From the NCBI RefSeq assembly GCF_027532945.1, contig NZ_JAPZTZ010000020.1, positions 1 to 64,000 of the forward strand: a stretch of 64,000 nucleotides of DNA, given 5' to 3'. The notes beneath the pieces were generated by a model. It worked only from the letters and a program-made list of their open reading frames with translations, had not been told where the DNA came from and did no database searches. The position numbers and the translations under genes were made by a program. Below, in pieces: positions 1-64,000 of the stretch (position 1 is its first letter; each line of letters opens with the position of its first letter). The DNA comes from Phreatobacter sp. (GTDB lineage Bacteria; Pseudomonadota; Alphaproteobacteria; Rhizobiales; Phreatobacteraceae).

Positions 1-369
1 GAGGAAGCTGATCGTGCCGGCCGACGCGTTCGCCGTGAAGGCGAGGCTCTCACCCTTCCAGGACTTGTCCTGACGGGCCTGGCGGACAGCCGACTGCAGC
101 GACTCGACAGCCTTGGTGATCGACTTCAGGCCGTTGTCGGCGGCTTCGAGGGTCTTGATGCCGTTCGACATGCCGTCGAGCAGGGCGCCGAGATCGTTCG
201 AACGCGAGTTGAGCGAGGCGGCCGTGAAGAAGTTGGTCGGGTTGTCGAGGGCCGAGTTGACCTTCTTGCCCGAGGCCAGGCGGCCCTGGATCGTCTCGCG
301 ACCGGAGGCGATGTTCTGGAGAGCGAGGAGGTTCGAACGAACGCCGCGCGAGATGGTGATGTCAGACAT
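1..369 (-). CDS. Flagellin, N-terminal part (cut by window edge)
   Basis: The first 123 codons of a flagellin gene; the rest lies outside the window. The protein begins MSDITISRGVRSNLLALQ and continues with ASGKKVNSALDNPTNFFTA, the conserved D0/D1 helical region that packs in the filament core. The ATG follows an AGGAAAGGG ribosome-binding site. Upstream is a leader with three consecutive stem-loops and an AT-rich region with a CtrA-type box. Flagellins are exported by the flagellar type III system and polymerise outside the cell. It cannot be seen whether more flagellin copies follow or which paralog this is. Confidence 0.93.
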   Translation of the reverse strand, partial: MSDITISRGVRSNLLALQNIASGRETIQGRLASGKKVNSALDNPTNFFTAASLNSRSNDLGALLDGMSNGIKTLEAADNGLKSITKAVESLQSAVRQARQDKSWKGESLAFTANASAGTISFL

Positions 370-390
370 TTCAGATCCCTTTCCTAGGGT

Positions 391-456
391 CCCCTGCTTC
401 TGAGGGGAGGACGATGACGCCTCCCGATCCTGGGAGGGCCTTCAGTTCTCGAAGGC
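391..456 (-). promoter_or_regulatory. Flagellin mRNA leader with three tandem stem-loops
   Basis: In the region transcribed ahead of the flagellin gene there are three adjacent perfect hairpins: GCCTTC/GAAGGC (438-456, loop 7), CCTCCC/GGGAGG (420-437, loop 6) and CCCCT/AGGGG (391-407, loop 7). The last ends about 20 bases before the start codon and just ahead of the ribosome-binding site. Flagellin leaders in Caulobacter-type bacteria are targets of post-transcriptional control by FlbT; that this leader is one is inference. Confidence 0.55.
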
Positions 457-554
457 ATGGCGACTGTCCTCGACGCGACTTAAGGAATGCTTTTTTCTGG
501 TCTGAACTTTGACAAACCGGAATTAATGGTAAACAGAACCAAAATACTACTATA

Positions 555-570
555 TTAACTGAACATTAAC
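555..570 (+). promoter_or_regulatory. CtrA-type binding site, TTAA-N7-TTAAC
   Basis: The bases TTAACTGAACATTAAC match the full alphaproteobacterial CtrA consensus TTAA-N7-TTAAC exactly. The site lies in the only clearly AT-rich stretch nearby (about 480-600). It is 46 bases before the gene at 616 and about 185 bases before the divergent flagellin start. TTGACA hexamers at 509-514 and 572-577 could be -35 elements for the rightward gene, but no good -10 is seen. CtrA is known to control flagellar genes; which of the two genes this site serves is open. Confidence 0.55.
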
Positions 571-615
571 CTTGACAAATTACTTACAAAACCAATTCGA
601 GCCCTCAGGTGATTC

Positions 616-978
616 ATGGCCGACATCGTCGCAGACACCGCCCTCCCCGCCCTGGCCGATGGCCCCGGGGCGCAGGAACTTGGCGTCCTCCTGCAGCTCG
701 AGGACGTAGACACGGTGGGCAAGAGCATCGCCTGGCTGGTCCAGGAAATGCTGCTGAAGGGTTTTGACGCCATCAGCCATGCCGATCTTGCTGCGCGGGT
801 GGAGCTGATCCTCGCCGCCATGCCGAGCGCGCGACCGCTGATCCTTGGCATGCAGTTCGCGATCATGGAGGAGGATTTCGCCCTCGCCTTCGATCACGCG
901 GCGCTGCTGGTTGAGCGGGAAAGCGAGCTGATGGCCAGGGCCCTCGCGGCCAAGGCCGGCGGCGGCACCCGCACCTGA
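616..978 (+). CDS. Small protein of unknown function, next to flagellin
   Basis: A 120-residue acidic, Leu/Ala-rich and probably all-helical protein with no signal peptide, membrane segment or motif I recognise. It has a weak AGG ribosome-binding site. The reading frame is placed between a flagellin promoter region and a polysaccharide gene, directly after the CtrA-type box. Its position hints at a cell-cycle or flagellum-linked role, but nothing in the protein itself shows this. A longer antisense frame on the other strand has no recognisable content, so the forward frame is preferred. Confidence 0.6.
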   Translation: MADIVADTALPALADGPGAQELGVLLQLEDVDTVGKSIAWLVQEMLLKGFDAISHADLAARVELILAAMPSARPLILGMQFAIMEEDFALAFDHAALLVERESELMARALAAKAGGGTRT

Positions 979-1023
979 GCCCGGTCCATCGGGCGGGGCA
1001 CCGTCCGGCTCCGGCATCCCTCA

Positions 1024-1043
1024 TTTACCATGCGTTTACCATG
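1024..1043 (+). repeat. Tandem TTTACCATG pair, 11-base spacing
   Basis: Two copies of TTTACCATG at 1024-1032 and 1035-1043 are spaced by one helical turn, 40 bases before the start of the cytidylyltransferase gene. The arrangement resembles a two-site operator. The second copy contains the alternative ATG at 1041. Confidence 0.3.
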
Positions 1044-1082
1044 TCCGCCCATCCTCCGCCCCATGCGGACCAGGGGCCATTC

Positions 1083-1889
1083 ATGCGGGTTGTGATTCTC
1101 GCGGGCGGACGGGGCACGCGGATCTCGGAAGAGACCGACGTGAAGCCCAAGCCCATGGTCGATGTCGGCGGCCGGCCGATCCTGTGGCACATCATGCGCC
1201 ACTACGCGGCCCAGGGTTTCGACGACTTCGTTATCGCCGCCGGCTACAAGGCCGACGTCATCAAGCGCTTCTTCCTCGACGAGATGCGCCTCGCCGGTGA
1301 CCTGCTGGTCGATACACGTCACGGCCAGGTCACCCGCACTGGCCCGGTCTTCGACAACTGGCGCGTCCGCATCGTCAATACCGGCCTCGACACCAATACC
1401 GGCGGACGCATCCTGCGCCTGAAGCCCCACCTCGACGGCGCGCCCTTCCTCGTCACCTATGGCGACGGCGTCAGCGACGTGCCCGTTCAGGCGGTGGTCG
1501 CACAGCACCAGGCCCAGGGCCATCTCGCCACCATCACCGCCGTCCATCCGCCCGCTCGCTTCGGTGGCATCCGCTTCGAGGGCGAGGACGTCTCCGGCTT
1601 CGTCGAGAAGCCGCAGATCGGCGAGGGCTGGATCAATGGCGGTTTCGCCGTCTTCGAGCCCGGCGTCTTCGACTATCTCGCCCTCGACGGCGACGACGGC
1701 TCGCTGGAGGTGGCGCTCTATGAGCGGCTCGCCCGCGACGGCAAGCTCGGCGCCTATCGCCACGACGGCTTCTGGCAGTGCGTCGACACGCTGCGTGAGC
1801 TCCGCCTGCTGCAGGGCCTGTGGGACTCCGGCAAGGCGCCCTGGAAAACCTGGATCGACGAGCCCCGCCGCTCCGTCGCCGCAGCGTGA
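1083..1889 (+). CDS. rfbF: Glucose-1-phosphate cytidylyltransferase
   Basis: A 268-residue nucleotidyltransferase that should make CDP-glucose from CTP and glucose-1-phosphate, the first step toward CDP-activated deoxy sugars. It carries the nucleotide-binding LAGGRGTR at residues 6-13, SEET plus KPKPM just after it, PILWHIM, TYGDGV with the metal-binding aspartate, and the family-specific GKAPWKTW near the C-terminus. All of these match enteric RfbF closely, and the length is close to the 257 residues of RfbF. ATG 1083 follows AGGGGCC; an in-frame ATG at 1041 adds 14 residues without homology. It is the first gene of a cassette of four genes with tight spacing. No CDP-glucose 4,6-dehydratase (RfbG) is in the window. 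Confidence 0.9.
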   Translation: MRVVILAGGRGTRISEETDVKPKPMVDVGGRPILWHIMRHYAAQGFDDFVIAAGYKADVIKRFFLDEMRLAGDLLVDTRHGQVTRTGPVFDNWRVRIVNTGLDTNTGGRILRLKPHLDGAPFLVTYGDGVSDVPVQAVVAQHQAQGHLATITAVHPPARFGGIRFEGEDVSGFVEKPQIGEGWINGGFAVFEPGVFDYLALDGDDGSLEVALYERLARDGKLGAYRHDGFWQCVDTLRELRLLQGLWDSGKAPWKTWIDEPRRSVAAA

Positions 1890-1897
1890 GGCAAGCC

Positions 1898-4099
1898 ATG
1901 AAGATCCTGCTCACGGGCCATGCCGGCTATGTCGGCACCGTCGCCACCGCCGTTCTGACGGAAGCTGGCCATGAGGTGATCGGCCTCGACACCGGCTATT
2001 TCGTCCCCTGCCACACCGAGGGCCTGGAGCCCGTGGACCCGGTGCGCACCATCGCCAAGGACGTGCGCGACATCACGGCCGAGGATCTCGCCGGCTTCGA
2101 TGCAGTGGTCCATCTCGCCGCCCTCTCCAACGACCCGATGGGCGACCTCGCTCCCGAACTCACCGCCGCCATCAACCGCGACGCCACCATTGCCCTTGCC
2201 CGCATCGCCAAGGCCGCCGGTGTCACGCGCTTCGTCTTCGCCTCCTCCTGCTCCATCTATGGCGCCGGCAACCCGGACCTGCTCCTCGACGAGAGCGCGC
2301 CGGTCAATCCGCTCACCGCCTATGCCGCGAGCAAAGTGGAGAGCGAGGCGGGGCTGCTTGCCCTCGCCGACGACAGCTTCACCCCCACTTTCATGCGCAA
2401 CGCCACCTGCTACGGCCTGTCGCCGCGGCTGCGCACCGACCTCGTCCTCAACAACCTCGTCGTCTCGGCTCTCTCAACCGGCGAGGTGAAACTGCTCTCC
2501 AGCGGCCTGTCCTGGCGCCCGCTCCTCCATGTGCGCGACCTTGCCCGCGCCGCGGCTGCCATCCTCGCCGCCGATGCCGACACGGTCCGGGGCGAGGCCT
2601 TCAACATCGGCCAGAACAGCGAGAACCACCTCGTCCGCGACATCGCGACCATCGTCGCCGAGGCAGTGCCGGGTTCGCGCGTCACCTTCGCCGAGGGCAA
2701 TACGATCGATCCGCGATCCTATCGCGTCGATTTCGGCAGGTTCGCCGCCGCCTTCCCCGACTTCCGCTTCCTCCACACCGCGGCCTCCGGCGCCAAGGAG
2801 CTGGTGGCCGCCCTCGCCGGCCGCACCACCGCAGACGACCTCAGTGGCCAGCGCTATGTGCGCCTCGCCCGGCTGAAGAGCCTCATGGCGGCAGAAAAGC
2901 TCGCCGAGGACCTCACATGGCGCACGGCGCGCGAGACCACCCCGCTCGGCGTCAAGCGCGAGCGCGTGCCGGTGGCTGGGCCCTCCATCACACAGCGCGA
3001 GGTCGACCTGACGGCCGAGGCGGCGCGTCACGCATGGTTCGAGAACCACGCCAAGTACAACCAGCGCTTCGAGGCGATGGTCGCCGCACAGACCGGCCGC
3101 AAGCACGCCATCTCGCTCGCCCACTGCACTTCGGCCATCCACCTCGCCCTGGTCGGTCTTGGCATCGGTCCGGGCGACGAGGTCATCGTGCCCGAATGCA
3201 CCTGGGTCGCAACCGCCTCGCCGGTGGTGCAGATCGGCGCCAACCCGGTTTTCGTCGACATCGATCCGGTCTCCTGGTGCATGTCGCCGGCGAGCCTTGC
3301 CGCCGCCATCACGCCGAAGACCAAGGCCGCCATCGTCGTCGATCTCTACGGCGGCATGCCGGACTGGGCGCGCCTTGAGACCATCGCCCGCGATGCCGGG
3401 ATCATCCTCATCGAGGACGCGGCGGAAGCCATCGGCTCGCGCTTCCGCGACAAGCCCGCCGGCGCCTTCGGCCGCGCCTCGGTCTTCTCCTTCCACGGCT
3501 CCAAGACGGTCACCACCGGCGAGGGCGGCATGCTCGTCACCGACGACGACGCGCTGGCCGAGCGGGTGAACATCCTGCGCGACCAGGGCCGCCATCCCAC
3601 ATCCCGCGCCCTCGTCACCGAGGAGGTCGGCTTCAAGTACCGGATGTCGGCCATGCAGGCCGCCATGGGCATCGCCCAGATGGAGCGCCTCGACGAGCTC
3701 ATCGCCATGAAGCGCGACATCTTCCGCTTCTATGCCGAGGCCCTCGACGGCACGCCGGGTCTGACGCTCAACGCCGAGCCGCCACACGTCTTCAACACCT
3801 ACTGGATGGTCACGGCCGTCCTTGATCCGAAGCTCGGCCTCCTCAAGCAGCAGGTCGCGGCCGAACTCGGCGCTGAAGGCATCGACACCCGGCCTTTCTT
3901 CTATCCGCTGAGCTGGCAGCCGGCCTTCCGGAGCCAGCCATCGGCGGCGGGCGCGAGCGCCCGCAATACCAACGCCTATGGGATCTCGCCGACGGGCATC
4001 AACCTGCCGAGCGGCTACAACGTCACCCGTGACGTCGCCGCCCGCGTCGCCCGCGGCCTCAAGTCCATCCTCGCGCGCCACGCCCGCCGCGTCGCCTGA
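1898..4099 (+). CDS. SDR epimerase/dehydratase fused to DegT-type aminotransferase
   Basis: One uninterrupted 733-codon frame encodes two normally separate enzymes. Residues 1 to about 345 are an extended SDR with TGHAGYVG (G7, G10, G13) for NAD(P), SSCSIYG at 116-122 and YAASK with Y142 and K146. The serine segment lacks the Asp-Glu pair of 4,6-dehydratases, so an epimerase, reductase or oxidase is more likely. Residues about 365-733 are a DegT/DnrJ/EryC1/StrS PLP aminotransferase with HGSK, in which K536 is the expected Schiff-base lysine, followed by TTGEGG. Together they would oxidise or epimerise a nucleotide sugar and then aminate it. It starts 8 bases after rfbF. An internal in-frame ATG at 2885 could allow a free aminotransferase, but no stop separates the halves. 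Confidence 0.88.
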   Translation: MKILLTGHAGYVGTVATAVLTEAGHEVIGLDTGYFVPCHTEGLEPVDPVRTIAKDVRDITAEDLAGFDAVVHLAALSNDPMGDLAPELTAAINRDATIALARIAKAAGVTRFVFASSCSIYGAGNPDLLLDESAPVNPLTAYAASKVESEAGLLALADDSFTPTFMRNATCYGLSPRLRTDLVLNNLVVSALSTGEVKLLSSGLSWRPLLHVRDLARAAAAILAADADTVRGEAFNIGQNSENHLVRDIATIVAEAVPGSRVTFAEGNTIDPRSYRVDFGRFAAAFPDFRFLHTAASGAKELVAALAGRTTADDLSGQRYVRLARLKSLMAAEKLAEDLTWRTARETTPLGVKRERVPVAGPSITQREVDLTAEAARHAWFENHAKYNQRFEAMVAAQTGRKHAISLAHCTSAIHLALVGLGIGPGDEVIVPECTWVATASPVVQIGANPVFVDIDPVSWCMSPASLAAAITPKTKAAIVVDLYGGMPDWARLETIARDAGIILIEDAAEAIGSRFRDKPAGAFGRASVFSFHGSKTVTTGEGGMLVTDDDALAERVNILRDQGRHPTSRALVTEEVGFKYRMSAMQAAMGIAQMERLDELIAMKRDIFRFYAEALDGTPGLTLNAEPPHVFNTYWMVTAVLDPKLGLLKQQVAAELGAEGIDTRPFFYPLSWQPAFRSQPSAAGASARNTNAYGISPTGINLPSGYNVTRDVAARVARGLKSILARHARRVA

Positions 4100-4113
4100 T
4101 CCGGAGCCGCTTC

Positions 4114-5367
4114 ATGGCCGCCAGCGCCGTCGCCTCGACCACGATCGCCCCCGCAGAAGCGCGGCGGCCGCTGGTCACCATCGCGCTGCCGACCTACAAC
4201 CGCGCGCAATATCTCGACCGCTTCTTCACCCACCACATCCAGGCCTTCGAGGCCCGCGGGATCGATTTCGAGATCCTCGTCTCGGACAACCGGTCGACCG
4301 ATGACACGCCTGCCATCGTCGCGCGCTGGGCCGCGGCCGACCCGCGCATCCGTTCCGTGCGGCAGGTCGAGAATATCGGCGCCTACGGCAACTTCCTCTA
4401 CACCTGGCGCCAGTCGCGCGGCGAGTTCGCCATATGGGTCGGTGACGACGACCTGCTCGTGCCGGACGTCGTCATCTCCTATCTCGGCCGCCTCGCTGCC
4501 GATCCCGACCTCGTCATGGTCCAGGCGCCGTGGATGCTCATCGACGAGACCCGCGACAATGCGGAGATGGGCACCTTCTACCGCATCGCCGGGGAGCGCC
4601 TCTTCCGGCAGGGCGAGCACGCGGCCTGCCTCGACTACATGCTGACCCACCACATCTTCCCCGAATGGTTCATCATCCGGACGAGCGTGGTTCACGACGT
4701 CATCGAGCCGGTCACCCCTTACGCCTTCCACTATTTCGCCCATCTCGCCCGCGCGCTCACCGTCGGCTCGGTGCTCTTCGCGCCGGAGCCCTTCGCCCGC
4801 GTCACGGCCATCTCCAAGGGCGGCGTGAACCATTCCGGCAACAGCGAGACGATGGACGGCTGGGACCGCTTCCGCGGCGGCGTCGAGTTCTTCGCCTCCT
4901 TCATCGAGCCGGCCCCGCTCGCGGACCCCGTGGCCTCGGGGCCCCTGCTCCGCCGTTTCCAGGATTTCACCATTCAGCGGATGCAGGTGGCCATCAAGCT
5001 GCACATCTTCGCCGGCAACTGGAGCCACGCCTATCATCTCGACCGCCGCGTCCGCGCCTATGGCCAGCCCGGCTGTCACCCCGACATGCGTCCGGTCGTG
5101 GCCGGCCTCTGCGCCCTGGAGACGCTGGTGGCGGAAGCCCGCGCCCAGGCCCGCCATCTCGTCGTGCTGGACGACCTCATCGCCGATGACACGCTGGAGA
5201 GCCTGACGCCCAAGGTTCGCGAGGCCTTCATCCGCCGCCGGGACCCGCGTGCCGCCTCGCCGACGCCCAAGGCCTTCGCGCTGATGTCGCCGCCCTCCGC
5301 CGACCTCCTCGGGCCGGACGACATCGTCATCGACCTCCACGCCGCCTTCCGGCGCACGCCCGCCTGA
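4114..5367 (+). CDS. Family 2 glycosyltransferase
   Basis: A 417-residue GT-A fold glycosyltransferase. VTIALPTYNR near residue 25 begins the donor-binding Rossmann half, VSDNRSTDDT follows, and GDDDLL at 110-115 gives the metal/nucleotide-binding DxD (D111-D113). There is no signal peptide or clear transmembrane segment, so it probably acts at the cytosolic face. ATG 4114 has a GGAG site 8 bases upstream and lies 14 bases after the SDR-DegT fusion. It is expected to transfer the sugar made by the preceding enzymes, onto flagellin, LPS or another glycan. The acceptor is unknown. Confidence 0.88.
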   Translation: MAASAVASTTIAPAEARRPLVTIALPTYNRAQYLDRFFTHHIQAFEARGIDFEILVSDNRSTDDTPAIVARWAAADPRIRSVRQVENIGAYGNFLYTWRQSRGEFAIWVGDDDLLVPDVVISYLGRLAADPDLVMVQAPWMLIDETRDNAEMGTFYRIAGERLFRQGEHAACLDYMLTHHIFPEWFIIRTSVVHDVIEPVTPYAFHYFAHLARALTVGSVLFAPEPFARVTAISKGGVNHSGNSETMDGWDRFRGGVEFFASFIEPAPLADPVASGPLLRRFQDFTIQRMQVAIKLHIFAGNWSHAYHLDRRVRAYGQPGCHPDMRPVVAGLCALETLVAEARAQARHLVVLDDLIADDTLESLTPKVREAFIRRRDPRAASPTPKAFALMSPPSADLLGPDDIVIDLHAAFRRTPA

Positions 5368-5368
5368 C

Positions 5369-6133
5369 ATGAGCTGGACGCTCGCGGGCAATTCCGGCGC
5401 GCGGCTCGTCATCCGGCCGACGCCCTGGGACGCTCGCGCCCTCGGCCGGCCGACCCTCGACATCACGGAGGCTGCGCTGGCAGGCGATGAAGGCATCACC
5501 GACGATGCCGATGTCATCACCGCCTTCCACCGCCTCTGCGGCGAAGAGCAGGCGGGGCTGGTGACCTGCCGCCTGCCCGCCGAGCGCCGCGCCGCCATCG
5601 CCCGGCTCCAGGCCATCGGCTTCCGCTATGTCGAGACGGTCCAGACCCTGCGCTTTCCCAACCTCGCCCGCTTCGCGCCGTCCTGCCGGCCGGCGCCGTT
5701 GCGGACACCCACCGCCGAGGATCACCCCGCTTTGATCGCGCAGGCCGCCGAGACCTTCCATTTCGGCCGCTTCGCCGAGGACCCGGCCATCCCGGCGGAG
5801 GTGAACCAGCTCCGGCAGGTCGACTGGATGGAAGGGCTGCTCGCCGGCCGCGCGACGGTGCTCGTCACCGGCGCCGCGCAGCGCCCTGGCGCCTTCATGG
5901 CCTTTACGACCGCGGACGGCTCGGCCGACCTCGTGCTCGGCGGAACGCAGCCCGACCAGGCCGTGCTCGCCCTGCCCTTCTGGACGGCGGTTCTGTTGCA
6001 CCTTAAGGACCAGGGCGTCCGCCGCATCGACACGGTCGTCTCCGCCGCCAATATCGGTGTCGCCAACCTCTATGCCCGCCTCGGCTTCCAGCTGACCGGC
6101 ACGCTGGTCGGCCTGCACCTGCACCGCCCCTGA
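5369..6133 (+). CDS. GNAT N-acyltransferase, RffC/FdtC-like
   Basis: A 254-residue protein with a C-terminal GNAT acetyltransferase domain (about residues 110-250) that ends in VSAANIGVANLYARLGFQ, the typical last helix and strand of the fold. The overall design resembles enzymes that N-acetylate nucleotide-linked amino sugars. It begins one base after the glycosyltransferase stop codon, so the two are almost certainly co-translated. In this cassette its likely job is to acylate the amino group put on by the DegT domain. Substrate and acyl donor cannot be read from sequence. Confidence 0.78.
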   Translation: MSWTLAGNSGARLVIRPTPWDARALGRPTLDITEAALAGDEGITDDADVITAFHRLCGEEQAGLVTCRLPAERRAAIARLQAIGFRYVETVQTLRFPNLARFAPSCRPAPLRTPTAEDHPALIAQAAETFHFGRFAEDPAIPAEVNQLRQVDWMEGLLAGRATVLVTGAAQRPGAFMAFTTADGSADLVLGGTQPDQAVLALPFWTAVLLHLKDQGVRRIDTVVSAANIGVANLYARLGFQLTGTLVGLHLHRP

Positions 6134-6152
6134 CACCGGCGCCGAAACGAAA

Positions 6153-6172
6153 CGGGCGCCTACAGGCGCCCG
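6153..6172. terminator. Hairpin terminator between convergent genes
   Basis: CGGGCGCC and GGCGCCCG form a perfect 8-base stem around TACA. It sits between the stop codons of the GNAT gene (6133) and the leftward OmpA-type gene (6197). On the minus strand it is followed by TTTCGTTT, so it should work best for the leftward gene. Confidence 0.7.
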
Positions 6173-6196
6173 CTCCCCTGTCTCAGCCAGGTCGCC

Positions 6197-8920
6197 TCAC
6201 TGCGGCGCCTGGGTGTTCTGCTGATTGAGCAGGTCGGTGATCCGGCGCAGCGTCACGCGCCGGTTCTCCGCCGAGGGCCCCTGCGTCTGCACCTTAAGGT
6301 TCTGCTCGCCATAGCCCTGGGTGGTCAGGTTCTCCGGCGGGATGTTGTAGGTCTGGGTCAGGGCCGTCGCGATGGACTGGGCGCGCCGGTCCGACAGCGA
6401 CAGGTTGTCGACATCGTTGCCCACCGCATCCGTGTGGCCCTCGACGAGGAAGACCTCGTTCGGATTGGCGGTGATGGCCCGGCCGAGCGCCGCCGCGATC
6501 GTGTCGAGGCGCCGGACCTGGTCGGGCTTGATTTCCCACGACCCGGTATCGAAGGTGATCGTGTTGACGTCGACGCTGCGGGTATAGGCGCGCACCGTCG
6601 GGCTGTAGCGCACCTCGTCGAGCGTGTAGCGGCGCGGCGGACGCTGCACCAGCGGCGCACTCAGCGTCTCGTAGATCACCTCCGGCGTCGCCTCCTCGGC
6701 ATCGACGATGTAGCGGTTGCGCGGGAACGAATATTCCGGAGGCGGCAGCTCGATGATCTGTTCCTCGAAGGTGCGGGGACGCGGCCGGAACGAGTTGTCG
6801 ATCAGGATCACCTCGCGCCCGTCGGGATAGCGGCGGATGCGGCGCACCAGCTCGCCACTCTCGTCGGTGACGGTGATGACACGCACGCCGTCCGGCCGGT
6901 CGAAGACCGACACCATCTCATTGCCGCGGCGCTCGGAGCGGAAATTGCCGCCGAGCTCGCGGAAGCGCGCGGTCTCGTCGTGACGGATGAAGGTGCCCTC
7001 GCCGTCCCGGATGATGGTGCGGCCGGGCTCGTGAATGACCGTGACGCCGTCCTGGGTGAACTCGCGGCGACTGTCGCGGATCTCATCGACACGCTCGGCG
7101 CGCGCGCCCCGGCTCAGCATGAAGCCGCCGACAAGGCCGGCGCCGATGCCGATGGCGGCGGCACCCGCCGGGCCGATGCGCGAACCGCGCCGCTGCTCGG
7201 GCGGCCCCTGGCGCGGCGGCAAGCCGGTAAAGCCTCCGGGCACGCCCGTACCGGGCTGGCCGGGCTGGCCCTGGAAGCCGCCGGGAGCCCCGGGTCCACC
7301 GGGCCGCTGCTGGCCAAAGCCCTGGCCCGGAATGGCGGGAGACGGAGCCGGACCACCGGTCTGCGGCTGGTTGGGAAGACCGGGCGGCTGGGCCGGACCG
7401 CCGATCTGCGGCTGACCGGGCTGGCCGGGCGGCCGGGCGGGACCACCGACCTGCGGCTGGCCGGGCTGGCCGGGCGGCTGGGCGGGACCACCGATCTGCG
7501 GCTGACCGGGCTGGCTGGGCGGCTGGGCGGGACCACCGACCTGCGGCTGGCCCGGCTGGCTGGGCGGCTGGGCGGGACCACCGACCTGCGGCTGGCCCGG
7601 CTGGCCAGGAACGACGCCAGGCGGGCGCTGTCCGATCGGCGGCTGGCCGGGCGGCAGGGCCGGACCACCGGTCTGCGGCTGACCGGGCTGGCCGGGCGGC
7701 TGGGCGGTGCCACCGACCTGCGGCTGGCCCGGCTGGCCGGGAACGACGCCGGGCGGGCGCTGGCCGATCGGCGGCTGGCCGGTCGGCGGCTGCTGCGCGC
7801 CACCGGTCTGCGGCTGGCCCGGCTGGCCGGGAACCACGCCCGGAGGGCGCTGTCCGATCGGCGGCTGGCCGGGCGGCTGGGCCGGACCACCGGTCTGCGG
7901 CTGGCCCGGCTGTCCTGGAACCACGCCCGGCGGGCGCTGTCCGATCGGCGACTGCCCCGTCGGCGGCTGCTGGGCGCCACCGGTCTGCGGCTGAGCGGAC
8001 TGGCCGGGGACCACGCCCGGCGGGCGCTGCCCGATCGGCGGCTGGCCGGTCGGCGGCTGCTGCGCGCCACCCGTCTGCGGCTGACCGGGCTGGCCGGGGA
8101 CCACGCCAGGCGGGCGCTGGCCGATGGGAGGCTGGCCGGCAGGCGGCTGCTGCGCGCCACCGGTCTGGGGAACGGCGCCCGGACGCTGCACAGGCGGCTG
8201 TGCCGACTGGCCGGGCGAATTGCCGCCGAAAGGCGGGCGGCCGTCCTGCGGCCGGATGGCACCCGGCGTTGGGCGCTGGCTCTCGCCTGAGGTGGCGGGC
8301 GGGACGGGACGGCCCTGCTGCGGCTGCCCCAGGCCCGGGCGCGGCGGCTGGCCGGCGCCGGGCTGCTGACCCTGGCCTGGCGGCTGGCCGGTGAAGCCGG
8401 GGCTGCGCGGCGGCTGCGCACCGGCCGGGGGGTTCACCCGCGGCGCCGTCGGCTGGGTCGGCTGGGCGATCGGTGGTGCGGTCCGTTGGGGCTGCTGAGA
8501 CTGGACCGGGGGCGCAAGCCGCTGCTGCTGCGGCGGCTGGGCCTGGACGGGCGGACGCTGCTGAATGGGCGGACGCTGCTGGATGGGCGGCGCCTGCCGC
8601 TCCGGCTGCACCTGACGCTGCGGCTGCTGCATCGGGGCGACGGGCGGGCGCGGCTGCTGAACCTGACCGCCACCGCCCATGCCGCCCTGGGGCGGGCGCG
8701 GTTGCTGGACCTGACCGCCGCCACCGGGCGCGCGGCCCTCCGGCGGACGGCCCGGCTGGCCCTGTCCTCCCGGCCGCTGCTGGCGCGGATCGCGCTCCTG
8801 CTGCGGGTTGAGCTGAGCGACCTCAAGGCGCCCCGACGGCAGGGTCTCGGCGAGGCCGGGAGCCATGGCGAGAACCGGCAGGAACGTGCCGGCCAGCAGG
8901 GCGCGCTTCAGGGCGTTCAT
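6197..8920 (-). CDS. OmpA-family protein with long Pro/Gln/Gly-rich repeat region
   Basis: A 907-residue exported protein. Residues 1-24 are a signal peptide ending in GLAE. About 30-560 are extremely rich in P, Q and G, with a 13-residue [13 protein letters not shown] block six times and about 15-residue blocks of the type [16 protein letters not shown] glycine-rich hydrophobic stretch (about 590) precedes a charged region. Residues 782-907 form an OmpA-like peptidoglycan-binding domain with VEGHTDAVG and LSDRRAQ. OmpA domains bind meso-diaminopimelate in peptidoglycan, so this should anchor a flexible extended tether in the envelope. ATG 8920 has GGAG upstream. The repeats make length variation between strains likely. 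Confidence 0.85.
7378..8170 (-). repeat. In-gene tandem repeats encoding Pro/Gln/Gly blocks
   Basis: Imperfect direct repeats of about 45 and 90 bases lie within the OmpA-type gene. At DNA level they show as repeated ggctggccgggcggctggg and gggcgctgtccgatcggcgg. They keep frame (multiples of three) and code for the peptide blocks described under that gene. Boundaries are approximate. Confidence 0.8.
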
Positions 8921-9076
8921 CAGTCACTCCACGGAATCAGCGACGGCCCGAAAGCCGCTCGGCCCCCATGGCAACCGCAAATGACGGCACAATCGCGACG
9001 CTCGCAAGGGAACGGCGCGGCATTTGGCTTAAACGCCGTTCATCTGCCGCCGTTCCGCAGGACCGCCGTCAGGCCG

Positions 9077-10066
9077 TCAAAGCGGTTTCTTCAGCCACTT
9101 GCCGATGACGCCGACAATGCCTTCGCGGAAAACGAGCACGCAGATCACGAAGATCACGCCCTGGACGATGGTCACCCAGGCGCCGAGGCCGGCGAGGAAG
9201 TTCTGCATGGAGATGATGACCGCGGCCCCGACAATGGGACCGAAGACGGTGCCCATGCCGCCAACCAGGGTCATCAGCACGACCTCGCCGGACATGCTCC
9301 AGTGCACATCGGTGAGGGAGGCAAGCTGAACCGCCACCGCCTTGGTGGCGCCCGCAAGGCCCGCCAGCGACGCCGAGAGCACGAAGACCGCCAGCTTGTA
9401 CTGGTTGACCCGGTAGCCGAGCGACACCGCACGGGCCTCGTTGTCACGGATCGCCTTCAGCACCTGCCCGAAAGGCGAGTGGATGATGCGGTAGATGAGC
9501 AGGATACCGGCCATGAAGATGGCGGCGACCAGATAGTAGGTCACCGTGTCATTCGACAGCGGCAGGACGCCCAGCAGCGCGTTGCGCGGCACGGCCTGGA
9601 TACCGTCTTCGCCGCCGGTGAAGCGCGGCGTTTGCAGCGAGAAGAAATAGACCATCTGGGCGAGCGCCAGGGTGATCATGGCGAAGTAGATGCCCTGGCG
9701 ACGGATGGCGAGCGAGCCGAAGGCGAGGCCAAGGATGGCGCCCGAGGCGGTGCCGAGGAGGATCGAGGCCTCGGGGGTCAGGCCCCAGTGCTTGGCGGTG
9801 TAGGCCGAGACATAGGAGGCGAAGCCGAAATAGGCGGCATGGCCGAAGGACAGGAGGCCGCCATAGCCGAGCATCAGGTTGAAGGCACAGGCGAAGAGCG
9901 CGAAGCACAGCACCTTCATCAGGAAGAACGGATAGCCGATCACCGGGATGAAGGGCAGCACCACCAGCAGCGCCGCGAGCGCGATGAACAGCGTCCGGTG
10001 CAGTGCGGCGTGATCGGCGGCCTCGGTGGGGCTGGCGGGGGGAGCGGCGATGGAGATCTCGGCCAT
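9077..10066 (-). CDS. livM: Branched-chain amino acid ABC transporter permease (LivM type)
   Basis: A 329-residue inner-membrane permease with about nine hydrophobic segments. It carries the LivM landmarks GYGGLLSFGHAAYFG and SLAIRRQGIYFAMITLALAQ, and an EAA-like loop AIRDNEARAVSLGYRVN for contact with the ATPase. It is the last gene of the first Liv operon, and its ATG overlaps the livH stop by one base (TGATG). With LivH it forms the channel for import of branched-chain amino acids, amides or related acids. The real substrate depends on the binding protein. Confidence 0.93.
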   Translation of the reverse strand: MAEISIAAPPASPTEAADHAALHRTLFIALAALLVVLPFIPVIGYPFFLMKVLCFALFACAFNLMLGYGGLLSFGHAAYFGFASYVSAYTAKHWGLTPEASILLGTASGAILGLAFGSLAIRRQGIYFAMITLALAQMVYFFSLQTPRFTGGEDGIQAVPRNALLGVLPLSNDTVTYYLVAAIFMAGILLIYRIIHSPFGQVLKAIRDNEARAVSLGYRVNQYKLAVFVLSASLAGLAGATKAVAVQLASLTDVHWSMSGEVVLMTLVGGMGTVFGPIVGAAVIISMQNFLAGLGAWVTIVQGVIFVICVLVFREGIVGVIGKWLKKPL

Positions 10067-10953
10067 CAGGCGGCCCTCCCGAACAGGCCGGCCGGCTTCA
10101 CGAGAAGCACGATGGCCATGATAATGAAGATGACGGTGGCGGAGGCTTCCGGATAGAAGACCTTGGTCAGGCCCTCGATCAGCCCGAGGCCGAAGCCGGT
10201 GACGATGGCGCCGAGGATCGAGCCCATGCCGCCGATGACCACCACCGCGAAGACGACGATGATGAGGTCGGCGCCCATGTTCGGGTTGACCGAATAGATC
10301 GGTGCGGCGAGCACGCCAGCGAAGGCGGCAAGGCCGACGCCGAAGCCATAGGTCAGCGTGATCAGCAGCGGAACATTGATGCCGAAGGCCTGGGTCAGGG
10401 TCGGGTTCTCGGTGGCGGCGCGCAGATAGGCGCCGAGCCGCGTCTTCTCGATGACGAACCAGGTGGCGAGGCAGACGACCAGCGAGGCGACGACCACCCA
10501 GGCGCGGTAGTTCGGCAGGAACATGAAGCCGAGGTTCTGGCCGCCGCGCAGCTCCGCCGGGATCTGATAGGGCAGGCCGGAGGAGCCGAACTGGTTGCGG
10601 AAAAGACCCTGGATGATGAGGGCGAGGCCGAAGGTCAGCAGCAGGCCATAGAGATGGTCGAGATGGTAGAGCCGTTTGAGCAGCGTCCGCTCGATGATGA
10701 CGCCGGAGATGCCGGCGATGATCGGGGCGAGAAGCAGGGCCGGCCAATAGCCGACGCCCGCCCAGTTGAGCAGCATCCAGGCGATGAAGGCGCCCATCAT
10801 GTACTGGGCGCCGTGGGTGAAGTTGATGATGTTCAAGAGGCCGAAGATCACCGCGAGCCCGAGGCTCAGGATGGCGTAGAATGAGCCGTTGATCAGGCCG
10901 AGCAGGAGCTGGCCGAACAGGGCTTGCGGCGGAATGCCGAGAAGCTCGAACAT
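10066..10953 (-). CDS. livH: Branched-chain amino acid ABC transporter permease (LivH type)
   Basis: A 295-residue membrane protein of standard LivH length. It has GLINGSFYAILSLGLAVIFG at the N-terminus, NFTHGAQYMMGAF, and the EAA-like segment RAATENPTLTQAFGINV. It partners LivM. It follows the binding-protein gene after a 76-base gap containing a strong hairpin, which may set lower expression of the permeases than of the binding protein. Confidence 0.93.
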   Translation of the reverse strand: MFELLGIPPQALFGQLLLGLINGSFYAILSLGLAVIFGLLNIINFTHGAQYMMGAFIAWMLLNWAGVGYWPALLLAPIIAGISGVIIERTLLKRLYHLDHLYGLLLTFGLALIIQGLFRNQFGSSGLPYQIPAELRGGQNLGFMFLPNYRAWVVVASLVVCLATWFVIEKTRLGAYLRAATENPTLTQAFGINVPLLITLTYGFGVGLAAFAGVLAAPIYSVNPNMGADLIIVVFAVVVIGGMGSILGAIVTGFGLGLIEGLTKVFYPEASATVIFIIMAIVLLVKPAGLFGRAA

Positions 10954-10993
10954 CGATGCGGACCTGGCTGAGGCGGACCTGGCTAAGGGAGGT

Positions 10994-11019
10994 GGGAAGC
11001 GCCGCGGACGGCGCTTCCC
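10994..11019. promoter_or_regulatory. Intercistronic hairpin between binding protein and livH
   Basis: GGGAAGCGCC and GGCGCTTCCC form a perfect 10-base stem with a 6-base loop. There is no U-tract on the minus strand. It is probably a 3' stabiliser of the binding-protein mRNA or a partial attenuator. Next to it, 10961-10986 holds a near-perfect direct repeat of GGCGGACCTGGCT. Confidence 0.6.
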
Positions 11020-11029
11020 GGATCAGGCT

Positions 11030-12253
11030 TTAGGCGCGGACCAGCGGGCAAACGCCAGCGTTCAGCGGCCGGAAGGCCTCCTCGCCCGGAATGGTGGCGA
11101 GCAGCTTGTAGTAGTCCCAGGGGCCCTTCGACTCCGAGGGCTTCTTGACCTCGAAGAGATAGGCCGGATGGATCTTGCGGCCGTCCTGGCGGATGGTGCC
11201 CTGGCCGAACAGCGGATCGTCGGTGCCATTGGCCTTCATCCAGGCCATGACCTGCGCCGGGTCCTTGCTCTTCGTGGCGGCGACGGCCTTCAGGTAGTGC
11301 AGCGTCGAGGAATAGACGCCAGCCTGCACCATGGTGGGCATGAAGCCGTTGCGCTGCGCGCCGAAGCGACGCGACCAGGCGCGGGTGTTGTCGTTGAGAT
11401 CCCAGTAGAAGGTCTCGGTCAGCACCAGGCCCTGGGCCGTCTGCAGGCCGAGGGCGTGCACGTCAACGACGAAGACCAGGAGGCCGGCGAGCTTCTGGCC
11501 GCCCGCAGTGATGCCGAACTCGGCCGCCTGCTTGATCGAGTTGACGGTGTCGCCGCCGGCATTGGCGAGGCCGATGACCTTGGCGCGCGAGGCCTGGGCC
11601 TGCAGCAGGAAGGACGAGAAGTCGGTGCCGGGGAAGGGCGTGCGCACGCCGCCGAGGACGCGGCCGCCGGCGCGCTGCACCACGGCGGTGGTGTCACGCT
11701 CCAGCGCATGGCCGAAGGCATAGTCGGCGGTGAGGAAGAACCAGGTGTCGCCACCGGCCTTCACCATGGCGCCACCGGTGCCCTGCGACAGCATGTAGGT
11801 GTCGTAGGTCCAGTGGATGGTGTTCGGCGAGCACTGCGCGCCGGTGAGGTCGGAGGTGGCCGAGCCGGAGTTAAGGTGGATGCGGTTCTTCTCGCGGGTG
11901 ATCTGGTTGACCGCGAGGCCGACCGAGGAGGTCGGCACGTCGGTGATCACGTCCACGGCGTCGTTGTCGTACCACTGGCGGGCGATGTTGGCGCCAACGT
12001 CAGGCTTGTTCTGGTGGTCGGCCGAGACGATCTGCACGTTGATGCCGTTGGCGGCGGCGCGGAAATCCTCGACCGCCATGCGGGCGGCGATGACCGAACC
12101 CTCGCCGGTAAGGTCGGCATAGAGACCGGAGCGGTCGTTCAGCACGCCGATCTTGACGTTGATGGGCTGCTGGGCCTGGGCCATCGAGCGGGCCGAGAAG
12201 GCGGTGGCGGCGGCACCCGCCATGAGCGAGCGGCGATTCATGCGGAAGGTCAT
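11030..12253 (-). CDS. Periplasmic amino-acid-type binding protein of Liv operon 1
   Basis: A 407-residue type I periplasmic binding protein (Peripla_BP_6, LivJ-like). The N-terminus MNRRSLMAGAAATAFSA ending SMAQA is a signal peptide with twin arginines, so Tat export is possible. The mature part starts INVKIGVLNDRSGLYADLTG, the usual first strand and ligand loop. ATG 12253 follows GGAGGA. It sits between livF and livH in the operon. Ligands of this family include branched-chain amino acids, amides, urea, aromatic acids and short carboxylates. The sequence does not decide among them, and the near absence of amino-acid genes nearby leaves the substrate open. Confidence 0.9.
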   Translation of the reverse strand: MTFRMNRRSLMAGAAATAFSARSMAQAQQPINVKIGVLNDRSGLYADLTGEGSVIAARMAVEDFRAAANGINVQIVSADHQNKPDVGANIARQWYDNDAVDVITDVPTSSVGLAVNQITREKNRIHLNSGSATSDLTGAQCSPNTIHWTYDTYMLSQGTGGAMVKAGGDTWFFLTADYAFGHALERDTTAVVQRAGGRVLGGVRTPFPGTDFSSFLLQAQASRAKVIGLANAGGDTVNSIKQAAEFGITAGGQKLAGLLVFVVDVHALGLQTAQGLVLTETFYWDLNDNTRAWSRRFGAQRNGFMPTMVQAGVYSSTLHYLKAVAATKSKDPAQVMAWMKANGTDDPLFGQGTIRQDGRKIHPAYLFEVKKPSESKGPWDYYKLLATIPGEEAFRPLNAGVCPLVRA

Positions 12254-12306
12254 GGTCGTCTCCTCCAGAGAGAACAGATGGGTCGGTTGTTCTTGTTGTT
12301 GCGGGC

Positions 12307-13050
12307 TTACACGCCGAGATGGGCGTGCAGCTTGTCGATGTTCTGGTCGAGTTCGGCATTGAGGATCATGTCGACGACACGCCCCTGCTCGACCAGATAG
12401 TGGCGGTCGGCGACCGTCTGGGCAAAGCGGAAGTTCTGCTCCACCAGGATGATGGTGTAGCCCTCGCGCTTCAGCCGGGCGATCGTCCGGCCGATCTGCT
12501 CGATGATGACGGGGGCGAGGCCCTCGGTCGGCTCGTCGAGCAGCAGGAACTTGGCGCCGGTGCGCAGGATGCGGGCGATCGACAGCATCTGCTGTTCGCC
12601 ACCCGAGAGCTTCGTGCCCTGGCTGGTCAGCCGCTCCTTGATGTTGGGGAAGAGCTCGAAGATCTGCTCGACGCTCATGCCGCCGGGCCTGACCTGCGGC
12701 GGCAGCATCAGGTTCTCCTCCACCGACAGCGAGGAGAAGATGCCGCGCTCCTCCGGCACATAGCCGATGCCGAGCTTGGCAATGGCGCGCGACGACATGC
12801 CGATGGTCTCGCCACCCTCGAAGGTGATGGAGCCCGTCCGCTTGCCGATGATGCCGATGATCGACTTCAGCGTCGTCGTCTTGCCGGCACCATTGCGGCC
12901 GAGAAGCGTGACGACCTCGCCCTCGCCGACGTCGAGATTCATGCCGTGCAGCACGTGGGATTCGCCGTACCACGCGTTGAGGTCGCGGACGGCGAGCATC
13001 GGCCGGGGGGCCGTGGTGGCGGCGGGCGTTGCGAGGGCGGCGTCAGCCAT
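12307..13050 (-). CDS. livF: Liv-type ABC transporter ATP-binding protein (LivF)
   Basis: A 247-residue ATPase with Walker A GRNGAGKTT, the LSGGEQQM signature, Walker B FLLLDEPTEGLAP and an H-loop replaced by the LivF-type VEQN. The start overlaps the livG stop by 8 bases, which indicates translational coupling. It pairs with LivG to drive the importer. Confidence 0.94.
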   Translation of the reverse strand: MADAALATPAATTAPRPMLAVRDLNAWYGESHVLHGMNLDVGEGEVVTLLGRNGAGKTTTLKSIIGIIGKRTGSITFEGGETIGMSSRAIAKLGIGYVPEERGIFSSLSVEENLMLPPQVRPGGMSVEQIFELFPNIKERLTSQGTKLSGGEQQMLSIARILRTGAKFLLLDEPTEGLAPVIIEQIGRTIARLKREGYTIILVEQNFRFAQTVADRHYLVEQGRVVDMILNAELDQNIDKLHAHLGV

Positions 13051-13807
13051 GACCGGCTCCGATATAGGCTTCGATCACCCGCGGGTCCTTCGACACGGTG
13101 GCGTAATCGCCTTCCGCGAGCACCTTGCCGCGGGCGAGCACCGTGATGCGGTCGGACAACGAGGCGACGACCGAGAGATTGTGCTCCACCATGAGGATGG
13201 TGCGGTTGGCCGAGACGCGGCGGATGAGCTCGGCGATGCGGTCGACGTCCTCGTGGCCCATGCCGGCCATGGGCTCGTCGAGGAGCATCATTTCGGGATC
13301 GAGGGCGAGCGTCGTGGCGATCTCGAGGGCGCGCTTACGGCCATAGGAGAGCTCGACCGCCTGGTGGCGCACGAAGTCCTTGAGGCCCACCGCCTCGACC
13401 AGGCGCTCGGCCTCGGCATCCAGCGCGGAAAGAACCGCTTCCGAGGTCCAGAAGTCGAAATTGTCGCCGCGCTTGCGCTGCAGCGCGATGCGCACATTCT
13501 CCAGCACCGTCAGATGCGGGAAGACGGCGGAGATCTGGAAGGACCGCACGAGGCCGAGCCGGGCAATGTCCGCCGGCTTGGCTTGGGTGATGTCCTGCCC
13601 CTTGTAGGTGATCGTTCCCCGGGTCGGGATGAGGAACTTGGTCAGCAGGTTGAAGCAGGTCGTCTTGCCGGCGCCGTTCGGGCCGATAAGCGCGTGGATG
13701 GAGCCCCGGCGCACGTCCAGGTCCACCTCGCTGACAGCCGTAAAGCCTTTGAAATCCTTCGTCAGACCACGGGTCTGGAGGATGATCTCGTCCGACGTTC
13801 CCACCAT
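13043..13807 (-). CDS. livG: Liv-type ABC transporter ATP-binding protein (LivG)
   Basis: A 254-residue ATPase with Walker A GPNGAGKTT, a LivG-style signature LSYGRKRALEIA in place of LSGGQ, Walker B MMLLDEPMAGM and H-loop VEHN. It is the first gene of the operon. ATG 13807 was chosen because the residues after it match the usual LivG start and a GAACAGAG stretch precedes it. An ATG at 13840 adds 11 residues with no upstream site. A CTGCA-TGG-TGCAG palindrome at 13843-13855 overlaps the presumed leader. Confidence 0.93.
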   Translation of the reverse strand: MVGTSDEIILQTRGLTKDFKGFTAVSEVDLDVRRGSIHALIGPNGAGKTTCFNLLTKFLIPTRGTITYKGQDITQAKPADIARLGLVRSFQISAVFPHLTVLENVRIALQRKRGDNFDFWTSEAVLSALDAEAERLVEAVGLKDFVRHQAVELSYGRKRALEIATTLALDPEMMLLDEPMAGMGHEDVDRIAELIRRVSANRTILMVEHNLSVVASLSDRITVLARGKVLAEGDYATVSKDPRVIEAYIGAGHG

Positions 13808-14132
13808 GCACTCTGTTCTTTTGCCGTGCGTTGGCGGCATTGCTGCATGGTGCAGTCAGCATAGTCAATCGAAAACCTGACTGGCACGTCATGTCCTAAG
13901 GACAGAGGGTGCGGCCTCTCCGCGCAGCTGGGGCGTCACGGCGAAGCGCGGGCCGCGCACCGGGCGCGCGGTGCAGATCATCGCTCAGGCCATGCGCTGA
14001 CGGCCAATGGAAAGGGCGTCCCGCCGGGGCGCCCTTTTCGCATGGGCTGTCGCCGCCGCCCGTCCTTGCGCCGGCCCGGACCGCGTCCGACACTTGATCG
14101 CCCGCCGGAAGAGCGGATGCGAGGAGGTGCGC
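13808..14132. other. Divergent intergenic region with an orphan terminator
   Basis: This 325-base gap between leftward livG and rightward SMP-30 gene has no supported protein gene. A short frame without a good start ends in TGA at 13998-14000, 11 bases before a strong terminator hairpin. It may be a gene remnant or a small RNA. The left part holds the livG leader with the CTGCA/TGCAG palindrome. Confidence 0.45.
14011..14038 (+). terminator. Rho-independent terminator without an obvious upstream gene
   Basis: AAAGGGCGTCCC pairs with GGGGCGCCCTTT (one G-U pair) around a GCC loop and is followed by T-rich CTTTTC. The orientation fits a rightward transcript ending here. No annotated rightward gene precedes it since the divergent livG start. 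Confidence 0.65.
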
Positions 14133-15077
14133 ATGTGGGAGCCAAGCCCGATCTATCCCGACCCGTCCATCGAGATCCTCGATCCGCGGTTCCTGAAGTA
14201 CCGTCTGTTCAATGCCGCCGTCGAACGCCTCGCCACCGGACTGCGCTGGGGCGAGGGTCCGGTCTGGCTCGGCGACCAGCGCTGCCTTCTCGTCAGCGAC
14301 ATCCCCAATGACCGCATCCTGCGCTGGGACGAGGAGACCGGCGCCGTCACGGTCTTCCGAAAGCCCAGCCACAAGGCCAATGGCAATACCCGGGACCGGC
14401 AGGGCCGCCTCGTCACCTGCGAACATGGCGGACGGCGGGTCATCCGCACCGAATATGACGGGTCCATCACTGTGCTGGCGAGCCATCACGAGGGCCGCCG
14501 CCTCAACTCCCCCAACGACGTCGTGGTGAAGTCGGACGGTTCCATCTGGTTCACCGATCCGCATTTCGGCCTGCTCAGCCATTACGAGGGTGAGCCGGCT
14601 GAGCAGGAACTGCCGCAGAACGTCTATCGCATCGACCCGGACGGCCTCGGTATCGCCGCCGTTGCCGAGAACGTCACAGGCCCCAACGGTCTGTGCTTCT
14701 CACCCGACGAGCGCACCCTCTACCTCGTCGAGTCACGTGCCACGCCCCATCGCCTCATCGTCGCCTATGACGTCACGCCGGACGGCCGTGGCCTCGCCAA
14801 TCGCCGCGTCTTCGTCGATGCCGGCCCCGGCGGCACGCCGGACGGCATCCGTTGCGACGTCGACGGCAATCTGTGGTGCGGCTGGGGCATGGGCACGCCG
14901 GACCTCGACGGCGTCATGGTCTTCGCGCCCGACGGCACCGCCATCGGCCGCATCCGCCTGCCTGAGCGCTGCGCCAATGTCTGTTTCGGCGGCCGCCACC
15001 GCAACCGCCTGTTCATGGCCACCGGCCGCGGGCTCTATGCGGTCTATGTGAACACCCAAGGGGCGCCCGGCGGCTGA
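14133..15077 (+). CDS. SMP-30/gluconolactonase-like beta-propeller hydrolase
   Basis: A 314-residue six-bladed propeller of the SGL family. Visible marks are WGEGPVW with the metal-binding glutamate near residue 44, LNSPNDVVV with the central Asn-Asp pair, GPNGLCFSPDE, and GTPDGIRCDVDGNLW with the last metal-binding Asp. The family opens sugar lactones or related esters with a divalent metal. ATG 14133 has GAGGAGG 5 bases upstream; an upstream in-frame ATG (14007) would start inside the terminator hairpin and is rejected. It is alone in its direction, so the natural lactone is unknown. Confidence 0.88.
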   Translation: MWEPSPIYPDPSIEILDPRFLKYRLFNAAVERLATGLRWGEGPVWLGDQRCLLVSDIPNDRILRWDEETGAVTVFRKPSHKANGNTRDRQGRLVTCEHGGRRVIRTEYDGSITVLASHHEGRRLNSPNDVVVKSDGSIWFTDPHFGLLSHYEGEPAEQELPQNVYRIDPDGLGIAAVAENVTGPNGLCFSPDERTLYLVESRATPHRLIVAYDVTPDGRGLANRRVFVDAGPGGTPDGIRCDVDGNLWCGWGMGTPDLDGVMVFAPDGTAIGRIRLPERCANVCFGGRHRNRLFMATGRGLYAVYVNTQGAPGG

Positions 15078-15093
15078 GCCCCTGAAACGGAAA

Positions 15094-15121
15094 CCGCCGC
15101 GCCCCTTGCGGAGCGCGGCGG
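15094..15121 (-). terminator. Terminator of the first Dpp-type operon
   Basis: CCGCCGCGC and GCGCGGCGG form a 9-base stem with a 10-base loop between convergent stops at 15077 and 15145. On the minus strand it is followed by TTTCCGTTT, fitting termination of the leftward permease gene. Confidence 0.65.
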
Positions 15122-15144
15122 CTGAACCGGTCCTGCGGCCTGCG

Positions 15145-16101
15145 TCAGAGGACGCGGCGCGGATCGAACGTGTCGCGCAGGCCATCACCGATGAAGTTGA
15201 TGGTCAGCACGGTGATGAAGATCGCCGCGCCCGGGAACAGCGCCCAGTGCGGCGCATAATCCAGGAAGTCCTTGGCATCGAAGAGCAGGCGACCCCAGGT
15301 CGGGATATCCGGCGGGAAGCCGAGGCCGAGGAAGGACAGCGTCGATTCCGCGATGATGGCGGCAGCGACGTCGATGGTCGCCGCGACGATCACCGGCCCC
15401 ATGGCATTGGGCAGGATGTGCCGCACCACCTGGCGCATCCGCGAGGCGCCGAGGGCGTGGGCCGCCTCGACGAACTCCTTCTCGCGCAGCGACAGGAACT
15501 GGGCGCGCACAAGCCGGGCGACGGGCATCCACCTCAGGCCGCCGATGACGACGACAATGAGGATGAAGACGCCCATCTCCACGCCGAAGGCATCCTTCAG
15601 CACGTCGCGGAACAGGTAGATGATGAGCAGCAGCAGCGGCAGCTGCGGCAGCGACAGGAACAGGTCCGTCACCCACATGAGCGCCGCGTCCACCGGACCG
15701 CGCGAGATGCCGGCGATGGCGCCGACCACCACGCCGACGATGATGGCCACCAGCATGGCGGCAAGGCCCACCGCGAGCGAGATGCGCCCGCCATAGATCA
15801 TGCGCGCCAGCAGGTCCTGCCCCAGGTCATCCGTGCCGAAGGGGTGCTTCGGCGACGGCGGCGCGAGGCGCGCGGTGAAGTCGATCTCGTTGATCGGCAC
15901 CGGCCAAAGCCACGGGCCGACGATCACCGCGAGGATGATCGTCCCGAGAATGACGCTGCTTGTCACCGCCAGCTTGTGGCGGCGGAACTTGCGCCAGGCG
16001 TCGAGCCAAGGTGGGACGTGTTCGGACCGAATGACGGCTCCGATCTCGGCCACCGGATCAACGGAAGGCGATGCGGGGGTCGAGCCAGCCATAGAGGACA
16101 T
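15145..16101 (-). CDS. Dpp/Opp-type ABC transporter permease (DppC-like)
   Basis: A 318-residue permease with an N-terminal OppC_N segment (FRRHKLAVTSSVILGTIILA), HPFGTDDLGQDLLARMIYGGR, the EAA loop EAAHALGASRMRQVVRHILPN and a C-terminal FIGDGLRDTFDP. All are hallmarks of the second permease of dipeptide/oligopeptide importers. It overlaps the preceding permease gene by 44 bases. ATG 16101 is used; TTG 16107 and ATG 16092 are possible and none has a strong ribosome-binding site. The operon ends here without ATPase genes. Confidence 0.9.
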   Translation of the reverse strand: MSSMAGSTPASPSVDPVAEIGAVIRSEHVPPWLDAWRKFRRHKLAVTSSVILGTIILAVIVGPWLWPVPINEIDFTARLAPPSPKHPFGTDDLGQDLLARMIYGGRISLAVGLAAMLVAIIVGVVVGAIAGISRGPVDAALMWVTDLFLSLPQLPLLLLIIYLFRDVLKDAFGVEMGVFILIVVVIGGLRWMPVARLVRAQFLSLREKEFVEAAHALGASRMRQVVRHILPNAMGPVIVAATIDVAAAIIAESTLSFLGLGFPPDIPTWGRLLFDAKDFLDYAPHWALFPGAAIFITVLTINFIGDGLRDTFDPRRVL

Positions 16102-17017
16102 CTGCAAGGAGGTTGAAGAACACGACGAGGCACGCGAACACGAAGGTCACGGCCATGATGACGGGAGTATCATTGGACAGGATGGCGCTGATCAGCAGCG
16201 AGCCGATGCCCGGCACGCGGAAGATCTGCTCGGTGACGATGGCACCGCCGAAGACGGTGGGCATCTGCAGCGCGACCAGCGTCACCACCGGGATGAGCGC
16301 GTTGCGCACCACGTGCTTGACGATGACGCGCTTCTCGCCGAGGCCCTTGGCGCGGGCCGTTGTGACGAAGTCAAGCCGGATGACGTCGAGCACCGCCGAC
16401 CTGACATAGCGGGTGTAGGACGCCGCCTGGAACAGGCCGAGCACCATGACCGGCATGATCGCCTGCCGCACCTGTTCCCAGTACCAGCGCCAGCCGGTCG
16501 CATCGATGTCGGACCGGTAGACGAAGGGCAGCCAGTCCAGCCAGATCGAGAAGACCAGGATGAAAAGCAGGCCGGTGAAGAAGGTCGGCAGCGAGAAGCC
16601 GATGAAGGCGAAGGTGTTGGCGATCTGGTCGAACACCGAATACGGCCGCGTCGCCGCATAGATGCCGACGGGAAGCGCGATGGCGAGCGCCAGAACCTGC
16701 GACGAGCCGATCACGAAGATCGTCGCCGGCAGGCGCTGCAGGATGAGATCGTCGACATTGACGCGGCTGGCGAAGGAGAAGCCCCAATCGCCCTGCAGCA
16801 TCGCCGTCAACCAGCGGATGTAGCGGATGTAGACGGGATCATCGATGCCGAACTTCTCCCGAAGCGCGAGGCGCACTTCGGGAGGAATGTTCGGGTTCGT
16901 GGCCATCTCCTCGAAGGGATCGCCGGGAGCCAGCGCCAGCACCGTGAAGAGCACGATGCTGATGCCGAACAGGCTCGGAATGGCGATCAGCAATCGCCGG
17001 AGGAGGTATGTACCCAT
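16058..17017 (-). CDS. Dpp/Opp-type ABC transporter permease (DppB-like)
   Basis: A 319-residue inner-membrane permease starting MGTYLLRRLLIAIPSLFGIS. It has six expected membrane segments, the APGDPFEE periplasmic region, the EAA loop TTARAKGLGEKRVIVKHVVR, and GGAIVTEQIFRVPGIG typical of DppB. It forms the channel with the overlapping downstream permease. The gene starts 48 bases after the binding-protein stop codon. Confidence 0.91.
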   Translation of the reverse strand: MGTYLLRRLLIAIPSLFGISIVLFTVLALAPGDPFEEMATNPNIPPEVRLALREKFGIDDPVYIRYIRWLTAMLQGDWGFSFASRVNVDDLILQRLPATIFVIGSSQVLALAIALPVGIYAATRPYSVFDQIANTFAFIGFSLPTFFTGLLFILVFSIWLDWLPFVYRSDIDATGWRWYWEQVRQAIMPVMVLGLFQAASYTRYVRSAVLDVIRLDFVTTARAKGLGEKRVIVKHVVRNALIPVVTLVALQMPTVFGGAIVTEQIFRVPGIGSLLISAILSNDTPVIMAVTFVFACLVVFFNLLADVLYGWLDPRIAFR

Positions 17018-17065
17018 AAGTGAACTGCCTGGTTCCTCTTGAGCGGGACCTGAGGTGTTCCGGCC

Positions 17066-18856
17066 TTAGGAGGGCCGGAACCACGCATTCAGGAGCCACA
17101 GGTCGAGGTCCCAGCCCGAAAGGGTGGGCGTGAGCCGGTTGCTGCAGGCAGCCATGCGGGTGCGGGCGAGGACGGGCAGCAGGATGTTCTCACCGCAGAA
17201 GATGTCGTTCATGCGGATGAACAGCGCGGCGCGACGGGCCGGATCCAGGGAGTTCTGGGCCTCCTTGAACGCGTCATCGGCTTCCTTGCTGACGAAGCGC
17301 GAGATGTTCCGCCCCTGCCACTTGTTGTCCTTGTTTGCGATCTCCCACGAGACCAGCTGGAGCATGAACCGCTCGGGGTCCGGCTGCAGCATGGTGGTCG
17401 TGTACATCTGGATGTCGCAGTAGAACTTCGAATAGGTATCCGGATTCGCGACATCGGAGGAGAAGAAGACCGAGGCCGTCACCGACTTCAGCTCCAGGTC
17501 GATGCCGGCGCGCTGGGCGGCCTGCTTGATGATCGCCTGGGTCTTCTGGCGCGGCGCGTTGATGGACGTCTGATAGACGAACTTCAGCTTCTTGCCGTCC
17601 TTCGCGCGGATGCCGTCGGAGCCGCGGACCCAGCCGGCGTCGTCGAGGATCTTGTTCGCCTTGTCGACGCTGAACTCGTACTTCATGTTCGGCGAGGTGA
17701 ACTTCGCCGGAGCGTTGACGAAGTTCGCCGTCGCCCTGCCGCCGCGGCCGTAGATGAACTTCTCCACGGAATCACGGTCGATCAGCAGGTTGAGCGCCTG
17801 GCGCACGGCCGGTTCGGTCAGCGTCGGGTGCTTGGTCTTCATGCTCGAACGCTCGCCGTCGACCTCGGTCCACGGATCGGTCACGTTGAGCATGATGAAT
17901 TCGATGTTGCCGCTGGCGACCGGGATCGCCTTGCCGCGACCGCCGCGCTCCATGCGAAGGAGGATCTCGTCCTCCACCTGCATGTTCCAGGCATAGTCGA
18001 ATTCGCCGGTCTGGATGACCGCGCGCGCCGCCGACACTGCGTCACCGCCGCCCTTGACCTCGAGCGTGTCGAAGAAGGGCTGGTTGGCGATGTGGTACTC
18101 GGTGTTGCGCTCGCCGCGCAGCATGTCGCCCGGCTTGAAGTCGACGAACTTGTAGGGGCCGGTGCCGACCGGCCTGAGGTTGGCCGGCGCGTCGCGCGAG
18201 GCGGCGCCCTTGAACGGCTCGAAGATGTGCTTCGGCAGGATCATGCCGGCGGCGCCGACATAGGCGTCGGCCCAGAACGGGGTCGGCTGCGCGAAGGTGA
18301 TCTTGACCGTGAAGTCGTTGACCTTCTCGACCTTGATGTTCTGGTAGGTGCCGATCGTCGTGGCGGCCGTGGCAGGGTCGCCGGCATACTGCCAGGTGAA
18401 CAGCAGGTCGTCCGCTGTCAGGGGCTTGCCGTCATGCCACTTCACGCCCTGCTTGAGCTTCCAGGTGACGGACAGACCATCGGCGGACACGGAGCCGTTC
18501 TCGCGGCTCGGAATCTCGGCGGCGAGGATCGGCACGAGGTTGCCGTCGGTGTCCCAGCCGGCGAGCGGCTCGTAGAACACGCGCGAGGCTTCCTGGTCCT
18601 TGGTGCCGATGGCGAAATGGGGGTTCAGAAGGGTCGGCGCCTGCCACAGCAGGATCTTCAGCGGGCCACCGCCGCCGGCCCTGGTCGGGGTGTAGCGCGG
18701 CAGCGACTGGGCGCGGGCGACACCGTGGAAGTCGAGGATGTGCCACGACATCGGCGCGGCGACACCGACGGCGAGCATCCGGTTGACGAAGTCGCGGCGG
18801 GAGAGCTTGCCCTCCTTCACCTCGGCGACCATGCCGCGAATCTCTTTTTCCTTCAT
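17066..18856 (-). CDS. Family 5 solute-binding protein, Tat-exported
   Basis: A 596-residue SBP_bac_5 protein, somewhat larger than DppA (about 535). An unusually long charged N-terminus leads into SRRDFVNRMLAVGVAAPMS, a good twin-arginine signal. It is followed by mature sequence with WKLKQGVKWHDGKPLTADD, RPVGTGPYKFVDF and LIDRDSVEKFIYG, all standard for peptide/nickel-type binding proteins. ATG 18856 follows GAGGAGTGAGGG; a GTG at 18865 is less likely. It is the first gene of an operon with two permeases. The ligand (oligopeptide, opine, glycoside or metal complex) cannot be assigned. Confidence 0.9.
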   Translation of the reverse strand: MKEKEIRGMVAEVKEGKLSRRDFVNRMLAVGVAAPMSWHILDFHGVARAQSLPRYTPTRAGGGGPLKILLWQAPTLLNPHFAIGTKDQEASRVFYEPLAGWDTDGNLVPILAAEIPSRENGSVSADGLSVTWKLKQGVKWHDGKPLTADDLLFTWQYAGDPATAATTIGTYQNIKVEKVNDFTVKITFAQPTPFWADAYVGAAGMILPKHIFEPFKGAASRDAPANLRPVGTGPYKFVDFKPGDMLRGERNTEYHIANQPFFDTLEVKGGGDAVSAARAVIQTGEFDYAWNMQVEDEILLRMERGGRGKAIPVASGNIEFIMLNVTDPWTEVDGERSSMKTKHPTLTEPAVRQALNLLIDRDSVEKFIYGRGGRATANFVNAPAKFTSPNMKYEFSVDKANKILDDAGWVRGSDGIRAKDGKKLKFVYQTSINAPRQKTQAIIKQAAQRAGIDLELKSVTASVFFSSDVANPDTYSKFYCDIQMYTTTMLQPDPERFMLQLVSWEIANKDNKWQGRNISRFVSKEADDAFKEAQNSLDPARRAALFIRMNDIFCGENILLPVLARTRMAACSNRLTPTLSGWDLDLWLLNAWFRPS

Positions 18857-19117
18857 TGCCCTCACTCCTCGCGCGCCTATGGCGAACCACTCTGTCGGGC
18901 CGACTTCGCAGGGGTCGGCTCACGAAGCGGGGATCGGAGCGTTTTCGGTTGCGGAAGTCAACGCGGATTCGCGTGATCTCCACGGCAACGGCACAGTCTG
19001 ACCGCAATCACGGCAAGCTGCACAAAGGCTGCGGGTATTCTGCCGAAGGGGCGGGCACAGGTGGTGCGACGCGCTGTCTCATGCCGCTACGGCACGTGGA
19101 TACCGGCCCCATCGAGC

Positions 19118-20965
<1,848 letters not shown>

Positions 20966-21134
20966 GAACACCTTGGGAAAAACGGCGGCTGCCCCTGCGG
21001 CCGGGCCGGCGGGACGAAGAATCGGACGCGTGTGATGAGCTTCCAATGTGGTGCGGCAAGGGTGCGGCGTCGACCCCTTTGCGGCCTTCGCTCACGGATT
21101 GCTGACATGCCCCGGCAGCACCCCGAACGCCGAA

Positions 21135-21158
21135 AGCCCCGGCCGTGTGGCCGGGGCT
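21135..21158 (-). terminator. Terminator after the small secreted protein gene
   Basis: AGCCCCGGCC and GGCCGGGGCT form a perfect 10-base stem around GTGT. It lies 29 bases beyond the stop of the leftward gene at 21187 and is followed by TTTC on that strand. Confidence 0.7.
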
Positions 21159-21186
21159 CCGAGGCATCTGCACTGAAGGGGACGGA

Positions 21187-21456
21187 TCAGTGGCAGACGC
21201 GGATGGTGCGGCGCTCCGGACCGTAGGGGCCGTCGACCCAGCGGCGGGTCAGGTAGCAGTCCGAGGCGTAGCCGTAGCCGGCATGGGCGCGGGACGATGC
21301 GAGCGCGCCGCCGATGATGAGGCCGGTGGCGAGGCCACCGACGCCCCAGGCGAGGTGGCGGCGATGCCAGGGGCCGGCCTCGGCCTGGGAGGAGATGCCG
21401 ACCGTCAGGGTGGCGGCGGCGGCGGCGGCGAGAGCGAGGGTCTTGAAGCGGTTCAT
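21187..21456 (-). CDS. Small secreted Gly/Ala-rich protein
   Basis: An 89-residue protein with a clear signal peptide (MNRFKTLALAAAAAATLTVG, cleavage after QAEA). The mature part has a glycine-rich hydrophobic centre (GVGGLATGLIIGGALAS) and an aromatic/basic tail with two cysteines (DCYLTRRWVDGPYGPERR, then a final VCH). Such small envelope proteins with a Cys-containing tail are common in Hyphomicrobiales; their function is unknown. ATG 21456 follows AAGGA. It is flanked by hairpins on both sides, so it is probably monocistronic. Confidence 0.75.
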   Translation of the reverse strand: MNRFKTLALAAAAAATLTVGISSQAEAGPWHRRHLAWGVGGLATGLIIGGALASSRAHAGYGYASDCYLTRRWVDGPYGPERRTIRVCH

Positions 21457-21530
21457 GGCGGTGGTCCTTCTGGAAGGGGGCTCCTGTCGCCCCGGATATC
21501 CATGGGTTGCGCTGACCGCCGAAAAGGTTC

Positions 21531-21563
21531 GGGCCCGCCGCGATTTTTTTCGCAGGCGGGCCC
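21531..21563 (-). terminator. Terminator of the PimD-like dehydrogenase gene
   Basis: GGGCCCGCC and GGCGGGCCC form a 9-base stem around an A/T-rich loop, 29 bases beyond the stop at 21592. The loop contains a run of seven T on the plus strand. Confidence 0.6.
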
Positions 21564-21591
21564 AGGAGGCTGAAACGAGGGAAAAGCGAGA

Positions 21592-22743
21592 TCAGGCCGC
21601 GGCGACGAGCCGGCCGAAATCGGCGACCTCGCTGATATGGTGGTCGGCATCGCCGAACAGGGTGTCGATCATGGTCAGCCGCTTGAAATAGTGCCCGGCC
21701 TTGTACTCCATGGTCATGCCGATGCCGCCATGCAGCTGGATGCCCTGCTGGCCGATGAACTTGGCGGAGCGGCCGATCTGCACCTTGGCGGCGGAGGCCA
21801 GCGCCCGGCGCTCGCGGGCATCCTCGGTCGCGGCGGTCATGGCCGCGAACATGGCCATGGAGCGCGCCTGCTCCAGCGCCACGAACATCTCGGCGGCGCG
21901 GTGCTGCAGCGCCTGGAACTGGCCGATATTGATGCCGAACTGCTTGCGCTGCTGGAGGTAGTCGACGGTGACGTCGGTGAGTTCGCTCATTGCCCCGACC
22001 GCCTCGGCGCAAAGCGCCGCGATGGCCTCGTCGGCCACGGCCTCCAGCACGGGCAGGCCGCCCTCCGGATCACCCAGCACATGCACCGCATCGACGCGCA
22101 CGCCGGACAGGGTGACCTCGGCGGCATGGGTGCCGTCCTGCGTCGGCGAGGAGCGGCGCGACAGGCCCGCCGCATCCGCCGGCACGAGGAAGAGGCCGAT
22201 GCCGCCCTTGTCGCGCCGGGCGCCGGCCGTCCGTGCCGAAACGACCAGATGATCGGCCGTGCCACCATGGACGACGACGGCCTTCTCGCCGTCGAGCACC
22301 CAGGAGCCGCCGTCCTTCTTCGCCGTGGTGGTCACGTCGAAGAGGTCGTAGCGCGAATGGCGCTCGGTGGTGGCCAGCGCATAGGTGCTGGACCCGCCCG
22401 CGATGGCGGCGATGTGGGCGGCCTTCTGCTCGGCCGAACCGGCGCGCTTCAGCACGCCGCCGGCGAGCACCACCGTTGCGAGATAGGGCTCGAGCACCAG
22501 GTGCTTTCCGAAGCTCTCGAAGACCAGCATGGTCTCGACAGCGCCGCCGCCGAAGCCGCCATCCTCCTCGGCAAAGGGCAGGCCGAGAATGCCCAGCTCG
22601 GCGAACGTGCCCCAGACCTCGGGGCTCCAGCCGCCGGGCAGCGCGGCGATCTTCTTGCGCTCCTCGAAGCCGTAGGTGTCGGAGAGGAAGCCCTCCACCG
22701 AGTCCTTCAGGAGCTGCTGTTCTTCGGAGAGATCGAAATCCAT
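21592..22743 (-). CDS. Acyl-CoA dehydrogenase, PimD-like small subunit
   Basis: A 383-residue flavin-dependent acyl-CoA dehydrogenase that begins MDFDLSEEQQLLKDSVEGFL. It has a divergent middle domain and a C-terminal half with GQQGIQLHGGIGMTMEYKAGHYFKRL. This layout matches the small partner of heterodimeric dehydrogenases such as PimD, in which the catalytic base may sit in only one subunit. The gene for a large-subunit-like enzyme lies just upstream on the same strand (23020-24216). Together they would oxidise an acyl- or dicarboxyl-CoA to the enoyl-CoA; the chain length is unknown. Confidence 0.88.
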   Translation of the reverse strand: MDFDLSEEQQLLKDSVEGFLSDTYGFEERKKIAALPGGWSPEVWGTFAELGILGLPFAEEDGGFGGGAVETMLVFESFGKHLVLEPYLATVVLAGGVLKRAGSAEQKAAHIAAIAGGSSTYALATTERHSRYDLFDVTTTAKKDGGSWVLDGEKAVVVHGGTADHLVVSARTAGARRDKGGIGLFLVPADAAGLSRRSSPTQDGTHAAEVTLSGVRVDAVHVLGDPEGGLPVLEAVADEAIAALCAEAVGAMSELTDVTVDYLQQRKQFGINIGQFQALQHRAAEMFVALEQARSMAMFAAMTAATEDARERRALASAAKVQIGRSAKFIGQQGIQLHGGIGMTMEYKAGHYFKRLTMIDTLFGDADHHISEVADFGRLVAAA

Positions 22744-22802
22744 GGCGGGAGCCTGTTGATGGCGGTTCGGGATGGAGGCAGTGCGTCGCGGCTCTTCGGA
22801 AT

Positions 22803-22997
22803 TGCGTCCTTCGAGGCTCGCTTCGCTCGCACCTCAGGATGAGGAGGGAGGCGTCTGGCCCCGGCGGCAGCGCCGAGGCCCTTTGTCATCGTCCGTCGTG
22901 CCAGGCACCACCCGACCTCATCCTGAGGTGCGAGCCTTGGCGAGATGCGGACGCATCTCGCGTCCGCTCGATGCTAGGGCGAGCCTCGAAGGACGCA
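22803..22997. repeat. Palindromic intergenic repeat pair, inverted copies
   Basis: A 42-base element (22803-22844: TGCGTCCTTCGAGGCTCG, then GCTCGCACCTCAGGATGAGG) recurs inverted at 22916-22997. The second copy is opened in its middle by about 40 bases containing the palindrome GAGATGCGGACGCATCTC. Read through, such elements give the peptide HPEVRA, familiar from Hyphomicrobiales genomes. It fills the gap between the two acyl-CoA dehydrogenase genes. Confidence 0.75.
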
Positions 22998-23019
22998 CTA
23001 CCGGAGTGCAATCTCGAGC

Positions 23020-24216
23020 TCAGAGACCCAGCACCGCCTTGGCGATGATGTTCTTCTGGATCTCGTTGGAACCGCCATAGATCGAGACCTTGCGCACGTT
23101 GAAATAGGTCGGCGCGATGGTCTGGGCCCATTCCGGCCCGATCGGCGGCTCGTTGGAGCCCGGCTCCTCCGGCGCGTAAGGCGCCGAATGGGGGCCGATC
23201 ACCTCCATGAGCAGCTCGGTCGTCGCCTGCTGCAGCTCCGAGCCCTTGATCTTCAGCACGGAGGAGGCCGGATCCGGCTTGCCCTTCTCGCGCTTTTTCT
23301 CACCGGCGATGACGCGCAGCTGGGTGATCTCCAGCGCCTTCAGCTCGACCTCCACCTCGGCGATCTTCTCGCGGAAGCGCTGGTCCTCGATCAGCGGACG
23401 ACCGGCGCGCTGCTCGATCGCCGCCATCTCCTTGATGCGGCGGATGCGCTGCTTGGAGATGCCGACGCGGGCGATGCCGGTGCGCTCGTTGCCGAGCAGG
23501 AACTTGGCATAGTCCCAGCCCTTGTTCTCCTGGCCGACGAGGTTCTCCAGCGGCACCTTGACGTCGTCGAAGAACACCTCGTTGACCTCATGGCCGCCGT
23601 CGATCGTCTGGATCGGCTTCACGGTGATGCCCGGCGTCTTCATGTCGACGAGGATGAAGGAGATGCCCTCCTGCTTCTTCACGCTCGCGTCGGTGCGGGC
23701 GAGGACGAAGATCCAGTCGGCATATTGGCCGAGCGTGGTCCAGGTCTTCTGGCCGTTGATGACCCAGTGGTCGCCGACCTTCTCGGCGCGGGTCTTGAGA
23801 CCCGCGAGGTCGGACCCGGCGCCGGGCTCGGAGAAGCCCTGGCACCACCAGTCGTCGAGATTGGCGATGCCCGGCAGGAAGCGCTTCTTCTGCGCGTCCG
23901 AGCCGAAGGTGTAGATGACCGGGCCGACCATCGAGGTGCCGAAGGCGAGCGGCGGCGGGGCCGGCGCCATCATCATCTCCTCGAGGAAGATGTACTGCTT
24001 CACCGCGTCCCAGCCGGTGCCGCCATACTCGACCGGCCAATGCGCGACGCCCCAGCCCTTCTCGTTCAGCGTCCGCTGCCAGAAGACGATGTCGTCGCGG
24101 GTCGGGTGATGACCGGCGGCGAGCTTCTCGCGCAGCGCGCGCGGCAGTTTCGCGTCGATGAAGGCCTGGACCTCCTTGCGGAAAGCGACCTCCTCGTCGG
24201 TGAACCTCAGTTCCAT
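23020..24216 (-). CDS. Acyl-CoA dehydrogenase, PimC-like large subunit
   Basis: A 398-residue acyl-CoA dehydrogenase. Recognisable parts are the FAD/substrate region WCQGFSEPGAGSDLAGLKTRA, INGQKTWTT, and near the C-terminus NVRKVSIYGGSNEIQKNIIAKAVLGL. An extended lysine-rich helix region is typical of PimC-type large subunits. ATG 24216 follows GAGGAGG. It is the upstream gene of the pair with the PimD-like gene, separated by 276 bases of repeat DNA, and probably forms a heterodimer with it. Divergent to an SDR gene. Confidence 0.9.
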   Translation of the reverse strand: MELRFTDEEVAFRKEVQAFIDAKLPRALREKLAAGHHPTRDDIVFWQRTLNEKGWGVAHWPVEYGGTGWDAVKQYIFLEEMMMAPAPPPLAFGTSMVGPVIYTFGSDAQKKRFLPGIANLDDWWCQGFSEPGAGSDLAGLKTRAEKVGDHWVINGQKTWTTLGQYADWIFVLARTDASVKKQEGISFILVDMKTPGITVKPIQTIDGGHEVNEVFFDDVKVPLENLVGQENKGWDYAKFLLGNERTGIARVGISKQRIRRIKEMAAIEQRAGRPLIEDQRFREKIAEVEVELKALEITQLRVIAGEKKREKGKPDPASSVLKIKGSELQQATTELLMEVIGPHSAPYAPEEPGSNEPPIGPEWAQTIAPTYFNVRKVSIYGGSNEIQKNIIAKAVLGL

Positions 24217-24270
24217 CTGAGCCTCCTCAGCGCCGGGACGATACCCGGCATCAGCATTTCCTCGTCGCCC

Positions 24271-24295
24271 GAAAACATACCGGTGCGAATGTTTC
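24271..24295. promoter_or_regulatory. Operator-like inverted repeat in the divergent promoter region
   Basis: GAAAACAT-N10-ATGTTTC is a 25-base near-palindrome between the divergent acyl-CoA dehydrogenase (start 24216) and SDR (start 24469) genes. Its form resembles operators of TetR-family fatty-acid regulators of the PsrA/FadR kind. A smaller hairpin, GCCGGG/CCCGGC, lies at about 24232-24249 in the dehydrogenase leader. Confidence 0.35.
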
Positions 24296-24468
24296 TTGGG
24301 CGCATTCAATCGCTGCCCGGGACGGAAGGCAACAGGAACCTGCGGGCCAGCGCTTCCGTCGAAGGACGGGCGGCGCATGGCAGGGTCGGTGCCCCGGCGG
24401 GAGCGGGGGCCACGGCCCCGTGCGATGCTACGGGCCTCGGCAAGCGGCCGGATCATGAGGGATCGACC

Positions 24469-25221
24469 ATGGCATTCGACTTCAAGGGCAAGCGCGTCGT
24501 CGTCTGCGGCGGCAGCCGCGGCATCGGCCGCTCCATCGCGCTCGGCTTCGCCGCGGCGGGGGCCGGGGTGTCCATCTGCGCCCGCGGCGAGGAGGCCCTG
24601 AAGGCCACAGCCGCCGAGATCGCCGCCCATGGTGTCACGGCGCATTATGCGCCCTGCGACCTCGCCGACGGCGACGCGATCGCCGCCTATGTGCCCGCCG
24701 CGGCCAAGGCCCTCGGCGGCATCGACATCCTCATCAACAACGCCTCGGGCTTCGGCCTCGGCGACACCGAGGAGGGCTGGCAGAAGGGTCTCAATGTCGA
24801 CGTCATGGCGACGGTGCGGGCGAGCCACGCCGCCATGACCTATCTGGAAGCCTCGAGCGGTGCTTCCATCGTCAACGTCGCCTCGATTTCCGGCTACCGC
24901 CCGTCCATCCGCACGGCCGCCTATGCGGCGGTGAAGGCGGCGGTGATCCAGTACACGACCAGCCAGGCGGCGGCGCTGGCCCCCAAGGGCATCCGCGCCA
25001 ATTGCGTCGCCCCCGGCTCGATCGAGTTTCCCGGCGGCAGCTGGGAGCAGCGCAAGACGTCGGACCCCGCCCTCTACAACCGCATCCTCGGCTCGATCCC
25101 CTTCAAGCGGCTCGGCACGCCGCAGGAAGTGGCGAATGTCGTGCTCTTCCTCGCCTCGCCCTATGCCGGCTGGGTGACGGGCCAGACCGTGGTGGTGGAT
25201 GGCGGGCAGTTGCTGGGCTGA
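24469..25221 (+). CDS. Short-chain dehydrogenase/reductase, classical
   Basis: A 250-residue classical SDR. It has GGSRGIG for the cofactor, NNASG, the catalytic serine in NVASISG and YAAVK with both Tyr and Lys. The C-terminal TGQTVVVDGGQ is the usual end of the fold. ATG 24469 follows GAGGG. It is divergent from the PimC-like gene, so it may be co-regulated and act as a 3-hydroxyacyl-CoA or alcohol dehydrogenase in the same catabolic route. The substrate is not determinable. Confidence 0.9.
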   Translation: MAFDFKGKRVVVCGGSRGIGRSIALGFAAAGAGVSICARGEEALKATAAEIAAHGVTAHYAPCDLADGDAIAAYVPAAAKALGGIDILINNASGFGLGDTEEGWQKGLNVDVMATVRASHAAMTYLEASSGASIVNVASISGYRPSIRTAAYAAVKAAVIQYTTSQAAALAPKGIRANCVAPGSIEFPGGSWEQRKTSDPALYNRILGSIPFKRLGTPQEVANVVLFLASPYAGWVTGQTVVVDGGQLLG

Positions 25222-25260
25222 GGTCAGCGGGGCCGCGGATGATCCGCGGCCCCCTCCCCG

Positions 25261-26706
25261 TCAGGCCAGCGTGTAGGCGGTCTTCACCGTGGTGTAGAAC
25301 TCGCGGGCATAGGCACCCTGCTCGCGCGGACCATAGCTCGAGCCCTTCCGGCCGCCGAACGGCACGTGATAGTCGACGCCAGCCGTCGGCAGGTTGACCA
25401 TCACCATGCCGGCCTCGGCATTGCGCTTGAAGTGCGAGGAGTACTTCAGCGAGGTCGTGCAGATGCCCGCCGACAGACCGAACTCGGTGTCGTTGGCGAT
25501 CGCCAGCGCCTCGTCATAGCCCTTGGCGCGGATCACCGCCGCGACCGGCCCGAAAATCTCCTCGCGGGCGATGCGCATGGTGTTGGCGACGCCGGTGAAC
25601 AGAGCCGGCTGCAGGAAGAAGCCGGGATTGTCGCGGTTCAGCCGCTCGCCGCCCCAGTGGAGCTTGGCGCCCTCGTCGCGGCCGATGGCGATGTACTTCT
25701 CGTCCTGGTCGAGCTGGCTCTGGTCAACGACCGGGCCGATATGGGTGCCGGACTTCAGCGCATCGTCGACGACGAGGCCCTTCAGCCGCTCGGTCAGCGC
25801 ATCGACGAACTTGTCGTGGATGCCATCGGTGACGATGAGGCGCGAGGAGGCGGTGCAGCGCTGGCCGGTGGAGAAGAAGGCGCCGTTGGCGGCGCATTCC
25901 ACCGCCACCGCAAGGTCGGCGTCATCCAGCACCACGAGCGGGTTCTTGCCACCCATCTCCAACTGGACCTTCTTCATCGGGTTGGCAGCGACGCAGGCCG
26001 CGGCGATGCGCCGGCCGGTCGAGACCGAGCCGGTGAAGGAGATGGCGTGGACGTCCGGATGCTCCAGCATGGCCTGACCGACCACCGAGCCGCGGCCCAT
26101 GACGAGGTTGAGCACGCCCTTCGGCAGGCCGGCGCGGTTGAGGATGTCGACCAGCGCCCAGGTCGAGCCCGGCACGAGGTCGGCCGGCTTGATGACGACG
26201 GTGTTGCCGTAGGCGAGCGCCGGGGCGATTTTCCAGCAGGGAATGGCGATGGGGAAGTTCCACGGCGTGATCATGCCGATGACGCCCACCGCCTCGCGGG
26301 TGATCTCGATGCCGACGCCCGGGCGAATCGAATTCACCAGCTCGCCGTTGAGCCGCAGAGCCTCCGCGGCGAAGAAGGACAGGATCTGGCCGGCGCGGGC
26401 GACCTCGCCGATGCCCTCGGGCAGGGTCTTGCCCTCCTCGCGGGAGAGCAGCGCGCCGAGCTCTTCCTTGCGCGCCATGACCTCGTTCGAGGCCTTCATC
26501 AGCACATCGTAGCGCAGCTGAGGGTTCGAGCGGCTCCAGGCCGGGAAGGCTTCCTTGGCGGCGGCGACGGCGGCGTTCAGGTCCTCGACCGTGCCCTGGG
26601 CGTACTCGCCGACCACCTCGGTGGTGTTGGACGGGTTGAGGTTCGGCGCCGCCTTGGCGGGGGAGACGAACTCGCCGGCGATGAAGTTGCGGAAGACGGT
26701 GGTCAT
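25261..26706 (-). CDS. NAD(P)-dependent aldehyde dehydrogenase
   Basis: A 481-residue aldehyde dehydrogenase. It has PWNFPIAIP, the cofactor loop FTGSVSTGRRI, the catalytic glutamate in LEMGGKNP and the catalytic cysteine in FFSTGQRCTASSR. ATG 26706 follows GAGGAGG. The N-terminus and overall pattern resemble alpha-ketoglutaric-semialdehyde dehydrogenases, but members acting on other semialdehydes look alike. Convergent with the SDR gene, with 39 bases between the stops. Confidence 0.9.
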   Translation of the reverse strand: MTTVFRNFIAGEFVSPAKAAPNLNPSNTTEVVGEYAQGTVEDLNAAVAAAKEAFPAWSRSNPQLRYDVLMKASNEVMARKEELGALLSREEGKTLPEGIGEVARAGQILSFFAAEALRLNGELVNSIRPGVGIEITREAVGVIGMITPWNFPIAIPCWKIAPALAYGNTVVIKPADLVPGSTWALVDILNRAGLPKGVLNLVMGRGSVVGQAMLEHPDVHAISFTGSVSTGRRIAAACVAANPMKKVQLEMGGKNPLVVLDDADLAVAVECAANGAFFSTGQRCTASSRLIVTDGIHDKFVDALTERLKGLVVDDALKSGTHIGPVVDQSQLDQDEKYIAIGRDEGAKLHWGGERLNRDNPGFFLQPALFTGVANTMRIAREEIFGPVAAVIRAKGYDEALAIANDTEFGLSAGICTTSLKYSSHFKRNAEAGMVMVNLPTAGVDYHVPFGGRKGSSYGPREQGAYAREFYTTVKTAYTLA

Positions 26707-26845
26707 GGGCGGGGCCTCCTCGGATCGGCATGGCGGATGGTGCGGCGCGGGCCGCCCGTCCGTTCGGGGGCGGCACAGAACCACACTCGCCGCGTGCCGA
26801 CCAGCCGCCCCGTCGCATAACGGGAGGGCGGGCTTTGCAGGCGCT

Positions 26846-27430
26846 TCAGGCCCCTGACGCACCCAGCGTGCGGAAACGGGTCTCAAGCCTCGCCACGCCC
26901 TCGGTTCCAAGCCCGTCGACTCCGCCGATGACCGTGTCGCGGATGGGTCCGACGCCAATGAAGCCGAGGATGTTGCGCTTGAGGGCCTTCAGGCTGTGGG
27001 CCCCGTAGAACCAGCGATAGACGAAGCCGGGCATGCCCATGGTGACGACGACATGGGCGCTGCGGCCAGCCATCAGCTTCTCGGGAAATCCCTTGTCGCG
27101 GTAGCGGAACGCGAAGCCGGGGCGGCCGACCTGCTCGAAGAAGCCCTTGAGAAGGGCGGGCATGGAGCCGAGCCAGAGCGGATAGAGGATGAGCCAGTGC
27201 TCGGCCCAGGCCAGCGTCTCCTGCGCGGCGCGGGCCGCATCCGGGGCGGTACCGGTCTCGAAATCGGTCTTGGTGGCGAGCAGCGGCAGGTGCAGCGTCG
27301 CGACCTCGATGACGCGGACCTCATGGCCCGCCTCCGCCGCGCCGGCCGCATAGGCCGCACCCAACCGGCGGCACAGACGCTCCGGCGCAGGGTCCGGATG
27401 CCCCTGGATGATGGCGATACGCCGTCCCAT
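26846..27430 (-). CDS. NAD(P)H:quinone reductase, flavodoxin fold
   Basis: A 194-residue protein of the Flavodoxin_2 family (NQO1/KefF/MdaB type). IIQGHPDP at the N-terminus, YPLWLGSMPALLKGFFEQV in the centre and MGMPGFVYRWFYG later are the FMN/FAD-binding loops of the family. It would carry out two-electron reduction of quinones. It starts 9 bases after the stop of the phasin-like gene and is probably co-transcribed with it. Confidence 0.85.
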   Translation of the reverse strand: MGRRIAIIQGHPDPAPERLCRRLGAAYAAGAAEAGHEVRVIEVATLHLPLLATKTDFETGTAPDAARAAQETLAWAEHWLILYPLWLGSMPALLKGFFEQVGRPGFAFRYRDKGFPEKLMAGRSAHVVVTMGMPGFVYRWFYGAHSLKALKRNILGFIGVGPIRDTVIGGVDGLGTEGVARLETRFRTLGASGA

Positions 27431-27439
27431 GGCCGGCCC

Positions 27440-27745
27440 TCACCCGCGCGATGGCGGGGCGGCGACCTCGGCGGCGGTGCGGGCGACGTCCTGCAGGTGC
27501 ATCGCCTCGTCGGCATAGGCGCCGAGGGTCTCGGCGGCGAAGCGCAGCTCGATGTCGATGAAGTCGAGCGGCGAGCGGATCGAGGACCAGGCGCGGATGC
27601 GCTCGCCCTGGGCCTTCAGCCGCTCGGCGGCAAAATCGCGCAGTTCGGCGCCAACGGCCGTCGCGACCGCCGGCAGGGCGGCGGCATAGGCCGCGAGATC
27701 GGCGGGGCCGGGAGCGGATGCGGGCGAGGGAGTCCGTGCGAGCAT
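27440..27745 (-). CDS. Phasin-like small helical protein
   Basis: A 101-residue protein. After an Ala/Pro-rich start it is a long amphipathic helix series (ELRDFAAERLKAQGERIRAW, then DFIDIELRFAAETLGAYADE) like the Phasin_2 domain, whose members coat polyhydroxyalkanoate granules. ATG 27745 follows AGGAGG; the longer frame has no site. Similarity to phasins is by pattern only, and no PHA gene is adjacent. First gene of a two-gene operon with the quinone reductase. Confidence 0.6.
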   Translation of the reverse strand: MLARTPSPASAPGPADLAAYAAALPAVATAVGAELRDFAAERLKAQGERIRAWSSIRSPLDFIDIELRFAAETLGAYADEAMHLQDVARTAAEVAAPPSRG

Positions 27746-27909
27746 GGGAACCTCCTGTGTGACCATGTAGCGAGAATGAACGTTTCCGACCTGCCGGTCG
27801 CTGCGCTGGATCAACTGGCCGACGGCCTGTCATGCCGGCTGTCCCCTTTCCGTCGGCGGCGGAACCGCCCTAGTCTGCGGACCCTTCTGCACCCGGCCCC
27901 GGACAGGAC

Positions 27910-29103
27910 ATGCCCAGACCGCGCCCCTCGACAGCGCTCGACCACATCCGCGTCCTCGATCTCACGCGCGTGCGCGCAGGGCCAACATGCTGCCGCGTGC
28001 TCGCCGATTTCGGCGCCGACGTCATCAAGATCGAGGCCCCGCCCGGCGTCGATCCGAACGAGAACATGTCGGGCGACCGCCACGGCTTCGACATGCAGAA
28101 CCTGCATCGCAACAAGCGGTCGCTGGCCCTCAACCTCAAGACGCCCGAGGGCCGCGCGGTGTTCCTCAAGCTGGTCGAGACCGCCGACGTGGTCGTCGAG
28201 AACTACCGGCCGGACGTGAAGGACCGCCTCGGCATCGGCTACGAGGCCCTCAGGTCTGTGAACCCGCGCATCATCCTCGCCTCGGTCTCCGGCTTCGGCC
28301 AGACCGGCCCCTACCGCACCCGTGCCGGCTTCGACCAGATCGCGCAGGGGATGGGTGGCCTCATGGCCATCACCGGACATCCCGGCGAGGGGCCGATGCG
28401 CGCCGGCATCGCCGTCGCCGACTCAGCCGCCGGGGTCTATGCCGCCACCGGCATCCTCGTGGCGCTGGCAGAGCGTGAGAAGTCCGGCGAGGGCCAGTGG
28501 GTGCAGACCTCGCTGCTCCAGGCCATGATCGCCATGTGCGACTTCCAGGCAGCCGTCTACACGGTCGAGGGCAAGGTGCCGCCGCAGAACGGCAACGACC
28601 ACCCCCATTCCACGCCCATGGGCGTCCTGCCCACCGCCGACGGCTACATCAATGTCGGCGTCGGCGGCGAGGGCCAGTGGAAGAGCTTCTGCAAGGCCAT
28701 CGGCCGCGACGACCTCGCCGACCATCCCGACTATGCCGACGCCAAGCTGCGCTTCACGAACCGCCCGGCCCTGATGGGCCTGCTCGGCGACCTGTTCCGG
28801 ACCCAGTCCACGGCCCATTGGCTGGACCTGCTGGAGAGCGAGCGCGTCCCGGCAGGGCCGATCTACACGATGGACGAGGTCTTCGCCGATCCGCAGGTCG
28901 AGCATCTCGGCATGGCCGTGCCGATCCATCACCATGCCCGCGGCGACATCCGCCTCATCGCCCAGCCGCTGGTCATGTCGCGCACGCCCTGGTCCATCGA
29001 GACGCCCGTCGCCGAGCCCGGCGAACATACCGACGAGGTGCTGGCCGAGGCCGGCTTCTCACCCGACGAGATCGCCGGCCTGCGCGCCGCACGCGTCGTC
29101 TGA
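27910..29103 (+). CDS. Class III CoA-transferase (CaiB/BaiF family)
   Basis: A 397-residue CoA-transferase. RVLDLTRVRAGPTCCRVLADFGADVIKIE is the usual N-terminal fold and D171 in the segment IAVADSAAG is the expected CoA-thioester aspartate. HPHSTPMGVLPTADGYI and YTMDEVFADPQ follow the family pattern. It moves CoA between a donor thioester and a free carboxylic acid. It is the first gene of a likely operon with a crotonase and an SDR, so it may activate the substrate of that route. Confidence 0.92.
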   Translation: MPRPRPSTALDHIRVLDLTRVRAGPTCCRVLADFGADVIKIEAPPGVDPNENMSGDRHGFDMQNLHRNKRSLALNLKTPEGRAVFLKLVETADVVVENYRPDVKDRLGIGYEALRSVNPRIILASVSGFGQTGPYRTRAGFDQIAQGMGGLMAITGHPGEGPMRAGIAVADSAAGVYAATGILVALAEREKSGEGQWVQTSLLQAMIAMCDFQAAVYTVEGKVPPQNGNDHPHSTPMGVLPTADGYINVGVGGEGQWKSFCKAIGRDDLADHPDYADAKLRFTNRPALMGLLGDLFRTQSTAHWLDLLESERVPAGPIYTMDEVFADPQVEHLGMAVPIHHHARGDIRLIAQPLVMSRTPWSIETPVAEPGEHTDEVLAEAGFSPDEIAGLRAARVV

Positions 29104-29137
29104 CCCCACGCCCTTTTCGAGACCGAAGGACTCATCC

Positions 29138-29938
<801 letters not shown>

Positions 29939-29949
29939 GGAGAAAGGTC

Positions 29950-30723
29950 ATGGATCTCGGCCTCGCGGGCAAGAAGGTCATCGTCACGGGCGCCTCGAAG
30001 GGGATCGGGCGCGCCTGCGCTGAGGTCTTCGCCGCCGAGGGCGCCCATGTGGTCATGGTGGCGCGCGATGCGGCGCGGCTGAAAGCGGCTGCGGCGGAGA
30101 TCCAGGCCCGCCACCAGGGGCCGGTCGAGATCACCACGGCCGACCTCTCTCGCCCCGCCGACCGCGAGGCGCTCTGGGCGAACCACACCGACGCCAACAT
30201 CCTCATCAACAATGCCGGCGCCATCCCCGCAGGCGGCCTCCTCGACATCTCCATGGAGACCTGGGAGGAGGCCTGGGCGCTCAAGGTGATGGGCTACATC
30301 CACCTCACCAAGCTTGCCCTCGGCGGCATGAAGGAACGGGGTGGTGGCGTCATCGTCAACATAATCGGCATGGCCGGCCGCCTGCCGCGCTACAGCTATG
30401 TCTGCGGCGGCGCCGGCAATGCCGCACTCATGGCCTTCACCGGTGCCGCCGGTGGCAAGTCGCAGGAATGGGGCGTGCGCATCTTCGGCATCAACCCCGC
30501 CGGCACGCGCACCGACCGCATCATCTCGCTGTCCAAGAAACGGGCACTCGATGCCTTCGGCGACGAGAGCCGCTGGGAAGAGATGCTGACCGACCTGCCG
30601 CTCGGCCGCCTCATCGACCCGAAGGAAATCGCCAACGCGGCGGCATTTCTCGCCTCTCCCGCCTGCGGATACGTCTCGGGCGCGACCCTCGACATCGACG
30701 GCGGCCTCGCCTTCAAGGGCTGA
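29950..30723 (+). CDS. SDR-family protein with altered catalytic residues
   Basis: A 257-residue SDR. The cofactor site TGASKGIG and the structural NNAG are intact. The catalytic Ser, Tyr and Lys positions fall on Gly, Gly and Asn in NIIGMAGRLPRYSYVCGGAGN. It ends with SGATLDIDGGLAFKG as usual. Either it uses other residues or it has a non-standard function. ATG 29950 with AGGAGAAAGG upstream is preferred over ATG 29935, which overlaps the crotonase stop (ATGA). Third gene after CoA-transferase and crotonase. Confidence 0.85.
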   Translation: MDLGLAGKKVIVTGASKGIGRACAEVFAAEGAHVVMVARDAARLKAAAAEIQARHQGPVEITTADLSRPADREALWANHTDANILINNAGAIPAGGLLDISMETWEEAWALKVMGYIHLTKLALGGMKERGGGVIVNIIGMAGRLPRYSYVCGGAGNAALMAFTGAAGGKSQEWGVRIFGINPAGTRTDRIISLSKKRALDAFGDESRWEEMLTDLPLGRLIDPKEIANAAAFLASPACGYVSGATLDIDGGLAFKG

Positions 30724-30848
30724 GCCGAGGCGCGACAAGGCGCCTCGCTCACCCTTGCCGACTTGGCTCATGTCTTGCTTATGATACAAGCCTCTCCGGA
30801 GGCACCCCTTCGCCGCGCGCGGCAAGGGCCTGGAAGGAAGACCCCAGC

Positions 30849-32645
30849 ATGGCTCGTTTCACCACCCGGCCGGAGATCGACGGCACGTTCGGCGTCGTCG
30901 CCACGACGCACTGGATCGCCTCGGCCGTCGCCATGGGCATCCTGGAGCGCGGCGGCAACGCTTTCGATGCCGGCTGTGCGGCAGCCTTCACCCTCCAGGT
31001 GGTCGAGCCGCACCTGAACGGCCCCGGCGGCGACGTGCCGGTAATCCTCTATGACGTCAGGAAGGGCGAGGTGGAGGTCATCTGCGGCCAGGGCCCTGCC
31101 CCCGCCGGCGCCACCATCGACCATTACCACTCGCTTGGCCTCGACCTCGTGCCCGGCACCGGACTCCTCGCCACCTGCATTCCCGGCGCCTTCGACACCT
31201 GGATGCTGATGCTGCGCGACTACGGCACGATGCGCCCGCGCGACGTGCTGGAGGCCGCCATCGGCTATGCCCGCCATGGCTATCCGCTGGTCGAGCGCAT
31301 CACCGACACGATCAAGACCGTGGAGAGCCTATTCCGCGAGCACTGGGCCTCCTCGGCCGCCGTCTATCTGCCGGGCGGCGCCGTGCCAAAGCCCGGCGAC
31401 CTCTTCACCAACGTCAAGCTCGCCGAGACCTATGAGCGCATCCTCCGGGAATGCGAGGGCGGCACGCGCGAGCAGGAGATCGAGCGCGCCCGCAAGGCCT
31501 GGTCCCAGGGCTTCGTCGCCGAGGCCATCGACCGCTACTGCCGCACCGAGGCCGTCTTCGACGTCACCGGCCAGCACAATCGCGGCGTCCTCACCGGCCA
31601 GGACATGGCGACGTGGGAGGCCAGTGTCGAGGCGCCCATCCACTACGATTACGGCCGCTACCGCGTCTTCAAGCCGAGCACCTGGAGCCAGGGCCTCGCC
31701 TGCCTGCAGCAGCTCGCCCTCCTCAAGGGCTTCGATCTCGATGGCATCGACGTGGCCGGCCCCGACTTCGTCCACCTCGTCACCGAGGCCGCCAAGCTCG
31801 CCTTCGCCGACCGCGAGGCCTTCTATGGCGATCCGGCCTTCGTCGACGTGCCCATCGAGACGCTGCTCTCCGAGGCCTACAATGCCGAGCGCCGCAAGCT
31901 GATCGGCGACACCGCCTCGCTGGAGCTGCGCCCTGGGACCATTGCCGGCGCAGGCGGCAAGGTCGATGCCCGCGTCGCCTCCGGCAAGCGCGTGGCGGTC
32001 GGCGCGACGGGCGCCGGCGAGCCGACCGTCGGCGATATCGACACCGATCCGAACGGCGTCACCCGCGGCGACACAGTCCATTTCGACATCATCGACCGCT
32101 GGGGCAACATGGTCTCCTCGACCCCCTCGGGCGGCTGGCTGCAATCCTCGCCGGTCATCCCCGAGCTCGGCTTCTGCCTCGGCTCGCGAGCCCAGATGTT
32201 CTGGCTTGACGAGACCCACCCGGCCGCCCTCGTCCCCGGCAAGCGTCCGCGCTCGACGCTCACCCCGACCATCGCCTTCCGCGATGGAGCGCCCTATCTC
32301 GCCTGGGGGTCGCCCGGCGGCGACCAGCAGGACCAGTGGATCCCGCAGATGTTCCTTCGCCACGTCCATGCCGGCATGAACATCCAAGAGGCCATCGATG
32401 CGCCCGCCTGGCACACCGAGCATTTCCCCGGCTCGTTCTGGCCGCGCACCTCGCGCCCGGGCGTCATCGTGGTGGAGAGCCGCTTTCCGCAGGCGACCAT
32501 CGACGAGCTGCGCCGTCGCGGCCACGAGGTCGAGGTCGGCGGCGCCTGGTCGGAGGGCCGCCTCACCGGCGCCCGCAAGGATGGCCTGCGCCTCAAGGCC
32601 GGCGCCAATCCCAGGGGCATGCAGGGCTACGCGGTGGGCCGATGA
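30849..32645 (+). CDS. Gamma-glutamyltransferase-family Ntn hydrolase
   Basis: A 598-residue protein of the gamma-glutamyltranspeptidase family. It has GGNAFDAGCAA and GPGGDVPVILYD in the large-subunit part. T409, in the segment GDTVHFDIIDRWGN, is the expected self-cleavage nucleophile, and SSTPSGGWLQSSPVIPELG follows. No signal peptide is seen, so it is probably cytosolic, unlike secreted Ggt. Family members transfer or hydrolyse gamma-glutamyl groups, and some open lactams or act on acylated amino acids. AGGAAG precedes ATG 30849. It leads a run with a DUF1028 gene and a Dpp-type transporter. Confidence 0.88.
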   Translation: MARFTTRPEIDGTFGVVATTHWIASAVAMGILERGGNAFDAGCAAAFTLQVVEPHLNGPGGDVPVILYDVRKGEVEVICGQGPAPAGATIDHYHSLGLDLVPGTGLLATCIPGAFDTWMLMLRDYGTMRPRDVLEAAIGYARHGYPLVERITDTIKTVESLFREHWASSAAVYLPGGAVPKPGDLFTNVKLAETYERILRECEGGTREQEIERARKAWSQGFVAEAIDRYCRTEAVFDVTGQHNRGVLTGQDMATWEASVEAPIHYDYGRYRVFKPSTWSQGLACLQQLALLKGFDLDGIDVAGPDFVHLVTEAAKLAFADREAFYGDPAFVDVPIETLLSEAYNAERRKLIGDTASLELRPGTIAGAGGKVDARVASGKRVAVGATGAGEPTVGDIDTDPNGVTRGDTVHFDIIDRWGNMVSSTPSGGWLQSSPVIPELGFCLGSRAQMFWLDETHPAALVPGKRPRSTLTPTIAFRDGAPYLAWGSPGGDQQDQWIPQMFLRHVHAGMNIQEAIDAPAWHTEHFPGSFWPRTSRPGVIVVESRFPQATIDELRRRGHEVEVGGAWSEGRLTGARKDGLRLKAGANPRGMQGYAVGR

Positions 32646-32670
32646 GCGACGCGCGCGCAAAGGTGTCGGC

Positions 32671-33387
32671 ATGACCTGGTCGCTCATCGCCCGGGACGAG
32701 GCCACGGGGGCCATCGGCATCGCCGTGGCGACGCGGTTCTTCGCCGTCGGCGCGCTGCTGCCGCATATCGACCCGGCGGGCGGCGCCGTCGCCACCCAGG
32801 CGCTGCTCAACCCGACCTATGGCCCGCGCGGCCTGCGCCTCCTGCGCGAGGGCGTGCCGGCCGACGAGGTCCTGCGGTTCCTGATCGCCGCCGATGCCGG
32901 GGCAGACCATCGCCAGCTCCATGTCATGGATCGCGCCGGGCGCTTTGCCGCCCATACGGGCGGGGCCTGCGTCGACTGGTGCGGGCATGCCATCCACGAC
33001 GGCTTCTCGGTCGCCGGCAACATGCTGGCGGGCCCGGAGGTCATCGCCGAGACCGCCCGCGCCTTCCGCGACGGGGCCGGAACCCCCTTCGCCTGCCGGC
33101 TCATCGCGGCGCTCAAGGCCGGCGAGGCGGCCGGCGGCGACAAGCGCGGCAAGCAATCCGCCGCCATCCTCATCCACGAGGGCCAGGAATACCCGGCCCT
33201 GTCGCTGCGCGTCGACGACCATGCCGATCCGCTCGCCGAGCTCGAGCGGCTGGAAAAGGTCTCGCGCGAGCGCTTCGTCCATTTCGCCCGCTTCTTCGCC
33301 ACGGCGGAGGACCCGAGCGGCACTTTCGACCGCGACGTGATCAACGCCGCCATCGAGGCCGCCGTGGCCCGAGAGGCCGGCGGCTGA
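32671..33387 (+). CDS. DUF1028 family protein
   Basis: A 238-residue DUF1028 protein beginning MTWSLIARDEATGAIGIAVATR, with NPTYGPRGLRLLREG, GNMLAGPEVI and a C-terminal peptide-binding-like tail. The family has an Ntn-hydrolase-like fold and often stands beside gamma-glutamyltransferase and peptide transporter genes, as here. The biochemical activity is not established. It starts 25 bases after the preceding gene and is followed by the binding protein after 62 bases, so the set is probably one operon. Confidence 0.86.
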   Translation: MTWSLIARDEATGAIGIAVATRFFAVGALLPHIDPAGGAVATQALLNPTYGPRGLRLLREGVPADEVLRFLIAADAGADHRQLHVMDRAGRFAAHTGGACVDWCGHAIHDGFSVAGNMLAGPEVIAETARAFRDGAGTPFACRLIAALKAGEAAGGDKRGKQSAAILIHEGQEYPALSLRVDDHADPLAELERLEKVSRERFVHFARFFATAEDPSGTFDRDVINAAIEAAVAREAGG

Positions 33388-33449
33388 TCCCCTTCACCCC
33401 CAACCACCAGAAGCGCCCCAGGCGCCGACATCACCAGAGGACGACACGG

Positions 33450-34982
33450 ATGACCAAGTTGAAACTCCTGACCGCCGCCCTCCTCGCGGCCGGTGCCCTG
33501 ACCGCCGCAGCGCCCGCCTCCCATGCCCAGCAATCCGTTCTGCGCATCGGCCTGGCCGAGGACCCGGACGTGCTCGACCCCTCGCGCGGGCGCACCTATG
33601 TCGGCCGCATCGTCTTCGCGTCGATCTGCGACAAGCTCTTCGACATCGACGACAAGCTGAACATCGTGCCGCAGCTCGCCCTGTCGCACGAGACCTCGGC
33701 CGACGGCCTGACGGTCACCATCAAGCTGCGCCCCGGCGTCAAGTTCCACGACGGCGAGCCCATGGACGCCGAGGCGGTGAAGTTCAGCCTCGACCGCCAC
33801 CTGACCATGCAGGGCTCCTTCCGCCGCCCCGAGATCTCCGCCATCGACAAGGTCGAGGTCGTCGATCCGCTGACGGTGAAGCTGACCCTCAAGCAGCCTT
33901 TCTCGCCGCTCCTCGCCCAGCTCACCGACCGGGCCGGCATGATGGTCAGCCCCAAGGCGGCGCGTGAGGCCGGCGAGCGCTTCGGCTCGGCCCCGGTTTG
34001 CGCGGGCCCTTACCGCTTTGTCGAGCGCGTCCAGCAGGACCGCATCATCGTCGAGCGCTTCGCCGACTACTGGGACAAGGACAAGGTCACCATCCAGCGG
34101 ATCGAGTATCGGCCGATCACCGATGCCACCGTGCGCCTCGCCAACCTGCGCTCCGGCCAGCTTGACCTGATCGAGCGCGCGCTCGCCACCGACATCCCGC
34201 AGATCCGCACCAATGCGCAGCTGCGCATGGCGGTCGGCGTGGACCTCGGCTATCAGGGCATCACCCTCAACATCGCCAAGTCCGATGCCGGCCGGCAGGC
34301 CTTTGGCCGGGACCCCCGGATCATCCAGGCCTTCTCGCTCGCCATCGATCGGCAGGCGCTCAATCAGGTGGTCTTCAACGGCTCGGCCATGCCGGGCAAC
34401 CAGTGGGTGAACCCCGAGAACCCCTACTTCCAGTCGCGCCATCCCGTGCCGCAGCGTGACGTCGCCAAGGCCCGCCAGCTGATGCAGGCGGCCGGCGTGC
34501 GCGGGCCGCTCGCCATCGACTTCATGGTGCCGAACAACCCTGAGGTCCGTCAGGTCGCCGAGGTGCTGCAGGCCATGACGGCGGAAGCCGGCTTCGACCT
34601 GAAGATCCGCGTCACCGAATTCGCGACCTCCCTCCAGGAGGCCGAGCAGGGCCGCTACCAGGCCTATATGCTGAACTGGTCGGGCCGCACGGATCCGGAC
34701 GGCAACTCCTACTCGTTCCACGCCTGCAACCAGCCGCTGAATTATTCCGGCTATTGCAGCCAGGCCGCCGATGCCCTGCTCAACGAGGCGCGGACCAAGA
34801 CGAGCCAGGCCGAGCGCAAGGCCATCTACGAGAAGCTCAGCGACATCCTGCTGGCCGAGGGCGGCATCGTTTACCTGTACCACCGCCCGGTCGTCATCGT
34901 GCACTCGGTCCGCCTGGAGGGCTTCAAGGCCCTGCCGGATGGCCTTGTCCGCGTCGTCGGCCTGCGCTTCCGCGGCAACTGA
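33450..34982 (+). CDS. Family 5 solute-binding protein (peptide-type ABC importer)
   Basis: A 510-residue SBP_bac_5 protein. It has a Sec signal peptide (MTKLKLLTAALLAAGALTA, cleavage after SHA), mature start VLRIGLAEDPDVLDPSRG, IKLRPGVKFHDGEPMDAEA and a YRFVERVQQDRI segment. The TDPDGNSYSFHACNQPLNYSG region near the C-terminus resembles glutathione- and opine-type binding proteins. Given the gamma-glutamyltransferase-family gene upstream, a gamma-glutamyl peptide such as glutathione is a reasonable guess for the ligand. Its operon supplies two permeases but no ATPase. Confidence 0.91.
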   Translation: MTKLKLLTAALLAAGALTAAAPASHAQQSVLRIGLAEDPDVLDPSRGRTYVGRIVFASICDKLFDIDDKLNIVPQLALSHETSADGLTVTIKLRPGVKFHDGEPMDAEAVKFSLDRHLTMQGSFRRPEISAIDKVEVVDPLTVKLTLKQPFSPLLAQLTDRAGMMVSPKAAREAGERFGSAPVCAGPYRFVERVQQDRIIVERFADYWDKDKVTIQRIEYRPITDATVRLANLRSGQLDLIERALATDIPQIRTNAQLRMAVGVDLGYQGITLNIAKSDAGRQAFGRDPRIIQAFSLAIDRQALNQVVFNGSAMPGNQWVNPENPYFQSRHPVPQRDVAKARQLMQAAGVRGPLAIDFMVPNNPEVRQVAEVLQAMTAEAGFDLKIRVTEFATSLQEAEQGRYQAYMLNWSGRTDPDGNSYSFHACNQPLNYSGYCSQAADALLNEARTKTSQAERKAIYEKLSDILLAEGGIVYLYHRPVVIVHSVRLEGFKALPDGLVRVVGLRFRGN

Positions 34983-34996
34983 TCCTGTAGCGACCC

Positions 34997-35938
34997 ATGT
35001 TCACGCTCATCGCCCGGCGCCTGATCCAGCTCATCCCGACCATCTTCTTCGTGTCGGTGATGATCTTCCTCCTGCAGCAATTGCTGCCGGGAGACCCCGC
35101 CCTCGTCATGGCGGGTGAGGAGAAGGACCCGGCGGTGATCGAACAGATCCGCCAGCGCTACCGCCTCGACCAGCCGCTCCCCGTCCAGTATCTCGCCTGG
35201 ATCGGGGGCGTGCTGCGCGGCGATCTCGGCGAGAGCATGCGCCTCGCCGAGCCCGTCTCCACCCTCGTCGCCCAGAAGCTTCCCGTGACGGTGCAGCTCG
35301 CCATCATGGCGATGATCTTCACCCTCGGCATCGGCATCCCCGCCGGCATCATCTCGGCGGTGAAGAAGGACACGGCCTGGGACTACGTGGTCAACGTCGT
35401 CGCGCTGTGGGGCATTTCAACGCCGAACTTCTGGCTCGGCATCATGCTGATCTTCCTGTTCTCGGTGCAGCTCGGATGGCTGCCCGCCTCGGGCTATGTC
35501 TCGCCCTTCGAGGATTTCTGGGCCTCCATGGCGGCGACCATCATGCCGGCCTTCGTGCTCGGCAATTCCTTCGCCGGCGTCATCATGCGCCACACCCGCG
35601 CCGCCATGCTCCAAGTGATGGAGAGCGACTATGTGCGCACGGCGCGGGCCAAGGGCCTCGATTCCCGCACCGTCATCCTCAAACACGCCCTGCGCAACGC
35701 GCTCACCCCGGTCATCACGCTGGGCGCGCTGGAATTCGGCACGCTGCTGTCGGGCGCGGTGCTGACCGAGCAGATCTTCTCCATACCCGGCTTCGGCAAG
35801 CTCATCGTCGATGCGGTGTTCAACCGCGACTACGCGGTGGTGCAGGGCGTCGTGCTGATCACCGCGACGACCTATATCGTGCTGAACCTCCTCGCCGATA
35901 TCGGCTACATCCTCGCCAATCCGCGGCTGAGGAGCTGA
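34997..35938 (+). CDS. Dpp-type ABC transporter permease (DppB/GsiC-like)
   Basis: A 313-residue permease with RRLIQLIPTIFFVSVMIFLL, LLPGDPALVMAGEE, the EAA loop TARAKGLDSRTVILKHALRN and GAVLTEQIFSIPGFGKL. Six membrane segments are expected. It starts 14 bases after the binding-protein gene and ends 3 bases before the second permease, in a tight operon. Confidence 0.93.
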   Translation: MFTLIARRLIQLIPTIFFVSVMIFLLQQLLPGDPALVMAGEEKDPAVIEQIRQRYRLDQPLPVQYLAWIGGVLRGDLGESMRLAEPVSTLVAQKLPVTVQLAIMAMIFTLGIGIPAGIISAVKKDTAWDYVVNVVALWGISTPNFWLGIMLIFLFSVQLGWLPASGYVSPFEDFWASMAATIMPAFVLGNSFAGVIMRHTRAAMLQVMESDYVRTARAKGLDSRTVILKHALRNALTPVITLGALEFGTLLSGAVLTEQIFSIPGFGKLIVDAVFNRDYAVVQGVVLITATTYIVLNLLADIGYILANPRLRS

Positions 35939-35941
35939 CCC

Positions 35942-36826
35942 ATGGCCGCAACCTCCACCCTCGCCGCGCCTGCCGCGGATGTGCCCCACGAGAGCCCCGG
36001 CGCCCGCGCCTGGCGGCGGCTGAAGAAGCGCCGCACCGCCATGGTGGCGCTCGGCATCCTCGTCGTGCTGACGTTGCTCGCGGTCTTCGCGCCGCTCATC
36101 GCCACCCATGACCCGACCCAGCAGAGCTGGCGGGCGGTCCGCCAGGCCCCCTCCTGGATGCACTGGTTCGGCACCGACGAGGTCGGACGCGACATCTTCT
36201 CCCGCATCGTCTACGGCACCCGCGCCTCGCTCTCGGCCGGCGTCATCTCGGTCGCCATCGCCATTGCCGCCGGCGTGCCGCTGGGCCTGCTCGCCGGCTA
36301 TGCCGGCGGCTGGGTGGATGCGCTGATCTCGCGCATCACCGACGCCATGCTGGCGAGCCCCTTCCTCATCCTCGCCATCGCGCTCGCCGCCTTCCTCGGG
36401 CCCTCGCTGCAGAACGCCATGATCGCCATCGGCATCACCGCGACGCCGGTCTTCGTGCGGCTCACCCGCGGCCAGGTCCTGTCGATCAAGATGGAGGACT
36501 ATGTCGAGGCGGCGCGGGCCGTGGGCAACACGAAGCTGCGCATCGCCTTCACCCACATCCTGCCGAACGTCATGCCGCAGCTGCTCGTCCAGGGCACGCT
36601 GACCATCGCCACCGCCATCATCGCCGAGGCCTCGCTGTCCTTCCTCGGCCTTGGCCAGCAGCCGCCCGCGCCCTCCTGGGGATCGATGCTGAACGTCGCC
36701 CAGCGCTTCCTGTCGAACGCGCCGTGGATGGCGGTCTTCCCCGGCATCGCGATCTTCCTGACGGTGCTGAGCTTCAACCTGCTCGGCGATGGTCTGAGGG
36801 ACGCGCTCGATCCCAAGGCGAAGTAG
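35942..36826 (+). CDS. Dpp-type ABC transporter permease (DppC/GsiD-like)
   Basis: A 294-residue permease. It has the N-terminal KKRRTAMVALGILVVLTLLA, WFGTDEVGRDIFSRIVYGTR, the EAA loop EAARAVGNTKLRIAFTHILPN and LLGDGLRDALDPKAK. Last gene of the operon. Its TAG stop ends one base before the first base of the stop codon of the leftward ATPase gene, leaving no space for a terminator. Confidence 0.93.
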   Translation: MAATSTLAAPAADVPHESPGARAWRRLKKRRTAMVALGILVVLTLLAVFAPLIATHDPTQQSWRAVRQAPSWMHWFGTDEVGRDIFSRIVYGTRASLSAGVISVAIAIAAGVPLGLLAGYAGGWVDALISRITDAMLASPFLILAIALAAFLGPSLQNAMIAIGITATPVFVRLTRGQVLSIKMEDYVEAARAVGNTKLRIAFTHILPNVMPQLLVQGTLTIATAIIAEASLSFLGLGQQPPAPSWGSMLNVAQRFLSNAPWMAVFPGIAIFLTVLSFNLLGDGLRDALDPKAK

Positions 36827-37591
36827 TCACCCCGGCAGGAAGGCCGTCCGCCCGCCGGGCTCCACGACCGTCTCCACCGGGGCGCCGTAGAGCGCCGCGA
36901 GCCGCTCCTGCGACAGCACCTCGCCGACCGGCCCGAGGGCCATGACCCCGCCGTCGCGCAAGAGCGCCACGCGGTCGGCATGGCCCAGCGCCTGGTTCGG
37001 ATCATGGGTCGTGAACAGCACGCCGAGCCCGTCGGCTGCGAGGCTGCGGATCTGCCGCATGACCTTGCCCTGGTTGCCGAAGTCGAGGCTCGCGGTCGGC
37101 TCGTCCAGCACGATGAAGCGCGGTTCCTGCGCGAGCGCGCGCGCCACCAGCACCAGCTGCCGCTCACCACCGGAGATCATCGTCACCGGCCGCTCGGACA
37201 GATGCGCGATGCCGAGCCGCTCCAGCATGGCCGCCGCCACGGCGCGATCCTTCGCTCCCGGCCGGGCGAAAAGCCCGCCATGGGCGGTGCGGCCCATCAG
37301 CACCACGTCGAAGGCGGTGAAGGCGAAAGTGCCGTGATGGCTCTGCGGCACATAGGCGACAAGGCGGGCGCGCTCGCGCACCGGGATCACCGCGAGGTCA
37401 CGCCCGTCGAACACGACGCTGCCCGCCTGCGGCGGAAGGAGGCCCAGCAGCGTCTTGAGAAGCGTCGTCTTGCCCCCGCCATTCGGCCCGAGCAGGGCCA
37501 GCACCTCGCCGGCTGCGACGGCAAGGCTGACGCCCTGCCCGACCGGATGGCCGCGATAGCCGAAGGCGAGATCCTGGGCGCCGAGCGTCAC
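36827..37591 (-). CDS. Iron/cobalamin-type ABC transporter ATP-binding protein
   Basis: A 254-residue ATPase of the FecE/FepC/BtuD class. It has Walker A GPNGGGKTT, YVPQSHHGTFAFTAFDVVLMGR, the signature ISGGERQLVLVARAL, Walker B FIVLDEPTASLDFGNQG and TTHDPNQAL. The GTG start overlaps the upstream permease stop as GTGA, which shows tight coupling. It energises import by the neighbouring permease; whether the cargo is a ferric siderophore, haem, cobalamin or an oxyanion is not clear. Confidence 0.91.
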   Translation of the reverse strand: MTLGAQDLAFGYRGHPVGQGVSLAVAAGEVLALLGPNGGGKTTLLKTLLGLLPPQAGSVVFDGRDLAVIPVRERARLVAYVPQSHHGTFAFTAFDVVLMGRTAHGGLFARPGAKDRAVAAAMLERLGIAHLSERPVTMISGGERQLVLVARALAQEPRFIVLDEPTASLDFGNQGKVMRQIRSLAADGLGVLFTTHDPNQALGHADRVALLRDGGVMALGPVGEVLSQERLAALYGAPVETVVEPGGRTAFLPG

Positions 37592-38604
37592 GACCAGCCC
37601 CCGCGCGAGGAGGCGAGCAGCCAGATGAAGAAGGGCGTGCCGATCACCGCCGTGAGGATGCCGAGCGGCACCTCCACCGGCCCGAGCGTGCGGGCGAGCG
37701 TGTCGATGAGCAGGAGATAGCCGCCGCCGAGCAGGGCCGAGGCCGGAATGAGCCGGCCGAAATCCGGCCCGACGAGAAAGCGGGCGAGATGCGGCACGAC
37801 GAGCCCGACCCAGCCGATGATGCCCGCCGCCGCGACGCTCGCGGCCGTGGTGAGCGTCGCCGCCACGACGATGACGATGCGCAACAGGCCGGTCGGCAGA
37901 CCGAGGGCGCGGGCCTCCTCTTCGGGCAGCGACAGGGCGTTCATCCGCCAGCGCAGCGCCACCAGCACGGCCGCACCAATGACCACGGGACCAGCGAGCG
38001 GAAGGAGGTCGGCGGGGCTTGCCGCCGACAGGCTGCCGAGCAGCCAGAAGGTCATGGCCGGCAGCTGGTTATAGGGATCGGCCAGCACCTTCACGAGGCC
38101 GACCCCGGCCCCGAGCAGCGCTCCCATGACCACGCCGGTCAGCACCAGCGTCAGGATCGGATCGCCGGAGCGGATGGTGGAGCCGACCGCATAGACGGCG
38201 GCAACCGCGACCAGCCCGCCGACGAAGGCGGCCGCCTGGATGCCGAAGATCCCGAAGGAGAAGAGGATGGCGATGACCGCGCCGAGCGCTGCCCCCGACG
38301 ACGCCCCGAGGATGTCGGGGGAGACCAGCGGATTGCGGAACAGGCCCTGGAAGGCGGCGCCGGCAATGGCCAGCGCCGCGCCGCAGGCAAGCGCTGCGAG
38401 GACCCGCGGCCCGCGGATCTGGAAGATCACCGCCTCCACCGCCGGCGACAGGCCGGACGGCGTGCCCGTCAGCCGCGACCAAAGCGCCACGGCGATATCC
38501 GTGAGGCTGACGGGAAAGCGCCCCACGGCGAAGGCGACGCCAAGGCCGAGGACAAGCACCGCCACCGCGACGGCCCCGCCGCTGAAGGATCGCACCGGGC
38601 TCAT
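37588..38604 (-). CDS. FecCD-family ABC transporter permease
   Basis: A 338-residue FecCD permease with about ten membrane segments. It carries RGPRVLAALACGAALAIAGAAFQGLFRNPL and the coupling region GIIGWVGLVVPHLARFLVG, both standard in BtuC/FecD. ATG 38604 is 2 bases from the binding-protein stop. Only one permease is present, so it should act as a homodimer as BtuC does. Confidence 0.92.
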   Translation of the reverse strand: MSPVRSFSGGAVAVAVLVLGLGVAFAVGRFPVSLTDIAVALWSRLTGTPSGLSPAVEAVIFQIRGPRVLAALACGAALAIAGAAFQGLFRNPLVSPDILGASSGAALGAVIAILFSFGIFGIQAAAFVGGLVAVAAVYAVGSTIRSGDPILTLVLTGVVMGALLGAGVGLVKVLADPYNQLPAMTFWLLGSLSAASPADLLPLAGPVVIGAAVLVALRWRMNALSLPEEEARALGLPTGLLRIVIVVAATLTTAASVAAAGIIGWVGLVVPHLARFLVGPDFGRLIPASALLGGGYLLLIDTLARTLGPVEVPLGILTAVIGTPFFIWLLASSRGGWS

Positions 38605-38606
38605 GG

Positions 38607-39644
38607 TCAGTCGCGGCCGGCGAGGACGCGGTCGATCTGCGCCTCGGTGGGAGTGACGTGGTAGAACAGCGTGTGGAAGTCGCGCGTCAGCGTCCGGATG
38701 TCCTCGCTGACAAGCGCGGGATAGAGGATCTTGGCGAGCCACCAGAGGCCGGCGAGACGGTTCACCGAGGGCGGGAAATCCACCCAGCCGAAAGGGATCT
38801 TCGGCGAGAGATGCACCCGCCCATCCGCCACAGCCCTCACCCCGCGCCAGGCCGGATCGGAGCGCACATTGGCGGCAAAGGTCTGGTCGATGGTGACGAT
38901 GACCTCGGGGTTCCAGGCCAGCACCTGTTCGAGCGAAACCTGCGCGAGCCCGCCGCCCATGCCGTCGCGGGCGACATTGACCGCGCCGAGGAACTCCACC
39001 GTCTCGACATTGATGGAGCCGGCAAGGCCCGTCTCCAGGCCGCGCGGCCCGCGGGCATAGTAGACGCGGGGGCGGCGCTCCCGCGGCACGGTCTCGGTGC
39101 GCGAGAGCAGCGTCTTCATCGTCTCCTCGGCCCAGTCCGACAGGAGCTTCGCCCGCCGTTCAAAACCGGTGAGCTGGCCGAGCGTGATGTAGCTGCCGGG
39201 AATGGCGTCGAAGCGACCGTCGAGCAGGGCATAGGGAATGCCGGTCTGGCCCTGCACGCGGTCCGCGAGTTCGGCGAAGGTGCGCCGCGTCGAGCCGGAA
39301 TCGAGGATCAGGTCGGGGCGGAGCGCCAGCACCAGTTCGAGATTGGCGGTGTTGCCGCGGCCGGTGATGCGGCCGACCTCGGGACGGGCGCCGACCTCGG
39401 GCAGCAGGAATTCGCGCTCTTCCGGGCGGTTGGCGCGCGGCCAGCCGATGAGGAGGTCGGGGGCGAGCGTGTAGAGGAGGATCGCCGCGGGGGGACCTGC
39501 CGGGAAGACACGGCCGACGCTCGCCGGGATCGGCACCTGCCGGCCCGCCCCGTCGATGACGAAGGGCGTGCGCGCGAGCGCCGGCGCGGCGAGGCCTGCC
39601 GCCAGCGTGCCGAGAGCCAGCCGCCTGTCGATCCGCAGGCTCAT
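38607..39644 (-). CDS. Iron/cobalamin-type periplasmic binding protein
   Basis: A 345-residue class III binding protein (Peripla_BP_2). The signal peptide LRIDRRLALGTLAAGLAAPALA contains a twin arginine. The mature part starts FVIDGAGRQVPIPASVGRV, followed by LAPDLLIGWPR, ALRPDLILDSGS and YYARGPRGLETG. First gene of a three-gene importer operon. ATG 39644 is used; ATG 39674, with a better GAAGG site, would add 10 residues. No riboswitch-like element is evident upstream, so the regulator and cargo remain open. Confidence 0.87.
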   Translation of the reverse strand: MSLRIDRRLALGTLAAGLAAPALARTPFVIDGAGRQVPIPASVGRVFPAGPPAAILLYTLAPDLLIGWPRANRPEEREFLLPEVGARPEVGRITGRGNTANLELVLALRPDLILDSGSTRRTFAELADRVQGQTGIPYALLDGRFDAIPGSYITLGQLTGFERRAKLLSDWAEETMKTLLSRTETVPRERRPRVYYARGPRGLETGLAGSINVETVEFLGAVNVARDGMGGGLAQVSLEQVLAWNPEVIVTIDQTFAANVRSDPAWRGVRAVADGRVHLSPKIPFGWVDFPPSVNRLAGLWWLAKILYPALVSEDIRTLTRDFHTLFYHVTPTEAQIDRVLAGRD

Positions 39645-39771
39645 GCCGAGGCCACCCTTGAGATCATGCCGCATCCCGCGACCTTCATGACGCGTCTCCT
39701 TCGGTGTAGAGGTCGGCGCGACCATGCCTCGTCGTCCCATCGGCGTCGAGGGCCAGCAGGACGCATCCCCC

Positions 39772-40362
39772 ATGACCCTCCTGAACCTCGACGGCTATAC
39801 GGACCTGCCGGCCGGCAAGATCGCCGCGGTGGTGACCTATCTGGAGATGCTCGAGCGGCCGGCCAGCCCGCCTGCGGACCTCTTGCCGCTCCGCGCCGTG
39901 ACGTCTCCCGACCTCGCCTGGTATCGCCGCCTTTACGCCGCCATCGGCCTCGACTGGCTGTGGACCTCGCGCCTCTTGATGGAGGATGCGGCACTCGCCG
40001 CGATCCTCCACCATCCCGCCAATGCGCTCTTCGTCGCCGAGGGCACAGGCGGCGAGATCGGCATCGTCGAGCTTGACCGTCGAAACCCCGCAGATGTCGA
40101 GATCAGCTTCTTCGGTCTCGTGCCAGGAGCCACCGGCCAGGGCCTCGGCCCCCGGATGATGGCCGCAGCCCTTGCCGAGGCCTGGCAGCCTGAGACGCGG
40201 CGCGTCTGGCTGCACACTTGCACCCTCGACCATCCCGGCGCCGTGACCTTCTACCGGCGTTGCGGCTTCACGCCCTACAAGCGCGCCATCGAGGTGATGG
40301 ACGACCCGCGGCTCACCGGCGCCATCCCGCGCGAGGCGGCGCCGCGCGTGCCCCTCATCTGA
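39772..40362 (+). CDS. GNAT-family N-acetyltransferase
   Basis: A 196-residue protein with a GNAT domain. GNAT features are FFGLVPGATGQGLGPRMMAAALAEA (acetyl-CoA loop) and HPGAVTFYRRCGF (last helix). ATG 39772 matches the likely conserved start MTLLNLDGYTDLPAGKIAAV; ATG 39724 is possible and adds 16 residues. Its 3' end overlaps the convergent epmA gene by 8 bases. The substrate is unknown. Confidence 0.82.
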   Translation: MTLLNLDGYTDLPAGKIAAVVTYLEMLERPASPPADLLPLRAVTSPDLAWYRRLYAAIGLDWLWTSRLLMEDAALAAILHHPANALFVAEGTGGEIGIVELDRRNPADVEISFFGLVPGATGQGLGPRMMAAALAEAWQPETRRVWLHTCTLDHPGAVTFYRRCGFTPYKRAIEVMDDPRLTGAIPREAAPRVPLI

Positions 40363-41404
40363 CGGCGTCCGGGACGGGTGTCCAGACCACATCCTCGATG
40401 TGGCGGGCGCCGGCGGCGAGCATCACGAGACGCTCGAAGCCGAGCGCGATGCCGGCAGTCGGCGGCATGAGGGCGAGGGCTGCGAGAAGCTCCTCGTCGA
40501 TCGGATAGGCCTCGCCATAGACGCGCTGCTTCTCCGCCATCTCCGCCTCGAAGCGGCGGCGCTGCTCGGCAGGGTCGGTCAGTTCGCCGAAGGCATTGGC
40601 GAGTTCGACGCCGCAGGCATAGAGCTCGAAGCGCTCGGCGACCCGCGGATCGGCCGCCTTCGGGCGGGCCAAGGCCGCCTCCGACACAGGGTATTCGCAC
40701 AGGATCGTCGCGCGGCCGAAGCCGAGATGCGGCTCGATTCGCTCCACCAGCACCTTCGAGAAAATGTCGGCCCACGTGTCGTCCTCGGACACGCGGATGC
40801 CGGAGACCTTCGCCTGCGTCGCGAGGCCATCGCGGTCGGTCGCACCGGAGGCAGCGACGGACGCCAACAGGTCGATGCCGGCATGGCGGCGGAAGGCTTC
40901 GGCGAGGGTCAGGCGCTCGGGCTCCAGCGCCGGATCGCAGTCGCGCCCGCGCCAGGTCAGGCTATCGCGGCCGGCGGTGGCGCAGGCAAGGCGCAGGAGG
41001 TCGACGCAGTCCGCCATCAGCTGCTCGTAAGCCTCACCCACCCGGTACCACTCGACCATGGTGAACTCGGGATGGTGCAAAGGCCCGCGCTCGCGGTTGC
41101 GGAAGACCCGGGCGAAATCGACGATCCGCGTCTCGCCGGCGGCGATGAGCTTCTTCGCCGCGAACTCGGGCGAGGTGTGGAGGTAGAGCGGCTGCGCACG
41201 CCCCTCAATGGTCAGCGCCTCGGTCGCGAAGCCGTGGAGATGCGCCTCGTTGCCGGGCGAGACCTGCAGGATGCCGGCCTCGACCTCGGTGAAGGCGCGG
41301 TCCGCAAACCAGCCGCGCAGCGCCGCCTTGATGCGGTTGCGAGCCAGCAGGAAGGGGCGGCGGTCAGCGTGGCGGTCGCGGTCCCACCAGGGCGAAGCGG
41401 TCAT
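40355..41404 (-). CDS. epmA: EF-P lysine lysyltransferase
   Basis: A 349-residue class II aminoacyl-tRNA-synthetase-like enzyme without a tRNA-binding domain (EpmA/PoxA/GenX). It has YLHTSPEFAAKKLIAAG (motif 1/2 region), FRNRERGPLHHPEFTMVEWY (motif 2) and GIALGFERLVML (motif 3). EpmA attaches beta-lysine to the tip lysine of elongation factor P, which is encoded two genes away on the other strand. The lysine 2,3-aminomutase EpmB is not in the window. It is divergent from the thioesterase gene. Confidence 0.93.
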   Translation of the reverse strand: MTASPWWDRDRHADRRPFLLARNRIKAALRGWFADRAFTEVEAGILQVSPGNEAHLHGFATEALTIEGRAQPLYLHTSPEFAAKKLIAAGETRIVDFARVFRNRERGPLHHPEFTMVEWYRVGEAYEQLMADCVDLLRLACATAGRDSLTWRGRDCDPALEPERLTLAEAFRRHAGIDLLASVAASGATDRDGLATQAKVSGIRVSEDDTWADIFSKVLVERIEPHLGFGRATILCEYPVSEAALARPKAADPRVAERFELYACGVELANAFGELTDPAEQRRRFEAEMAEKQRVYGEAYPIDEELLAALALMPPTAGIALGFERLVMLAAGARHIEDVVWTPVPDAVR

Positions 41405-41498
41405 CGTTCGGCACCCATGACCTTCGGCATCATTGCCGAAGCACGGCCCCCCTCATAGGCTCCGCCGCCTCACGAGAAAACCTCCCCCCGAGTGCCCC

Positions 41499-42317
41499 AT
41501 GCCCGATGCCCTCCACCCGCTCGACGCCGCCCTTGCCTTCACGCCGGCCGCCGACGGGGCCCTCGAAGGCCGGACCTCGCCGGCCTACTGGAATATGGTC
41601 GGGCCCTTCGGCGGCATCACCGCGGCGCAGCTTCTGAAGGCGGCGCTCGACCATCCCGCCCGCATCGGCGAGCCGGTCGCGCAGACGGTCAACTTCTGCG
41701 CCCCAATCGCCGAGGGTGACTTCACCATCCGGGTGAAGGAGGTGCGCTCCGGCCGCTCGGTCCAGCATTTCTATGCCGAGTTGGTGCAGGGCGAGACCAT
41801 CGCCGCCAGCGCCACCATGGTCTTTGCCAGGCGCAGCGAAACCTGGGGCCACCACACGGTCCCTATGCCCGAGGCCCCACCCGCGTCGCAGGTGCCGGTG
41901 CTCACAAAGAAGCCGCCACTCGCCTGGCTCGGCGCCTATGAGTTCCGCTATGTCTCGGGCCTGCCGATCATGGCGAGCGAGGCCTTCCCGGAGCCGCAGA
42001 GCGCGAAGTCGCTCATCTGGGTCGCCGACCAACCGCCGCGGCCGCTCGACCACGTGGCGCTCGCATCCCTCTGCGATGTCTTCATCGTCCGGGTCTTCCA
42101 GGTCCGCGGTCTCAGGACCCCCGCCGGCACCGTGTCGATGACGTCCTACTTTCACGCCAGCGCCGAGGAGCTGGCACGGCAGGGCACGCGCCCCCTTCTC
42201 GCAAGGGTCGATTCGACCCGCTTCGGCGACCAGTTCCACGACCAGCAGGCCGAGCTCTGGTCCGACGAGGGCAAGCTCCTCGCCACCACCACGCAGGTGG
42301 TCTGGTTCCGCGAGTAA
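41499..42317 (+). CDS. Acyl-CoA thioesterase, TesB-like double hotdog
   Basis: A 272-residue protein with two hotdog halves. [22 protein letters not shown] near residue 35 belongs to the first, and [14 protein letters not shown] with SMTSYFHA to the second, as in TesB-type thioesterases that hydrolyse acyl-CoA. ATG 41499 agrees with the start of homology; an upstream frame to 41433 has none. It lies between divergent epmA and downstream efp. Confidence 0.85.
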
Positions 42318-42409
42318 GTCGCGGGGGTGGCGCTTTCGGCCAACTTCGTCTATGCGACGGCGCGACAGATCACGCGGGTCAAACCCGCCAATCCCCAAGG
42401 ACCCATCCC

Positions 42410-42979
42410 GTGCCGAAGGTCATCGCCTCCTCCGTCCGCAAGGGCAACATCCTCGAAGTCGACGGCAAGCTCTACCTGATCGTCTCCGCCCAGAACATTC
42501 ATCCGGGCAAGGGCACGCCGGTCACCCAGGTCGACATGCGCCGCCTCTCCGACGGCGTGAAGGTGTCCGAGCGCTGGCGCACCACCGAGATGGTCGAGCG
42601 CGCTTATGTCGAGGACCGTCCCTACACCTACCTCTACACGGATGGTGACGGGAACCACTTCATGAACAAGGAGACCTACGAGCAGATCGCGGTCCCGGAC
42701 GACATCCTCGGCGACGCCAAGCCCTATCTCCAGAACGAGATGGAAGTGAAGCTGTCGGTCTACGAGGGCAATGCCGTGGGCATCGAGCTGCCGCAGCGCG
42801 TCACCCTCGAGGTCGTCGAGACCGAGCCGGTGACCAAGGGCCAGACCGCCTCCTCCTCCTACAAGCCCGCCATCCTCTCCAACGGCGTGCGCACGCTGGT
42901 TCCGCCGCATATCGGCGTCGGCACCCGCATCGTCGTCATGACCGAGGACGGTTCCTATTCCGAGCGCGCCAAGGACTGA
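42410..42979 (+). CDS. efp: Elongation factor P
   Basis: A 189-residue EF-P of standard length and three-domain plan. The KOW-like N-terminal domain carries the exposed loop HPGKGTP with K34, the target of beta-lysylation by EpmA. The C-terminal OB domain ends [22 protein letters not shown] relieves ribosome stalling at proline runs, which fits a genome with very proline-rich proteins such as the OmpA-type one here. The start is GTG with AAGGA 8 bases upstream. Confidence 0.97.
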
Positions 42980-43006
42980 GCGGTCCTTCTCGCGATCGAC
43001 GCCTTG

Positions 43007-43036
43007 AAGGCCGGGCCCGCGCCCGGCCTTTTGCTT
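43007..43036 (+). terminator. Terminator after efp
   Basis: AAGGCCGGGC and GCCCGGCCTT form a perfect 10-base stem around CCGC, followed by TTGCTTT. It is a classic Rho-independent terminator 27 bases after the efp stop. Confidence 0.85.
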
Positions 43037-43084
43037 TATTGCACGCCGGACCAACCCGTTCCGGACGCCCACCGGAACCACTCA

Positions 43085-43175
43085 CCGTCATGCCCGGGCG
43101 TGGCCCGGGCATCGACGAATTCTCATGGGGCGGTGGTCAAGTCGTGGAAGCCCGCCACAAGGGCGGGCATGACGG
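43085..43175. repeat. 91-base palindromic intergenic repeat
   Basis: The ends CCGTCATGCCCG and CGGGCATGACGG are perfect 12-base inverted repeats. Inside are CCCGGGC-GTG-GCCCGGG and CCCGCC-ACAA-GGGCGG hairpins. This matches a class of mobile-looking intergenic palindromes common in Hyphomicrobiales. It lies between the efp terminator and the convergent SnoaL-like gene. Confidence 0.75.
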
Positions 43176-43204
43176 ACAGTGCGGTGCTCTTCCTTGAGAA
43201 CGGC

Positions 43205-43600
43205 CTAGGCCTTCGCCATCGCCGTGGCGAAGCTCCAGCTGTCCGGATAGACCTCATAGGCCGCGACGCGGTCGCCCTCGAAGCGGAAGAGGTTCGCCGC
43301 GCGAACCTTCAGCTCCTCGCCGGTGGCGCGCACACGCCAGTGGCCCTCCAGCACGATGCAGACACCGCCCTCGCCCTCGATGCGATGCACCGTGTCGATG
43401 GCGAGGATCTCCAGATGCTCGGCGACCCGCTTGAAGAAGGTCAGCACCTTCGGCCGCCCCTCCCAGACACCGGCCCAGGGCACGATGCCCACAGGCCCGT
43501 TCCAGCGCACCACCACATCGTCGGTGGTCACGGCGGCGAGGGCGCCGGCGTCCCCCGCGCGCAGCGCAGCATACCAGCGGTCGAGAATGGCCTGGGTCAT
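43205..43600 (-). CDS. SnoaL/NTF2-like fold protein
   Basis: A 131-residue alpha+beta cone protein. The pattern ILDRWYAALRAGDAGALAAV, then TDDVVVRWNGP, then VYPDSWSF is typical of SnoaL-like proteins with a single NTF2-type domain. Family members are small enzymes, isomerases or cyclases, or ligand binders. No catalytic residues can be assigned and no pathway genes adjoin it. Confidence 0.75.
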   Translation of the reverse strand: MTQAILDRWYAALRAGDAGALAAVTTDDVVVRWNGPVGIVPWAGVWEGRPKVLTFFKRVAEHLEILAIDTVHRIEGEGGVCIVLEGHWRVRATGEELKVRAANLFRFEGDRVAAYEVYPDSWSFATAMAKA

Positions 43601-43626
43601 GCCGCCTTCATGCCGGCCACTCGGCC

Positions 43627-44313
43627 TCAGCGCAAGATGCGGATGAGGCGGGTCAGGTCGAGCAGCGTCACCAGCGCCGAGGCGACATAGGTCAACGCCG
43701 CCGCACGCAGCACCGAGCGCGCCGCCGGCACGTCCGTCTCGTGGAGATAGCCGCCGCCTTCGAGCACCGGCAGCGCCTTGCCGAAGCTGGCGTCGAACTC
43801 CATCGGCAGCGTCACCACATGGATGGCGAGGCGTGAGCCGAGCAGCAGCAGACCGACCGCGACCTGCACCACCAGGATCACCGGCGAGCGGACGAAGGCC
43901 AACACCAGCGGCGCGGTGGCGAAGAGGATGGCGGCGCCGACCTCAAGCCGCTGCGCGATCTGCGCCATGCGGATACGGGCGAGGAACAGCCGGTCGCCAT
44001 CGCGGTGCTGGATGGCATGGCCTACCTCATGGGCGGCCACCGCCACCGCGGTTACCGACCGGCCGCCATGAATCTCCGGCGACAAGCGGATGACGCGGTC
44101 GATGGGGTCGTAATGGTCGCCTTGATCAGTGACCTCGACCGTCACGTCGGTGAGCCCTGCCTGTTCCAGCAGATGCTCGGCGAGCTCGCCGCCGGTGCCG
44201 GGGAAATCCTCGCGCTCGACGCCATGGCGGCGCATCTCCCGCTTCACCCACCATTGCGGGCCGAAGATCAGGGCGAGCAGGGCGACGACGCCGAGGACAA
44301 TGAGAAAGGGCAT
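43627..44313 (-). CDS. Membrane zinc metallopeptidase, YugP-like
   Basis: A 228-residue membrane protein with an N-terminal helix, a HEVGHAIQH zinc-binding motif and two further hydrophobic helices (about residues 120-165), as in the YugP family. The active site would face the cytosol or membrane interface; natural substrates are unknown. ATG 44313 is used, since the frame upstream only offers a TTG (44352). The ribosome-binding site is weak. Confidence 0.82.
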   Translation of the reverse strand: MPFLIVLGVVALLALIFGPQWWVKREMRRHGVEREDFPGTGGELAEHLLEQAGLTDVTVEVTDQGDHYDPIDRVIRLSPEIHGGRSVTAVAVAAHEVGHAIQHRDGDRLFLARIRMAQIAQRLEVGAAILFATAPLVLAFVRSPVILVVQVAVGLLLLGSRLAIHVVTLPMEFDASFGKALPVLEGGGYLHETDVPAARSVLRAAALTYVASALVTLLDLTRLIRILR

Positions 44314-44388
44314 GACGGGGGTTAAGTCGTCATGACCCGTGCTGGAGTTCAAGAGCCGCGTCGACGCGCCGCGGCCGGCCTGCCGGCA

Positions 44389-45243
44389 TCACGCCAGCCA
44401 GCGCTTGCGGCGCTTGTAGCTTTTCACGTTCCGGAAGCTCTTCTTGTCGCCCTCGGCGACGCCCAGATAGAACTCCTTGACGTCCTCGTTCTCGCGCAGC
44501 GCCTTGGCATCGCCGTCCATGACGATGCGCCCCGTCTCCATGATGTAGCCGAAGGTGGCGTAGCGCAGCGCCATGTTGGTGTTCTGCTCGGCGACGAGGA
44601 AGGAGACGCCCTCGCGGGAATTGATGTCGCGGACGATCTCGAAGATCTGCTCGACGATCTGCGGCGCGAGACCCATGGAGGGCTCGTCGAGGAGGATCAT
44701 CTTCGGCCGGCTCATCAGCGCCCGGCCGATGGCGCACATCTGCTGCTCGCCGCCCGAGGTGTAGCCGGACATGGAATTCCGCCGCTCCTTGAGCCGCGGG
44801 AAATAGGCGTAGATCTTCTCGAGGTCGTCGCGGATGGCCGCCTTGCCGTCGCGCCGGGTGAAGGCGCCGGTGAGCAGGTTCTCCTCGATGGTCAGGTGGC
44901 CGAAGCAGTGCCGGCCCTCCATGACCTGGATGCAGCCGCGGCGCACGAGGTCGTTAGGCGAGAGCGCCTGCACCTCCTCGCCCTCGAACAGGATGGAGCC
45001 CTTGGTCACCTCGCCGCGCTCGGCGTGGAGGAGGTTCGAGATGGCTTTCAGCGTGGTCGTCTTGCCGGCGCCATTGGCCCCGAGAATGGCGACGATGCCG
45101 CCGCGCGGCACGACCAGCGACACGCCCTTCAGAACGAGGATCACGTGGTCGTAGATGACCTCGATGTTGTTCACGGCGAGGATCAGGTCCGCAGCGGCCT
45201 CGGGCGCTGGCGTCACGTGGGTCGGCGCGGATGTCGTGCTCAT
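44389..45243 (-). CDS. livF: Liv-type ABC transporter ATP-binding protein (LivF, operon 2)
   Basis: A 284-residue ATPase with Walker A GANGAGKTT, CIQVMEGRHCFGHLTIEENL, signature TSGGEQQMCAIGRAL and Walker B MILLDEPSMGLAP, with VAEQN in the H-loop place. It is about 40 residues longer than LivF of operon 1 because of N- and C-terminal tails, the latter very basic (KSYKRRKRW). Last gene of the second Liv operon, after a hairpin. Confidence 0.93.
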   Translation of the reverse strand: MSTTSAPTHVTPAPEAAADLILAVNNIEVIYDHVILVLKGVSLVVPRGGIVAILGANGAGKTTTLKAISNLLHAERGEVTKGSILFEGEEVQALSPNDLVRRGCIQVMEGRHCFGHLTIEENLLTGAFTRRDGKAAIRDDLEKIYAYFPRLKERRNSMSGYTSGGEQQMCAIGRALMSRPKMILLDEPSMGLAPQIVEQIFEIVRDINSREGVSFLVAEQNTNMALRYATFGYIMETGRIVMDGDAKALRENEDVKEFYLGVAEGDKKSFRNVKSYKRRKRWLA

Positions 45244-45273
45244 GGGGTCGGGTCCGTTCGCAAGCGGGCCGGA

Positions 45274-45298
45274 GGGGAGCCGCCGATGGCGACTCCCC
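45274..45298. promoter_or_regulatory. Intercistronic hairpin between binding protein and livF (operon 2)
   Basis: GGGGAGCCGCC and GGCGACTCCCC form an 11-base stem with one G-U pair around GAT. It lies just after the binding-protein gene, in the same relative place as the hairpin in Liv operon 1, and has no U-tract. Confidence 0.5.
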
Positions 45299-45311
45299 CG
45301 TTGTCAGGCGG

Positions 45312-46640
45312 TCAGGACCGCTGGTCGCAGCTCTCGCTGCGCGCCGGCCAGCCGGCATTGGACGTCGCGAAGGCGCGGGCCGCATCTTCCAGCAAGGGCC
45401 GGATACGGGCGCGATCCGGACGGATCCAGTCCGAGGCACGGTTCCACTTGGTGCCGTCCCACTGGATGACGAAGGCCGCGTGATGGCCGTTGTGATCCTC
45501 GCAGGACAGGGCCACCGGCGCCGCGAAATCGGGGGCGCCGAGCTCGGTCCAGCGGGCGGCCGTGATGTTCAGCGCCTCGAAGCCGCGGCGCACGTCCTCG
45601 CCGGTGACGACGCGCTTGCCGCTGAGGCGCTGGGCGTTGCGGATCGCCTCGGCGATCAGCATGCCCTGGTAGACACCACGGTTGTAGAGGTTCTCGCCGA
45701 TCTTCTCGCGGGCCGAGTTGGACTGGCCACGGTCGACCACATGGCGAAGGATGTCCTGGATCACGGGGAAGTTGGTTCCCACCTGGTGCCAGGACAGGGC
45801 GAGATAGCCGCGGGCGTCGGGACCGGCCGGACGGGCGTCGTCGTCACCGCCAGCCCACCAGATGCCGATGACCTTGTCGCGCGGGAAGCCGGTGCGGCCG
45901 GCCTCGCGCACGGCGGTCGGGTTCATCGCGCCCCAGCCCTGGACGAGGACCCAGTCAGTGCGGTCGCGCCGGATGGCGAGCCAGGTCGAGGACTGGTTCT
46001 GCATTTCCGCAGGCGGGATCGGATAGGTCTTGAGCGTGAAGCCGTGCTCGCGGGCGAGAGCCTCGAGCACCGGGATCGGCTCGCGGCCGAACGGCGCGTC
46101 GAGCAGGACAAGGCCGATGGTCTTGCCGCGGAGGTTGGCGAGGCCGCCCTCGCGCTGGGCGATGTACTGGATCCACACCGAAGCGCCGTCCCAGTAGGTC
46201 AGCGGCGGGTTGAACACCCAGGGGAACGTGCCGCCCACAGCCGAGGCCGAGAGACCGTAGGCCATCGAGAAGATCGGCATCTTGTCGATATGGGCCCGCG
46301 GGATGGTGGCGAGCGCCGCGCCGGTGGACCAGGGCACGTAGACGACCGAGTTCTTCGCCTTGGCCTGCTCCCAGCACTCGACGGAGCGACGGGTGTCATA
46401 TTGCGTCTCGCACTCCTCGAAGTTGATGCGAACGCCGCCGATGCCGCCGTCGCGGTTGTTCAGCATGGTGAAATAGTCGCGGACGCCATCGGCGACCGGA
46501 ATGCCGGAGCCGGAGAAGGCGCCGGTCCGGTAGGTGTTGTGCACGAAGTTGATCGATTCCTGTGCGCCGACCGGCGACACCGCGGCGAACCCGGCAACGA
46601 GGCCGAGCCCGAGCCCGAGGGCCAAACTGGTGGTCTTCAT
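45312..46640 (-). CDS. Periplasmic binding protein of Liv operon 2
   Basis: A 442-residue type I binding protein. It has a Sec signal peptide (MKTTSLALGLGLGLVAGFAA, cleavage after VGA) and a mature start INFVHNTYRTGAFSGSG. Three cysteines (FEECET, VECWEQ and SCEDHNG) and the long length distinguish it from LivJ, so the ligand is probably not a simple branched-chain amino acid. ATG 46640 follows AAAGGGAG. It sits between livM and livF. The acyl-CoA synthetase at the head of the operon suggests a carboxylic acid as cargo. Confidence 0.9.
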   Translation of the reverse strand: MKTTSLALGLGLGLVAGFAAVSPVGAQESINFVHNTYRTGAFSGSGIPVADGVRDYFTMLNNRDGGIGGVRINFEECETQYDTRRSVECWEQAKAKNSVVYVPWSTGAALATIPRAHIDKMPIFSMAYGLSASAVGGTFPWVFNPPLTYWDGASVWIQYIAQREGGLANLRGKTIGLVLLDAPFGREPIPVLEALAREHGFTLKTYPIPPAEMQNQSSTWLAIRRDRTDWVLVQGWGAMNPTAVREAGRTGFPRDKVIGIWWAGGDDDARPAGPDARGYLALSWHQVGTNFPVIQDILRHVVDRGQSNSAREKIGENLYNRGVYQGMLIAEAIRNAQRLSGKRVVTGEDVRRGFEALNITAARWTELGAPDFAAPVALSCEDHNGHHAAFVIQWDGTKWNRASDWIRPDRARIRPLLEDAARAFATSNAGWPARSESCDQRS

Positions 46641-46725
46641 GGCGTTCTCCCTTTGGAACGTTCCCCTGGAACGGGTTTTCTTCAAGGCTGCCGGGCGTAT
46701 GGCGCCCGATCGTTCTGGATGGATG

Positions 46726-47805
46726 TCAGTATGGGAAGGGCCAGACCCGGAGCTTCTGTTTGGCGATTTGCCAGAGCCGGGCCAGCCCATGCGGTTCGAC
46801 GATCAGCAGGAAGATGGTGAGCGCGCCGATCACCATGACGACGATCTTCTCGGCGATCGCGCCGGTGATGGCGATGCCGATGGCGGGAAGACCGAATTTC
46901 AGGATGGTCGGAAGGGCGACGATGAAACCGGCGCCGAAGAACGAGCCGATCATCGAGCCGAGCCCGCCGATGATCACCGCAAAGAGGATGATGAAGGAGA
47001 GGCGGATGCCGAATTCGGTGCCCGCCTCGGCGCCGCCGAGATAGATGAACACGAAGAGCGCGCCGGAGACGCCGCAGTAGAAGGACGACACGGCGAAGGC
47101 GAGGAGCTTGGTCTCCAGCAGCTTGATGCCCATCAGCTGCGCGGCGATGTCCATGTCGCGCACCGCCATCCACGAGCGGCCGATGCGGCCGTGGACGATG
47201 TTCGAGGCGACCCAGGTCAACACCACGACGAAGGTGAGGGCAATCAGGTACTTGACCTCGATGGCCGCAGTTGGCCCGGTGACGGGCACGCCGAACACGG
47301 TGCGCAGCGGCACCTCGATGGCCCCCGAGGGGTTGTAATTGTAGAGCCAGGGAATGCGCACGAAGGCCCATTGCAGGAAGAACTGCGCGGCGAGCGTCGC
47401 CACCGCGAGATAGAGGCCCTTGATGCGCAGGCTGGGAAGGCCGAACACCACGCCGATGGCCGCCGAGAAGAAGCCGGAGACGAGGATCCAGACGAGGATG
47501 TTCACCTCGGGAAACAGCGTCGTCAGCTTGTAGCAGGCATAGGCGCCGACCCCCATGAAGCCGGCGGTTCCCAGTGAGATAAGGCCGGTATAGCCGGTGA
47601 GGATGTTGAGCCCGACCACCGCCAGCACCAGCGCCAGGAAGGGCAGCATGATGGTCTTGAGGATGAAGTCGCTCGCCATCAGCGGCACGGCCACATAGGC
47701 CAAGGCCAGGATGACGAGGATGCCGATGCGATCCTGCCGCAGCGGGAAGATCGCCATATCGGACTGGTAGGTCGTCTTGTACTGGCCGGCATCGCGATAG
47801 AACAT
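46726..47805 (-). CDS. livM: Liv-type ABC transporter permease (LivM, operon 2)
   Basis: A 359-residue permease with about ten membrane segments. It has LTGYTGLISLGTAGFMGVGAYA and GLPSLRIKGLYLAVATLAAQ, and a coupling loop VRDMDIAAQLMGIKLLETK. It starts 12 bases after livH of this operon. A gap of 85 bases separates it from the binding-protein gene. Confidence 0.93.
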   Translation of the reverse strand: MFYRDAGQYKTTYQSDMAIFPLRQDRIGILVILALAYVAVPLMASDFILKTIMLPFLALVLAVVGLNILTGYTGLISLGTAGFMGVGAYACYKLTTLFPEVNILVWILVSGFFSAAIGVVFGLPSLRIKGLYLAVATLAAQFFLQWAFVRIPWLYNYNPSGAIEVPLRTVFGVPVTGPTAAIEVKYLIALTFVVVLTWVASNIVHGRIGRSWMAVRDMDIAAQLMGIKLLETKLLAFAVSSFYCGVSGALFVFIYLGGAEAGTEFGIRLSFIILFAVIIGGLGSMIGSFFGAGFIVALPTILKFGLPAIGIAITGAIAEKIVVMVIGALTIFLLIVEPHGLARLWQIAKQKLRVWPFPY

Positions 47806-47817
47806 GAGACGCTCCGG

Positions 47818-48939
47818 TCAGATCCGCTCGATGATCTTCTCACCGAACAGGCCTTGCGGCCTGAACATGAGGAACATCAGCGCGATGATGTAGGCGAGCC
47901 AGCTCTCGATGCCGCCGCCGAGCAACGGCCCCCAATAGAACTCGCCGAGCTTCTCGCCGACACCGATGATGAGGCCGCCGACGATCGCACCGGGGATGGA
48001 CGTGAAGCCGCCGACGATCAGCACCGGCAAGGCCTTCAGGGCGATGATTTCCAGCGCGAAGGAGACGTCGGAGCGGGCGCCCCACATGATGCCGGTGAGC
48101 AGCGCCACGATGCCGGCGGTGAACCAGACGATCACCCAGATCTGGTTGAGCGAGATGCCGACCGACAGGGCGGCCTTGTGGCTGTCGGCCACGGCCCGCA
48201 GCGCCCGCCCGATGCGGGTGTACTGGAAGAAGAAGCCGAGCACGCCGATCATCACCGCGGCGATGACCGCCGCAGCCACGTCGAGATGCTGGATGTTGAT
48301 CCGGCCGCCGGCGAAATCCAGCATGGTCGAGCCGGTGGGCAGGCCCAGCTGGGACGTGATCATCACCTTCGGGCTGCCGCCGAAGATGTACTCGCCGAAG
48401 CCGATGAGGAAATAGGTCAGGCCGACGGTCGCCATCAGCATGATGATGTCGGGCTGGTTGACCAGGGGGCGCAGCACGATGCGCTCCACCGCGACGGCGA
48501 GGACGAACATGATGCCGAGTGCGCCGGCCATTGCCACGATGGCCGCGACGAAACCCGGCGGCAATCCCATCGTGAGCGTCAGGAACTCGTAGAACCCGAC
48601 GAGGGACAGGGCGGCGAAGACCACCATGATGCCCTGGGCGAAATTGAAGACGCCCGAGGCCTTGAAGATCAGCACGAAGCCCAGTGCGATCAGCGAATAG
48701 AGCACGCCGGCGACGAAGCCCTCCCAGACGGTCTGGACGAGGAGATCCGGCATGTCGACCATCGACACGAAGGGGTCGACGAAGATCTTGTAGATCCAGT
48801 CGTTGCGCGTGATCGTCCCGGTCTGCGTGGCCACGACCAGCGCGGCGATGAAGAGCGCGAGCACGCCGCCGGCGATCAGGCCATTGCGCTGGCCCTCGCT
48901 CAGGAACGGCTTGCGTGTCGCCAGGGTGGCATCCGTCAT
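47818..48939 (-). CDS. livH: Liv-type ABC transporter permease (LivH, operon 2), extended
   Basis: A 373-residue permease, about 80 residues longer than LivH of operon 1. The extra N-terminus includes one more hydrophobic helix (GLIAGGVLALFIAALVVATQ) and a periplasmic-looking linker before the standard GFVAGVLYSLIALGFVLIFK. The remaining landmarks FNFAQGIMVVFAALSL and the coupling loop AVADSHKAALSVGISLNQ are normal. It starts 10 bases after livG. Confidence 0.92.
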   Translation of the reverse strand: MTDATLATRKPFLSEGQRNGLIAGGVLALFIAALVVATQTGTITRNDWIYKIFVDPFVSMVDMPDLLVQTVWEGFVAGVLYSLIALGFVLIFKASGVFNFAQGIMVVFAALSLVGFYEFLTLTMGLPPGFVAAIVAMAGALGIMFVLAVAVERIVLRPLVNQPDIIMLMATVGLTYFLIGFGEYIFGGSPKVMITSQLGLPTGSTMLDFAGGRINIQHLDVAAAVIAAVMIGVLGFFFQYTRIGRALRAVADSHKAALSVGISLNQIWVIVWFTAGIVALLTGIMWGARSDVSFALEIIALKALPVLIVGGFTSIPGAIVGGLIIGVGEKLGEFYWGPLLGGGIESWLAYIIALMFLMFRPQGLFGEKIIERI

Positions 48940-48949
48940 GACACGTCCC

Positions 48950-49750
48950 TCAATGCCCGACGCCGAGATAGGCGTCGATGACCCGCTGGTCGCGCTTCAC
49001 CTCGTCCGGCGTACCGTCGGCGATCTTCCGGCCGTATTCCAGCACCACGACGCGGTCCGACAGGTCCATGACCACGCCCATGTCGTGCTCGATCAGCGCG
49101 ATGGTCGTGCCGTACTGGTTCGACACGTCGAGAATGAAGCGGCACATGTCCTCCTTCTCCTCGAGGTTCATGCCGGCCATGGGCTCGTCGAGCAGCAGCA
49201 CATCCGGCTCCATCGCCAGCGCCCGGCCAAGCTCGACCCGCTTCTGCAGGCCGTAGGGCAGCTTGCCGACCGGCACCTTGCGGATGTGCTGGATCTCCAG
49301 GAAGTCGATGATCTCCTCAACGGAGCGACGATGCGCGATCTCCTCGTCCATCGCCGGGCCGTAGCGCAGGACGTGCCAGAAGAAACCGCGCTTCATCTTC
49401 AGCGTGCGGCCGGCCATGATGTTGTCGAGCGTCGACATGCCCTTGAACAGCGCGACGTTCTGGAACGTGCGGGCGATGCCGCCGGCCGCGGCCTCGTGCG
49501 GGCGCATCTTCGGCCGCGTCTTGCCCTTGAAGGTGATGCGGCCTTCGGTGGGGTGATAGAAGCCATTGATGCAGTTCAGCATCGATGTCTTGCCGGCGCC
49601 ATTGGGGCCGATGATGGCGCGCACCTCGCCCTTCCTGATGTCGAAGGAGACGTCGGTCAGCGCCTTCACGCCGCCGAAGCCCAGCGAGACGTTCTCGACG
49701 GCGAGGATCACCTCGCCCGCAGCGATGTCGGTCGGGGACGGCGCCCTCAT
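48950..49750 (-). CDS. livG: Liv-type ABC transporter ATP-binding protein (LivG, operon 2)
   Basis: A 266-residue ATPase with Walker A GPNGAGKTS, ARTFQNVALFKGMS, the LivG-type signature LPYGLQKRVELGRAL, Walker B LLLDEPMAGMN and IEHDMGV. The ATG overlaps the acyl-CoA synthetase stop (ATGA), showing that both are translated from one message. Confidence 0.94.
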   Translation of the reverse strand: MRAPSPTDIAAGEVILAVENVSLGFGGVKALTDVSFDIRKGEVRAIIGPNGAGKTSMLNCINGFYHPTEGRITFKGKTRPKMRPHEAAAGGIARTFQNVALFKGMSTLDNIMAGRTLKMKRGFFWHVLRYGPAMDEEIAHRRSVEEIIDFLEIQHIRKVPVGKLPYGLQKRVELGRALAMEPDVLLLDEPMAGMNLEEKEDMCRFILDVSNQYGTTIALIEHDMGVVMDLSDRVVVLEYGRKIADGTPDEVKRDQRVIDAYLGVGH

Positions 49751-51750
49751 TCCGCGGCCTCCCGGAAAGCGGTTCCGGTGGCTTGGTGCACCGGCATGTC
49801 GATAATCTCCACATCACCCTCGATGACGCCCTTGCGGCCGTCCTCGAAGGTGACCTCGGTGCGAATGCGCCCACGCGGCGAACCGTCGTAAAGCGCGGCC
49901 ACCAGCGGCCCGTAGCGGTCGGCGATGAAGCCGCGGCGGACCTTCTGGGTGCGGGTGAGTTCGCCGTCGTCGGCGTCGAGTTCCTTGTGCAGGATGAGGA
50001 AGCGACGGATCTGCGAGCCAGCCATCATCGGCTCGTCGGCCAGCGACCGGTTCACCGCGTCCACATGGGCGGTGATCATCTTCAGCACCTCGGGATGCCC
50101 GGCCAGCTCCTGGTAGGAGCTGTAGGAGACGGTGTTCCGCTCGGCCCATGAGCCGACGGCGGTCAGATCGATGTTGAGGAAGCAGGTGACGAAGTCGTGG
50201 TCCTGGCCGAAGGCCACCGCTTCCTTGATGTTGGGGTAGAACTTCAGCTTGTTCTCGATGTATTTCGGCGCAAACAGCGCGCCCGAGCGCAGCTTTCCGA
50301 CGTCCTTGGCCCGGTCGATGATCTTGAGGTGCCCGGTCTTCGGGTCGAAGAAGCCGGCATCGCCCGAGCGCACCCAGCCGTCCGGCGTCTTGGTCTCGGC
50401 GGTCTTTTCGGGGTCCTTGTAATAGCCGACGAAGACGCCGGGCGAGCGGTAGAGCACCTCGCCATTGTCGTCGATCTTCACCTCGACATCGATATTGGGC
50501 TTGCCGACCGTGTCGGCATAGATCTCGCCGTCCGGCTGCGCCGTGATGTAGACGCTGGCTTCCGTCTGGCCGTAGAGCTGCTTCAGATTGATGCCGAGCG
50601 AGCGGAAGAAGCGGAAGATCTCCGGCCCGATGGCCTCGCCCGCGGTGTAGCCGACGCGGATATTGGTGAAGCCGAAGCGGTTCTTCAGCGGCCCATAGAC
50701 CAGCACCTCGCCGAGCGCATATTGCAGCCGCGCGGTCAGCGGCACAGGCTCCTTGTTGAGGATCTTCTCGCCCCACTGCCGCGCGACGCCGAGGAAGTGG
50801 TGGAACATCCTCTTCTTCAGCGGGCCGGCATCCTCCATCCGCACCATGGTCTGGGTGAGAAGGGTCTCGTAGACCCTGGGCGGCGCGAAGGCATAGGACA
50901 TGCCGATCTCGCGCCGGTCTTCCATGGTGGTCTCGGCGCTTTCCGGGCAGTTCACGCAGAAGCCGAGCACATAGGACTGGGCATAGGAGAAGATGTTGTC
51001 GCCGACCCAGGCCAGCGGCAGGTAGGCGATGGTCTCCTCGGTCTCGGTCAGGTGGTCGAAGAGGCCGCCATTGCGGGCGGAGATGATGACATTGTCATTC
51101 GACAGCATCACGCCCTTGGGCCGACCGGTCGTGCCGGAGGTGTAGAGGATGATGGCGAGGTCGGCGCCCTTGCCCTCGGCGATGGCCGCCTCGAGCGCCG
51201 CCGCCTTGGCGGCGTCCTCGCCCGCCTTGCGGCCCATCGCCTGCACATCCTCGAAGGCATGGAGGCGGGAATGATCGTAGTCCCTGAGGCCCCTCGGCTC
51301 GTCATAGATGAGGTGGGTCAGGTGCGGCAGGCGATCGGAGACGGAGAGGATCTTGTCGACCTGCTCCTGATCCTCGACCACCGCCATGCTGGCCCCGGCA
51401 TGTTCGAGCACATAGGCCATCTCGTCGGCGACGGAATCCGAATAGACCGGCACGGGAATGCCGCCCCAGGCCTGGATGGCGGCCATGGACCAGTAGAGCT
51501 TCGGCCGGTTGCGGCCGACGATGGCGACGCGGTCGCCGCGCTTCAGGCCGAGCTCGCCGAGGCCGAGGGCGAAGGCGCGCACCGCCACCGCCACGTCGCG
51601 CCAGGTCCAGGTGCGCCAGATCCCCAGATCCTTGTGGCGCATGGCGGGACGGTCGGCGAAACGCGTCGCGTTCAGCGCCAGAAATTTCGGAAACGTGTCC
51701 TGCGCGGCAGACGCGCCGCGCGGCTCGGCGTGGGTGTCCACGACCGGCAT
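49747..51750 (-). CDS. Long-chain-type acyl-CoA synthetase (AMP-forming)
   Basis: A 667-residue adenylate-forming ligase of the FAA1/FadD15 class. The P-loop IILYTSGTTGRPKG, LPLAWVGDNIFSYAQ, YGQTEASVYI, the Asp in DGWVRSGDAGFF and the IIDRAKDVGKLRSG hinge are present. It makes an acyl-CoA from a carboxylic acid, ATP and CoA. As first gene of the Liv operon it likely activates what the transporter brings in. ATG 51750 with GAGGACC upstream is chosen; ATG 51864 would add 38 mostly Pro/Arg-rich residues. Confidence 0.91.
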   Translation of the reverse strand: MPVVDTHAEPRGASAAQDTFPKFLALNATRFADRPAMRHKDLGIWRTWTWRDVAVAVRAFALGLGELGLKRGDRVAIVGRNRPKLYWSMAAIQAWGGIPVPVYSDSVADEMAYVLEHAGASMAVVEDQEQVDKILSVSDRLPHLTHLIYDEPRGLRDYDHSRLHAFEDVQAMGRKAGEDAAKAAALEAAIAEGKGADLAIILYTSGTTGRPKGVMLSNDNVIISARNGGLFDHLTETEETIAYLPLAWVGDNIFSYAQSYVLGFCVNCPESAETTMEDRREIGMSYAFAPPRVYETLLTQTMVRMEDAGPLKKRMFHHFLGVARQWGEKILNKEPVPLTARLQYALGEVLVYGPLKNRFGFTNIRVGYTAGEAIGPEIFRFFRSLGINLKQLYGQTEASVYITAQPDGEIYADTVGKPNIDVEVKIDDNGEVLYRSPGVFVGYYKDPEKTAETKTPDGWVRSGDAGFFDPKTGHLKIIDRAKDVGKLRSGALFAPKYIENKLKFYPNIKEAVAFGQDHDFVTCFLNIDLTAVGSWAERNTVSYSSYQELAGHPEVLKMITAHVDAVNRSLADEPMMAGSQIRRFLILHKELDADDGELTRTQKVRRGFIADRYGPLVAALYDGSPRGRIRTEVTFEDGRKGVIEGDVEIIDMPVHQATGTAFREAAE

Positions 51751-52005
51751 CCTCCCTGGTCCTCGTCCGGGCGATGCGCCCGTTATCTCGTCCACCCCTC
51801 GTGTCGGGGGCTTTTGTCCCTTCGGGCGGGTTTGTACCGCCTCTCGGGACGGCGGAGTGTTCATGGACGGAGGCGCGAAATCAAGGGGACCAAAGGCTAT
51901 GATCGCTTAGGCCGGACGGCGGATGGCACGTCGCGAGGCCGAAAGCCGCCCAAACAGGGCGATTTTGTTCAAGAGGCCCTCGCCACCCGTGCTAAGAGGT
52001 CGCGG

Positions 52006-52887
52006 ATGACCGGCGCGACCGACCCCAGCGACGCGATGAGCCTCGGGCCGCTCTCGGCTGGCGAGACGGCGCGCTTCTTCGCGGCCCACCGGCTCGACGG
52101 CATCGACTGCCTCAGCGCCACCTTCCGCACCCATGTCTATCCGCCGCACATGCACGAGACCTACGTCATCGGCACGATCGAGAGCGGCCGCGAGAAGGTC
52201 TCGGCCCTCGGCATGAAGGGCCATGCCGGCCCCGGTGACCTCGTCTTCGTCATGCCGCAGGACGTCCACGACGGCGCTCCGGCCGATGGCGGCTATTCCT
52301 ACCGCATGACCTATCCGGGCGAGGCGTTCCTGCGCGACCTCGCCGAGGCCGTGAGTCGCCGACCGGCAGCGGCAGCCCCCTTCTTCCGCGATCCGGTGGT
52401 GCACGATCCCGAGGGTGCGCGCCTCTTCTCCGCCGCGCACCATGCGCTGGAAGCAGGCCGCGACGGCCTCGCCGGCGAGGAACTGCTGCTGCGCGCCTAT
52501 GCCCGCACCCTCGTGCTCCATGCAGGTGTACGCCCGGCCGGCGAGGGCTGTGAGGTCGGTCCGGTGCGCCGCGTCCGCGACCTGATCGAGGCGCGCCACC
52601 AGGAGGATCTCTGCCTCGCCGATCTCGCCGCCGAGGCCGGCTGGTCGCGCCACCATCTCATCCGCGCCTTCCGCCGCGAGGTCGGCATGACGCCCCATGC
52701 CTATCTGGTCGATGTGCGCGTGCGCCGCGCGCAGGAGCGGCTGCGCACCGGTCTTCCCCTGGCGGCGGTGGCGGCCGAGACCGGCTTTGCCGACCAGGCC
52801 CATCTGACGCGCGCCTTCAAGGCGCGGATCGGGGTCCCGCCCGGCGCCTATCGCCGCGCGATCATCGGCGACCGCGCCGCCGCCTGA
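52006..52887 (+). CDS. AraC-family transcriptional regulator
   Basis: A 293-residue regulator. The N-terminal cupin sensor domain has YPPHMHETYVIGTIESGREK and PGDLVFVMPQDVHDG. The C-terminal double helix-turn-helix covers about residues 190-285 (LCLADLAAEAGWSRHHLIRAF and LAAVAAETGFADQAHLTRAFK). Such regulators often lie just before amino-acid exporter genes and respond to the amino acid, which fits the azlCD genes 62 bases downstream in the same direction. Confidence 0.9.
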   Translation: MTGATDPSDAMSLGPLSAGETARFFAAHRLDGIDCLSATFRTHVYPPHMHETYVIGTIESGREKVSALGMKGHAGPGDLVFVMPQDVHDGAPADGGYSYRMTYPGEAFLRDLAEAVSRRPAAAAPFFRDPVVHDPEGARLFSAAHHALEAGRDGLAGEELLLRAYARTLVLHAGVRPAGEGCEVGPVRRVRDLIEARHQEDLCLADLAAEAGWSRHHLIRAFRREVGMTPHAYLVDVRVRRAQERLRTGLPLAAVAAETGFADQAHLTRAFKARIGVPPGAYRRAIIGDRAAA

Positions 52888-52949
52888 CGACACCGGACCG
52901 GGTCCATTTCGTTCAAGAGAACGATCGCCGCCTCTGGCATTGAGGACCC

Positions 52950-53672
52950 ATGACCGAGGCACCCCCCGATTCCGCCGCGAGCCCCCTCTCCGAATGGCGC
53001 GACGGCGTTGCCGAGCTCGCACCCGCCATGATCGCGGCCATGCCTCTCGCGCTGCTCTATGGCGCAGTTGCCGCGGGCAAGGGTCTGTCGCCCTTCGCGG
53101 TGGCGCTCTCCTCCGGCCTCGTCTTCGCCGGCGGGGCGCAACTCGCCGCCATCGAGATGTGGACGAGCCCGGTGCCGATCGCCGGCATCATCCTCTCGAC
53201 CGTGCTCATCAATGCCCGCTACGTGCTGATGGCCGCCTCGCTCGCCCCGAAGGTCGGCCACATGCCGCTCTGGGCGCGGCTCCTCGGCTTCCATGTCCTC
53301 GCCGATGAGAACTGGGCGCTGGCCGAACGCCGCGCCGCGGCGCGCCGGCTGACCCTTGCCTATTTCCTCGGCGCCGGCGCGGTCTTCTGGGTCAACTGGG
53401 TCTTCTGGTCTTGGCTTGGCGCCATTGTCGGCCCGTTGATCGGCGACCCACGCCGCTTCGGCGCGGATTTCGCCTTCACCGCCATCTTCATCGGCCTCGT
53501 CGCCGGCTTCGTGACGACGCGCCGCCATGTCGCCGTGGTCGTCGCCAGCGCTGCGGCGGCAACCCTTGTCCATCAGACGTTCGGCTCTCCCTGGCATGTG
53601 CTGGCCGGGGCCTTCGCCGGCATGGCCATGGCGGTCATCGTCTGGCGCCCCGAGCCGGAGACCGCCGCATGA
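52950..53672 (+). CDS. azlC: AzlC-type branched-chain amino acid exporter, large subunit
   Basis: A 240-residue membrane protein of the AzlC/YgaZ family. It has MPLALLYGAVAAGKGLS, SGLVFAGGAQLAAIEM, TVLINARYVLMAASLAP and the mid-protein FHVLADENWALAERR. Family members export branched-chain amino acids or methionine together with a small AzlD partner, encoded by the next overlapping gene. Confidence 0.92.
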   Translation: MTEAPPDSAASPLSEWRDGVAELAPAMIAAMPLALLYGAVAAGKGLSPFAVALSSGLVFAGGAQLAAIEMWTSPVPIAGIILSTVLINARYVLMAASLAPKVGHMPLWARLLGFHVLADENWALAERRAAARRLTLAYFLGAGAVFWVNWVFWSWLGAIVGPLIGDPRRFGADFAFTAIFIGLVAGFVTTRRHVAVVVASAAAATLVHQTFGSPWHVLAGAFAGMAMAVIVWRPEPETAA

Positions 53673-53971
53673 CGATGGATGCGACCACCCTCCTCGCCAT
53701 TCTCGGCATGGCGATCGGCACCTATGCCTGCCGCCTCACCGGCCTCATGGTCGGTGCGCGGCTGGCCCTCACCGGCCGGGCCAAGGCGGCGCTCGACGCC
53801 ATTCCTCCGGCCGTGCTCACGGCCGTCATCGCACCGACCCTCTTCGCCACTGGCTGGCCGGAAACGATCGCCGGCGCGATCACCATCCTGGCAGCGATGC
53901 GCCTGCCGCTGCTCGGCGTCATCCTGACCGGCGTCGTCAGCGTCGTGGTGCTGCGGGCGCTCGCCGGCTAG
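53669..53971 (+). CDS. azlD: AzlD-type exporter, small subunit
   Basis: A 100-residue protein with about four hydrophobic helices, including AILGMAIGTYACRLTGLMVG and PPAVLTAVIAPTLF, standard for AzlD. The ATG overlaps the azlC stop (ATGA). The 3' end overlaps the convergent hydrolase gene by 35 bases. Confidence 0.9.
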   Translation: MTMDATTLLAILGMAIGTYACRLTGLMVGARLALTGRAKAALDAIPPAVLTAVIAPTLFATGWPETIAGAITILAAMRLPLLGVILTGVVSVVVLRALAG

Positions 53972-54560
53972 GCGCCTCGCCCTCGGCGACCGCCTCCGCC
54001 ACCCATCCGATGACGCGGCGGTGCAGCGCGCCGATCTTGTCGATGTTCAGGTGATTGATGCCGGAAGCATCGCGCAGGTCCTCGTTGGCGAAGCGGCCGG
54101 CGAAACTGGCGCTCCGGTTCACCGGCACCGCCCAGCCATTGTTGGACTGGTAGAGGTTCACGACCCGCCGCGCCCCGCCGCGCAATTCCTGGCGCGAGGT
54201 CGGATCGAAGGTGACGACGAGGGCGAGCGGGGCCGCGCCGGCCGCCGCGACGCGATTGGCGGTGCGGATGGCCGCATCCGCCCCGAGCGAATGGCCGATG
54301 ACGACGACGGTCTCCTCCGGCATCGCCTGCCGGCGGCGGATGATCTCGGCAGTGAGGGCGTCGGCGCTGGCGACGCCGAGAACGGTCGCCCTGTGGCCCT
54401 CACGGCGCAGGTGGCTCGCGAGCCGGTCCATGCCGAGGGAGAAGACATCGAAGAGGCCGCGCATGAGATAGATGCGGGCAGGTGCCGCGGCCTCGGCCGG
54501 GCGTATGGCTGCCAGCCAGGGGAGGGCGGCGAGGAGGGCGCGGCGATGGATCGGCGTCAT
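53937..54560 (-). CDS. Secreted alpha/beta-hydrolase-like protein
   Basis: A 207-residue protein with a signal peptide (MTPIHRRALLAALPWLAAI, with twin arginines, cleavage after AEA). The nucleophile elbow GHSLGADAA lies in the first half, a TFDP strand gives a candidate acid residue, and a late conserved-looking histidine is in GINHLNI. It is small for an alpha/beta hydrolase and has no cap domain. Esterase, lipase or thioesterase activity is possible. Same strand as eamA and kpsF upstream but 63 bases away. Confidence 0.72.
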   Translation of the reverse strand: MTPIHRRALLAALPWLAAIRPAEAAAPARIYLMRGLFDVFSLGMDRLASHLRREGHRATVLGVASADALTAEIIRRRQAMPEETVVVIGHSLGADAAIRTANRVAAAGAAPLALVVTFDPTSRQELRGGARRVVNLYQSNNGWAVPVNRSASFAGRFANEDLRDASGINHLNIDKIGALHRRVIGWVAEAVAEGEAPSRRAPAAPRR

Positions 54561-54622
54561 CGGGGGGCTCCGGCGGCACTGGGCCCCTCCCCTGCCGCGG
54601 CCAGCCTGAACCGGTGCTGAAC

Positions 54623-55501
54623 TCAGGCCCTGGGACGACCGAGCCCCGCGGCGATGGCGATGCCGGACAGGACGACGAGGCCGATACCGGCCGCGGTGAT
54701 GAGGTCCGGCCGCTCGCCGAAGAAGATGATGCCGATGACCACGGCGAAGGCGGTCTTGGTATAGTTGAACGGCCCGACCTGCGAGACCGGCGCCATGCGC
54801 AGCGCAGTGATGATCGCCGCCTGGCCGGCCGCGAGCAGAAGCCCCGCGAGGCCCAGCATCCCCGTCTGCTTCACGCCCATGGGGCCGAGGCCTTGGATGG
54901 TCGCGAGCGCCAGTGCTGCCGCCATGACGACGCTGACCGTCGAGAAGGTGACCGTGGCCGAGGTGATGTGCGGCGGGATGAACTTCACCGTCACGTCGCG
55001 CAGCACGAAACAGATGGTCGTGCCGATGACGAGGCCGATGGCCGGGTCGAAGCCCGCCGAGGCGGGCTTGGCGATCAGCACGATGCCGAGGAAGCCGAGG
55101 ATGACGAGCGCCCATTGCACCGGCGTCACCTTCTCGCCGAGCACCAGAACGGCGATGGGCAGGAGGAACAGCGGCATGGACTGCGAGACCGCCGTGACAT
55201 CGCCGATCGGCATGCGCCACAACGCCTGGAACAGGAAGAACACGGCGAGCCCCTCGGCGAGCGAGCGCCCGACCACCAGCGGATGCCAGTAGCCGGCAAG
55301 CGTCAGGCGCGTGCCCGAGGCCATGAGGAAGGCCGCAACGCCGATGGTTGCGAAGATGCCGCGCACCCCCAGCGCCTGCGCCACCGAGAGGGCCTCCATA
55401 TGGGCCTTCACCAGCGCATCGTTGGTGGCGAAGAGCAGCATGCCGAGCGTCATAAGCCCCATGCCGCGCCGGATGTCGCGCGGATCGGCTGACGCGCTCA
55501 C
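54623..55501 (-). CDS. EamA-family transporter (DMT superfamily)
   Basis: A 292-residue protein with ten expected membrane helices in two EamA repeats (GMGLMTLGMLLFATNDALVK and the second from about residue 150). The end motif NYTKTAFAVVIGIIFFGERP is typical. The start is GTG and overlaps the kpsF stop as GTGA, so it is translated with it. DMT proteins export metabolites such as amino acids or nucleotide-like compounds. The cargo is unknown. Confidence 0.87.
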   Translation of the reverse strand: MSASADPRDIRRGMGLMTLGMLLFATNDALVKAHMEALSVAQALGVRGIFATIGVAAFLMASGTRLTLAGYWHPLVVGRSLAEGLAVFFLFQALWRMPIGDVTAVSQSMPLFLLPIAVLVLGEKVTPVQWALVILGFLGIVLIAKPASAGFDPAIGLVIGTTICFVLRDVTVKFIPPHITSATVTFSTVSVVMAAALALATIQGLGPMGVKQTGMLGLAGLLLAAGQAAIITALRMAPVSQVGPFNYTKTAFAVVIGIIFFGERPDLITAAGIGLVVLSGIAIAAGLGRPRA

Positions 55502-56481
55502 GCCACGCCTGCCCGCAGGAGGTCGTGGAGGTGCAGGATGCCGACGGGGCGGCCACCCTCCACCGCGAAGAGCGCGGTGATCTTGCTGCGGTTCATGAGA
55601 TCGAGGATCTCGCTGGCGAGCTGATCGGGCCGCGCCGTCTTCGGTGCGCGCGTCATCACCGTCTCGACGGGAAGAGCCAGAAGATCGCCCTTCATGTGAC
55701 GCCGGAGGTCGCCATCGGTGACGATGCCGGCGAGCAGCCCCGCCGCATCGACGACGCCGCAGCAGCCGAAGCCCTTGGCTGTCATCTCGATGAGCACCTC
55801 GCTCATTGCCGTGCCGACCGGCTTCAGGGGCAGGGCTGCGGCGCTGTGCATGACGTCGCGAACCTGCGCGAGGACGGCGCCGAGCTTGCCGCCGGGATGG
55901 TAGGTACGGAAATCGGCCGCCGTGAAGCCACGCTCCTCGAGCAGGGCGATGGCGAGAGCGTCGCCGACCGCGAGCTGCATCAGCGTCGAGGTGGTGGGCG
56001 CGAGGCCGTTCGGGCAGGCCTCCTCCGCCCGCGGCAGGGCGAGCACGACGTCGGCCGCCTTGCCGAGCGCCGATTCGGCGTCCGAGGTAATGGCGACGAG
56101 GCCGACGGCAAAGCGGCGCGAGAAGGCCACGAGGTCGCGCAGCTCCACCGTCTCGCCGGACCAGGACAGCGCGAGGATGGCATCGTCGCCTGTCACCATG
56201 CCGAGGTCGCCATGGCTCGCCTCGCCGGGATGGACGAAGAAGGCCGGCGTGCCGGTCGACGCAAGCGTCGCGGCAATCTTCCGGCCGACATGGCCGGACT
56301 TGCCCATGCCGGTGACGATGACGCGGCCCTGCACCCGCTTCAGCAGCGCGACCGCCGCCGCAAAGGGTTCGCCGAGCCCGTTCGACAGGGCGGCGTTGAG
56401 CGCGGCGAGGCCGGCAGCCTCGACGGACAGGGTGCGGAGCGCCGAGTCGATGGCGGGAGAGGATGTGGAGCGGTCTGCCAT
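55498..56481 (-). CDS. kdsD: Arabinose-5-phosphate isomerase (KpsF/GutQ family)
   Basis: A 327-residue SIS-CBS protein. The sugar-isomerase domain has TGMGKSGHVGRKIAATLAST and HGDLGMV, plus LSWSGETVEL. It is followed by two CBS domains (about 210-325) with TDGDLRRHMK and VGILHLHDLL. It converts ribulose-5-phosphate to arabinose-5-phosphate, the start of Kdo synthesis for LPS. ATG 56481 is preferred over GTG 56487. A KpsF paralog for capsule is not excluded. Confidence 0.92.
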   Translation of the reverse strand: MADRSTSSPAIDSALRTLSVEAAGLAALNAALSNGLGEPFAAAVALLKRVQGRVIVTGMGKSGHVGRKIAATLASTGTPAFFVHPGEASHGDLGMVTGDDAILALSWSGETVELRDLVAFSRRFAVGLVAITSDAESALGKAADVVLALPRAEEACPNGLAPTTSTLMQLAVGDALAIALLEERGFTAADFRTYHPGGKLGAVLAQVRDVMHSAAALPLKPVGTAMSEVLIEMTAKGFGCCGVVDAAGLLAGIVTDGDLRRHMKGDLLALPVETVMTRAPKTARPDQLASEILDLMNRSKITALFAVEGGRPVGILHLHDLLRAGVA

Positions 56482-56607
56482 GGTCACGTCGGATGGGCCG
56501 GCATCGGCCGGCCTTGGGTCGCGCTGGAAGCACGGTGGTGGCGGTGCTTAGCACGGTGAGACCGGAGAGGCGACCTCCGCAGGCGCAGGGCCCGTCAACG
56601 CCTCGTT

Positions 56608-56617
56608 AACCATGGTT
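56608..56617. promoter_or_regulatory. Palindrome within GTTAACCATGGTTC, possible CtrA-related site
   Basis: AACCATGGTT is a perfect 10-base palindrome inside GTTAACCATGGTTC, 42 bases before the outer-membrane barrel gene. TTAACCAT is the half-site often reported for CtrA in alphaproteobacteria, but the second TTAA is missing. Confidence 0.3.
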
Positions 56618-56658
56618 CTTTACCTCTGGTTGATGAAATTGCGGGGGATACGCGCGTC

Positions 56659-58566
56659 TTGGGTCGAACCGCCCGTCTCATCTGGGGTGCCAGCCTGATG
56701 GCGCTCGTCCTTGGCTGGACGGGCGTGAGCGCGCATGCCCAGCGCCTGCGGACGACTCAGCCGCCCGGCGGCAGCGACACGGCAGGTGAGACGGGCTGGC
56801 AGGGACTCGCACCCGTGGAGCCTCCCGAAGCTGATGCGGGCGCGGTCCCGCGCACCGATGCCGAGGCCGCCGGCCTCAGGACCGACGCGCCGCCGCCCGC
56901 TCCCGGCGAGTCGCGCACCGTCGCAGCGCAACGGGAGCGCGCCCGTGGCGACGCCCGCCGCGCGCCCTGGGCGATCCGGCCGGCACGCCCCTCACCGCTC
57001 GCCGCCGAGGCAGGTGTCGCAGGCCCCGCGCCGGTGACCCGACCCGCGCCCCGTCCGACCTCGCGCCCCGCTCCCGTCGCCAATCCCCGCACCGGACGCC
57101 TGCCGCGCCGACCGCCGGAGCCTGCCGCCAATGCCCGCAACCTCGGCCTGAGGACCTTGCCGGCCCCGACCACCGGCGCCAGCGCCGCCAGCACGCTCAG
57201 CCCGTCGCGACAGGATTCGCTGGCCCTGTCCTCCGGCCGGCGCGGCGTCGCGCCGCCGTTGCAGCCGCGCCGCCCCGTCGACGTGCCAATCGTCTCCGAC
57301 CGTGTGCAGCAGCCCTCCGGCCGCGTCCTGCCCAATGCCAACCCGCTCGGCCGCAACGTCGTCATCGACCCGCGCACCGGCGAGGTGATCTCCTTCGACC
57401 GGCGGTCGTCGGCCGAGGCCGACCCCTTCGCGCCCACCGGCATCCGCGTCGGCTCGTTCATCGTCACGCCGACAGCAGATGCCACGCTCGGCTATGATTC
57501 CAACCCGCGGCGCCTGACGGCTGGAAGCCCCGGCTCGCTGTTCACCCAGTCCTACGGCGAATTGCAGGCCCGCTCCGACTGGTCGCGGCATGAGGTGACG
57601 GCGCGGCTGCGCGGCACTTACTCCGCCTATTTCTCCGATCCCGGCGTCAACCGGCCGGAGGTCAATGCCGTCGTCACCGGCCGCCTGGACGTGACACGCG
57701 ACACGCGGGTGGAGACGGAGGGCCGCTACACGCTCAACACCAATTCACCGGGCTCGTCGAACCTGCCCTCCTCGCCCACCGGCCTGCGCAACCTGCCGCT
57801 GATCCATCAGGTCGGCGGCAGTGCCGGCCTGGTGCAGGACATCGGCCGCGTGCAGGTGACGCTGCGCGGCACCTTCGACCGCTTCATCTACGATGACGCC
57901 ATCACCAATGCCGGAACCGTGCTCACCCAGAGCGGGCGCGACTACAACGCCATCGGTGGCCGCCTGAGGACCTCCTACGAGCTGACGCCCGGCCTGCGCC
58001 CCTTCGTCGAGGCGGCGCTGGAGCAGCGGCGTTTCGACCAGCGCCTGTCGAGCGGCGGCACGCTGCAGGGGTCGTCCACCATGACCTTCCGCATCGGAAC
58101 CACCTTCGAGCTGACGCGGCTGCTAACCGGCGAAATCTCGGCCGGCTATCTCCGGCGTGACAATCTCGACCCGACCTTCGGCGACGTCGCCGTACCGGTG
58201 CTCGATGCCTCGCTCGTCTGGGCGGCGACGGCGCTCACCACGGTGCGTTTCACAGCGCGGTCGACCATCGACGAGAGCTTCACGACGGGCGCCTCCGGCA
58301 TCGAGAAGCGCGACGCGTCGGTGGAACTGGAACATGCCTTCCGCCGCTGGCTGGTGGGCACGGCACGCTTTGCCTATGGCCACGACACCTATCGCGGCAC
58401 GAGCCGCGTCGACCAGCGCACCGTGGCCTCCCTCGGCCTCGTCTACCGGGCCTCGCGTGCCCTGCAGATCCGCGGCGAGATCCGCCGCGAGACCCTGCAG
58501 TCGAACACCGCCGATGCCAGCTATTCCGCCAACGTCTTCCTGCTCGGCCTGAGGCTCCAGCGCTAG
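56659..58566 (+). CDS. Outer-membrane beta-barrel protein, BBP2-like, with disordered N-terminal region
   Basis: A 635-residue exported protein. Residues 1-27 are a signal peptide (ASLMALVLGWTGVSAHA). About 28-230 are low-complexity, rich in Pro, Ala and Arg. From about 245 to the end there are alternating strands such as IVTPTADATLGYDSNP and ASLGLVYRASRALQIRGEIRRE, and the chain ends in FLLGLRLQR, as in the putative beta-barrel porin 2 family. Such barrels often stand in exopolysaccharide loci. The start is TTG after GGGGG, since the only ATG (56698) would cut the signal peptide. Confidence 0.75.
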   Translation: MGRTARLIWGASLMALVLGWTGVSAHAQRLRTTQPPGGSDTAGETGWQGLAPVEPPEADAGAVPRTDAEAAGLRTDAPPPAPGESRTVAAQRERARGDARRAPWAIRPARPSPLAAEAGVAGPAPVTRPAPRPTSRPAPVANPRTGRLPRRPPEPAANARNLGLRTLPAPTTGASAASTLSPSRQDSLALSSGRRGVAPPLQPRRPVDVPIVSDRVQQPSGRVLPNANPLGRNVVIDPRTGEVISFDRRSSAEADPFAPTGIRVGSFIVTPTADATLGYDSNPRRLTAGSPGSLFTQSYGELQARSDWSRHEVTARLRGTYSAYFSDPGVNRPEVNAVVTGRLDVTRDTRVETEGRYTLNTNSPGSSNLPSSPTGLRNLPLIHQVGGSAGLVQDIGRVQVTLRGTFDRFIYDDAITNAGTVLTQSGRDYNAIGGRLRTSYELTPGLRPFVEAALEQRRFDQRLSSGGTLQGSSTMTFRIGTTFELTRLLTGEISAGYLRRDNLDPTFGDVAVPVLDASLVWAATALTTVRFTARSTIDESFTTGASGIEKRDASVELEHAFRRWLVGTARFAYGHDTYRGTSRVDQRTVASLGLVYRASRALQIRGEIRRETLQSNTADASYSANVFLLGLRLQR

Positions 58567-58567
58567 A

Positions 58568-58668
58568 GCATCATCCCATCAAGTGGGCACCGGTTGATGG
58601 ATGAGATGATGCGATAAAACAACGAGATAGAGCGGCCGATCTGATGCAGTCAGATCGGAAACCGCTCT
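58568..58668. repeat. Double palindromic intergenic repeat
   Basis: Two inverted repeats lie between the barrel gene stop and the convergent galU stop. The first, 58568-58612, pairs GCATCAT..CATCAA with TTGATG..ATGATGC around GTGGGCACCGG. The second, 58629-58668, pairs AGAGCGGCCGATCTGA with TCAGATCGGAAACCGCTCT. The first matches the common Hyphomicrobiales element with GTGGG-ACCGG at its centre. It may also serve as terminator for both genes. Confidence 0.75.
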
Positions 58669-58679
58669 AGAGCGCCGGG

Positions 58680-59564
58680 TCAGACCTTGAGACGGGCGAT
58701 CTCGGCTTTGAGCGGGCCAGACAGGTCGTCGCGGCGCAGCGCATAGGCGAGATTAGCTGTGAGGAAGCCGAGCTTGGTGCCGGTGTCGTGAATCTCGCCA
58801 TCGAAGGTGAAGCCAAAGAAGGGCTGGCGGTCCTTCAGCTTCAGCATGCCATCGGTCAGCTGGATCTCGCCGCCGGCGCCGCGCTCCTGCGTCTCGAGGA
58901 TCTTGAAGATCTCGGGCTGGAGGATGTAGCGGCCGGAAATGGCGACATTGGAGGGCGCGGTGCCCTTCGGCGGCTTCTCCACCATGGCGGCGATCTCATA
59001 GGCGCCGGCAGCGGCCGCCTTGCCCTTGCCGATGATGCCGTACTGGTGGGTTTCGCTGTCCGGCACCTCGTAGCCGGCGACATAATTGCCGCCGGTGGCG
59101 TTGTAGGCCTCGATCATCGCGGCGATGCAGCCCTTCGAGCCAGACTTGGCGAGGTGGAGCATATCCGGCAGAAGCAGCGCGAAAGGCTCATCGCCGACGA
59201 TGTCGCGGGCGCACCAGACGGCGTGGCCAAGGCCGAGCGGCTCCTGCTGGCGGGTGAAGGAGGTGGCGCCGGCAGCCGGCAGATCGCGCTTGAGCTCCTC
59301 GAGTTGCGCCGTCTTGTTGCGCCCGGCGAGCGTCGTATCGAGTTCGAAAGCCTTGTCGAAATGATCCTCGATCACCTGTTTGTTGCGACCGGTGACGAAA
59401 ACGAAATGCTCGATGCCCGCCTCGCGCGCCTCATCGACGACATGCTGGATCACCGGCCGGTCCACGACCGTCAGCATCTCCTTCGGAATGGCCTTGGTGG
59501 CGGGCAGGAAACGCGTGCCGAGACCGGCGACCGGGAACACGGCCTTGCGGATGCGACGGTGCAT
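58680..59564 (-). CDS. galU: UTP-glucose-1-phosphate uridylyltransferase
   Basis: A 294-residue GalU of normal length. It has [24 protein letters not shown] (nucleotide loop and lysine), [33 protein letters not shown] and [10 protein letters not shown], all typical. It supplies UDP-glucose, the donor for the OpgH glucosyltransferase encoded nearby and for LPS and capsule. ATG 59564 with AAGG upstream. Confidence 0.96.
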
Positions 59565-59676
59565 GAAGTCAAACCTTGAGGAAGGATCAAGAAGGACGGG
59601 TAATCTAGTCCGACAAACCTGAACACCCGGTGAGCGGCGGCGTTCCCGTGGATGCCGCCTCCCGAAGTACGCTGCG

Positions 59677-60639
59677 TCAACGCTCGATCCGCGGCTCCGA
59701 GGCCTTCGGCGGCTCGGCCCGGAAGGCGTTGAACACCATGTCGGGCGCGGAGGTGTTGTGGCGCGAGGCCGAGAGCCGGCCCGCCCAGAGGTCGGTGGCA
59801 TTCGCCCGGCGGAACCCCATGATCGGCTCCTCGCGCCAGCCCGGCGCATCTTTCTCACGCACTGCGATGCGGGCGACATCGGCGTTGAACTCGGTGATGT
59901 ACATCGAGCGCAGCGCCGCGAAAGGCCCGCCACTGATCGGCCGGGCAAAGGTGACATCGAGGCCGAGCAGCTCCTGGTTCAGCGTCGAGAGCTGCACCGT
60001 CGCGACATTGCCGTCGGGATAGGTCAGCGTGAAGGTCTTGGTCGCGGGATCAAAGGTGACGTCGCGGATCTTCACGATGGGCCGGCCCTCCACCACGACC
60101 GGGCCGATGAGGAACGACGAGCCATAGGCCGTCCAGCGCAGGTTCGAGGGCGGCAGCGGCCTGGCGCGCCAATAGCCATCGGTCGGATAGAGGACGAGGA
60201 CCTCCTCGGCACGGTCGCGGAACCGGTACCAGATCTGCAGCAGGTGGATGTCCTTCTCCACCCGGTCGCCGACCCTGACGGTCGTGTCGGCATTGCGCCA
60301 GAAGCGCTGCTCGCGATAGCCGATGACCTGCCACTCCACCGTCTCGTAGAGGGTGATGCGCTGCGGCATGGGCTGGGCCAGCGCCTCCTCCTTCATCGGG
60401 CAGGCGGTCCAGTCCGGCGCGAAGCGGTCGACGGCCAGCGAGCCGATATAGGCGGGATGGGCGGCCTCGATGCGGAAGGCGCGAACCGCGCCGCTGGCGA
60501 GGTTCAGCGTGACATTGTCCTTCTCGGCGCAGAGCACCGGCTCGGAGGCATTGGTGATCTCCACCGGCAGCCCGTCGAGGCTCGCCGCCCGGGCGGCGGT
60601 GGCGAGGAGAAGCGCGGCAGCGGCGAGGACGAGACGCAT
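59677..60639 (-). CDS. Unknown periplasmic protein in the opgH operon
   Basis: A 320-residue protein with a signal peptide ([18 protein letters not shown]). The mature part contains two cysteines (VLCAEKD and TACPMKE) that could form a disulfide, and is rich in beta strands and aromatic residues ([36 protein letters not shown]). I recognise no family. It starts 5 bases after fkbM and so is the third gene of the opgH-fkbM operon, which suggests a role in periplasmic glucan. ATG 60639 with AAGGG is preferred over ATG 60666. Confidence 0.78.
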
Positions 60640-60643
60640 AGGA

Positions 60644-61405
60644 TCAACCCTTGGCGAGAACCGCATAGACGTCGCCGGAATTGGCCTCGTGCGGCAAGTC
60701 GGCGATATGGGCGGCCATGGCGTCCCTGTCGACGGCAGAGCCGAAGGTCATCTGCTGGCTCTCGCCGAGCGCCACGTCGAAGCGATAGGGGCCAAGCGCC
60801 GCGAGGCGGTCGAGGCAGGCAAAGGCCACGTCGCGCTGGATCGTGGTGAACTCGAAGGACAGCGCCGGGATGGGCCGCGACAGCCCCGCCAGCACATCGG
60901 CCTCGAAGCCCTCGACATCGATCTTCACGAAGTCCGGCACGCCATGGTCGGCGATCAGCCCGTCGAGGGTGAGGCAGGGCACGGTGATCTCGCGGTCCCA
61001 GACCTGGCCCTCCCAGCCGCCGGCCCCCGCCGCCGAGGCGACGAAGGCTGCCGAAGCGGTGGTGACGGTGGGATTGGCGGTGTTGACCTTCAGCGTGATC
61101 TCGCCGGCCGTGGCGCCGCAGGCAGCCTGCCGGAGCGTGACCGCAGCATCGTCCGCGAAGAGCCGCGCGATGACGCCCGCAGGCCCCGGCTGGGGCTCCA
61201 GCGCCACCACCCGCGCGCCGAGGCGGCGGAAGCTTGCGACCCGGTCGCCGACATGGCTGCCGATGTCGAAGGCAAGGCCCCCCGGCCGGATGAACCGGCC
61301 GTAGAGCGCGTCCATGGCGGCCCGCTTTGCGGGGTCGCCGTGATAGGTGACGACGGAGCGGGCGACCGCCACCATCTCGGCAATGCGCTGGTCGAGGTCA
61401 CTCAT
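60644..61405 (-). CDS. FkbM-family methyltransferase
   Basis: A 253-residue SAM-dependent methyltransferase. AFDIGSHVGDRVASF is the SAM-binding motif I, VVALEPQPGPAGV motif II, and VPDFVKIDVEGFEADVLAGL the FkbM hallmark. FkbM enzymes O-methylate sugars and other hydroxyls. Its ATG overlaps the opgH stop (ATGA), so it is translated with it. The substrate may be a sugar of the glucan or its precursor; this is inference from coupling alone. Confidence 0.9.
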   Translation of the reverse strand: MSDLDQRIAEMVAVARSVVTYHGDPAKRAAMDALYGRFIRPGGLAFDIGSHVGDRVASFRRLGARVVALEPQPGPAGVIARLFADDAAVTLRQAACGATAGEITLKVNTANPTVTTASAAFVASAAGAGGWEGQVWDREITVPCLTLDGLIADHGVPDFVKIDVEGFEADVLAGLSRPIPALSFEFTTIQRDVAFACLDRLAALGPYRFDVALGESQQMTFGSAVDRDAMAAHIADLPHEANSGDVYAVLAKG

Positions 61406-63198
61406 GCTGCGCGCGCCTTGGCGATTTCGTCAGGCGTTTCGAACTCCTCCGGAATGCCGCAGAAGCGCGTCGAGACGAAGAGCCGGCCGAGGGCCGGCGA
61501 GGCGGTGAGCACCGCGAAGGGCACGGCGATGAGGAAGCCGGCGGTGAGCGGCAGCGACCAGAGCGCAGCCGTGGGCGAAGCCATCCAGAGAAGACCGAAG
61601 ATCACCCAGCCGAAGGCCATCTGCGGCCAGAACGCGTCCCAGGCCTCGCGCCAGGACAGCGCCATGGCGTCGCGCTGCTGGCCGCCCCAGGTCACCGACT
61701 TGCCGAAGGCGAGGCCGATCATGAACACCGTGATGCGGAACGAGGTGAGCGCGCCGAGCAGGAAGGAGAAGACCAGCTCGGTGGCGGCGGCGGCAATGAA
61801 ACGGCCGCGCCCGCCATAGCGTTCCGTTCCGTCCTCGGTCATCAGGATATCGGCGAAGCCGGCGATCTTCGGCATCAGGTACATGGCGAAGAACAGCACA
61901 TAGACGACAGCGGCGAAGGTCGTCGGGAAGGCGGCGCTGCTCGGCCCGTGCCAGGCGAGGAAGGGCGAGAGCGTGATCATCAGCGTCCAGGCCGGGACGC
62001 CAACGAACATCAGGATGGCCCAGACCAGCTGGAAGCGGCTGATGGGCTTCAGCCCCTTCTCGTCCAGAAGCTTCACATATTGCATGTTGCCCTGGCACCA
62101 GCGCACGTCGCGGCGCGAGAATTCGAGGATGGTCGGCGGGTTCTCCTCCCAGGAGCCCTCCTCGACGGGCAGCACGCGCACCTCATAGCCGGCGCGGCGC
62201 ATGAAGGTCGCCTCGACCTGGTCATGCGAGAGGATGTGGCCGCCAAGCGGCGGCTCGCCCGACAGCATCGGCAGGTGGCACTGCTCCATGAACGGGCGGA
62301 TGCGCACGAGGGCGTTGTGGCCCCAGAACGGCCCGCAATCGCCGACCCACCAGGCCTGGCCCATCGTGTAGGAGCGCATGCCCTGGCGCATGCCGAACTG
62401 GAAGATGCGGGCGAAGGCCGAGGACGAGGGCATGCCGACGACGAGGCTCTGCAGGATGCCGAGCCGCGGATAGGCCTGCATCATCCGGACATGCTTCACG
62501 ATGGTGGCGCCCGACATGAGGCTGTCGGCATCGAGCGGCAGCATCAGCTCGTAGCGGGCACCCCAACGGTCGAGGAAGTCGCGGACATTGCCGGCCTTGA
62601 AGCCGGTATTGACGGTGCGGCGGCGATAGACCACCCGCCCCTCGCCAGCCTCCGCGGCGAAGGCGGCGGCGGCCACCGCCTCGCGCTCGCCGATATCGTC
62701 GCGGTTGGTGTCGGAGAGGATGAAATAGTCGAACTGCGAACCCTCGCCGGTGGCATCGATGCTCGCCTTGACGATCTTGAGCCGCGCGATGGCCCGCTCC
62801 GGGTCCTCGTTGCGCAGCGTCATGAATACGGCGGTGCGGATGCCGAGCGGCGTCGGCAGGTCGCCAGCCCCAGCGAAGGGGGCAACCTCCTCCATCGCAT
62901 CCTTGTCGCCATGGAGAAGCCAAAGGCCGATCAGCGCGTTCCAGAAGCCGAGGACGGTCCAGGGGGTGGCGATGGCGAAGGCGAGCGCGAGGACGATGTC
63001 GACAATCGTCCAGCCGCCGGAGCCGAGGATCGACCAGGCCGCCGCGTTCAGGACGAACCACGTCGCGACGTTCAGACCGAGGACGATCAGCCGGCGGCGG
63101 CGCAATTCTGCCGTGGACTGGATACCCGCCGGCGTCGTAGAGCCCTCGGGCGGCCGGCTCTCACCGGTCGCGGCCGGAAACGGCGATAGATCGTTCAT
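61402..63198 (-). CDS. opgH: Periplasmic glucan glucosyltransferase OpgH (MdoH)
   Basis: A 598-residue membrane glucosyltransferase, shorter than the 847-residue enteric OpgH as is usual in alphaproteobacteria. Two N-terminal helices precede the GT2 domain with FILSDTNRDD, LMLPLDADSLMSG, GHNALVRI and RRDVRWCQGNMQYV; four to six helices follow. It polymerises glucose from UDP-glucose into osmoregulated periplasmic glucan. ATG 63198 has GGAGG; ATG 63249 adds 17 residues and would overlap the divergent gene. No opgG is present here. Confidence 0.93.
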   Translation of the reverse strand: MNDLSPFPAATGESRPPEGSTTPAGIQSTAELRRRRLIVLGLNVATWFVLNAAAWSILGSGGWTIVDIVLALAFAIATPWTVLGFWNALIGLWLLHGDKDAMEEVAPFAGAGDLPTPLGIRTAVFMTLRNEDPERAIARLKIVKASIDATGEGSQFDYFILSDTNRDDIGEREAVAAAAFAAEAGEGRVVYRRRTVNTGFKAGNVRDFLDRWGARYELMLPLDADSLMSGATIVKHVRMMQAYPRLGILQSLVVGMPSSSAFARIFQFGMRQGMRSYTMGQAWWVGDCGPFWGHNALVRIRPFMEQCHLPMLSGEPPLGGHILSHDQVEATFMRRAGYEVRVLPVEEGSWEENPPTILEFSRRDVRWCQGNMQYVKLLDEKGLKPISRFQLVWAILMFVGVPAWTLMITLSPFLAWHGPSSAAFPTTFAAVVYVLFFAMYLMPKIAGFADILMTEDGTERYGGRGRFIAAAATELVFSFLLGALTSFRITVFMIGLAFGKSVTWGGQQRDAMALSWREAWDAFWPQMAFGWVIFGLLWMASPTAALWSLPLTAGFLIAVPFAVLTASPALGRLFVSTRFCGIPEEFETPDEIAKARAA

Positions 63199-63247
63199 CG
63201 ATGAGCCTCCGTCGCCCGGTCCGGGCGGCGATGCGGGAGAATGCGAC

Positions 63248-64000
63248 ATGGCGGCGACCGCCCGAGCCCTCTGGTACGCCTCGCGCCGCACCGTAGACCT
63301 GCGCGAGACAACGCTGGATGAACGCCGTCCGGCCGACGCCGAGATCCGCATGCTCTATAGCGGTGTCAGCCGCGGCACGGAAAGGCTCGTCTTCAACGGA
63401 CTTGTTGCCGCACCCGAGCGCGAGCGGATGCGCTGCCCGCTGCAGGAGGGCGAGTTCCCGTTCCCCGTCAAATACGGCTACTGCGCCGTCGGCGTCGTCG
63501 AGGCCGGGCCGGAGGCCCTGGTCGGCCGCACCGTCTTCACCCTTGGCCCCCACCAGACGCGCTTCATCGCCCCGACCGACAAGGTCTCGGTCATCCCGGT
63601 GCCGGAGGGCGTGCCGGCCCGCCGCGCCATCCTCGCCGCCAACATGGAAACGGCGCTCAACGCCGTCTGGGATTCCGGCGCCGGCCCGGGCGACCGCATC
63701 GTCGTGGTCGGCGGCGGCGTCCTCGGCCTTCTCGTCACCGCCATCGTCTCGGAGATCCCCGGCACGGAGGTGACTCTGGTCGATCCCGAGCCGTCGCGGC
63801 GCGATTTCGCCAAGCTGTTCGGCGTGAAGTTCTCGAAGCCGCTGGACGGGCCCGCCGACTGCGACGTCGCCTTCCATGCCTCGGCGACCTCGGGCGGCCT
63901 TGCCTGCGCCCTCGCCTGCTGCGGCGACGAGGCGACCGTCGTCGAGCTCTCGTGGTTCGGCGACCAGGACCCGGCCGTGCCGCTCGGCGCCGGCTTTCAC
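63248..64000 (+). CDS. MDR-type zinc-alcohol-dehydrogenase-like protein (partial)
   Basis: The first 251 residues of a medium-chain dehydrogenase, cut by the window edge. EIRMLYSGVSRGTERLVF occupies the catalytic-domain start, KYGYCAVGVVEAG the middle and VVVGGGVLGLLVTAI the NAD(P)-binding site. The usual zinc ligands (Cys-His-Glu) are not obvious; GVSRGTE replaces the common GICGTD. Similar proteins are found beside pterin-like synthases. GGGAGA precedes the ATG. Divergent from opgH with 49 bases between the starts. Confidence 0.8.
   Translation, partial: MAATARALWYASRRTVDLRETTLDERRPADAEIRMLYSGVSRGTERLVFNGLVAAPERERMRCPLQEGEFPFPVKYGYCAVGVVEAGPEALVGRTVFTLGPHQTRFIAPTDKVSVIPVPEGVPARRAILAANMETALNAVWDSGAGPGDRIVVVGGGVLGLLVTAIVSEIPGTEVTLVDPEPSRRDFAKLFGVKFSKPLDGPADCDVAFHASATSGGLACALACCGDEATVVELSWFGDQDPAVPLGAGFH

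Follow-up and report, generated by a model that had tools for sequence, protein, structure and literature searches.

A fixed fusion of an extended SDR and a DegT-family aminotransferase in Phreatobacter, predicted to act on a nucleotide sugar beside flagellin genes

Does one open reading frame near the start of a Phreatobacter contig truly encode two sugar-nucleotide enzymes on a single chain and, if so, what might the two make together? The window, that is the whole stretch of 64,000 nucleotides that was analysed (contig NZ_JAPZTZ010000020.1 of assembly GCF_027532945.1, positions 1 to 64,000), carries a 733-codon frame at 1898-4099 on the forward strand, which opens with the ATG at 1898, closes with the TGA ending at 4099 and contains zero internal stops. 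An earlier sequence-only reading had described this frame as an in-frame fusion of a short-chain dehydrogenase/reductase (SDR) with a DegT aminotransferase in which no stop separates the halves and both active sites are intact. Its coordinates, length and residues were all found to be correct, Y142 and K146 of the SDR half and K536 of the aminotransferase half being intact. The features of the locus are as follows.

1-369, reverse strand: flagellin, cut by the contig start; matches the 364-367-aa flagellins found by the cluster in relatives
616-978, forward strand: FlbT-like small gene (PF07378, 20.0 bits, below the cut-off of 27; its ortholog in locus L061 scores 25.5 bits)
1041-1889, forward strand: glucose-1-phosphate cytidylyltransferase-like gene (RfbF; TIGR02623, 306.6 bits, cut-off 300.25); the true start may be at about 1083
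1898-2932, forward strand: N-terminal half of the fusion, residues 1-345, an extended SDR and Cj1427-like putative sugar-nucleotide C4-dehydrogenase (PF01370, 18-row alignment, Cj1427 by profile and fold)
2909-2965, forward strand: junction or linker, residues 338-356 (lowest identity at 345-356, dN/dS 0.39, lowest pLDDT at 351-353)
2966-4099, forward strand: C-terminal half of the fusion, a DegT/DnrJ/EryC1/StrS aminotransferase with PLP lysine K536 (PF01041; nearest solved relative GDP-perosamine synthase)
4114-5367, forward strand: family 2 glycosyltransferase (GT2; PF00535, 71.6 bits)
5369-6133, forward strand: putative WecD-like N-acyltransferase (weak match to the dTDP-4-amino-4,6-dideoxygalactose acyltransferase model, E 7e-5, 22.7 bits of 219)
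6197-8920, reverse strand: OmpA-family protein of 907 aa with a long proline/glutamine/glycine-rich repeat region

A Pfam search of the 733-residue fusion protein placed PF01370 (Epimerase) over residues 3-238 with 140.6 bits and PF01041 (DegT_DnrJ_EryC1) over residues 363-721 with 348.2 bits, against a gathering cut-off of 19.8. In the 18-row alignment most free SDR relatives terminated no more than a few residues from window residue 345 (L038 being one that runs clearly beyond it), and the free aminotransferase rows that begin with Met started at about window residues 349-355. These ends and starts locate the junction where it had originally been put, at the point where free SDR homologs end, and they indicate that both domains look complete and are joined by a linker of only about 10 residues. 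Structure prediction for the full fusion gave a mean pLDDT of 91.2, with its minimum at residues 351-353 in the linker, and a pTM of 0.58; the model is one of two predicted sound domains whose relative placement is left unfixed by that pTM. It had also been suggested that an internal ATG at 2885 (M330) might serve to make a free aminotransferase. Five of the eight intact orthologs have ATG at this codon, two have ATC and one has CTC; the codon also sits inside the SDR tail common to free relatives. It is thus unsupported as a start, and a free aminotransferase initiated there was rejected.

The same uninterrupted frame over residues 1-733 was recovered by a 61-genome scan in 8 of the 12 genomes of the genus, the window's own included, at 83-100% identity. 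Each ortholog is exactly 733 codons long and aligns without indel. The gene is missing from three of the 12 (G003, G007 and G009), and a ninth copy, in G001 (L067, G001:C455 about 1789-1978), has its frame interrupted near residues 53-64, towards the start of the SDR half; by its coordinates this copy is about 38 nt short (a short deletion), and it comes from a draft genome of about 480 contigs. The window likewise derives from a draft assembly and, together with the broken frame of G001, this could be taken to suggest an assembly artefact or an unfixed mutation that makes one frame of what are really two genes. Such an explanation is nevertheless extremely improbable, as eight separate genomes, among them the single-contig genome G008, share an identical frame length with no stop, and as the dN/dS of the junction is below 1.

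Mean pairwise identity among the eight orthologs was 88% over SDR residues 1-310, 69% over the SDR tail (311-344), 62% over residues 345-356 and 91% over the aminotransferase, while pooled dN/dS over the 28 pairs was 0.17 for SDR residues 1-337, 0.39 for the junction (338-356) and 0.12 for aminotransferase residues 357-722. The junction is loose yet constrained as protein and evolves as coding sequence; a sequencing error at this place was rejected on the basis of that value and of the eight orthologs of equal length. In trees of both halves (47 rows each, with the SDR of locus L115 entered twice, leaving 46 different) the eight fusions formed a single clade with 100/100 support. A scan of named genomes gave fused loci in 6 of 18 cases (four Phreatobacter, one Rhizobiales bacterium and one Proteobacteria isolate, PHREA1), the remaining 12 loci matching one half only. 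The fusion is, with practical certainty, real, fixed and conserved across a Phreatobacter clade. The first claim made for this locus, a genuine fixed fusion of two enzymes expected to act in sequence on a nucleotide sugar, was therefore borne out, and relatives do not show only separate genes at this place, since the genus carries the fusion.

Outside the genus, no second match that covers most of both halves without a stop was listed at E <= 1e-60 in the samples from the order (397 genomes), the class (385) and the phylum (398), sets that overlap and in which the best two candidates were scored per genome, such that remote SDR-DegT fusions could be missed. Confinement of the fusion to the genus holds for the genomes sampled. 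Some stop-free aminotransferase matches reach back only into the SDR tail (G154 from residue 311 and G081 from residue 328). Matches spanning both halves with a stop were seen in G163, G428 and G057; in the first two the spanning match consists of two adjacent genes, and at the G057 locus (L077) only the aminotransferase was recognised. Among 1092 matched plasmid records, 10 reach 80% query coverage, in every case across at least two annotated genes, and the two that were inspected both hold separate genes, one of them in the order aminotransferase-SDR. None of the 105 matched phage records reaches that coverage and no relative of the fusion was found in viral contigs. A phage or plasmid origin was rejected on these grounds. 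No published SDR-aminotransferase fusion was recognisable in a literature search that covered titles and the beginnings of abstracts and few subscription papers.

We then turn to the kind of reaction that each half may catalyse. The PF01370 match, a glycine-rich start and the Y-x3-K dyad (Y142 and K146, each conserved in every one of the 18 rows) mark the N-terminal half as an extended SDR. Residues S116, C118, S119 and Y121 are also invariant in all 18 rows, and this S-C-S stretch replaces the Asp-Lys/Asp-Glu couple: C118-S119 occupy the couple position, which is D-K in four of four CDP-glucose dehydratases and D-E in E. coli RfbB. Asp-Lys and Asp-Glu are the acid/base couples named for dehydratases in a review (PMC8987622). 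Because the couple is absent, the SDR half is unlikely to be a dehydratase. Of the original label “epimerase/dehydratase” the assignment to the SDRs thus stands and the dehydratase part is unlikely to hold, the C4-dehydrogenase Cj1427 being nearest. It could still be supposed, close to what the sequence-only reading had in mind, that the SDR half acts as a 4,6-dehydratase through an atypical active site and that its product would be turned into a 4-amino-4,6-dideoxy sugar; the LegB and dTDP-glucose dehydratase models of NCBIfam match the fusion weakly, and relatives of the aminotransferase half often lie near CDP-glucose 4,6-dehydratases. We consider this quite unlikely in view of the missing couple and its invariant replacement, and of the 20-23 bits that TIGR02622 gives the fusion in the five genomes for which a match was listed, against a cut-off of 278. 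The window protein itself was absent from the TIGR02622 matches listed in the genus scan, and TIGR02622 was absent from the 25 of 31 NCBIfam families listed for it, and a CDP-glucose 4,6-dehydratase above cut-off was detected in one of the 12 genus genomes, G003, which is without the fusion.

The SDR family profile ranked Cj1427 first among solved relatives with 182 bits, the next scoring 122. A fold search with the model of the SDR half (pLDDT 93.7) returned Cj1427 at ranks 1-5, followed by a 5,6-dehydratase and epimerases; the closeness of these other folds counts against reading the half as a CDP-hexose C4-dehydrogenase. Like the SDR half, Cj1427 (PDB 6vo6/6vo8) has the S-P-R-x-R-x-D-L stretch and the Y-x3-K dyad and is without the dehydratase couple, which is N-S in Cj1427. 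It differs in being a single-domain enzyme for a GDP-heptose substrate, with 27-29% identity in the fold match, and the motif before YG is not shared (N-T-N-S-G-Y-G in Cj1427 versus S-S-C-S-x-Y-G in the SDR family of the window). Overall, the SDR half looks most like a C4-dehydrogenase.

In the DegT family the PLP lysine is a His in dehydrase members, and all 16 aminotransferase rows have a lysine at the position of K536. GDP-perosamine synthase (PDB 3bn1, 3dr4 and 3dr7) is the nearest solved relative of the aminotransferase half by profile (421 bits) and also by fold (38-39% identity, TM 0.95 by target length). It is, however, unfused and acts on a GDP sugar, whereas the fusion has a cytidylyltransferase as its neighbour; the GDP substrate of this nearest relative counts against a CDP substrate for the fusion, as does the RfbF score, which is only just over its cut-off. 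The half falls below every curated NCBIfam equivalog cut-off (LegC, PseC, ArnB, DesI, WecE and RfbH), the best being LegC with 275.8 of 420. Around 36 distinct aminotransferase relatives of at least 42% identity, at loci chosen from best hits and in some cases fetched with flanks of only 1.5 kb, either strand of the stretch carried RfbF in 16 and a C-methyltransferase in 19, and all five SDRs chosen near such aminotransferase genes were CDP-glucose 4,6-dehydratases above cut-off. The RfbF, methyltransferase and dehydratase neighbours place relatives of both halves in CDP-keto-sugar clusters.

For the SDR half we collected 38 distinct free relatives of at least 39% identity, again at loci chosen from best hits, 36 of which had at least 1.5 kb on both sides; here and in the count for the aminotransferase relatives, each kind of neighbour was identified through a BLAST comparison with a single reference, which leaves distant ones unseen. 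RfbF lies immediately 5' in 14 of the 36 and a C-methyltransferase immediately 3' in 13, with both present in 10. Three other genomes of the class carry the SDR and the C-methyltransferase (PF08421 and PF08484) in one frame, at L073:6080-9070 on the reverse strand, L074:7705-10089 on the forward strand and L126:5184-7523 on the reverse strand; these fusions fall in a clade apart from that of the window (100/99). A keto sugar is required by C-methyltransferases and by aminotransferases alike. The two kinds of partner therefore point to a keto-forming SDR. A recognisable aminotransferase was found within 150 nt of 2 of the 38 SDR relatives. At L115:3-3545 on the forward strand an SDR is followed 9 nt later by a PseC-like aminotransferase, with a WecD-like acyltransferase coming next and a glycosyltransferase-like frame last; with these separate genes the locus, which is cut by the contig end, is an unfused counterpart of the cluster in the window. 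At L080:3-5767 on the reverse strand RfbF, a C-methyltransferase, a formyltransferase, an aminotransferase and an SDR lie together on one contig; here the aminotransferase precedes the SDR, in reverse order to the halves of the fusion, with a 13-nt overlap, and the SDR is cut by the contig end.

These neighbourhoods bear on how the fusion arose and on what the SDR half does. Loss of a stop codon between two old neighbours, as first proposed, may have occurred, but it is not the picture given by the fetched relatives, an aminotransferase being a rare neighbour and a C-methyltransferase the frequent one. As a conjecture, a cluster in the order SDR, methyltransferase, aminotransferase may have lost its middle gene; no intact intermediate of this order was found among the loci fetched. 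The C-methyltransferase Pfam family was undetected in eight of the nine genomes with the fusion gene, G004 having one hit elsewhere in the genome, and G009, without the fusion, has two hits. With regard to activity, the SDR half might instead be a 4-epimerase, with the aminotransferase drawing its keto sugar from another source (GDP-4-keto-6-deoxymannose, for instance) and the two steps non-consecutive. UDP-sugar 4-epimerases are among the close folds, GalE is the best SDR-type NCBIfam model for the fusion, although far below cut-off (72 bits of 262), and the aminotransferase half is nearest to GDP-perosamine synthase. A cytidylyltransferase adjoins the gene in nine of nine fusion-gene genomes, however, and several SDR relatives stand directly before, or are fused to, C-methyltransferases with their need for a keto sugar. 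We regard the 4-epimerase as unlikely, and the predicted function of the fusion is likely that of a C4-dehydrogenase plus 4-aminotransferase on a CDP-hexose.

Where such a sugar would go is suggested by the surrounding genes. The RfbF stop lies 8 nt 5' of the fusion ATG and GT2 starts 14 nt 3' of the fusion end. In the window and eight relatives the order is the same: flagellin gene(s) on the opposite strand, the FlbT-like gene, the RfbF-like gene, the fusion, GT2, the WecD-like gene (which in the window had no Pfam match at E 0.001), then the OmpA-family gene and LivM-LivH on the other strand. Within this order the fusion is broken in L067 and the L062 contig ends inside the OmpA gene. GT2 shares its distribution exactly with the fusion gene (9 of 12 genus genomes) and adjoins it, and this RfbF copy is restricted to these nine, with paralogs of 62-63% in seven of them and of 49% in G003. 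In the window's genome the second, 62-63% identical cytidylyltransferase paralog (L159:8124-8933, reverse strand, G000:C34) lies beside methylmalonyl-CoA mutase genes and not beside recognised sugar genes. LivH is present in all 12 genomes; the surroundings of LivM-LivH in G003, G007 and G009 showed no recognisable cluster and no recognisable OmpA gene.

Flagellin genes lie beside the cluster in all nine genomes that have it, namely those of the window and the eight relatives. The type that accompanies it is short, 364-367 aa with 82-94% identity, and is present as fragments where a contig ends; one of the cluster-side flagellins of the relatives has both Flagellin_N and Flagellin_C. In the three genomes without the cluster the flagellin matches listed were of 43-59% only, those of G007 being 394-406 aa long, and the genomes with the fusion also carry a longer flagellin elsewhere. 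Several relatives have two or three similar flagellins in a row, which may have broken the window's assembly at the contig start. A canonical FlbT is encoded elsewhere in all 12 genus genomes, and a weak second copy is listed in six, the window's own not among them. Cluster position and co-occurrence with the short flagellins lead us to favour flagellin as the acceptor, and by this link the locus is likely a flagellin glycosylation cluster in Phreatobacter. A literature search returned nothing on Phreatobacter together with flagellin or glycosylation. The sugar could alternatively be destined for lipopolysaccharide or another surface glycan, as the OmpA-family gene after the cluster and the relatives of both halves in other sugar-gene contexts, where flagellins were not noted, might suggest. 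This destination is somewhat unlikely given the flagellins and the FlbT-like gene that flank the cluster in the window and eight relatives, and the distinct short flagellin type that accompanies it.

Taken together, these data allowed us to propose a plausible pathway, for which we infer activity, substrate and acceptor. The RfbF-like cytidylyltransferase would make a CDP-hexose, and the SDR half would oxidise its C4 to give a CDP-4-keto-hexose with the 6-hydroxyl kept. The tethered aminotransferase half, with the keto sugar held close to this second active site by the fusion, would then introduce nitrogen from glutamate as an amino group at C4. The putative acyltransferase would cap the amine and the glycosyltransferase would transfer the sugar, most likely onto the neighbouring flagellins. 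On balance, we lean towards this scheme of a CDP-hexose C4-dehydrogenase/4-aminotransferase whose amino sugar is capped and passed to flagellin.

Known systems suggest how the cofactors might be balanced. Cj1427 is a GDP-heptose C4-dehydrogenase whose NADH is re-oxidised by 2-oxoglutarate (PMC10680097), and WbpB is reported to take 2-oxoglutarate as NADH oxidant in one organism (PMC10622841). WbpB and WbpE are successive enzymes, a dehydrogenase followed by an aminotransferase, and offer a model for a closed cofactor loop. They are, on the other hand, two proteins that act at C3 of a UDP sugar, and WbpB belongs to another fold family. Should the SDR half behave as Cj1427 does, its NADH would also be re-oxidised by the 2-oxoglutarate that the aminotransferase sets free, and a closed 2-oxoglutarate/NADH loop modelled on Cj1427 and on WbpB/WbpE is plausible. 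Its full form, a self-contained redox-neutral amination in which CDP-hexose and L-glutamate would yield CDP-4-amino-4-deoxyhexose plus 2-hydroxyglutarate and a single chain would cycle both the keto sugar and the cofactor, is put forward tentatively and is rather doubtful. Titles and the beginnings of abstracts gave no report of such a route to a CDP-4-amino-4-deoxyhexose with the 6-hydroxyl kept.

Chains that combine sugar-nucleotide steps have precedents. In the SDR-C-methyltransferase proteins of L073, L074 and L126 the same SDR family is joined to the next enzyme of its cluster, the partner being a different one. Two or more sugar-nucleotide steps on one chain are described for plant and viral rhamnose synthases (PMC8987622) and are reported for FKP; the rhamnose synthases and FKP combine other enzyme pairs and include no aminotransferase. 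Each half of the Phreatobacter protein is a familiar kind of enzyme, and the whole is no new kind either. It joins, in a natural and fixed form, the apparent keto-forming and amine-forming steps of amino-sugar synthesis, the other such pairs found being separate genes. With it, substrate channelling could be examined in a single protein, as could the recycling of NADH by 2-oxoglutarate that is known from Cj1427 and WbpB, and the fusion may be a single-enzyme catalyst for CDP-amino sugars. More broadly, it points to an uncharacterised SDR family that adjoins cytidylyltransferase and C-methyltransferase genes.
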